IMG/VR virus record: IMGVR_UViG_3300034355_000215
Span: 1-30,253 of that record
From: a virus
Strand: one strand, 5' to 3'
DNA: 30,253 nt
The translations under genes were made by a program, and so were the position numbers. Of the stretch, positions 1-30,253 are shown piece after piece. How positions within the stretch are numbered: position 1 is the first letter of the stretch; every line of letters begins with the position of its first letter. Under the pieces are notes generated by a model. That model did no database searches. It saw nothing but the letters and a program-made list of their open reading frames with translations, and was not told where the DNA came from.

Positions 1-386
1 GGATCTGTTACACTATTGTAACCAGTTTCGGTAGTATATGTTTTAATAGTTTCAGTTGTATTAACAATATAAGTAACCAACACAATACTACCAGCTTCTT
101 TCTCCCCTTCAACTACTGTACCAATTTTACTAGGCATAAGATCAAAATTAGAGATTGTAACTACATCAACAGAATCAACTGGTATGTATTTCCAAGTTGC
201 TGGACTGTACATATTTTGGTATCTACCGGATATAGTAACTACTCTAGTTGAAAATGAAACACTAACTCCGACATGTGGAAATGAAGAAGTTACTGAATTA
301 ATAACTTCATGTACGCCGCATGTTGCAGATTTTGAAAATCTTTCATTTTCGTGTATAATGCCAAAATTAGTAGTTGAAATGCCCAT
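1..386 (-). CDS. Hypothetical protein, cut by left edge
   Basis: An open frame begins with ATG at 386 and runs 128 codons without a stop off the left edge, so the C-terminus is missing. I do not recognise the family. The visible part is rich in Ser, Thr and Val with alternating hydrophobic stretches, as in beta-rich proteins, and has no clear signal peptide or membrane segment. It follows the Sm-like gene by 12 bp on the same strand, so it is probably the next gene of the nrd operon. There is no Shine-Dalgarno sequence before the ATG. Instead a late-promoter-like CATAAATA lies four bases upstream. That the frame is real is fairly sure from its length in an AT-rich sequence; its function is unknown. 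Confidence 0.7.
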   Translation of the reverse strand, partial: MGISTTNFGIIHENERFSKSATCGVHEVINSVTSSFPHVGVSVSFSTRVVTISGRYQNMYSPATWKYIPVDSVDVVTISNFDLMPSKIGTVVEGEKEAGSIVLVTYIVNTTETIKTYTTETGYNSVTD

Positions 387-390
387 ATCG

Positions 391-398
391 TATTTATG
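391..398 (-). promoter_or_regulatory. Late-promoter-like motif fused to a start codon
   Basis: CATAAATA on the minus strand matches the T4-type late -10 element (TATAAATA) at seven of eight bases. It sits only four bases before the ATG at 386, so a transcript from it would begin at or next to the start codon. It may be chance in AT-rich DNA, but two other genes here that lack an SD have the same arrangement (12999-13006 and 26953-26960). Confidence 0.4.
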
Positions 399-686
399 CT
401 ATAAAATAAGGCTAGTAGTTGCTTCGGTGTATGATTTTGCTGATTCTCTTTCAGTTGCTTCTAATACTACTACTGTAGCAGCAGCGATTTTAATTGTTTT
501 GTCTTGATCAACAGTAAACAAATAAGGTGCCATTCCAATTCCACCTTGTGCAGCTGCTAATACACGTGGTTTTGAAACTTTAATGTATTTGTCAGTTTCT
601 TCAACTAATGATGCAATTAGTTCTTCGCCTGAAGTAAGTTTAATTGTAACTACTTCACCTGGTGATACGCCTTTATCTATAATCAT
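399..686 (-). CDS. Small Sm-like beta-barrel protein (putative)
   Basis: A 95-residue protein. The first half reads as a small beta barrel: residues 8-35 have the pattern GEVVTIKLTSGEEL then IASLVEE and a lysine-containing strand, which resembles the Sm1 strand pattern of LSm/Hfq-type folds (charged turn, then V-x-L-x-S/T-G). T4-like marine phages commonly carry short proteins of this kind; their role is not known, and RNA binding would be an inference. The start ATG at 686 overlaps the end of the glutaredoxin gene by 14 bp, and AAAGG lies just upstream as an SD. It is the second-last visible gene of the nrd operon. Alternatively it may be a structural protein with a similar strand pattern. 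Confidence 0.75.
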   Translation of the reverse strand: MIIDKGVSPGEVVTIKLTSGEELIASLVEETDKYIKVSKPRVLAAAQGGIGMAPYLFTVDQDKTIKIAAATVVVLEATERESAKSYTEATTSLIL

Positions 687-915
687 AATTTGCCTTTAAG
701 TATTGTTGTAATTCTGAAAAACCACCGATGTAATTGTCATCAATTTTAATCTGCGGTAATGTTCGTGCTGTTGGTACTTCTTCTAATAGTTGTTCTTTAG
801 TCCATCCACCATTTGAAATGTTTCGTTCTTCAAAGTTGATGTTTTTCATTTGCAACAAGCTCTTAGCTTGCACACAGTACGGACATTGGTCTTTTGACCA
901 TATAATTGCTGTCAT
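673..915 (-). CDS. grx: Glutaredoxin
   Basis: An 80-residue thioredoxin-fold protein with the dithiol active site CPYC at residues 11-14, the cis-proline segment TLPQI near residue 53 and a GGFSEL segment matching the GG-x-x-(D/E)L glutathione-binding region of glutaredoxins. Family knowledge: it passes electrons from glutathione to the C-terminal cysteine pair of ribonucleotide reductase. Its place in the nrd operon downstream of nrdB fits that job. I choose the ATG at 915 over an upstream in-frame ATG at 945 because AAGGAT lies at SD distance and because this start forms an ATGA overlap with the preceding 53-residue ORF. Length is normal for a phage or bacterial glutaredoxin. Confidence 0.95.
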   Translation of the reverse strand: MTAIIWSKDQCPYCVQAKSLLQMKNINFEERNISNGGWTKEQLLEEVPTARTLPQIKIDDNYIGGFSELQQYLKANYDYR

Positions 916-1073
916 TTTATAAAATCCTTGTACGGTTTTGACCAATCTATTTTTGCTATATTGGCCATCATTGCTTTTACTCTCGCTGGTGAATTTAGTG
1001 CTATTGCTTGATTTGCATTTCCTGCAGCGCCGTTACCCTTGCGAGATTTTTTTAAATATCTGTCCGACCGCAT
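912..1073 (-). CDS. Small basic protein, 53 residues, overlapping
   Basis: A short frame from ATG 1073 to TGA 912. It overlaps the upstream 61-residue gene by 41 bp and the glutaredoxin gene by the 4-bp ATGA. The N-terminus is basic (RYLKKSRKGNG), the middle is Ala/Asn rich, and the end is WSKPYKDFIK. Three things suggest it is real: the ATGA junction typical of this operon, the otherwise empty 118-bp gap between 1033 and 915, and a protein-like composition with a Trp-Ser-Lys-Pro-Tyr ending. An AGAGG at about 11 bases before the ATG could serve as SD. I do not recognise the family. Its basic head suggests nucleic-acid binding, but that is only a guess. Confidence 0.6.
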   Translation of the reverse strand: MRSDRYLKKSRKGNGAAGNANQAIALNSPARVKAMMANIAKIDWSKPYKDFIK

Positions 1074-1218
1074 TGTTCATAGCCTCTACGTCTGTCTTAG
1101 TCCATAATCCATATGATGGTTGTTTTCCTTCTCTAAGCATTTCGCATGGACATACAGGATCATCGCCCTGCGGTCCCATGCATGCACAAATGTCGTTACA
1201 ATGTTGGTAATTCGTCAT
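1033..1218 (-). CDS. Small cysteine-rich protein, 61 residues
   Basis: This protein has five cysteines in the first 26 residues, arranged C-x3-C-x-C and C-x-C (HCNDICACMG, then DDPVCPCEM), followed by a region containing Leu-Trp-Thr-Lys. The cysteine spacing suggests a small metal-binding knuckle (zinc or iron-sulfur), but I cannot assign a family. The ATG at 1218 overlaps the 3' end of nrdB by 23 bp, and the gene precedes the 53-residue ORF and glutaredoxin. A redox or metal role linked to RNR is possible from context and composition only. Confidence 0.7.
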   Translation of the reverse strand: MTNYQHCNDICACMGPQGDDPVCPCEMLREGKQPSYGLWTKTDVEAMNNAVGQIFKKISQG

Positions 1219-2290
1219 AATCTAATTCGTCACTCATAACGCCAATTACATAATTTACACTTTCAGATTCTTGTAAAGCAGTTTGCTTTTTACTTGGATC
1301 GGCGTGTTTGTTAAACCATGGAATAGGCGTTGATTTAGGTGCTTGTTCACGATACTTAATACCTACTTCTTTCAAAGCGTGTACTGCAGTATAGTCAACA
1401 AATTCTTTTAAGATGTTAGCATTAAGGCCAATCACTGGACCTTTTAAAAATAGGTAATCTGCCCATTCTTTTTCTTCGCGGATCACATCTAAGTACATAT
1501 TATACACGATTTCGTCACACTCTGCTTTAATTTCGGTAAAACGCGGATCATCTTTTATTACTTGATTAATCATATACGCAGTCCACTCTTTGTGTAATAA
1601 CTCATCTTGTAATATAAGCGCAATGATGTTACCATTACCAATAAACAGCCTGTTTTCGACCATTGCTAAACTAGTAGCAAATGATACCATAAAGCGGAAT
1701 GCTTCTAATGCATAACTTGCGTGTAGTGCAAGCCAAATAGCTTTAATGTGATCTCTTTCAAGAATTTCAATACCAAGTTCTTTTTGACAGTTAAGTTTAT
1801 GCAATTTATTGTAGTATTTGCCAACACTGCTTGCCATGTCAACAATTTCTTTAGTATCATGTATGGTGTTAAATATCTCTTTTGGAATATTATAGATATT
1901 ACGAATAATATGGCTATAACTACGACTATGAATATTTGATTCGTAAAACCCCCAATTAAGCATTAGTAGTTCTGCTTCGGGTACACTTACTACAGGTGTG
2001 AACACTTGGGTAGGACCGCGGCCTTGCAAACTATCTAATGCAGTTTGTCTTAGTAAGTTACTAGTGAATATGTGTTTAACTGCATCACTAGCATCTTTAA
2101 AATCGTTAGCATCTTTACTTAATGAAATCTCTTCTGGAGTCCAAAAGAACCCTCTAGCAGTTGCTTCAAACTTTTGAATACGTGGATAGCGTACTTCTTC
2201 AAATCTTTGAATTGTAACTGTTCCGTCTAGAAACAGTTTTCTAGACAAGTAGTTAGTTTGTTCACCTAAGTTATACTGTTCATCACTCAT
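1196..2290 (-). CDS. nrdB: Ribonucleotide reductase class Ia, small (R2) subunit
   Basis: A 364-residue R2 protein that holds the diiron-tyrosyl radical cofactor used by NrdA. Visible features matching E. coli NrdB: Asp86 in ALDSLQGR (ligand 1), Glu117 and His121 in ESNIHSRSY, radical Tyr125, Glu196 in YALEAFRF, and Glu230/His233 in QDELLH. The C-terminal tail is acidic and ends DELPTL, as expected for R1 docking. One oddity: the second metal motif is Glu-x3-His, where the E. coli enzyme has Glu-x2-His (115/118), so one residue is inserted between the conserved Trp113 and His121. The start overlaps the upstream gene by 8 bp. It is co-transcribed with nrdA, sod and grx. Assignment is certain; the metal is inferred. 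Confidence 0.98.
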   Translation of the reverse strand: MSDEQYNLGEQTNYLSRKLFLDGTVTIQRFEEVRYPRIQKFEATARGFFWTPEEISLSKDANDFKDASDAVKHIFTSNLLRQTALDSLQGRGPTQVFTPVVSVPEAELLMLNWGFYESNIHSRSYSHIIRNIYNIPKEIFNTIHDTKEIVDMASSVGKYYNKLHKLNCQKELGIEILERDHIKAIWLALHASYALEAFRFMVSFATSLAMVENRLFIGNGNIIALILQDELLHKEWTAYMINQVIKDDPRFTEIKAECDEIVYNMYLDVIREEKEWADYLFLKGPVIGLNANILKEFVDYTAVHALKEVGIKYREQAPKSTPIPWFNKHADPSKKQTALQESESVNYVIGVMSDELDYDELPTL

Positions 2291-2477
2291 CGTCTTTAAT
2301 CCTTATTGTGCTTTTTTCGTCTAGTGCATACCACGCACTTTCAAGATATTGTGTTATGTCAGTTAATGTTTCTTCTGGAAGACGCATTACCCATTCGTTA
2401 GTGTTAACATCGTGCTTAAGTGGTAATTCAACCTTTAAATTATGTCGCATTGATATTACTAATTTTTTATCTTTCAT
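2283..2477 (-). CDS. Hypothetical protein, 64 residues
   Basis: A small acidic to neutral protein without membrane segments or known motifs. It contains NEWVMRLPEETLTDITQYL, probably a beta hairpin followed by a helix. It lies between a small membrane protein and nrdB, with a 4-bp ATGA overlap upstream and an 8-bp overlap with nrdB downstream, so it is translated as part of the RNR operon. I do not recognise the family. Translational coupling to nrdB is the main clue to its use. Confidence 0.75.
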   Translation of the reverse strand: MKDKKLVISMRHNLKVELPLKHDVNTNEWVMRLPEETLTDITQYLESAWYALDEKSTIRIKDDE

Positions 2478-2647
2478 TTTTTAATTATACCTAAATATGC
2501 TAAAAACACTAAACAATATATTGTTATTGATAGTTTGATTTCTTTTACTTTGTTTAATATAGCATTAGTTAAAGAAGTTGCCTTCCACTTATAATATAGA
2601 AGGCCTCCGTTGTCTATTGCATGTAACTTTTCTAGTACTTGTTTCAT
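2474..2647 (-). CDS. Small membrane protein, about 57 residues
   Basis: A basic N-terminal half is followed by one hydrophobic stretch near the C-terminus (LSITIYCLVFLAYLGII), a single predicted transmembrane helix with a Lys-Lys end. I prefer ATG 2647, which makes an ATGA overlap with the HNH gene. A GTG at 2680 would add eleven basic residues and a 37-bp overlap, and has an AAGG at SD distance, so the longer form is possible. The stop also overlaps the next gene by ATGA. No family recognised. A membrane protein inside an nrd operon is unusual and its function is unknown. Confidence 0.65.
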   Translation of the reverse strand: MKQVLEKLHAIDNGGLLYYKWKATSLTNAILNKVKEIKLSITIYCLVFLAYLGIIKK

Positions 2648-3123
2648 AACTTTTTGTTTACGTGTTCCTTTCTTGGCCACGCACTTGCCTTGCCGTTTTT
2701 AATTAATTTTGATATTACGCTATTCAGATGTCTTTGTTTATTCTGTTCAGGAGTTAGCGCAAATATGCCTGTTTTGTTTTCCTTAGCAGATTGTCCACCT
2801 TTTTTACCGCCAATACTTCCAGCGATAGAAGCGTGTCCTAGACCAAACCCGCATTTGCCGTCCTTGTTTGCCTTAATAGCAGCAAGAGCACACAATTTAC
2901 TTCTTTCTTCTTTTGTTAATCCAAGACGTTGTGCTATCCTATTTGCAGCGGCAAAATCCCCTTGTGAATAGTGTATATCAAAGTGCTCTTGTAATGATAC
3001 TGCTTTTAAGTTTGTAGGAGTGTTGTTGCTATGATTACCATCAATATGATGGATATCGTATCCTTCCGGAATAGGTCCGTAATTCTTAATAAAAATTTTT
3101 CTATGTATTTTAGTTTCAGCCAT
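2644..3123 (-). CDS. HNH endonuclease, free-standing homing type
   Basis: A 159-residue protein with an HNH core: YDIHHIDGN at residues 22-30 gives the first histidines, TNL around residue 38 the central Asn, and His47 or His51 the last ligand. The C-terminal half is Lys/Gly rich (GGKKGGQS) and looks like a DNA-binding tail with a short repeat-like helix. Free-standing HNH genes often sit beside nrd genes in T4-like phages and spread by homing. That this one is mobile is inferred. It has its own strong SD (AAAGGAG), starts 12 bp after the sod stop, and ends in an ATGA junction. It separates the sod-nrdA half of the operon from the nrdB half, as a later insertion would. Confidence 0.88.
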   Translation of the reverse strand: MAETKIHRKIFIKNYGPIPEGYDIHHIDGNHSNNTPTNLKAVSLQEHFDIHYSQGDFAAANRIAQRLGLTKEERSKLCALAAIKANKDGKCGFGLGHASIAGSIGGKKGGQSAKENKTGIFALTPEQNKQRHLNSVISKLIKNGKASAWPRKEHVNKKL

Positions 3124-3135
3124 GCGTGTGCTCCT

Positions 3136-3687
3136 TTACATCATAGATTCATTGATATGTTTCCAATTTATAATCTTCCACTGGTTTTCAAGATAACGTT
3201 TTTTATCCCATTGATAATCGAGAGAGTAAGAATGTTCCCACCAATCAACTAACAATACAATGTCTTTTTTAATAGCATGATTAGTTATTGTTTTGATCTT
3301 GCCATCTTTAGCAAGATAAACCCAACCACTGCCTTGTATGCCCATTGCTACTTTTAAAAACTCTTCTTTAAACTTATCAAAAGTTTTATAATGTGTTTCA
3401 ATTAAATCTAAAACTTTGCCAACTGGCTTGTTTAAATTGCCAGTTGACTCTTGATATTGTTGGAATAAGATATTGTGTAAAAATACACCTGCTTCATTAA
3501 ACACAGGATCACCTTCACCTGCATTATAACGCTTTGCGTATGTTTTAGCAAGATGTTCATAATGATAATCTAATGTTGCTTTTGATATAGCAGGGTTTAA
3601 ATCATCCATTCCGTATGGTAGAGGATCTATTTTTAATGATGCAGGTTTACCTTCAGTTATGAATTGCTTAATAAAACTATAGCTCAT
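3136..3687 (-). CDS. sod: Fe/Mn superoxide dismutase with N-terminal extension
   Basis: A 183-residue SodFM-family enzyme that converts superoxide to O2 and H2O2. All four metal ligands are present: His42 (LDYHY), His71 (FLHN), Asp148 and His152 (VDWWEHSY). Tyr50 matches the active-site Tyr34 of E. coli SOD. The outer-sphere positions are unusual: Gly67 where FeSOD has Gln69, and His137 (ITNHA) where MnSOD has Gln146. Together they suggest a His-gated variant whose metal cannot be predicted. The SOD fold starts near residue 19. Before it lies an extra segment ending FIKQFITEG that resembles T4 capsid-targeting peptides. The start codon overlaps the nrdA stop (ATGA), so it is translationally coupled to nrdA. 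It is unusual phage cargo. Confidence 0.95.
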   Translation of the reverse strand: MSYSFIKQFITEGKPASLKIDPLPYGMDDLNPAISKATLDYHYEHLAKTYAKRYNAGEGDPVFNEAGVFLHNILFQQYQESTGNLNKPVGKVLDLIETHYKTFDKFKEEFLKVAMGIQGSGWVYLAKDGKIKTITNHAIKKDIVLLVDWWEHSYSLDYQWDKKRYLENQWKIINWKHINESMM

Positions 3688-5999
3688 AGCTTACAGGCCT
3701 CGCAGGATTCTTCATCGTCTTCAATAATTGCACTAGGTAAATCAACTTCGGCTTCTTCTTTACTACCTTGTTTATTCACTAGGCTGTAATAAAAGGTTTT
3801 GATCCCCCATTTAAGTCCTAACATTAAGTTCTTAGCAATTAGTGTAGTTGGTACTTTTCTACCTTCAAAGTGTGCAGGGTTGTAAAAAGTATCAGTACTA
3901 ATAGATTGATCAATGTATGCAGCTAATACTGCAGCAGTTTTTAAATAACCTACGCAATCAGTTTGATCCCACATAAGCTGATATTTGTTTTTCAACTTAT
4001 GATATTCCGGAACTACTTGTGTAAGTGAACCTGATTTAGATTCTTTAGTTTGTATTAAATGCATTGGCATTGCAATGCCGTTAGTTGAGTTAATCACTAC
4101 ACTAGAACTTTCAACTGGAGCAATAGCACCTACTGTAGCATTACGTACACCGTACTCTTTCATATCAGCACGCAATGGTTCCCAATCAAGTTCTGGAGTA
4201 AAGTCAGTTAATTCATTAACTCCGTCTGCACGTAATTCCCACGGAAAAATACCCTGTCCGTACCGTGTTTTAGCACTGTCTCTACATGCACCACGTTCTT
4301 TAGCTAATTCAACTGACATTTCTGTTAGGAAGAATGTTTGATGTTCTATCCAACTTTTAACTTCAGTTAATGCATCTGCATCGCCGTATTTAAAGTTGCG
4401 TTTTGCATGCCAGTATGCTAAGTTAGTAACACCGATACCTAATGGACGTATTTCTTGATTACTTTCACTACTGTGTACAGATAAGAAATCTTGGTAGTCT
4501 AGTATGTTGTTTAAACTACGATGTAAGATACGGCAAGCTCTACGCATATCTTCTGGGTTACGGAAAGCTCCCCAATTGATACTACCTAGTGTACATAATG
4601 CAATTCGGCCAGCTGGATCATCTAAACGCTTAAATGCTTTGGTCGGAAGTAAAATCTCTTGACATAAATTACTTTGATAAATTGTATGCCATAATGGATC
4701 AAACGGTCCTTGCTTAATTACGTTATCTATAAAGACTAAGTAGATGCGCCCGGTGTCAGTTCGTTCTTTTAGGAGTCCTCCTTTGAATACTTCTTCCGCA
4801 GACATGGTCTTCTTCCGAACTCCTGTATTTTTTTCATACTGTAGGTACAGTTTTTCAAAGAGAGCTGTATCAGTGTAAAACGCTTCGTATAAGTCTGGAA
4901 CTTCATTAGGATCAAAAAATGTTATGTTTTCTTTGTTTTTAAATCTACGCCAAAAGAATGCACTTAATACTACACTGTAGTCTAAATGGCGTACCCGTGT
5001 TTCGTCTGTGCCTTGATTGTTCTTAAGTACAATTAAGTCATCAAACTGATAATGCCAAATTGGATATGTCACAGTAGCACTAGCATTTCTAATTCCACCT
5101 TGTGAACAGCAACGTAAGTCACCAAACCATTTCTTTAAAAATGGAATCATACCTGTGTGCATAATTTCACCACCGCGTATAGGACTTCCTAATGCGCGTA
5201 CACGTCCAATTTCTAAACCTATGCCAGCGCGTTTGCTAGCATATTTTGCCATCATCTCGCCACTAGCAAATATAGAATCCAAATCGTCATCACTGCGTAT
5301 GAGAACACAGCTGCTAAATTGTTTAGTTGGAGTTCCGAGCCCAGCAAGAACAGGAGTAGCAAGAGTAAATAAACCATCAGACGCCGCATTGTAATATTCC
5401 TTTATAAATTTCATTCTAGCTGCAGTTGGTTCTTCCCTATGGAACACAGTTGCAGCTGCAATTATATATCTAATCTGTGGTGTTTCGTAAATGTCTTTAG
5501 TAGAACGATTACGTACTAAGTATTTTTCAATTAACTGCTCAATAGCAGCAAATGAATAAGTTTCGTCTTTTGAATGATCAAGCATGTCATTCATTTTGGT
5601 CCATTCGTCTACAGTATACCATTCTAGTAATTCTGGAGTGTATAGACCAACTTCAATGTTCTTTTGAACAATTGTATATAGATGTGGCGGCTCGTATTGT
5701 CCGTATACATCTTTACGTAGCATAGACAACCGTTGTTTGCCTGCAACGTATTGGTAATTAGTATGACCTACATCTGGGTTAGCATCAACATCAATTAAGT
5801 TAACGATTGCCCGTAGTGTAATTTCGTCAATTTCGGATGTAGTAATATTATCGTAAAATTGTGGCTGACTTTTAATTTCAATCATAGACTGACTTACATC
5901 GGCAATTCCGCTACAAATCTTTGCAATTTGTGCCTGCCATTTATCAATCGTAAGCTCTACTTGAGTGCCATTTCTTTTTGTTACTGTTATTTTATTCAT
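3684..5999 (-). CDS. nrdA: Ribonucleotide reductase class Ia, large (R1) subunit
   Basis: A 771-residue protein close to the usual R1 length. It reduces ribonucleoside diphosphates to deoxy forms. An N-terminal ATP-cone-like region (residues 1-95) precedes the ten-strand barrel. Catalytic residues are Cys231 (FSSCVLI), Asn444, Cys446 and Glu448 in SNLCQE, and Cys469 (CTLGSINWG). The radical-relay tyrosines are Tyr737/738 (KTFYYS). The tail carries Cys766 and Cys769 (SCEACKL), a CxxC pair that glutaredoxin can reduce; E. coli has a wider CxxxxC spacing. No intein or intron interrupts it despite the nearby HNH gene. It is the first gene of the operon, and its stop overlaps the sod start. Confidence 0.99.
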   Translation of the reverse strand: MNKITVTKRNGTQVELTIDKWQAQIAKICSGIADVSQSMIEIKSQPQFYDNITTSEIDEITLRAIVNLIDVDANPDVGHTNYQYVAGKQRLSMLRKDVYGQYEPPHLYTIVQKNIEVGLYTPELLEWYTVDEWTKMNDMLDHSKDETYSFAAIEQLIEKYLVRNRSTKDIYETPQIRYIIAAATVFHREEPTAARMKFIKEYYNAASDGLFTLATPVLAGLGTPTKQFSSCVLIRSDDDLDSIFASGEMMAKYASKRAGIGLEIGRVRALGSPIRGGEIMHTGMIPFLKKWFGDLRCCSQGGIRNASATVTYPIWHYQFDDLIVLKNNQGTDETRVRHLDYSVVLSAFFWRRFKNKENITFFDPNEVPDLYEAFYTDTALFEKLYLQYEKNTGVRKKTMSAEEVFKGGLLKERTDTGRIYLVFIDNVIKQGPFDPLWHTIYQSNLCQEILLPTKAFKRLDDPAGRIALCTLGSINWGAFRNPEDMRRACRILHRSLNNILDYQDFLSVHSSESNQEIRPLGIGVTNLAYWHAKRNFKYGDADALTEVKSWIEHQTFFLTEMSVELAKERGACRDSAKTRYGQGIFPWELRADGVNELTDFTPELDWEPLRADMKEYGVRNATVGAIAPVESSSVVINSTNGIAMPMHLIQTKESKSGSLTQVVPEYHKLKNKYQLMWDQTDCVGYLKTAAVLAAYIDQSISTDTFYNPAHFEGRKVPTTLIAKNLMLGLKWGIKTFYYSLVNKQGSKEEAEVDLPSAIIEDDEESCEACKL

Positions 6000-6024
6000 A
6001 TAATTTCACTTCTGGTTAGGTTAG

Positions 6025-6031
6025 TATTTAT
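6025..6031 (-). promoter_or_regulatory. Late-type promoter upstream of nrdA
   Basis: ATAAATA followed by C on the minus strand lies 26 bp before the nrdA ATG, at a sensible distance for a leader of about 20 nt. It matches the motif found before several structural genes here, so the nrd operon may also be transcribed late. Confidence 0.5.
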
Positions 6032-6077
6032 TTGGCAGACTATTCTCTAAAAATAGAATTAGATTGAAAAGAAATAC

Positions 6078-6107
6078 TATATAAAACAATGAGATATAAG
6101 GTGTAAA
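6078..6107 (-). promoter_or_regulatory. Possible weak sigma70 promoter for the nrd operon
   Basis: TTTACA (6102-6107) and TATATA (6078-6083) are spaced 18 bp apart on the minus strand, directly after the T-tract of the upstream terminator. The -35 is five of six and the -10 four of six, so this is only a candidate. Confidence 0.3.
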
Positions 6108-6168
6108 AAAGTAGACTTATCTCTTATCATTTAACGTAATTATACGTTCTTTTTCCTGATAAGTCTAC
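6105..6168 (-). terminator. Nested-hairpin terminator after the tailspike gene
   Basis: A perfect 11-bp inverted repeat, GTAGACTTATC (6111-6121) with GATAAGTCTAC (6158-6168), encloses 36 nt. On the minus strand it is followed by six T (6105-6110), as in a rho-independent terminator. The loop contains a second perfect hairpin, AACGTA-ATTA-TACGTT (6133-6148). It lies 8 bp after the tailspike stop. Such a long structured loop is unusual for a simple terminator. Confidence 0.75.
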
Positions 6169-6176
6169 AGTTATGG

Positions 6177-7697
6177 TTAGAATGATGCAACGTACGAATA
6201 TGTTAGTTGACGTAATGTTGACGTTGCCGCCATATTACGTGCTGAAATAGTTATTGATTGATAATTTATACTTGCTAAAAAGTCTAGCAACAATGCATTA
6301 TCATCGTTTCCTGAGACAGTAAAGTCGTCAGATATACTAATTTCAGAATTAACAAGATGTGTAGTATCAGCAGCAAATGATATAACTCCGGATCTAACAT
6401 AAGAATCGCATTTATAAAAATATGTAATCTTGTATGATACAGGTATAGTACCAGTTCCTAAACTTGAAATATTAAATGGCAGTCTGCAAATATCATGCCA
6501 TGCAACATTATCAACTAGTTCTGTAGTAAACGTGCTACTGCTATACTCGCCAAACCCTGCAACTTCTGGAACATATCGAGTAGTATTACTAGTAGTTGAC
6601 CCGCGATTTGATTTTAAATTTGTGCATACATTTCCGAAATTTGCAAAATATACTTGCGGGTATCTAGCCTGTACGTCATCTTGATCGTTACCAACATGTG
6701 TCATAATGCAATTATTAACATAGTTTTTAGTACCCTTAGTTATAAGGATTGCATTTGCAGTAACGTTTATAAATTTAATATTAGTAATTTGATTTTCGTT
6801 AGCGAATCCAGTAGTAATGTTACCTAATACTAATCCGTATCCAATTGAATCAAAGTATCCATTGTTAAATTTTAAATTTGTTACACGTTGTCTTGCATCT
6901 ACTGCAAAACACACATTGCTGATATTTATATTTTCAAATATAAGATTTTCTGAATCTTCTAATATTTTTATACCTTTGCTCTCAACACTTAAATTTGTAG
7001 AAGTGCGACTACCAAATAGTTTTAAGTTAGTAAATATACTATTAGTAGAATGTAAATTTAATAAAGTAGATGCAAGATTACTAGTTGTAGTTATGGTTAA
7101 ATCTGATATTACGATATCATGGGTAACCTCATCTGCAGTAGTAATAAATGCAGTTCCGGGGGTAGTACTGCTAGGGTCAGGCACATAGTTAAAGATTGTT
7201 TTATCAATACCTGCACCAATAATGGTTGCATAACTTGGTACAATAATTGATCCGGAGATTTTATATATCCCAGGTGGAATTGAAAGAGTTACCCGCGCTT
7301 TAACGTTGTCACCACCGCTGCCAGTTGCAGGATTTGTAGTATTGTTAAACAACGTATTGATTGCAGTTTGGAATGAAGTAGTATCATCTGTAATACCGTT
7401 ACCTTTAGTTCCAAAGTCTTTTGATGAAACATTTTCTGCTAATTTACCTTGTAATGATCCATCAGTTGCATCTGAATCGTATGTATATTGTAATGTTTGA
7501 ATTAGACTTGTTGATAAATCGTGTTCGGTTAATACTTTAGTGTTTCCTACAGCCGGAGCACCGTCACTAACTGATCCGTTGCCAATAAACAGTTGTCTTT
7601 CATCAATTGCCCAGCCTAACTCGCCCGATGAAAGCTGCGGTAAACTATCTTTTGATCCTCGACGTACTTGAATTTTTGAAATTTGGAACACTGCCAT
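6177..7697 (-). CDS. Tailspike or tail fibre with beta-helix domain
   Basis: A 506-residue protein. Residues 1-55 form the attachment module seen in several tail proteins of this window (IQVRRGSKDSLPQLSSGELG, then DERQLFIGNG). From about residue 90, DFGTKGNGITDDTTSFQTAI is the classic opening of the pectate-lyase-3 (right-handed beta-helix) fold of phage tailspikes. The following segments rich in Asn, Ile and Thr fit helical turns. Such proteins bind or cleave cell-surface polysaccharide; an enzymatic role cannot be judged from sequence alone. It has its own late promoter (7718-7724), an SD (AAGAGGAT) and its own terminator, so it is a single-gene late unit. Confidence 0.88.
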   Translation of the reverse strand: MAVFQISKIQVRRGSKDSLPQLSSGELGWAIDERQLFIGNGSVSDGAPAVGNTKVLTEHDLSTSLIQTLQYTYDSDATDGSLQGKLAENVSSKDFGTKGNGITDDTTSFQTAINTLFNNTTNPATGSGGDNVKARVTLSIPPGIYKISGSIIVPSYATIIGAGIDKTIFNYVPDPSSTTPGTAFITTADEVTHDIVISDLTITTTSNLASTLLNLHSTNSIFTNLKLFGSRTSTNLSVESKGIKILEDSENLIFENINISNVCFAVDARQRVTNLKFNNGYFDSIGYGLVLGNITTGFANENQITNIKFINVTANAILITKGTKNYVNNCIMTHVGNDQDDVQARYPQVYFANFGNVCTNLKSNRGSTTSNTTRYVPEVAGFGEYSSSTFTTELVDNVAWHDICRLPFNISSLGTGTIPVSYKITYFYKCDSYVRSGVISFAADTTHLVNSEISISDDFTVSGNDDNALLLDFLASINYQSITISARNMAATSTLRQLTYSYVASF

Positions 7698-7717
7698 TAA
7701 TATATCCTCTTATGTTA

Positions 7718-7724
7718 TATTTAT
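7718..7724 (-). promoter_or_regulatory. Late promoter of the tailspike gene
   Basis: CATAAATATAAC on the minus strand lies about 20 bp upstream of the tailspike ATG and its AAGAGG SD. It is an intergenic match to the T4-type late -10 element with correct spacing, and follows the terminator of the preceding gene. Confidence 0.75.
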
Positions 7725-7738
7725 GACTTTTCACCCAT

Positions 7739-7763
7739 AAAAAAGCCCTAGTTTACTAGGGCT
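7739..7763 (-). terminator. Rho-independent terminator after the 137-residue gene
   Basis: AGCCCTAG and CTAGGGCT (7744-7763) form a perfect 8-bp GC-rich stem with a 4-nt loop, followed on the minus strand by a run of six T (7739-7744). It begins 6 bp after the stop at 7769. Confidence 0.93.
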
Positions 7764-7768
7764 GTTTG

Positions 7769-8182
7769 TTATACTAATGCAAATGTAACTGTAACTGCAT
7801 CAACAACTGTAGTTCCACTAATGTCAACTGCATTTGGGCCAACTGACGTTGTACCATCAGCTTTTAATCCAATTCTACGAATACGTGTTTGTAGTTCAGC
7901 AGCACTGTTAATTGCTTTATCCATAACTACATAAATGTAACCAGCTGATGCAGCAGGTGTAAACCATGCTAATGGACTAATTTCTTTAACAATGTATTCA
8001 ACTGTACCATTAACTAATGCAACGTCTGCACCGCCATTGTCGCTATCTGTACTATCTTCTAATTGTAAGTTAATGTTAGCATTACTTGTATTCTTAACTT
8101 GAATAATGTATAAATTTGCATTTTGATTGTATAAGGTTCCAACTGTAGTTGATGAACCATTTACTCTTGTAACTGTTGCCAT
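7769..8182 (-). CDS. Probable virion protein, 137 residues
   Basis: A beta-rich Ser/Thr/Ala/Val protein with no cysteine, signal peptide or membrane segment. The start reads MATVTRVNGSSTTVGTLYN. It is flanked by a late promoter, a good SD (CGGAGAT) and a strong terminator, so it is made from its own short transcript. That is the usual arrangement for an abundant late protein. It resembles the 164-residue protein at 13066-13560 in size, composition and genetic layout. A decoration, tube or head-surface role is likely from context, but I do not recognise the family. Confidence 0.8.
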   Translation of the reverse strand: MATVTRVNGSSTTVGTLYNQNANLYIIQVKNTSNANINLQLEDSTDSDNGGADVALVNGTVEYIVKEISPLAWFTPAASAGYIYVVMDKAINSAAELQTRIRRIGLKADGTTSVGPNAVDISGTTVVDAVTVTFALV

Positions 8183-8200
8183 AATAATCTCCGTTTGTTG

Positions 8201-8207
8201 TATTTAT
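8201..8207 (-). promoter_or_regulatory. Late promoter overlapping an upstream stop codon
   Basis: GGATAAATAC on the minus strand drives the 137-residue gene, whose ATG is 18 bp downstream behind CGGAGAT. The TAA inside the motif is also the stop codon of the exonuclease gene (8204-8206). Confidence 0.72.
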
Positions 8208-8923
8208 CCGTTCATACTGTAATATGCATCCACCCGATCCCACCATTTATTAACATATTTGTTAAATTCACTACCTTCTAATATGAACTCTTGATATTGT
8301 GGTTCACCCCATACCCATGGTGAAAGTTCAGGTGGTTTAACACACATAAGCACAACGCCTTTTTGTATAGAAGTGTTGTGTATATGATTATGTGCAATGG
8401 CGTATGCAGCTAGTTGGAGATAATAGTCTTCTATGTATTCGCGTTTTTTAGGTTTGTTAGATTGTTTATAATCAATAATAGCAGGTTCGCCTAAATGTAA
8501 ACCTACAGCGTCTGTAGTGCCAGCATATAACCCGGGATAATACAATGCAACTTCATTACCCCATACTTCGTTGACATGTTTTAATCCATGATCTATAATG
8601 TGTTGAGCCATCTTATGACTTTGCTGACTGTATGGATTAGATCCTGCTTCGTTTATATAACCTTGTTCAACAAAATCTTCCAAAAATTTATGCATACGAG
8701 TGCCACGACTAGCAGCTTCAGTTGTAATTTGTTGTGCTTTTTCATAGCCAACAGCTTTACGCCATGCTTGTAGTGCAGCTTTATCTTCTTCGGGTTTAGT
8801 TGCTGAAAGGATTGTTGTTACTGAGGGAACTTTTGAACCATCGGGGCAAGAATATAATCTCTTGCCCTCAACGGATTGTCTGTTTATTGGTGTATATTGG
8901 TATTTTTCTATTAGTAGTTTCAT
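8204..8923 (-). CDS. PD-(D/E)XK exonuclease (RecB/MGME1-like)
   Basis: A 239-residue nuclease. The metal-binding core reads YAGTTD (Asp138), IIDYKQS (Asp151 and Lys153), then QLAAYA (Gln170), the D...D-x-K...Q-x-x-x-Y pattern of RecB-like and mitochondrial MGME1-type exonucleases. An upstream Glu124 (NEVAL) completes the site. It probably degrades DNA ends, from host genome breakdown or recombination. I choose ATG 8923 rather than the in-frame ATG at 8941, because the latter lies inside a consensus sigma70 promoter whose predicted start point falls on the A of ATG 8923. The mRNA would then be leaderless. Homologous genes are common in T4-like marine phages. Its early-type promoter contrasts with its late-type neighbours. 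Confidence 0.9.
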   Translation of the reverse strand: MKLLIEKYQYTPINRQSVEGKRLYSCPDGSKVPSVTTILSATKPEEDKAALQAWRKAVGYEKAQQITTEAASRGTRMHKFLEDFVEQGYINEAGSNPYSQQSHKMAQHIIDHGLKHVNEVWGNEVALYYPGLYAGTTDAVGLHLGEPAIIDYKQSNKPKKREYIEDYYLQLAAYAIAHNHIHNTSIQKGVVLMCVKPPELSPWVWGEPQYQEFILEGSEFNKYVNKWWDRVDAYYSMNG

Positions 8924-8929
8924 AACATA

Positions 8930-8958
8930 ATTATAATACATTATGTTATAAATGTCAA
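8930..8958 (-). promoter_or_regulatory. Consensus sigma70 promoter abutting the exonuclease ATG
   Basis: TTGACA (8953-8958) and TATAAT (8930-8935) are perfect hexamers separated by exactly 17 bp on the minus strand. The -35 directly follows the TAG stop of the upstream gene. The predicted start point (about 7 bases past the -10) is 8923, the first base of the ATG. The whole 35-bp gap between the genes is promoter. Confidence 0.9.
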
Positions 8959-9294
8959 CTAATCTTTATGTTTTCTAGTACCAATTCTAGCTTTTTTAGA
9001 CCATTTACTCTCAGTGTCAGTTTGCTGAGGGATCGGTTCTTGAATTGCAGTATCTGTTTTAATTGTTATGCCAAAGTCGTCATAACTAGCAACTAATTCT
9101 GGTAAAGTTGGAACTGCAAGCTGTGAATCTTCTTCCCATCTTGCTTCAAAGCTTTCTTTATCAATATGCCCACCACCTTGTGTATTGCATTCTTTACTAA
9201 GGACATCCCAACTTTGTTTAGATGCACACTCTTGATTATTTGCTGCAGATTGTAATAAATGCAGTGTACTAATCAACGGATCAATGGTTTCCAT
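8959..9294 (-). CDS. Hypothetical protein, 111 residues (possible frameshift partner)
   Basis: A hydrophilic, acidic protein with a helical N-terminal part and a basic tail (KKARIGTRKHKD). No known domain. Its ATG overlaps the stop of the preceding gene (TAATG) just after a run of ten A. Its frame is open upstream through the A-run and lies in the -1 frame of the upstream gene. It could therefore be made alone by re-initiation or as a C-terminal extension of the 330-residue protein after slippage. There is no SD other than the A-rich run, which weakens independent initiation. Function unknown. Confidence 0.7.
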   Translation of the reverse strand: METIDPLISTLHLLQSAANNQECASKQSWDVLSKECNTQGGGHIDKESFEARWEEDSQLAVPTLPELVASYDDFGITIKTDTAIQEPIPQQTDTESKWSKKARIGTRKHKD

Positions 9295-10286
9295 TATTTT
9301 TTTTTTGAGCTTAACATCATTCCTAATTTACGGCTATATTCGATACTTTCGCGTTTCATACGTCCTGCATCAGATGGAGGAATTCCGCCTGCTTCTGGGC
9401 CTGCTTCTGGGCCTGCTGTAGGAGCACCTGCACCTGGCATTCCTTCTGGACCACCAAGATCTAAGTTTTCGCTACCTGTAGGAGCTACGCCTACTTGCGC
9501 AGTTTCGCCTTCAACTGGAGCACCTAACATTTCAGGTTCGTCACCTGCTACAATAGCTAGTCCTTGGTTTAAGCCTTGACGTGATTGTTCTAATGCCGAG
9601 TAAATACCATCCATTGCAGGTCTAACTACTGCATCGTATTGTTGTGCAACTTCTGGACCTGCAACACGTTTAATGTCGTCTACTAGCTCTAAAAATTGTT
9701 CTGAACGCATAGCAGCAACATCTTCTAACCAACCAGTGATACGTTGAACAATGTCACGTGTTTGAATAATTACATCTGCACGTTTTTCTTCGTCTTCTAA
9801 CAAAATCCAACTAGCTTGTGATTCGTTTAAATCATAACGTGTTTTTAATTCTGCAGACAATTCACGACGATCTGATTCGCCTAATGAAATTCTACGGATT
9901 GCACTGTTAATCCAGCTTTCTGGAACTGACAGTTTTTCAGCACGTTGACGTAATCTAGACTGTGCATAGCCTTCGTCGGTTTTTTGTTTTTTCTTTTTAG
10001 GTTGTTCTTCTTCAACATCTACATCGTCGCAGTTTTCACGTTCAAAAATTTCTTGATTAACTACGTCAAGAAACATGCGAGTTTTTTGATAGTCAGTATT
10101 TTCAACTACAGTGCTATAACTTTCGTTCATTTCAAATTGACTAATTTTAGTGCGTAATTTGTTACGTGCATCTTCAAGTTGTGCATCTGTAAAGTTTTCT
10201 AATTGTATTTTATAACCAAAGTTTTTAACTAAACTTTCGTTTAGTTTTGAACTAGTCATACGTTGATTTAAATCGTTAATTTGCAT
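9294..10286 (-). CDS. Putative virion or head-assembly protein, 330 residues
   Basis: A mostly helical, highly charged protein. The N-terminus reads MQINDLNQRM and then SSKLNES, which contains an LxE site. A Lys-rich patch (PKKKKQK) lies near residue 97. The C-terminal third is Gly/Pro/Ala/Glu rich and low in complexity (APTAGPEAGPEAGG). The protein ends SSKKK followed by the stop. Low-complexity acidic helical proteins of this type in T4-like phages are often prohead core or internal head proteins, so that is a plausible but unproven role. A perfect TATAAATA late promoter lies 30 bp upstream of the ATG. The last codons lie in an A10 run that could cause -1 slippage into the next gene. Confidence 0.8.
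   Translation of the reverse strand: MQINDLNQRMTSSKLNESLVKNFGYKIQLENFTDAQLEDARNKLRTKISQFEMNESYSTVVENTDYQKTRMFLDVVNQEIFERENCDDVDVEEEQPKKKKQKTDEGYAQSRLRQRAEKLSVPESWINSAIRRISLGESDRRELSAELKTRYDLNESQASWILLEDEEKRADVIIQTRDIVQRITGWLEDVAAMRSEQFLELVDDIKRVAGPEVAQQYDAVVRPAMDGIYSALEQSRQGLNQGLAIVAGDEPEMLGAPVEGETAQVGVAPTGSENLDLGGPEGMPGAGAPTAGPEAGPEAGGIPPSDAGRMKRESIEYSRKLGMMLSSKKK
9297..9306 (-). other. A10 slippery run at a gene junction
   Basis: Ten consecutive A on the minus strand encode the last Lys codons of the 330-residue protein and reach to its TAA stop. They contain the canonical -1 heptamer A-AAA-AAA in the correct phase. A -1 slip would enter the frame of the 111-residue gene and bypass the stop. 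Confidence 0.5.
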
Positions 10287-10315
10287 ATTGGATTCCTAGG
10301 TTATTTCTTATTATG

Positions 10316-10323
10316 TATTTATA
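10316..10323 (-). promoter_or_regulatory. Perfect T4-type late promoter
   Basis: TATAAATA on the minus strand matches the T4 late consensus at all eight bases. It is followed after 30 bp by the ATG of the 330-residue gene, with AGGAAT as SD. The TAA within it is the stop codon of the 147-residue gene. Confidence 0.82.
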
Positions 10324-10762
10324 TAAATGACTGACGAAATAATTTCAAAATCATTTGTTGATATTGATTTGAAAGAGCATTGCTTTCTTCTAATCGTGTT
10401 AGCATTATATGATATTTTTCGTCGTCTGTTACTAAACTTATATTATTTTTAAATACAATTGCATCATTAGCTACTGATGCATATTTACTATCGAGTAACT
10501 TGACTGAATGATATTTTTCGTAATGTCTATGATTGTATTCCTTAGCAGCGATCAATGCACAGCTTTTAAGATAATACTCATTAATTAAATCTTTTGACTC
10601 TATATTATACACGCCCCAGTATGTATTGTCAAGTTGTTTAACTAAGAATTTTTTATATAATAGTGAGCCGTCTGGTAACACAGAAATTGGTAATGTAGTC
10701 TGTAATTCGTGATCAAAGTATTCAGCAAACTTTTTAATTACTTTAGACTGTTGATTTTTCAT
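10319..10762 (-). CDS. Hypothetical protein, 147 residues
   Basis: A Lys/Tyr-rich soluble protein. It has a central segment LDNTYWGVYNIESKDLI, likely beta strands, and a C-terminal amphipathic helix (ILKLFRQSFI). No known motif. The ATG at 10762 overlaps the upstream 69-residue gene by 20 bp. The stop lies inside the late promoter of the next gene. Only a weak SD is visible, so coupling to the upstream gene is likely. I do not recognise the family. Confidence 0.72.
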   Translation of the reverse strand: MKNQQSKVIKKFAEYFDHELQTTLPISVLPDGSLLYKKFLVKQLDNTYWGVYNIESKDLINEYYLKSCALIAAKEYNHRHYEKYHSVKLLDSKYASVANDAIVFKNNISLVTDDEKYHIMLTRLEESNALSNQYQQMILKLFRQSFI

Positions 10763-10952
10763 TTATAACTACCGTTGGATTATTAAATCCAATTTTTTTT
10801 ACTAAACTTTTACGAATCATAGTTTCAACTACACATTGATCATGGTCAGATAGTTGAGAAAATTTAATCGGATATTTTAATTTTCCTAATAACTGTTTTT
10901 CTTCATTAGTAATAAAAATTTTAAAATCAGATATAAGTTCGTTTATTTTCAT
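10743..10952 (-). CDS. Hypothetical protein, 69 residues, MKINEL start
   Basis: A small helical protein whose N-terminus MKINELISDFKI resembles that of several neighbours (MKIKEI, MRFNEL, MKVHEI). The middle part has the pattern of a small helix-turn-helix (KFSQLSDHDQCVVETMIRKS), but this is not strong enough to call DNA binding. It overlaps the upstream gene by ATGA and the downstream gene by 20 bp. Function unknown. Confidence 0.65.
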   Translation of the reverse strand: MKINELISDFKIFITNEEKQLLGKLKYPIKFSQLSDHDQCVVETMIRKSLVKKIGFNNPTVVINEKSTV

Positions 10953-11605
10953 CTTAAACCTGCAATTGTTAACATTGCAATTAGTTCTTCTGATTCATGT
11001 ACTTGTGTATGTTTTTCTTTGCGAATACTTTTTCCTGCATGTTTTTCAAAATCATGATCAGTTACATCGTCAATAAAATCATCAGTTTTGTCACCACCAT
11101 TAGGTCCGCCAATTGGATCGTTGTGTTTAGATTTCATTAAATCACGATCATTAAACTTTTCTGCTAGTTTAATTTCAGCACCAACTTGTGGGGGTTTAGG
11201 TGGTTGCTGTCCATTTGCAGGTTGTTGTGCAGTCTGTTGTCCGTTTGCAGGTTGTTGTCCATTTGCAGGTTGTTGTCCATTTGCAGGTTGTTGTGTACTT
11301 GTATCTTGTGCAAATGGTACAGGTTGTTGTGTAGTAGAGTCTTGTGCAATTGGTGCAGGCGGCTGAGTAGTTTGTCCAGTAGGAGCAACTCCCTCGGGTG
11401 CTTGTGCAGGTTGTGATGTAGGTTGACCAGGCAATGCTGTTGCAATAGTATATTTACTAGGGTCAGTTTGATCAGGTTGCAATTGATTAAGTGGCATTGT
11501 TATTTTAAGGTCTGGGTTATTAGGGTCAACTAACTCTGCACCTTTAGTTGGGTCAATGCTTGCAATTTTATAATTCTCTTTTAACGTAATTTCTTTAATC
11601 TTCAT
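10949..11605 (-). CDS. Low-complexity Gln/Pro-rich protein, possible internal virion protein
   Basis: A 218-residue protein with three parts. The head (MKIKEITLKENYK) contains an LxE site. A long disordered centre is rich in Gln, Pro, Thr and Ala, with imperfect QQPANG repeats between about residues 100 and 135. The charged tail (residues 150-218) is rich in Asp, Lys and His. The head resembles capsid-targeting peptides of T4 internal proteins. It overlaps the upstream nucleotidyltransferase-like gene by 11 bp and the next gene by ATGA. No catalytic motif is visible. A packaged or scaffold-like role is an inference from composition and position. Confidence 0.72.
   Translation of the reverse strand: MKIKEITLKENYKIASIDPTKGAELVDPNNPDLKITMPLNQLQPDQTDPSKYTIATALPGQPTSQPAQAPEGVAPTGQTTQPPAPIAQDSTTQQPVPFAQDTSTQQPANGQQPANGQQPANGQQTAQQPANGQQPPKPPQVGAEIKLAEKFNDRDLMKSKHNDPIGGPNGGDKTDDFIDDVTDHDFEKHAGKSIRKEKHTQVHESEELIAMLTIAGLR
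11203..11294 (-). repeat. 18-bp tandem repeats encoding QQPANG
   Basis: Units of 15-18 bp, consensus GTTGTTGTCCATTTGCAG on the plus strand, occur about five times in the 218-residue gene. The last two full copies (11251-11268 and 11269-11286) are identical, which suggests recent slippage or duplication. Confidence 0.85.
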
Positions 11606-12302
11606 TCTGTTCTCCTAGGCTAAGTGCCGAGCTTTGTAATTTGTTTATATGGTTGCGTAATTTATCAATCTTACCATGTGCGCGTAGTAATTTAAATGCT
11701 AGATTCTCTACACTAAACTCGCCCACATCATCTAACCCTGATTTTCGTAATCGTTTAATGTTATCCATTGTATCTTTAGCTAACTTTAATTTAGATGATT
11801 TTAATGCTTGATTAATTTGCCCTACGTAATTACGAGCTTTATCGTTTACTTCTTGTTCGCTTACTCTAGGTGTTTGATGTTTTGGTTCTTTAATCCATTT
11901 GTCATTTACGATACTATAAATGCCTGCAGATTCATGATGTTGGTTAGTATCTTGTACATACAGCTCAACATCAATGTTTTTAATTTTTATATTGTATGTA
12001 AAGTTGTATTGATTCTTTTTAGCATCATATAATTCAACTAGTTCTGGTTTATCGCTAGGGATATCTACTACAAGGTGCAAGTCTATATCTGAAAACTCAG
12101 AATATCCATAACTTGCATTACTTCCGCTAATAGTAATATCTTTTAAATGTATTGACTGTACATTTAAAAATTCTGTAAAATTCCTAGCGATAAGCAGTAA
12201 CTGGTAACGTATCTCAGTTTTTAATTGATCATTTGCCCAAAGTAATGGATTCAGTGTTTCTTGAAATGGTATTGATTGGACAGATAATTCGTTAAATCGC
12301 AT
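11595..12302 (-). CDS. Nucleotidyltransferase-fold protein (pol beta superfamily)
   Basis: A 235-residue protein with the minimal nucleotidyltransferase signature: Gly60-Ser61 in ISGSNASYGYSEFSDIDLHL, then Asp72-x-Asp74, with Asp111 (NIDVELYV) as the likely third carboxylate. This is the G-S...D-x-D...D pattern that binds Mg-NTP. The C-terminal half is helical and Lys rich (residues 150-230). Proteins of this type are known in marine T4-like phages, but the substrate (RNA 3' end, tRNA or protein) is unknown. The N-terminus MRFNELSVQ resembles that of its neighbours. No SD precedes the ATG, which lies 1 bp after the stop of the membrane protein gene, so coupling is likely. The end overlaps the next gene by 11 bp. 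Confidence 0.85.
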   Translation of the reverse strand: MRFNELSVQSIPFQETLNPLLWANDQLKTEIRYQLLLIARNFTEFLNVQSIHLKDITISGSNASYGYSEFSDIDLHLVVDIPSDKPELVELYDAKKNQYNFTYNIKIKNIDVELYVQDTNQHHESAGIYSIVNDKWIKEPKHQTPRVSEQEVNDKARNYVGQINQALKSSKLKLAKDTMDNIKRLRKSGLDDVGEFSVENLAFKLLRAHGKIDKLRNHINKLQSSALSLGEQNED

Positions 12303-12303
12303 A

Positions 12304-12540
12304 TTAAAATTTTATTAAGATAGTTACTACGGTTGATAACAAACCAGCTATAATCGTTGCAGTTGCACCGATTACAACCTTACTCATGCTAGCTTGACTT
12401 TCTTGAATCTTTTCAGCAAGTGATTCTACTTTTGATTCAATTGTTGTTAAACGGGTTTCTAAATTTTGATAACGTAGTGCGCATAGTTCTACATGGCTTT
12501 CTAAGTTATTTTTTTCTATATCTGTAGGTTTTAATGACAT
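12304..12540 (-). CDS. Coiled-coil membrane protein, XhlA/holin-accessory-like
   Basis: A 78-residue protein. Residues 8-50 form a heptad-like helix (ENLETRLTTIESKVESLAEKI style), and the C-terminus is one transmembrane helix (VVIGATATIIAGLLSTVVTILIKF region, about residues 55-77). Cys20 lies in VELCALRYQNLETRL, a pattern I associate with XhlA-like phage membrane proteins. Such proteins act with holins or anchor complexes in the inner membrane, so a lysis-related role is possible but unproven. It has its own late promoter and a GGAGCGATGAG leader as SD. No lysozyme gene is next to it in this window. Confidence 0.72.
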   Translation of the reverse strand: MSLKPTDIEKNNLESHVELCALRYQNLETRLTTIESKVESLAEKIQESQASMSKVVIGATATIIAGLLSTVVTILIKF

Positions 12541-12567
12541 CTCATCGCTCCAATGGTCGTTCGTTGA

Positions 12568-12582
12568 GTTACTACTTGTAAC
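12568..12582 (-). promoter_or_regulatory. 5' leader hairpin of the membrane-protein mRNA
   Basis: GTTAC-AAGTA-GTAAC forms a short hairpin directly after the late promoter, so it would sit near the 5' end of the transcript. It may stabilise the mRNA. A similar structure with the same AGTAGTAA segment precedes the 164-residue gene. Confidence 0.35.
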
Positions 12583-12587
12583 AGTTA

Positions 12588-12594
12588 TATTTAT
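12588..12594 (-). promoter_or_regulatory. Late promoter of the coiled-coil membrane protein
   Basis: CAATAAATATAAC on the minus strand lies 47 bp before the ATG at 12540. Its TAA is the stop codon of the upstream 134-residue gene (12591-12593). Confidence 0.65.
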
Positions 12595-12995
12595 TGCTTT
12601 TTATAGAAAACGATATTCTTATTCTTACCTTCAGTTATAAAAACTGCGTAATTTTGTTCAAGTAACTCGTCTAATCCTTGTATGTACGGTACTAATACAA
12701 AATCATCTTTAAGATATCTAACTGGGTCTCCGTTGTCTTCAAAAACAAATTCACGTTCGGTAAAAAAGTCAAATCTCCAAAGGCGCACAACTTGGTCAGT
12801 GTCAAACCCAACTAGACTACCTTTAACTTCGGTAACAATAGGGTTGTTAGTATAGTAGACATTTGACCTAATTCCAATAGTTTGTAGAATGGTATTAAAA
12901 TTCTGTTCTTTCCATCGTGCAGATTCCTTTCCAGGTTCTACTCGGTATTGTCCAGTGTGTGTTATATCAACATAAGTATAAAGTTTATAGTGCAT
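12591..12995 (-). CDS. Hypothetical protein, about 134 residues
   Basis: A soluble protein beginning MHYKLYTYVDITHTGQYR, with many aromatic residues and an alpha/beta pattern. Proteins starting this way are frequent in marine T4-like phages but I know no function. Several in-frame starts exist. ATG 13013 directly follows the T-tract of the upstream terminator and has no SD, and a GTG at 13028 lies inside the terminator stem. I choose ATG 12995, which places TTAAATAC three bases upstream, a promoter fused to the start as in two other genes here. The stop lies in the next gene's late promoter. Confidence 0.75.
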   Translation of the reverse strand: MHYKLYTYVDITHTGQYRVEPGKESARWKEQNFNTILQTIGIRSNVYYTNNPIVTEVKGSLVGFDTDQVVRLWRFDFFTEREFVFEDNGDPVRYLKDDFVLVPYIQGLDELLEQNYAVFITEGKNKNIVFYKKQ

Positions 12996-12998
12996 AGT

Positions 12999-13006
12999 GT
13001 ATTTAA
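12999..13006 (-). promoter_or_regulatory. Late-promoter-like motif fused to a start codon
   Basis: GTTAAATAC on the minus strand is followed by ACT and ATG 12995. It lies just beyond a strong terminator, which makes an independent promoter necessary unless there is readthrough. The TAAATAC-N3-ATG spacing equals that before the genes at 386 and 26965. Confidence 0.45.
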
Positions 13007-13013
13007 CAGTCAT

Positions 13014-13044
13014 AAAAAAAGGGCTCACAAAATGTGAACCCTTT
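13014..13044 (-). terminator. Rho-independent terminator after the 164-residue gene
   Basis: AAAGGGTTCACA pairs with TGTGAGCCCTTT (one mismatch, short loop, 13018-13044). On the minus strand it is followed by seven T (13014-13020). It lies 22 bp after the stop at 13066. Confidence 0.93.
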
Positions 13045-13065
13045 AGTTAGTTAGTTAAACTTAGA

Positions 13066-13560
13066 TTATGCCCAAGCTAATGAAGCACCAGTAAATGCTG
13101 CTGATGTAACTACAACAGTTGCACTTGCATTCAAGTTAGCTGCGATTGCAGCTTCTGTGTCGCCCCATCCGCCAGCTACGTTAGAGTTAGTATCGCTGTC
13201 GTTAGCTGTATCATCAGAAACAACTGCAATAAAATCAGTAGCTGATGGTGTAAATACACCCCATACTTCAACAGTAGTTTGTAATGCACGGATTGCATTT
13301 GAATACAAGCTCAAAGAAGCCATATAGTTAGTAGCTGCAGTTGTAGTTGCATCAGTAGTGTCGATTGCAGTTAAACCGTCTTTTTTAGTTAAATCGTTGT
13401 TACCACCAGTAACGTTTACTTTGATGAAACGTAAGTTACGTGTACCAAAGTTTGTATAGTTAGTACCTTGAGCACCATATGTGTGTTGTGGAACAACACG
13501 ACCATAGTTAGCTGCAACGTTAATACCTTGTGGATTTGTATATGTAAATAATGATGGCAT
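13066..13560 (-). CDS. Probable abundant virion protein, 164 residues
   Basis: A beta-rich protein with high Ala, Thr, Asn and Val content, without cysteine or membrane segments, beginning MPSLFTYTNPQGINVAANYG. It stands alone between a late-type promoter (CTAAATA, 13611-13617) with a strong SD (AGAGGAGAAAT) and a strong terminator. Codons are regular and the gene has the signature of a highly expressed structural protein. It parallels the 137-residue gene at 7769-8182. Tail tube, decoration or fibre-associated roles are all possible; I do not recognise the family. Confidence 0.82.
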   Translation of the reverse strand: MPSLFTYTNPQGINVAANYGRVVPQHTYGAQGTNYTNFGTRNLRFIKVNVTGGNNDLTKKDGLTAIDTTDATTTAATNYMASLSLYSNAIRALQTTVEVWGVFTPSATDFIAVVSDDTANDSDTNSNVAGGWGDTEAAIAANLNASATVVVTSAAFTGASLAWA

Positions 13561-13584
13561 GATATTTCTCCTCTATTACCATAA

Positions 13585-13602
13585 ACTTACTACTCTGTAA
13601 GT
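13585..13602 (-). promoter_or_regulatory. 5' leader hairpin of the 164-residue gene
   Basis: ACTTAC-AGAGTA-GTAAGT forms a hairpin between the late motif and the SD. It would lie close to the 5' end of the mRNA and may protect it from decay. Confidence 0.4.
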
Positions 13603-13610
13603 GTTATAAT

Positions 13611-13617
13611 TATTTAG
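13611..13617 (-). promoter_or_regulatory. Late-type promoter (CTAAATA) of the 164-residue gene
   Basis: GCTAAATAATTATAAC on the minus strand lies 51 bp before the ATG in an otherwise empty 80-bp gap. It differs from the T4 consensus in the first bases. The nearby TATAAC could be an alternative -10. Confidence 0.5.
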
Positions 13618-13640
13618 CTTCAAAACTAAAAATTATAGGT

Positions 13641-13892
13641 TTATCGTTTATTTTCTGATATTCGTTTAATGCTACGTTTGAATTTATTGCAGTCATTCGA
13701 TTTAATACTATTAATAAATCTACGCTCTAATTCGGCTGCAGTTTCTATATCGTATTGTTCTCTAATTAATTCTAATAAATTAATTGCACTTTCAATTATG
13801 TTAGATCCGCGACTTTCAATTACTAATGCTGGATCTCTGTTAAGGTTAATATCACTTAGTTCTTGTAAAATAGAACGAGTACTTTTTCTCAT
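13641..13892 (-). CDS. Hypothetical helical protein, 83 residues
   Basis: An all-helical, strongly charged small protein. The pattern ESAINLLELIREQYDIETA then ELERRFINSIKSND and a basic tail (RSIKRISENKR) suggests two or three amphipathic helices. The N-terminus MRKSTRSILQELSDI contains an LxE site. An SD-like GGAATAAC precedes the ATG, which lies 2 bp after the stop of the metallopeptidase gene. I have seen similar short ORFs in marine T4-like phages but know no function. Confidence 0.72.
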   Translation of the reverse strand: MRKSTRSILQELSDINLNRDPALVIESRGSNIIESAINLLELIREQYDIETAAELERRFINSIKSNDCNKFKRSIKRISENKR

Positions 13893-13894
13893 AG

Positions 13895-14296
13895 TTATTC
13901 CACAGCTTGTTGTTTAAATAAATTAGGGTGCATTTTACCCCATTTACGCATGATAACAGCAGCTTGCGCATTTGCTTCGTTTTCATGATCGCTCCCATCG
14001 TTGCCACTGTCTGGAGTTAACTCATTGTTTAAGTCTTGTCTATAATGCACAAGCTCATGTGCTAACGTTCTACATACATCCATAATATGTCTATTAGATA
14101 AGGTAACAGTTATATGTTTATCACCGTATCCGCCAAATGATCTAAATTCTACACTACGATCGTTACCGTCTTGCATTTCGATATTTGGTAATTCTTGTAA
14201 ACCTAATTCAGAAGATGCAAATTTAATAAATTTACTAATTATATTAGTAGCGTTATTGCGAGATAACCCTTCTGTTAATATTTCATGTACTTTCAT
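13895..14296 (-). CDS. Zinc metallopeptidase (HExxH), putative packaged enzyme
   Basis: A 133-residue protein with the zincin motif His80-Glu81-Leu-Val-His84 (TLAHELVHYRQDL). It is followed about 20 residues later by DHENEANAQAA, whose Glu105 or Glu107 is a good third zinc ligand. This is the gluzincin layout. It is a minimal peptidase domain without signal peptide. The N-terminus MKVHEILTEG closely resembles T4 capsid-targeting peptides (MKTYQEFIAE in internal proteins), with a gp21-type LxE cleavage site after residue 9. It could be packed into the head and injected, or act in virion maturation; both are inference. It lies 15 bp after a 61-residue gene and 2 bp before the next. Confidence 0.82.
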   Translation of the reverse strand: MKVHEILTEGLSRNNATNIISKFIKFASSELGLQELPNIEMQDGNDRSVEFRSFGGYGDKHITVTLSNRHIMDVCRTLAHELVHYRQDLNNELTPDSGNDGSDHENEANAQAAVIMRKWGKMHPNLFKQQAVE

Positions 14297-14311
14297 AATA
14301 ATACTTATCTT

Positions 14312-14497
14312 CTACATGATTAACGCTAATATAAATGCATCTTCACTACTAATAGCATCAATATTTAGTCTAGCATTTTCTTGTTCAAACAACTCTAACC
14401 CTTGATTTGCAGTGTCATACCGTACTGCAGCAACTGTTGGTTGACCACTGCTTGTACTACTAGTTCCGTTGTTTAAATATGTTGAAAGTTTTATCAT
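14312..14497 (-). CDS. Hypothetical protein, 61 residues
   Basis: A short protein with a Ser/Thr/Gly-rich stretch (NNGTSSTSSGQPTVAAVRYD) and an acidic helical end. No known motif. It has its own late promoter at 14514-14520 and a good SD (AAAGGAATAAC). Its position after the tail-fibre assembly gene suggests a minor tail or virion protein. Function unknown. Confidence 0.68.
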   Translation of the reverse strand: MIKLSTYLNNGTSSTSSGQPTVAAVRYDTANQGLELFEQENARLNIDAISSEDAFILALIM

Positions 14498-14513
14498 TGT
14501 TATTCCTTTACTA

Positions 14514-14520
14514 TATTTAT
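14514..14520 (-). promoter_or_regulatory. Late promoter overlapping a stop codon
   Basis: AATAAATATAG on the minus strand lies 17 bp before ATG 14497 and partly overlaps the 3' end (TAA) of the 149-residue gene. Confidence 0.65.
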
Positions 14521-14970
14521 TTAAATAGGAGTATCCGGAAATGTAACATTAAACGGAAAACCTTCTTGTGTAGTAATATCACGTAACGATTGTCTGTATG
14601 TAGACCAAGATGTTTTAACTGCTTTAGTAAACGGTGCATCAGTTACTTGTGTCCAGTCAGACTCTTTTAATAATTGATCGCGTTTTTCTCTAACATTTGC
14701 AGATTCAACTGCAATATCAGCTGCAAGATCTTCTTCAGTCTTATCAGCAACTTCAACAGTAAAGACTTGATTATCTTCAATAACTGGCTCACAACTAACT
14801 AATTTTTCAGTACTTTTATTATGAGGTCTCCATACAGTTACACCAAGAGCAGAATTTTCTTTCATAAATTCATCGTTTGGGCCAGTTGGCGGAAATGTAG
14901 TGTTTGAGAACACCTCCTTATAATGGCCAATTTTTACTATTTTATTGTTTTTAATTAATGCTATTTCCAT
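14521..14970 (-). CDS. Tail fibre assembly chaperone-like protein
   Basis: A 149-residue protein. The C-terminal segment from residue 90, REKRDQLLKESDWTQ then WSTYRQSLRDI and GFPFNVTFP, is the typical signature of the phage tail assembly chaperone family (often fused to or beside tail-fibre genes). The N-terminal half, a small beta domain with ...KIVKIGHYKEVF, resembles fibre tip segments. It would help fold or attach the neighbouring lectin-like fibre proteins. It starts 9 bp after the LamG-like gene with an AAGGAATAATC SD. Family assignment of the C-terminal part is good; whether it stays in the virion is unclear. Confidence 0.85.
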   Translation of the reverse strand: MEIALIKNNKIVKIGHYKEVFSNTTFPPTGPNDEFMKENSALGVTVWRPHNKSTEKLVSCEPVIEDNQVFTVEVADKTEEDLAADIAVESANVREKRDQLLKESDWTQVTDAPFTKAVKTSWSTYRQSLRDITTQEGFPFNVTFPDTPI

Positions 14971-14979
14971 GATTATTCC

Positions 14980-16428
14980 TTATGATACAGGCAATTGATA
15001 TGTTGGGGGAGTAAAGTTAGCAGTGTATCTTGCAGTACCTTTAGTAACACGAAAGTTATCAATATATCCATTAATATAATCACCATTTGAAGTCTGTCTA
15101 ACACCAATTGTCCACGGTTGTCCTGCAGAGTCAATAGATGTTGATGATGTAAAAGTTGATTCTTGTACACCGTTAACAAACATTCTAAATGTAGATCCGG
15201 ATCTACTTACAGCTACATGATACCATACATTATTTACTATGTTAGTTGTACTTGCAACAACTGACCCTGAACCTGGGTTTATATTATATGAATAGAAATT
15301 AAATCCAGAGCCACCGCCGGCAGCTTGTACAAATAAATCAATGCTGCCAGCTGCCCATCCAATTACACTTGAAGTTGAAAATAATGACGGATAATTTGGA
15401 AATCCGGCTACTCTACTAGTTTGATTAAACCACAGCTCAATTGTAAAATCAGAAGTTCCAAAATATAAACTAGAATTGGTCGGTATTGTTAAGTAATCTC
15501 CTACTCCGTCTAAATAAATGCTTCCGGTTCCTGCTATTTTTTTACTAGTATTAACTTGTGTATTACCGGAAAGTGTTACTGTTCTAGCATACGTGCTTAT
15601 ATCGGTAATTGATGTACTTCCGTTTGATCCGTCTCCGGTTAATGCTAATAATACGCTACTCCATAACGGATCAACAGTTGGTGGAACAACAGATGACGCC
15701 GTAGGCAACGCTGCAGTTGGAGGCGTAAAGTTAGCAGTGTATCGTGCTAATCCTTTAGTAATACGGCAATCATCAACAAATCCATTAAATGACCCGTTAT
15801 TACTCCATCCAAAATATGCAGGACCTTGTTGATCGTCAATTGCTCCAGAGATTGTAAAGCACGGATATCCAACTCCGTTACAATATAATGTAATTTGTGT
15901 TCCATATCGTACTACTGCCAAGTGTATCCATGAACCTGCAGAATATGTGCCGTACCCGCTGGTACTAAGCCAATTAGATCCGCCACTGTTACGAACTAAT
16001 ACATAAAAATTAGAACTACCATTTTGAGTTTCTAATCTTAGCGAACCGTAGGTAGTACCAGAGTTAATGTTAACCGAAAACACTCCTTGGAATGCAGCAA
16101 TTGCATTAAAATATGCCCAACATTCTACTGTAAAATCACCTGATCTAAAATTAAAATCTGGAGAATAAGCTGCTTTAAGATATGACCCACTAGGGACTGA
16201 GACGCCTGGTGTACATACCATGCTTCCAGTTCCAAATTTCTTAGTTGCAGTTGACACAGTTGCATTATTTACAGTAATAGATTTTGGTACCAAACTTAAA
16301 TCTGAAAATGATGTACTGCCATTAGTCCCGTCACAATTAAACATCAATACAACGTTATCAAAATACGGGTCTAACCCGCTAGTACTTGAACTAGTTGATA
16401 CTGAATTTATAATTTTACGAACAATCAT
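14980..16428 (-). CDS. Adhesin with two tandem LamG/ConA-like lectin domains
   Basis: A 482-residue protein made of two homologous halves (about residues 20-245 and 252-480). Each opens with a WSSV/FDNV-x-x-L-x-x-x-DG-x-NGSTS segment, contains SGDFTVECW or TSDFTIELW in the middle, and closes with DDCRITKGLARYTANFTPP or DNFRVTKGTARYTANFTPP. This is the laminin-G / concanavalin-like jelly-roll pattern used for carbohydrate binding. It would bind host surface glycans. A Ser/Thr-rich N-terminal 18 residues may be the attachment. The start forms TAATG with the upstream gene. The halves have diverged, so they may recognise different sugars. Confidence 0.88.
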   Translation of the reverse strand: MIVRKIINSVSTSSSTSGLDPYFDNVVLMFNCDGTNGSTSFSDLSLVPKSITVNNATVSTATKKFGTGSMVCTPGVSVPSGSYLKAAYSPDFNFRSGDFTVECWAYFNAIAAFQGVFSVNINSGTTYGSLRLETQNGSSNFYVLVRNSGGSNWLSTSGYGTYSAGSWIHLAVVRYGTQITLYCNGVGYPCFTISGAIDDQQGPAYFGWSNNGSFNGFVDDCRITKGLARYTANFTPPTAALPTASSVVPPTVDPLWSSVLLALTGDGSNGSTSITDISTYARTVTLSGNTQVNTSKKIAGTGSIYLDGVGDYLTIPTNSSLYFGTSDFTIELWFNQTSRVAGFPNYPSLFSTSSVIGWAAGSIDLFVQAAGGGSGFNFYSYNINPGSGSVVASTTNIVNNVWYHVAVSRSGSTFRMFVNGVQESTFTSSTSIDSAGQPWTIGVRQTSNGDYINGYIDNFRVTKGTARYTANFTPPTYQLPVS

Positions 16429-16913
16429 TATTTTATATCCTTACCAACTAATAATCCTGTCCACGTAGCTCCAGCATCGTATGTATAAAACACAAAACTG
16501 TCACGGCCTGCAGATGTTAATCCACTCGGAGCTGTGCCGCTCACCCATTTAACAGTAGAAGTGCCACCAGCAGCCACTGACAATGTCCATGTAATAGTTG
16601 CTAATCCAGCATTAGTTAAATCCAACACAAATGAACCAACCGTACCAGTAGTTGGAATGTTGCTTACCGTAAATGAAACAGTAGTAGCAGTTAATGTCTT
16701 GGTAAAGTATGAACCTAACGACAAATCTATGTCTAATGCAGCCATTGCTACTTTAGTTTCATAAGAACCTAATGCAGTAATAGTCTTATTAGTTAATGTT
16801 TGAGTATCGGTTGTGCCAACAATTGTTCCAGCAGGGTAACCTGCTATAGTATCAGTAGTTTGTAATTCTTGTATTGTAGTGCCGTTAAGCACTAATGGAT
16901 ATCTTGCTGTCAT
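16428..16913 (-). CDS. Tail fibre-like protein, 161 residues
   Basis: A beta-rich protein starting MTARYPLVLNGTTIQELQTTD and containing TQTLTNKTI, a segment typical of phage tail fibre proteins where it precedes a trimeric beta domain. The C-terminal part (GTSTVKWVSG, then TYDAGATWTGLLVG) fits a receptor-binding beta sandwich. It starts by TAATG overlap with the preceding gene and ends the same way, so it belongs to a translationally coupled adhesin series. The specific role is not known. Confidence 0.78.
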   Translation of the reverse strand: MTARYPLVLNGTTIQELQTTDTIAGYPAGTIVGTTDTQTLTNKTITALGSYETKVAMAALDIDLSLGSYFTKTLTATTVSFTVSNIPTTGTVGSFVLDLTNAGLATITWTLSVAAGGTSTVKWVSGTAPSGLTSAGRDSFVFYTYDAGATWTGLLVGKDIK

Positions 16914-18286
16914 TAAGTTATACTCACCTGTATTGTTGTACTAGAACGGTTTAAAACTGCTAGGTATCCAGTAGTTAAAAGGACACTTGAACTTGTAGTT
17001 CCGTCTCTTTTTAAAACTTCTACTGTTTTTGAAATTGTTCCCCAACTAGCAGTAGTACCGTCTGTTGTTAGATATTTAGTAGCATTGCCTGTTTGTGATG
17101 GCAATGAAATGGGCGCAGGTTGCGAACTCCAAGTAGTGCCATCACTAGTTAATACGTTACCAGTAGTGCCCGGAGCAACAACTTGTAATGCACTGGTGCC
17201 ATTACCTAATAATACATTGTTTGCAGCTAATTCTGCCCCTGATTCACCTAACGACCGCCAAGTTGATGTTGCTTCAATGTATATAAATGAAACATATACC
17301 CCATTAGTAGATAACACATATGAAGAACTTCCGTCAATAGTTTTACCACTGCCTGGAATTAATGTAACATTATGTGTAGAAAATGAATTAGTTGAATCAA
17401 CAATACCAATTATAGATCCGTCAACCGGAGCACTTGGAAATGTAATTGAAAAACTAGCAGCAGATGAATCGCATCTAACTAAATCGTTTCCTGAAGCAAC
17501 ATAGTTGTTGGATATAATAGCAGTTGAATTTAATGCACCATCATTATGAATAATAGGTGTTTCAAGTATTTTCCAGTTTAAATCTGCTAGCACATAAACA
17601 ACTGAAATATAAGTACCGCTTATATCTAAAATAACACCAGTATTATTTTCAATCGTTTTGCCAGTGTTTGGTAAAAGAGTAACTGGATGTTCTGCAAACT
17701 TAGAATCTACATCTGTAATACCAATTATTGCCCCATCGGGCGGGTTTAATGGAAGTGTTACTGAAAAACTGCTAGCAGTTGAATTACATCTAACTAAATC
17801 GTTTGCAACTGCAGTATACGCAGAAGTTTTAATTGGTGTTGGTGATAAACCCCCGCCGCCTCCCCCGCCGCCTCCTAATACACTAGCACCGGAACTATCA
17901 ACAATGTCGCCACCTGACGGTAATTGTATTTCGCCATCGCTATTAAATGTCCAAGTATTAGCATTATTGACTATTGTTAAATCGCCATTAATAGTTGCTC
18001 CAGCAAACGTAGGACTTGCAGTAGTTTGCAAATCCTGCGGAGTGCCAATAGTAATAACTGTTCCAACTGTAGTAACAGTTACGCCGTAGTTAGTACTAAA
18101 TGTTGGAGTATTTATTAAATCTGCATAATCATTACTTATTGTTACAATCGAGTCAACAGAAGAGACTGTTTTTTTAATAAACAGTCTCCCGTCGTATGTA
18201 TTAATTGATAACTCACCTGAAGATAAATCACTTACTAATGGTACCTTTAAATGTGTATTACTTCGTTTATGTAAAATAAGTGTCAT
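16913..18286 (-). CDS. Tail fibre with attachment module, polyGly linker and duplicated domain
   Basis: A 457-residue protein in four parts. Residues 1-45 (LHKRSNTHLKVPLVSDLSSG, then YDGRLFIKK) are the shared attachment module. Residues 45-135 are beta-rich. A run of nine glycines lies near residues 138-146. Two similar domains of about 85 residues follow, starting near 157 and 258, each with NDLVRC(N/D)S, then FS-V/I-T-P and IIGI-D and GKTI. Their similarity shows an internal duplication. The last 90 residues look like a fibre tip (TGNVLTSDGTTWSS). It probably binds the host surface. SD AAGG precedes the ATG, 10 bp after the upstream gene. Confidence 0.82.
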   Translation of the reverse strand: MTLILHKRSNTHLKVPLVSDLSSGELSINTYDGRLFIKKTVSSVDSIVTISNDYADLINTPTFSTNYGVTVTTVGTVITIGTPQDLQTTASPTFAGATINGDLTIVNNANTWTFNSDGEIQLPSGGDIVDSSGASVLGGGGGGGGGLSPTPIKTSAYTAVANDLVRCNSTASSFSVTLPLNPPDGAIIGITDVDSKFAEHPVTLLPNTGKTIENNTGVILDISGTYISVVYVLADLNWKILETPIIHNDGALNSTAIISNNYVASGNDLVRCDSSAASFSITFPSAPVDGSIIGIVDSTNSFSTHNVTLIPGSGKTIDGSSSYVLSTNGVYVSFIYIEATSTWRSLGESGAELAANNVLLGNGTSALQVVAPGTTGNVLTSDGTTWSSQPAPISLPSQTGNATKYLTTDGTTASWGTISKTVEVLKRDGTTSSSVLLTTGYLAVLNRSSTTIQVSIT

Positions 18287-18296
18287 AATAGCCTTA

Positions 18297-21017
18297 TTAG
18301 AAAGTACCGCCGTCTACGTCTGCCCATGATGGAAGACCACTGGTTGGATCTAGTAACATTACTTGACCTGGGTTGCCTTTAGCAAGTTTTGATAAAGTAT
18401 TAGTTGCAGATGCATATAGAATATCACCAGCTGCGTATGTGCTAAACCCGGTACCGCCGTATGCTGATGCAACTACTGTACCTTGCCAAGTACCAGTTCC
18501 AATTGTACCTAATGTAGTAATACTTGTTTGACCAACGTATGTGCTAGCAATGTCAATGCTATCAGCATTTATAGTAATTCTGTTTGTAGTACCGCCGATA
18601 TCAAACACACCGGCGTCAAATGTTAAACCTGCACCAGCTGCTGATGATGCAATTTGTACATTACCACCGCTTACTGTAAGACCATTTGAAGTGTTTACGC
18701 TAAATGAGTTACCAGTTAATGTTAACCCTGCACCTGCAAGCCACGAACCTTGTCCAGCAAACTGTGTAAATGTAATTTCAGTTGTACCAAAAACTACACC
18801 TTCAACTGATTGTACATAACCATAACCTGAGTCATTAACATAAACAAAGTCACCACCGCCTAAATCACCATATCCAAATGCAAGGTTAACTGCACCAGTT
18901 GTACCGTGGTTAGTAGTTAATGTAATTTGAGTTGGGCTATCGATCGATGCAATTTGTGCTCCTGCCCCTAATACACCGGATCCGCCTACTTTGTATGCAG
19001 GCATACCAACTCTTAATTTTTCAGTAGTACCGACTGAAAATACAATAGTTGCAACACCAGATGTTAACGTAGATGTAAATCCATTTTGTGCATATGACAT
19101 ATCAGCATCGATTGCACGAACAAATGTAGTAGCAGTTGCCCAAACATAGATACCGTTTTGTTTTTTGTCTGTTTGCCCTATTAACAATACACGTTCACCG
19201 CCATGATCGGTAAATGTTGCAGTTTCAGCGCCGCCTAACCATGTATATGTAAATGTAGGAGCAGCTGAGAATGTTAAGTATGAACCTGGACCAAAATCGC
19301 CTAAGTACGGAGCAGTAGCAGGACCTGCAGTATATGTAGCTGCCCCGGCATCTGCTAGTAATACAAAGTCAACCGGCGCATGTGTATGTAAGCCTTGTGC
19401 TAGTGAATCAACATAATCTTTAGTTACAGCATCTGTTGCAGCAGTTGGGTCACCTAAGTTTGTAAGTTTATATCCATTTAACGATACTGTACCGTTAAAT
19501 GATGAAGTACCAATTACATTTAATGTGCCACCAACTTCTGTATTACCAGTAGCTGATGCAACTGTAAATTTACTAGTAGCAACCGAAAAATCGCCCGAAA
19601 ATGCACCAGACCCTGCAGTTACTGCAGCTAATGTAGATGTACCAGTTACGTTTAATGTACCAGCAACTGCAGTGTTACCTGTTGATGCAGCAACTGTAAA
19701 TTTGTTAGTGTTTACGTTAAAGTTACCAGTAACGTCAGTTTGTCCAGTTACGTTTAATGTACCAGCAACTGCAGTATTACCAGTTAATGCTGCAACTGTA
19801 AATTTGTTAGTAGCAATTGCAAAGTCACCACCTGCGCTTAATGTGCCAGCAGCTGCAGTATTACCCGTAGCCGAAGCAACTGTAAACTTGTTAGTAGCAA
19901 CTGCAAAGTCACCTGACAAGTTTAATGCAGTTAATGAAGTTGTACCAGTAACACCTAATGTACCAGCAATTGTAGTATCACCTGTTGCTGCGGCAATTGT
20001 AAATTTAGTAGTAGCAACTGCAATGTCACCGGAGAATGTAGCTGAAGTTGAACTTAACGTACCAGTAGTAGTATTGCCGGCATGTAATGTGCCTGATATA
20101 GTAGTGTTGCCTGATGCAGTATCAACTACAAATTTATCAGTCGACCCGTCAGTAATTTTAAAATATTCAGCCGCAGCAGTCGAGTTACCTGAAATAGTAA
20201 GACCATTACTAAATGTAGCCAAGTCAGTAAATGCTGAAGTACCAACAACACTTAAATTACCGCCAGTCCAAATATTTCCAGCAATGCCTGCTCCGCCTGC
20301 AACTTGTAATGCACCTGAAGTAGCATTGCCTGTATTTGCAGTAGTTTGTAATAATTTTAAAGCAGCTATGTCTAATTTTGCAACTTCTACTGCAGAAGTG
20401 TTGTTACTTGCATAAAAGTGTAATATGTCATCACTTACACCAGGTGACGTTTCTGCAATAATATATGTAAGATTATCAACTGATCTTACGCCGCCTAATG
20501 ATGCCCAGTTACCTGCACCGCTTGTACCAGTATAACCTTCAAACGAGTTAGTAGTTGTGTTATAACGAATCGCACCTGATATTGCAGGACTTTGCTGTGC
20601 AGTAGTACCATTTGGAAGAATAAATGCATTAGTACCGCTAATTTGCACATACCCTGTTCCATTTGGAGTAAGTGTAATGTTACCATTTGAATTAGTAGAA
20701 CTAATAACACCTGTGCTGCCAGTAAGTGTTAAATTGCCAACATTGATTACATCAATTTTGCTGTTTGAATCAACAATAAGTGCAGAGCTTGCAGTTAAAG
20801 TACCAGCAACATGATCTAACATGTCTGTAAAATATTTACCACCAACTACAAACGGAGTAGTACTTGCGTCATCTGCGCCTATCCCGATAAATAATCTGTC
20901 ACCAGTATTTGACTGGGTACCTAAAAGTGATGAATACCCTAATTCACCAACTGCAAGTGTACCGGTGGTAATTGCAGTAGTACTGGTTCTTTTAATTCTT
21001 ATTTTTGAACTTGCCAT
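18297..21017 (-). CDS. Large repetitive tail fibre, 906 residues
   Basis: The largest gene of the window. The first 60 residues (KIRIKRTSTTAITTGTLAVG, then DRLFIGIG) form the attachment module. Residues about 290-490 hold six or more imperfect repeats around TNKFTVA-ATGNTAVAGTLNVTG, which would fold as a long trimeric beta shaft. Then LGDPTAATDAVTKDYVD, a frequent phage fibre motif, leads into a globular region ending in a Gly-rich tip. The protein probably forms the long shaft of a side fibre. The repeats are also visible in DNA. The ATG has SD AGGAC, and the gene starts 12 bp after its upstream neighbour. Confidence 0.88.
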   Translation of the reverse strand: MASSKIRIKRTSTTAITTGTLAVGELGYSSLLGTQSNTGDRLFIGIGADDASTTPFVVGGKYFTDMLDHVAGTLTASSALIVDSNSKIDVINVGNLTLTGSTGVISSTNSNGNITLTPNGTGYVQISGTNAFILPNGTTAQQSPAISGAIRYNTTTNSFEGYTGTSGAGNWASLGGVRSVDNLTYIIAETSPGVSDDILHFYASNNTSAVEVAKLDIAALKLLQTTANTGNATSGALQVAGGAGIAGNIWTGGNLSVVGTSAFTDLATFSNGLTISGNSTAAAEYFKITDGSTDKFVVDTASGNTTISGTLHAGNTTTGTLSSTSATFSGDIAVATTKFTIAAATGDTTIAGTLGVTGTTSLTALNLSGDFAVATNKFTVASATGNTAAAGTLSAGGDFAIATNKFTVAALTGNTAVAGTLNVTGQTDVTGNFNVNTNKFTVAASTGNTAVAGTLNVTGTSTLAAVTAGSGAFSGDFSVATSKFTVASATGNTEVGGTLNVIGTSSFNGTVSLNGYKLTNLGDPTAATDAVTKDYVDSLAQGLHTHAPVDFVLLADAGAATYTAGPATAPYLGDFGPGSYLTFSAAPTFTYTWLGGAETATFTDHGGERVLLIGQTDKKQNGIYVWATATTFVRAIDADMSYAQNGFTSTLTSGVATIVFSVGTTEKLRVGMPAYKVGGSGVLGAGAQIASIDSPTQITLTTNHGTTGAVNLAFGYGDLGGGDFVYVNDSGYGYVQSVEGVVFGTTEITFTQFAGQGSWLAGAGLTLTGNSFSVNTSNGLTVSGGNVQIASSAAGAGLTFDAGVFDIGGTTNRITINADSIDIASTYVGQTSITTLGTIGTGTWQGTVVASAYGGTGFSTYAAGDILYASATNTLSKLAKGNPGQVMLLDPTSGLPSWADVDGGTF
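19550..20150 (-). repeat. Imperfect tandem repeats in the tail fibre shaft
   Basis: About seven diverged units encode (T/S)KFTVA-ATGNT-V-GTLNV-G. They share short identical blocks such as TAAATTTGTTAGT on the plus strand. Divergence between units suggests older expansion than the 36-bp repeats elsewhere. Confidence 0.8.
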
Positions 21018-21029
21018 ATAATTGTCCTG

Positions 21030-21380
21030 TTAAAATACTCCGCCATCCATATTTTGATTTGATAGTGAAGTTTGAACGTCCCATTGTTCTGTTATTGCGT
21101 TATAAATTAATAATGATCCGTCTGCTAAATCCCCGGGAACGACATCAGGAATCTCTATAACTTTATTTATCTGTGGACCTGGAATCCCTTGCGGCCCTTG
21201 AGGTCCAACAGGTCCTTGTGGTCCTGATGCATACAGCAAATCATTCCAGTGCAGTACGCCGTTACCTATTTTAAATTTTTCTGTATCCAATTCTAATGCT
21301 AGTTCGCCCTCTGCAAGAATTGGATTTACGTTAGACCATAACTGTGCAGATCCTCGACGTATTTGAATTTGAACTGCCAT
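21030..21380 (-). CDS. Short collagen-like tail fibre protein, 116 residues
   Basis: Residues 1-45 are the attachment module in its clearest form (MAVQIQIRRGSAQLWSNV, then ILAEGELALELDTEKFKIG). A collagen-like Gly-Pro-Gln stretch (GPQGPVGPQGPQGIPGPQ) follows at about 54-70, and the end is a short beta tip with NAITEQWDVQTSLS. Phage collagen-like segments form trimeric rods. The start overlaps the upstream gene by TAATG. This may be a linker or short fibre. Confidence 0.82.
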   Translation of the reverse strand: MAVQIQIRRGSAQLWSNVNPILAEGELALELDTEKFKIGNGVLHWNDLLYASGPQGPVGPQGPQGIPGPQINKVIEIPDVVPGDLADGSLLIYNAITEQWDVQTSLSNQNMDGGVF

Positions 21381-22042
21381 TAAATATACCCTCCATCAAT
21401 TGGATTAATTCCACCATAAACTGATCCTGGACCACCACCGTCTAGGTTTATTCCAATTGCTATTCCGCTAATATCAACTGTTACATCATTGCCAACTGTA
21501 GTTGTAGTTACACTGTCACCTGTAAAATTAATACTCGATGTTTGTGTAGTAATAGACGTACCATTAGACTTAATTGTTAATGGTGTTGCTGTTATTGAAG
21601 ATACATCAACGCTAATAGTGCCGTCGAGACTAATAGCTATTCCAGCTCCAATTTTAATACCACCTAATACACTAGGTGATGCAATTGGTAACGTATAATC
21701 TGATCCTGAACCTGTACCAAATGTAACTTCACTCCAATTTGATTCAGCATTAGGTACTGCGCCAGTTGAACTATTTCTAGATTCTCCAGTTTGCAGTTTA
21801 TATGTATAGTATCGATCACCTGTCCTAGTATACAAACCAGATATATAACTGTTTTTAACATAAACTAACATACCTTCTTGTATACGCTGTCCGTGTATAT
21901 TAGTTAATCGATCATTTGTATCTCCAGTAATACTTTGTAATGTACCACGAAGTTCTGTGTCTAATGCTATTGGCGCAGCAGTAGCAGGGCTCCACGTTCC
22001 TGGCCAAATATTCCTTGTTAACCCATCATAGTTAGATGCCAT
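21380..22042 (-). CDS. Tail fibre-associated protein, 220 residues
   Basis: A beta-rich protein with an N-terminal globular domain (NIWPGTWSPATAAPIALDTE to about residue 110, with YVKNSYISGLYTRTGD). A repeat-like middle follows (GGIKIGAGIAISLDGTISVD), a segment resembling the [16 protein letters not shown] stretch of the next gene upstream. The C-terminus is Gly rich (GGGPGSVYGGINPIDGGYI). It lies between two collagen-like fibre genes, with shared TAATG-type or 1-bp junctions at both ends. Function: probably part of the same fibre complex. Not assigned to a named family. Confidence 0.75.
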   Translation of the reverse strand: MASNYDGLTRNIWPGTWSPATAAPIALDTELRGTLQSITGDTNDRLTNIHGQRIQEGMLVYVKNSYISGLYTRTGDRYYTYKLQTGESRNSSTGAVPNAESNWSEVTFGTGSGSDYTLPIASPSVLGGIKIGAGIAISLDGTISVDVSSITATPLTIKSNGTSITTQTSSINFTGDSVTTTTVGNDVTVDISGIAIGINLDGGGPGSVYGGINPIDGGYI

Positions 22043-23853
22043 TATGAAATACTCACGTAAGTTGAACCTGATTGTAAGGTAAATCCGTACAATTGATAAT
22101 TTTCAGCAACGTAGTTAGGTAACGGCGAATCAGGTGCTAATGCAACAGTTCCGCCATTTGTATATGCTACATCACTTAATAATCCAGCACTTGCACCAGT
22201 TTTAAATACTGTTGGTTGTGATGCTGAACTTCTTACTACAAACCAAAATGCTCTTGGATTTGCACTTGAATTAGTTATTGATTGTGTTGCTAATGTTTTA
22301 ACTTGATCTCCTAAAACAGTAACACCTGTTTCTACTGTAATGTTATTAATTATATCAGCCCTTGTTGGTATAATTAACACACTATCAGACCATAACCAAA
22401 AAGATGGATATGTAAAACTAGCAGATGCAGCAACATCATTTGTATTAGTAGGCCCAAGTGTAACATTGTATGCTGTTCCTGTTACAGCAGCTGGTCTAGA
22501 TGCAGTAGTAGTTAATGTTACATATCTAGCAGTAGACTTATTGCTATGATTAATCGGATCAGTAAATGTTAATGTGCCGCTTGCAGTAGTTGACGATACT
22601 GTTCCATTTGTACCACTAATTAAAAACGTTCTGTTACCTGCCGAAATATAAGATGTAGATGGCGTATATGTAGTAGATGCATACGAATCAAGAAACGTTT
22701 TTCCTGTTAATGCAGCAATTGATATTGAATGCAACACCGTAAGCCAGCTAACTGAAAATGTTGCAGTAGTTCCCCAACTAGCAAGGGTCGTGCCGTTATA
22801 GTAATTAAATGCAACAACTCCACTTGCAGCGCCGCCTGCTGTAGTAGTGGATAACGATCTAATATACGATGTTGAGTTATTTGTAGTAAAACTTTGAGTC
22901 CAGTCTACACCACCTGCAGGAATGTTACTATATAAACCTGCAGAATAATTTCCAAGTACGGTAGACACTGATCCACTTAATTGTGTAATTGCTATAACAT
23001 TATTAATATATTGGTCAGTGATGTCGGTTGGATTGTCTACAGTAACAGTAAAACCAGTTGCAGGGACATCCCAATTTAATGTTGATCCTGCAGACGATGT
23101 TACAGTTACAGTTGGAGTAAACGTTGCTAATGTTAATCGTAACGTATTTCCTGCAAATTCTGCAACTCTAACAGTATTTGTAATATCGTTTTCTTTGTAT
23201 CCGGTAAGAGTGCGATAACTGCCGCTAGTTGACCAAACTAATGTTTCGCTACCAGTAACAGACACTCCCGGAATCCCTTGAGGTCCAGTATCACCTGTAT
23301 CGCCTTTAAGTCCTTGAGGTCCAGTATCACCAGTATCGCCTTTAAGTCCTTGAGGTCCAGTATCACCAGTATCGCCTTTAAGTCCTTGAATGCCCTGTGC
23401 GCCAGTATCGCCTTTAAGTCCTTGAGGTCCAGTATCACCAGTATCACCTTTTGGTCCTTGAGTATATTGTACACTAATGGTTCCGTCGGGATCTACAATT
23501 ATACCATTACCAATTTTAACTACACCTTTCACAGTAGCTGATGCAGTAGGTACTAAGGTAGCTGCATGCCATATACCGCTATATCGTACATATAAGTTAG
23601 ATCGTACAGTATCCCACCACATTGTTCCGGGAACATTAGTTGCCGGGGGAGTAGGTGAAACAATCATTGTAGCGTTACCACCGCCTCCTGACCCACCTCC
23701 ACCAAGAACTAACGGAATACCACCGAGTGATACACCGTCAGATAACCGCAGATCGCCTATGTCTTGATTGTAAAATATTGTGCCAATTTCACCAACATAT
23801 GCATCTGCAACTACTGTGTTAATACGACCTGATTTAATTTTTTGAATTGTCAC
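22042..23853 (-). CDS. Collagen-like tail fibre, 603 residues, GTG start
   Basis: Begins with GTG at 23853 after SD AAGGAC. Residues 1-50 are a divergent attachment module ([19 protein letters not shown], then [10 protein letters not shown]). [10 protein letters not shown] linker follows, and a [16 protein letters not shown] segment. Residues about 132-195 are a collagen-like domain of [12 protein letters not shown] units. The remaining 400 residues are beta-rich with a serine/threonine-rich composition, probably the receptor-binding tip ([18 protein letters not shown] onward). The rod length can vary by 36-bp repeat gain or loss. It heads the collagen pair in this coupled gene series. Confidence 0.87.
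23281..23460 (-). repeat. Five 36-bp tandem repeats encoding collagen-like units
   Basis: Five consecutive 36-bp units start at 23281, 23317, 23353, 23389 and 23425. They encode [12 protein letters not shown]-type 12-mers. Units 1-3 are almost identical, unit 4 differs (GAQGIQ) and unit 5 has changed ends. The pattern is typical of slippage or recombination within the gene. Confidence 0.93.
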
Positions 23854-23865
23854 CCGGTGTCCTTA

Positions 23866-24162
23866 TTATTTTCGAATAAGTTCTAGTATTCTTTTTAATT
23901 GATTAGTATGATCAGACACATCATCGTCAGTGGTGTCTTCTTCGGCGCCAACATCTTCAGGTTCTGTTATTTTATCAATTACTGCGCTGTCTTTGCCAGC
24001 ATCAGCTTTTTTAAGTTCTAACTCTTGTTGTAACGGCGATACGAAGATTGGGTTTTCGTCGGGTTCTTCTGAATCGTTGCCTGCAACATCGATCTCAGGA
24101 TCTCCGTCACCGTTTATTTTAATGTTTATTGGCACATTGATTGTAAATTCTTTTGCTCTCAT
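23866..24162 (-). CDS. Acidic hypothetical protein, 98 residues
   Basis: A very acidic protein (Asp/Glu-rich from residue 20 to 80) ending in a helix (NQLKRILELIRK). Its N-terminus MRAKEFTINVPINIKI shares the M-basic-x-x-E pattern of neighbouring short proteins. I choose ATG 24162 because AAAGGA lies at SD distance; an upstream in-frame start at 24213 would overlap the adhesin gene. No motif recognised. It might act as a chaperone or packaging filler, but this is unsupported. Confidence 0.68.
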   Translation of the reverse strand: MRAKEFTINVPINIKINGDGDPEIDVAGNDSEEPDENPIFVSPLQQELELKKADAGKDSAVIDKITEPEDVGAEEDTTDDDVSDHTNQLKRILELIRK

Positions 24163-24194
24163 TATAAATCCTTTAGCTATACTATACTTATCTT

Positions 24195-26291
24195 TTATAT
24201 ATGCTCTTGCCAAGTGACCACGCCTACAGCACGATCGTTATTAGTAGTGGCAATAGCAGCCAAACACCATATATCTGATACTCCGGCAATAGTGCGTCCT
24301 AGTTGTTGACTAAAGTCTACGTCATTCGAAGTAATAGAGGCTGATCCTCCTTTGTTTGATCCTACAAATATTCCTTGATCAATCACAGTTCCACCTGACA
24401 ATCCGGTAGCAGAAAGGTCATACTCTACTGAACTGTCTGCGCTAGCACTAGTCCAACTAGCATTAGTTAATGTTGGATTTATAATTAACTGATAGACAAA
24501 TGCAGCCTGTTGTAGACCAAAAAGATCAAACTTAACAGGGACTACAACCGATTCAAGATTAGCTGCTTTGAGTCTAATACATACTAGAGGTCTATATACT
24601 GTGTTGCTGAGAGCCTTTCCTGTTAGACTAGTTCCGATACTTCGACTAACACTACGATTTATGTAGCCACCTTCGGATATTACAGTTGAGCATATAGCTC
24701 GCATAGTGCCTGCGGCTCCGGTGCTTGTTAGTTCATATCTAACAGGTAATGTAGCAGTGGTCATGTAAACTTTATTAACGCCGATTTGGTTAGCGTGATG
24801 GAATGTATGACAGACTATAAACTGTCCATTAATAACAAATCCAGCACGAACTGTTCCTACACCTAACCATTCAATATCACACCAAAAAATCTGTGCTCTA
24901 CTTACAACTAACGTGATGCCGCTTGGCCCGGTTCCATTAAGTTTATCACCATTCCAATTTGTTTGAGCAAACTTTTCTGTAGTATCGTCTACAGATCCTG
25001 ATGTATATTTTCTAATCACAAGATTTAATGTATTACCATCTACTTCAAAGTATACACCGTTCTGTGCTCCAAACAATCCTACCCGCTGACGCAAGCCTGC
25101 GGTAGGTGTGGTCATAACAAAAGTAGCCAACGTTAGCAAACTCTTGCCAGGCTGATAAGCAAACACTGATTTGGTTTGTCTCAAACTTTCATCGCCGTTG
25201 CCTGATACCGACATTAATATTGAACTTTCGTTAGTTACAAATACAGATGTAGCAGCACCAGTGTCTAGTTGATCCCATTTGAATGGGTTATCACTGTATC
25301 GTTGAGCACCATCAAACAAAGTAAACGGATTACTAACTCGTAATCTGCCAAACGCATCTAAATTTGCTCCACCAAACGATACAACAGGTGTACCTGTAAT
25401 CGTAGCATTAACATTTCCACTAATAGGAACTGGATTGCCACTGTCGTTCTTAATCTCTACTTCAGGTATAGTACCGATGTTAACTGTAGGTGTTCCACTA
25501 ATAGTAACTGTGGTATTCTCTAAGGCTGATAATGTACTAGCACCTAGTTCTACTGTGCCACTCACAGTTGCTGATACTGTACCATCCACTGTTATGCTAC
25601 TACCGCCATCTTGTACTGTAACTGTGCCAGTAACACCTACATTTTCTAATGCTGTTAATGTTGTACTACCTAACTCAACTGTACCGCTTACTATGGCATT
25701 GATGTTTTCAAGTGCTGACAAACTTCCGCTGTCTAACGTAACTGTGCCACTTACTTGTTGGGTAGTTGGGAATGTTACATTAGCTGTTACAGTTCCGCTA
25801 ACTGGTTGTGTAGTTTGCCAAAATGTTCCTGTAACCGGAGTAGTTGGCATGCTTGCAATAGATACTGGTTGGGTAGTTTGCCAAAATGTTCCAGTTACTG
25901 CAATTGGATTAGTATTAGAAACATTAGCATCAACATATATACGATTATTTACAGTGTTGTCATTACTATCTTTAGATACTTTGATTAATGTTGGAAATGC
26001 TGGGAAGTTACCTACATCAATACTAGTTGGAAATGCTGGGAAGTTACCTACATCAATACTAGTTGGAAATGCTGGGAAGTTACCTACATCGATATCACTT
26101 GTTAAATGAACTGGAATACTTTGTAACTCAGTATTATTAATTTTAATTTCAGATGCAATGTTAACATTTCCAGTTACTGTAATATTATCAGATCCTAACG
26201 TAACGCGAACATGTGGTATTTCGTCAACGAGTTCCATTGCATGATGCAAGTTGTTTATATTAGTATCACTGCGATCGTGTATATAAGGCAT
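24195..26291 (-). CDS. Large virion adhesin or fibre protein, 698 residues
   Basis: The protein has three zones. Residues 67-101 hold three copies of IDVGNFPAFPTS. Residues about 130-320 consist of short beta repeats (PVTGTFWQTTQPVS twice, then SGTVELGS/A-TLSALENT and similar), probably a trimeric shaft. From about residue 320, GGANLDAFGRLRVSNPFTLF opens a globular domain common to large structural proteins of marine phages. Later segments include WCDIEWLGVGTVRAGFVING. A receptor-binding or baseplate-associated role is likely from context; no enzyme motif is visible. It starts just after the stop of the next gene upstream. Confidence 0.85.
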   Translation of the reverse strand: MPYIHDRSDTNINNLHHAMELVDEIPHVRVTLGSDNITVTGNVNIASEIKINNTELQSIPVHLTSDIDVGNFPAFPTSIDVGNFPAFPTSIDVGNFPAFPTLIKVSKDSNDNTVNNRIYVDANVSNTNPIAVTGTFWQTTQPVSIASMPTTPVTGTFWQTTQPVSGTVTANVTFPTTQQVSGTVTLDSGSLSALENINAIVSGTVELGSTTLTALENVGVTGTVTVQDGGSSITVDGTVSATVSGTVELGASTLSALENTTVTISGTPTVNIGTIPEVEIKNDSGNPVPISGNVNATITGTPVVSFGGANLDAFGRLRVSNPFTLFDGAQRYSDNPFKWDQLDTGAATSVFVTNESSILMSVSGNGDESLRQTKSVFAYQPGKSLLTLATFVMTTPTAGLRQRVGLFGAQNGVYFEVDGNTLNLVIRKYTSGSVDDTTEKFAQTNWNGDKLNGTGPSGITLVVSRAQIFWCDIEWLGVGTVRAGFVINGQFIVCHTFHHANQIGVNKVYMTTATLPVRYELTSTGAAGTMRAICSTVISEGGYINRSVSRSIGTSLTGKALSNTVYRPLVCIRLKAANLESVVVPVKFDLFGLQQAAFVYQLIINPTLTNASWTSASADSSVEYDLSATGLSGGTVIDQGIFVGSNKGGSASITSNDVDFSQQLGRTIAGVSDIWCLAAIATTNNDRAVGVVTWQEHI
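25991..26092 (-). repeat. Three 36-bp tandem repeats encoding IDVGNFPAFPTS
   Basis: Units at 25991, 26027 and 26063 are nearly identical; the last differs only near its end (TCGATATC). The near-perfect DNA identity points to recent amplification in the adhesin shaft. Confidence 0.93.
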
Positions 26292-26552
26292 CTATGTAGT
26301 CCAAGGCCGGCCAACAACAAGTCCGCCTACATTAGGATTGTCAGTAATTCCGTCACCGTTATATTTTGTTGGTAATTGCGTAATATCATAATTGTTTCTA
26401 TCACGATAGTATTGTTTAGTAGGATCTATACTTCCAGTAACTGTACCATCAGCTGCTACAGTTTTACCTTGACGTTTAGCTTTTGCTAACGCAAGTTTAG
26501 CTGCTTGTTTTGCTTCTTTGGTTGATAACCATGCGATTCCGTTAGCTGACAT
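26292..26552 (-). CDS. Hypothetical basic protein, 86 residues
   Basis: Starts [20 protein letters not shown], with a Lys/Ala-rich helix (residues 10-32), then a hydrophilic tail containing YYRDRNNYDITQLPTKYN and Gly-rich VGGLVVGRPW. Small proteins with this beginning are frequent beside structural genes in T4-like marine phages; their role is unknown to me. It starts by TAATG overlap with the upstream gene, and its stop is directly followed by the adhesin ATG. Confidence 0.75.
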   Translation of the reverse strand: MSANGIAWLSTKEAKQAAKLALAKAKRQGKTVAADGTVTGSIDPTKQYYRDRNNYDITQLPTKYNGDGITDNPNVGGLVVGRPWTT

Positions 26553-26926
26553 TATTGCCCCCTCATTGCTTTAATCATTACAATATGTTCAGGATGATCG
26601 TCTGTTGGTTCAAATTCTGTATCAATTAAATGCGGATACGCACTTGGATCTTTAACTCGTATATCAGCAGGATGTTTTGGACCATTCATTCCGCCACCTG
26701 CATGTATTGTAACTGAATCTAAATCTGCATACGCCGGATTAGGTTCATTAATAAATCTGTGTCTTTCTGGACTATCTGCCAAATCAACAATTTGCTTAAA
26801 TCTGTTAATGTCATCACCTGCTGTTACTTTATGATCAGGTTTAAGTATAAACTCTGGTTCAATGGGTTCTTGTTCTCCGCCATCAATCAAGTTTAACATG
26901 TTTCTAATAATATCTTGAACTCTCAT
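26552..26926 (-). CDS. Hypothetical protein, 124 residues, first of the adhesin series
   Basis: An acidic soluble protein starting [17 protein letters not shown], with many Pro, Asp and His residues ([17 protein letters not shown], then [13 protein letters not shown]). No family recognised. It has a late promoter at 26945-26951 and SD AAGAGGACA. It opens the run of coupled minus-strand genes that ends near 14312. Its N-terminus resembles those of short neighbours. Confidence 0.75.
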
Positions 26927-26944
26927 TTTTGTGTCCTCTTATCA

Positions 26945-26951
26945 TATTTAT
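26945..26951 (-). promoter_or_regulatory. Late promoter of the adhesin series
   Basis: CATAAATATGAT on the minus strand lies 18 bp before ATG 26926, with AAGAGGACA as SD. It faces away from the ALAS gene and shares a 38-bp gap with the ALAS control motif. Confidence 0.75.
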
Positions 26952-26952
26952 G

Positions 26953-26960
26953 TTTAAATA
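26953..26960 (+). promoter_or_regulatory. Late-promoter-like motif fused to the ALAS start
   Basis: TTTAAATAC followed by GGT and ATG 26965. No SD is present. Spacing equals the motifs before 386 and 12995. It lies back to back with the minus-strand late promoter, only one base away. Confidence 0.42.
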
Positions 26961-26964
26961 CGGT

Positions 26965-28188
26965 ATGACTATAAACATTGAACCCTTTAAACAAACTATT
27001 CAAACGTTAAAAGACTCTGGTAACTACCGTGTGTTTAACGATATATTACGAGAAAACGGTAAGTTCCCAACTGCAATTTGGTACGGTCCGTATAATATTA
27101 AAAATATTATAAACTGGTGTAGTAACGATTATTTAGGAATGGGACAACATAAAGTTGTTCTTGATGCTATGCGTACTGCATTAGACATGACCGGTGCAGG
27201 AAGTGGCGGTACTAGAAACATATCCGGAACTAGTCATTATCATGTTGCATTAGAATATGAACTAGCATTATTACATAAGAAAGATAGAGCTTTGTTATTC
27301 AGCTCTGCATATGTTGCTAATGAATGGAGTTTAATTGCATTATCTAAAATTGTAAAAGATATTGAATTTATAAGCGACAGTAAAAATCACAATAGTTTAA
27401 TAGTTGGCATGTCACACAGCAGAGCACCAAAACAGATATTTAAACATAATGATTTAATTGATTTAGAAGAATGTTTAATTAGATCAAAAGAAAACAATCA
27501 TACACCTTGTATTGTGTTTGAAAGTGTATACTCAATGGACGGTGATATAAGTCTAATAGCTGATATTTGTGATTTAGCAGATAAATACCACGCTATAACC
27601 TATATAGACGAAGTACACGCCGTTGGACTTTATGGCACATGTGGAGCTGGGAAGCTAGAAGAACTACAATTACAGGGGAGAGTCGACATAGTCAACGGTA
27701 CTCTTGGTAAAGCGTTTGGAGTCCAGGGCGGATATATCGCAGCAACTGCAGCCGTAATTGATGCAATACGATCAGTAGCAGCAGGTTTTATATTTACAAC
27801 ATCAATGAGTCCGGTAACATGTGCCGGAGCATTAGCCGCAGTTAAATATCTTAAAGATCATAATGAGTTAAGATTAAAACATCAACAACAAGCAAATAAA
27901 TTAAAAGAACGATTAATAGAAGCAGGGTTACCTGTTATGCAAAGTGATACACACATTGTTCCAGTTCTAGTAGGCGATGCTAAAAGATGCAAAACAATGA
28001 GTGACATGCTATTAAATGATTTTAATATCTATTCACAAGCAATAAATTCACCAACTGTCCCAGTAGGAACAGAGCGTTTGCGATTTGCACCTACTCCATT
28101 GCATACTGATGGGATGATTGACGATTTAGTTAATGCACTTGTTATCGTGTTTGATCTGTGTACTTGTCATAACACAGATTTGCCATAA
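26965..28188 (+). CDS. hemA: 5-aminolevulinate synthase (ALAS)
   Basis: A 407-residue PLP enzyme that condenses glycine and succinyl-CoA to 5-aminolevulinate, the first step of the Shemin tetrapyrrole pathway. Residues match the Rhodobacter enzyme in near-identical numbering: Arg22 (YRVF), Thr83 in [11 protein letters not shown], His142 (KNHNS), Asp215 and His218 (YIDEVHAVG), and the PLP lysine Lys249 (GTLGKAFG). I choose ATG 26965 over ATG 26950, 15 bp upstream, since this gives the family N-terminus; neither has an SD. It is not the related AONS/KBL group because of the GTRNISGT signature and Arg22. Phage-borne ALAS genes have been reported in aquatic phage sequences and point to alphaproteobacterial hosts. 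The 3' end overlaps denV by 22 bp. Confidence 0.97.
28154..28179. terminator. Palindrome inside the convergent ALAS/denV overlap
   Basis: ATCTGTGT (28154-28161) pairs perfectly with ACACAGAT (28172-28179) around a 10-nt loop. It spans the shared 3' ends of two converging genes. No T-tract follows on either side, so it may pause or protect transcripts rather than terminate as a classic element. Confidence 0.5.
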
Positions 28189-28586
28189 TATTTGTACCAA
28201 GATGGCTTCATAGCTATCTTTTCCTTAATACGCTGTTCTAATACAGCATCATCTGCAGGGGTTGCAGACCAATCATTAAAAAACGTAGAAGGTATACCAT
28301 TTAGATCAAGTACACGACCTTGATCTAAGTTGTATCCTCTGTTGTGTAATTCGTTAACTAACCGATCATATCTATTCCTAAGGAATGTTAGCTTGTTGTA
28401 AAAGAACAACACATGACCCTTATTCAGTGTAAATTTAGGAGGAATTTTTTTAAGAACTTCTCTTTCTGATTGTGTCTTCAACGACCGACGAAGAGATGCA
28501 AGCACCATTGGTAATTCTCTGTATTCTGCCATAAGGTGTTGATCCATTAATTTCTTAGGGTCTACATTTGAATTAATTCTTGTCAT
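28167..28586 (-). CDS. denV: Pyrimidine-dimer DNA glycosylase / AP lyase (T4 endonuclease V-like)
   Basis: A 139-residue protein clearly homologous to T4 DenV. It has the MTRIN start, with Thr2 as the catalytic N-terminal amine after Met removal, [11 protein letters not shown] (Glu24, equal to Glu23 of T4, and Arg23), [10 protein letters not shown] and the C-terminal PSWYKYYGK. It removes UV cyclobutane dimers, then nicks the abasic site. One difference: where T4 has Arg26 in RELPRV, this protein has Met27 (RELPMV). A sigma70 promoter lies at 28616-28644, with SD AAGGAG, so it is probably expressed early. The gene converges on ALAS and diverges from a 47-residue ORF. Assignment is very sure; activity with the Met change is untested. 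Confidence 0.97.
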
Positions 28587-28615
28587 ACATACTCCTTGCT
28601 AGTTAATATGTATAT

Positions 28616-28644
28616 ATTATACAATAAATACAATAAGATGTAAA
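28616..28644 (-). promoter_or_regulatory. Sigma70 promoter of denV
   Basis: TTTACA (28639-28644) and TATAAT (28616-28621) are 17 bp apart on the minus strand. The -10 is perfect and the -35 five of six. The predicted start leaves a leader of about 23 nt with AAGGAG as SD. Confidence 0.8.
28624..28630 (+). promoter_or_regulatory. Late-type promoter of the 47-residue ORF and lipase
   Basis: CAATAAATACAATAAG on the plus strand lies 33 bp before ATG 28664 and lies inside the spacer of the opposing denV promoter. A weaker sigma70-like alternative (TTGCTA-N16-TATACA) is also present. Confidence 0.6.
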
Positions 28645-28663
28645 GTAAAGTGAGAGGACAACT

Positions 28664-28807
28664 ATGGATTTAATTAGAAGTATTATTCATAATGTATTAG
28701 TGCATCCTATTCTACCATTCCTACCTCGTAGACTAGCAAGAACAATACACGAAAAGAATGCGCTGTGGGCGTACGGAAAAGAAGGTCCGTTTAACGGATT
28801 AGACTAG
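28664..28807 (+). CDS. Small basic protein, 47 residues
   Basis: Reads MDLIRSIIHNVLVHPILPFL followed by PRRLARTIHEKNALWAYGK and an acidic end. The N-terminal half is an amphipathic or membrane-interfacial helix with His-Pro kinks; the second half is basic. It has an excellent SD (GAGAGGA) and late-type promoter, and its TAG stop overlaps the SD (AGGAG) of the lipase gene. It is therefore translated just ahead of the lipase and may be its partner or a membrane-targeting factor. I do not recognise the family. Confidence 0.82.
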   Translation: MDLIRSIIHNVLVHPILPFLPRRLARTIHEKNALWAYGKEGPFNGLD

Positions 28808-28816
28808 GAGCTTGAT

Positions 28817-29554
28817 ATGATATCAGATTTAACCTTTGAACAAAAATCATTAACAATGGCAACAATGAGCAGTCTTGCATATAATGACGATCAAGAATTT
28901 AAAGAATTAGGATATGACAGTAAATTTATAAGCCATGGTGGGTCAGACTTGTATGTATTATGGGACAACGATGATTTAATAGTAGTGTGTCGTGGGACAC
29001 AACCAACTCACTTTAATGATGTTGCACATGACATAGAATTTGCACTAGTACCGAGTAGATCAGGACACGGGTTAGTGCATCATGGATTTAGAACAAGTGT
29101 AGATCTTATTTGGGTTGACTTATTAAAGATGTTACAAAAATACGGTGCTAATCGTAAAGTATGGTGTACAGGTCATAGTTTAGGTGCAGCAATGGCAACC
29201 CTTATAACTGCAAGATGTGCGCGTACAGAAAAATTAACTACGCCGTTTTTATATACATACGGTAGTCCGCGTGTTGGTGATATGACATTTATTAAACACA
29301 TGAATAGCTTAAACATCGAACATCATAGATGGGTAAACAATGCAGATGCAGTTACACGGAATCCAATATTTCCATATAAGCATCATGGTCAGCTACACTA
29401 CTTTGATCATCATGGCAATGTAAGAGTTTTTACAAGATGGCAGACAATCAAAGATAGAGTAAAAGGTTTTTATATCGGACTTAAAAAAGGTAAGATTAAT
29501 TTCTTTGTTAATCACGATATTGGAAATTACATTAAAAACTTAGGAAGGTTATAA
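28817..29554 (+). CDS. Class 3 lipase (alpha/beta hydrolase)
   Basis: A 245-residue lipase-3 family protein without signal peptide, so it is expected in the cytoplasm until lysis. The nucleophile elbow is Gly119-His-Ser121-Leu-Gly123 (GHSLGAAMA). The catalytic Asp is probably Asp177 (NNADAVTRNP), and the His is probably His233 (NHDIGNY). YGSPRVGD matches the family strand after the elbow. It would hydrolyse glycerolipid esters, perhaps host membrane phospholipids during takeover or lysis. It is transcribed with the 47-residue ORF (9-bp gap; SD AGGAG). The 3' end overlaps the opposing nuclease by 6 bp. Confidence 0.93.
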   Translation: MISDLTFEQKSLTMATMSSLAYNDDQEFKELGYDSKFISHGGSDLYVLWDNDDLIVVCRGTQPTHFNDVAHDIEFALVPSRSGHGLVHHGFRTSVDLIWVDLLKMLQKYGANRKVWCTGHSLGAAMATLITARCARTEKLTTPFLYTYGSPRVGDMTFIKHMNSLNIEHHRWVNNADAVTRNPIFPYKHHGQLHYFDHHGNVRVFTRWQTIKDRVKGFYIGLKKGKINFFVNHDIGNYIKNLGRL

Positions 29555-29562
29555 ACCTTTCC
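29543..29562. terminator. Palindrome at the convergent lipase/nuclease ends
   Basis: AAGGTT-ATA-AACCTT, extended by one G-U pair and one GC pair, spans both stop codons of the converging genes. Both C-termini are encoded within the palindrome. No T-tract follows. Confidence 0.45.
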
Positions 29563-30253
29563 ATAAGTTACGATTAATAGTTTGTTCAATTGGACTAGTC
29601 CCAAGTGCCGGAAAGAAGTTAATGTTTACTACGTTTTGTAACTGCTCAACAGTTAAAATAAACTTAGGTAACTCTCTAGCAGAAATTCCGTCATTTGGTA
29701 TTAAGAATGCAATTGTTTGATTATTAGTTGCATCATAAATTGCCTTCCATAAGTAATCAGGAATAGCTACACCTTTACCAATTGTTTTAATTTGTTTACC
29801 AGGTTGATAATAAGTTCCAGAAGTTACATAAATATCACGCCCTTCCCCTGCCCAGTTACGAACAGTTGATTCTAACTTATTCCAAATACCTCTGTTGTTG
29901 GCAGGTACTTGTGGAACCATATTAGTAAGTGCAAAACTTTCACTCATAATTTCTTTAGTTTGAGTACTGTCACCTGCAGGAACTAGGTGTCCTCTGTCAT
30001 ATGGATGACCTGCATAGTCGTGCAGTGTTGCTCTAAATTGTTCTGGTACATCTAAGTCTGGATGAAAGTCGTCTTGACGACGAACTACTCCACTCATATC
30101 TTCAGGAGAAACATGTTCAACTACATACTCTGCAGTTTTTGTATCATATCGATAATGAATAGCATAGTTTTGTTTACACAAGTATTGTGAAGCAGTAAGT
30201 TGCGACACTGGAGCACCGTGTATAGAAAACTGTGGACATTTGTCATCAATGGG
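29549..30253 (-). CDS. DNA/RNA non-specific endonuclease, cut by right edge
   Basis: The frame stays open to the window edge, so the N-terminus is missing. A GTG at 30208 could be a start, but the 15 codons before it (DDKCPQFSIHGAP) look like the family's domain opening. The catalytic motif is DRGH (His74 counted from GTG), followed by LTNMVPQ and NNRGIWNKLE, whose Asn binds the metal, and VRNWA. This is the NucA/Serratia-type ββα-metal nuclease, which degrades DNA and RNA without sequence preference. Bacterial relatives are often secreted; whether this one has a signal peptide lies outside the window. It would help host nucleic-acid breakdown, feeding the RNR pathway. It converges on the lipase gene with 6 bp overlap. 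Confidence 0.95.
   Translation of the reverse strand, partial: PIDDKCPQFSIHGAPVSQLTASQYLCKQNYAIHYRYDTKTAEYVVEHVSPEDMSGVVRRQDDFHPDLDVPEQFRATLHDYAGHPYDRGHLVPAGDSTQTKEIMSESFALTNMVPQVPANNRGIWNKLESTVRNWAGEGRDIYVTSGTYYQPGKQIKTIGKGVAIPDYLWKAIYDATNNQTIAFLIPNDGISARELPKFILTVEQLQNVVNINFFPALGTSPIEQTINRNLWKGL

Follow-up and report, generated by a model that had tools for sequence, protein, structure and literature searches.

The window, a stretch of viral DNA of 30,253 nucleotides, encodes a protein which by its sequence is a Fe/Mn superoxide dismutase (SOD) of jumbo phages (Table 1) and which carries a short N-terminal leader ending in the predicted cleavage site of a T4-type prohead protease. It is fairly probable that this SOD is a capsid cargo that is targeted by its leader, trimmed after Glu12 by a gp21-type protease and delivered to the next host. 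The SOD fold follows from homology and a structural model, the leader with its protease-site footprint is conserved, and an S77 protease is encoded by long relatives of the window. Packaging, cleavage, injection and the physiological purpose of the enzyme are what we infer, injection being probable.

Table 1. Features of the SOD gene and its surroundings, in positions of the window
Feature	Position	Strand	Basis
Fe/Mn superoxide dismutase with N-terminal leader, 183 aa	3136..3687	-	ORF, Pfam, PDB matches, AlphaFold model
SOD catalytic domain, residues 19-180; metal ligands H42, H71, D148, H152	3148..3633	-	Pfam, invariant columns (27 sequences), alignment with E. coli SodA/SodB
Predicted capsid-targeting leader MSYSFIKQFITE, residues 1-12	3652..3687	-	56/56 relatives, low pLDDT
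Predicted prohead-protease triplet I-T-E (P3-P1), expected cut Glu12/Gly13	3652..3660	-	Column conservation, 56 representatives
nrdA-like ORF (ribonucleotide reductase large subunit), stop overlaps SOD start	3684..5999	-	By eye; C-terminal CEACKL
nrdB-like ORF of the nrd gene block	1196..2290	-	Named by eye from ORF
T4-late-promoter-like ATAAATA upstream of the nrdA-sod operon	6025..6031	-	Motif position

The protein matches the Pfam domains Sod_Fe_C (1.2e-22) and Sod_Fe_N (1.6e-7), both above their curated cut-offs (80.3 bits against 20.9 and 32.1 against 27). The latter match begins at residue 19, in agreement with the preliminary description, which had placed the start of the SOD fold near this residue and had the coordinates of the gene right. 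All three NCBIfam SOD equivalogs score below cut-off (81 bits against 348 for the Fe SodB-type, 45.4 against 363 for the Mn SodA-type and 65.6 against 300 for the halophile Mn type), and the protein is classified as an SOD, yet as none of these three types. A PHROG search gave no match at E <= 0.001. A sequence search of the PDB returned 155 matches at E <= 0.001, and all 60 of those listed are SODs; likewise, Fe/Mn SODs make up all of the best 50 matches listed when the model was compared with the PDB by Foldseek. The AlphaFold monomer model has a mean pLDDT of 86.3 and a pTM of 0.82, with 118 residues at a pLDDT of 90 or more; besides the leader, the block of residues 151-160 is also low (pLDDT 64).

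Bacterial SodA and SodB have the fold, the metal ligands and the DxWEH motif in common with the phage SODs. The four metal ligands are invariant among 27 non-redundant phage relatives, as are Y50, which is equivalent to Tyr34, and the DWWEH motif. Alignment of seven phage SODs to E. coli SodA and SodB places a Leu at the His30 position, finds Tyr163 absent, and shows a Gly at the position of the Fe-type Gln69 and a His near the Mn-type Gln146, where the E. coli residue numbers and the interface and second-sphere roles of these residues are those which we take them to have. The phage clade differs from SodA and SodB in its leader, in a shorter alpha-hairpin, in the Leu at the His30 position and in the arrangement of the second-sphere Gln positions. 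As the ligands are invariant and the His30, Tyr163 and Gln positions are altered, the clade probably consists of active enzymes in which the dimer interface and the second sphere are unusual.

The N-terminal extension is 18 residues long and consists of MSYSFIKQFITE followed by Gly13 and the remaining residues up to the domain. There is no in-frame ATG, GTG or TTG between codons 1 and 27 of the ORF, and because codon 27 already lies inside the SOD domain, the extension is translated with every full SOD domain. In the AlphaFold model, residues 1-11 have a pLDDT below 50 and a short helix is predicted at residues 4-7. The preliminary description had pointed to an (L/I)xE site followed by a small residue, and this was recovered throughout the non-redundant phage relatives: (L/I)-x-E followed by G, A or S is found in 56/56 representatives at less than 90% identity, in 20/20 at less than 75% and in 8/8 at less than 65%. 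A broader form near the start, (L/I/V)xE with G, S or A behind it, is common to all 125 phage SODs in which the leader region is complete; P3 is L or I in 123 of them and V in two (L023 and L024). Among the 56 representatives P3 is Leu in 38 and Ile in 18, P1 is Glu in every one, and P1' is Gly in 53, Ala in two and Ser in one; P2 is occupied by eleven different residues and is the most variable of the 183 columns. Codons vary at the P1' Gly (GGT, GGC or GGA) and at the Glu (GAA or GAG), and the constraint therefore acts on the protein. A fixed P3 and P1 around a drifting P2 constitutes the putative footprint of a T4-type prohead-protease site.

The distance from the start to the Glu ranges from 10 to 13 residues, and the leader upstream of the site varies, examples being MSYSFIKQFITE, MSYSFIRNVLLE, MYNFIKWTLNE, MDNEIKKFLTILE/G, MHQEILKWQQIVE/G and MTDIRQTLDLLE/A (the slash marks the expected bond). 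The divergent homologue of phage PA5oct, with MNDSIKKYISIAE/A, retains IAE/A. The tetrapeptide alone is not rare near an N-terminus, as (L/I/V)xE(G/S/A) occurs within the first 18 residues of 29/469 ORFs of the 372-kb relative G001, and it is the conservation that exceeds chance. An N-terminal leader is absent from the SOD of Vibrio phage 2.275.O, a distant homologue outside the 56; counting it, the figure is 56/57.

These counts derive from a scan of IMG/VR, where the 80 best loci among 396 encoded relatives were taken, and from a later scan for divergent relatives, of which 45 of 80 loci were used, the others lying on contigs already sampled. Together with the PA5oct homologue, the leader comparison comprises the 125 sequences in which this region is complete; clustering at 90% identity leaves 56 representatives, at 75% it leaves 20 and at 65% eight. 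L041 (at a contig edge) and L055 (144 aa) were dropped before counting and L059 (192 aa) was dropped from the column-conservation alignment, while L132, which is without its N-terminus, and the Vibrio phage homologue stand outside the 56/56. When viral contigs were searched, the PA5oct SOD as query gave one locus (L136, which was used) and the Vibrio SOD gave none. A scan of contigs from bacterial genomes, whose two search patterns reach close relatives only, gave a single relative, L132. This SOD fragment (L132 3-356) is 55% identical to the phage clade and lies at the edge of a contig of a Polaromonas MAG, where its end overlaps an erpA-like ORF (by eye), as could result from an assembly chimera or a real transfer. 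The record MW462191 was considered as a phage SOD and left out, its neighbours looking bacterial, and MT839568, a record that bears no annotation, was also left out.

Whether the extension is conserved only in phages, a point which the preliminary description had raised, was addressed with a control set composed of the best-scoring 30 of 98 matches in 120 genomes and L135, the start being taken as the nearest ATG; being chosen by score, these loci are not a random sample, and they are proteobacterial and may not represent the group of the host. The leader site is absent from all 31 proteobacterial SODs, even if translation may begin at any in-frame start as far as 40 codons upstream, against its presence in each of the 56 phage representatives. 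The proteobacterial SODs have seven residues before the LPY-type motif, except for one with 14. In a tree in which the long branches of PA5oct and Vibrio are placed unsurely, the phage SODs separate from the proteobacterial SODs and E. coli SodA and SodB as a single group with a support of 100/100. The window also encodes a 5-aminolevulinate synthase (26929-28188, +; TIGR01821, E 5e-169, above cut-off); the haem route through this enzyme is typical of alphaproteobacteria, and the gene may hint at the host.

The leaders of T4, translated from its GenBank record, read FIAE/A in ipII and ipIII, TITE/A in ipI, LLRE/S in gp24, LIAE/A in gp22 and FLTE/A in gp23, and we take each of these six proteins to be cleaved at the bond indicated. 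The published cleavage rule of T4 gp21 is L/I-X-E, and incorporation of IPIII is described as requiring only its first ten residues, with targeting depending most on positions 4 and 7 (PMC9026906). The window SOD resembles the T4 internal proteins IPI, IPII and IPIII, which carry a CTS, in its short leader with (L/I)xE and a small residue (FIAE/A in ipIII, FITE/G in the SOD) and in that a gp21-family protease is also present in its phage group. It differs in being a cellular-type enzyme and a predicted cargo, whereas the T4 internal proteins are small and phage-specific, and the targeting residues of its leader are not those described for positions 4 and 7 of the T4 CTS (PMC9026906). Among the records of relatives, the gp21-family protease (Pfam S77) was found in 7/7 with a length of 280 kb or more and in 0/10 shorter ones, which are possibly fragments; the window record is a 30-kb fragment, and the S77 result comes from its long relatives. 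LTE/A of T4 gp23 corresponds to LME/S in the major capsid protein of G001 and to LVE/N in that of PA5oct, which suggests that the protease of these phages follows the same rule. Removal of propeptides after Glu by a prohead protease and ejection proteins that enter the host are also described for the heads of SPN3US and phiKZ, where according to these accounts the site is A-x-E or S/A-x-E and the propeptides are mostly long, in contrast to the (L/I)-x-E and 10-13 residues of the SOD phages (PMC5694885, PMC9026906).

The PA5oct homologue, gp223, is 39.7% identical to the window SOD and bears the note 'ESI-MS/MS' in GenBank. The 93 PA5oct CDS with such notes include ribonucleotide reductase subunits, thymidylate synthase, RIIB, a putative DNA ligase and FtsH; as intracellular enzymes are among them, the list may hold carry-over from the cell, and the flag raises the probability of packaging only moderately. 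A leader-like site is found in 7/88 flagged against 12/308 unflagged PA5oct ORFs (p 0.15), which is no significant enrichment, and none of four leader-motif patterns is significantly associated with the flags. The work on PA5oct presumably comes from the same laboratories as that on phage KTN4. In the KTN4 paper the term ESI-MS/MS is used for structural proteome analysis (PMC4908380), and the paper on phage MIJ3 refers to the PA5oct homologue of MIJ3 FtsH as annotated structural (PMC6892783).

The SOD of Vibrio phage 2.275.O (L083 7968-8537) is leaderless although this phage encodes a gp21-family protease. Its C-terminal tail ends MLDESVNIRHLINFISK. This end was considered as a C-terminal equivalent of the leader and rejected, such sites being no commoner at C-termini than in random internal windows (26/464 against 5.8% in 2.275.O, 20/469 against 4.3% in G001 and 14/396 against 4.5% in PA5oct). 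The capsid-targeting interpretation put forward in the preliminary description is thus upheld in part: the phage-conserved L/I-x-E, the S77 protease of the long relatives and the ESI-MS/MS note of PA5oct speak for it, and the leaderless Vibrio homologue and the mass spectrometry notes on intracellular enzymes speak against it.

The gene had also been assigned to an nrd operon, and this is borne out by a 4-nt overlap of its start with the stop of the nrdA-like ORF and by nrdB-like and glutaredoxin-like ORFs (by eye) further along, with an HNH endonuclease ORF between. Coupling to nrdA is seen in at least 78/119 loci, which are those of the 125 examined for it once near-copies and PA5oct were excluded; the strict pattern used misses at least L032, L037, L039 and L077-L079, so that this is a lower bound. 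ATAAATA corresponds to the late promoter consensus of T4, and in G001 it lies within 45 nt upstream of 50/469 ORFs, where 3.9 are expected. TAAATA is found within 60 nt of sod in 22/119 loci, all of which belong to the 41 that were not scored as nrdA-coupled, and is absent within this distance from the other 19 of the 41. A late-promoter-like element also precedes the PA5oct sod. Nine of ten loci chosen for a view upstream of nrdA gave a row, and six of these nine have the element before nrdA, including L002, whose SOD is 100% identical to that of the window; the other three nrdA genes have none within 50 nt. Late expression, as predicted from these motifs, fits head assembly and falls short of proof. 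Upstream of sod at L009 / G001 near 294649, the ORF has a length of just 320 aa and a GIY-YIG-like ORF (by eye) lies nearby, so that nrdA may be interrupted there. Elsewhere in the window a DNA/RNA non-specific endonuclease (29549-30208, -) adjoins a class 3 lipase (28817-29554, +).

It is proposed that the 12-residue leader docks newly made SOD on the prohead core and that the gp21-type (S77) protease of the phage would cut it off after Glu12 in the course of head maturation. The trimmed SOD, with Gly13 as its N-terminus, would then sit in the DNA-filled head and enter the next host with the DNA, where it would clear superoxide in the first minutes, ahead of phage gene expression. The delivered enzyme may thereby shield the DNA on its entry, as well as metal enzymes, among them the phage ribonucleotide reductase.

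The coupling to nrdA could instead be taken to mean that the SOD acts exclusively in the infected cell, where it would guard the co-translated phage ribonucleotide reductase and where the leader would serve in partner docking or regulated turnover. The overlap with the nrdA-like stop in the window and the coupling in most loci are in line with such a role, as is the ESI-MS/MS note that several intracellular enzymes of PA5oct bear along with the SOD. However, the (L/I)xE/(G/A/S) site is kept in lineages that were not scored as nrdA-coupled and have TAAATA close before sod, and a P2 that varies between a fixed P3 and P1 would not be expected from intracellular use alone; we regard an exclusively intracellular role as unlikely.

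Quite improbable in our estimate is a structural function of the extension, for example as an N-terminal helix which stabilises the dimer or tetramer after loss of the His30-Tyr163 interface pair. Replacement of both positions in the seven aligned phage SODs and the helix predicted at residues 4-7 would suit this function, and among the 27 relatives F5 is invariant, I6 nearly so and E12-G13 likewise, but the low pLDDT of residues 1-11 in a monomer model that is otherwise confident at 118 residues, and a spacing from start to Glu that ranges from 10 to 13 residues, argue against it. The altered His30 and Tyr163 positions could also be read to mean that the packaged SOD is a structural or scaffolding filler of the head core whose value is not enzymatic. 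The invariance of the four metal ligands, Y50 and DWWEH in all 27 relatives makes such a filler very improbable indeed.

If the SOD is a leader-targeted cargo, it may have company. MKIxELLxE-like leaders are present on 26/469 ORFs of G001 (loci L095-L113) against 1/1383 internal Met, a contrast that is post hoc because the pattern was defined after the N-termini of G001 had been viewed. A further measurement in G001, made separately, places ATAAATA or CTAAATA upstream of 13/26 of these ORFs against 47/443 others (p 2e-6). The SOD leader does not match the MKIxELLxE core, which is the main leader pattern of G001. ORFs with such leaders start in the window at 26926, 24162, 14296, 12302, 11605 and 10952 (-). 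By eye or through weak matches, some of the proteins with MKIxELLxE-like leaders resemble GNAT acetyltransferases, HExxH metallopeptidases and enzymes of kinase and nucleotidyltransferase fold. Ten G001 proteins were scanned (nine of the 26 and one other), giving weak matches to a GNAT, a metallopeptidase and a kinase-like domain (one each), and two of the ten exceed a Pfam cut-off (PG_binding_1 and DUF5591). The ORF at 13895-14296 (-) of the window encodes a small protein containing HELVH, with the leader MKVHEILTEG, and a similar ORF lies in G001 at 305055; its product matches nothing in Pfam or NCBIfam at E <= 0.001 and has one weak match, to a PHROG of unknown function. The chances appear about even that a large group of jumbo phages pre-load their heads with a tagged enzyme kit for infection, of which the SOD would be the first recognisable member and the proteins with MKIxELLxE-like leaders the others.

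SODs have already been annotated in phages, namely sodB of MIJ3 and Callisto, the SOD of Vibrio phage 2.275.O and BFVD A0A6J5L7W0, which is of the same enzyme family and shares 49% identity with the window SOD model; a leader, cleavage or packaging is undescribed for these in the accessible parts of the annotation and literature searched. A further BFVD entry, A0A6J5L953, is a phage protein of 501 residues that contains an SOD fold and is possibly a fusion. The chlorovirus PBCV-1 has a Cu/Zn SOD, the fold of which we take to be unrelated to that of Fe/Mn SODs, and we know of no prohead-protease leader in this enzyme. It is described as late-expressed, virion-packaged and tied to lower superoxide in infected cells (PMC7019647), and a review names SOD among the enzymes included in large virions (PMC9405923). 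PBCV-1 is thus an algal virus with a packaged SOD, whereas the window SOD is of the Fe/Mn type and belongs to a phage, and its packaging is what we infer. No report of a packaged phage SOD was found in the accessible parts of the literature searched on phage SOD and capsid targeting. What would be new is the class of payload that a CTS-type leader carries, phage SOD genes and a packaged viral SOD being already known.

As PA5oct and its relatives are cultured phages, the packaged-SOD reading is directly testable. If it is true, oxidative stress in the first minutes of infection would matter to phages, and a phage would disarm superoxide with an enzyme carried in its particle and not made after infection, as a bacterial-virus counterpart of the packaged chlorovirus SOD. 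The leader with its (L/I)xE site, together with a late promoter, would then provide a sequence rule by which head-delivered or injected effectors of jumbo phages may be predicted.
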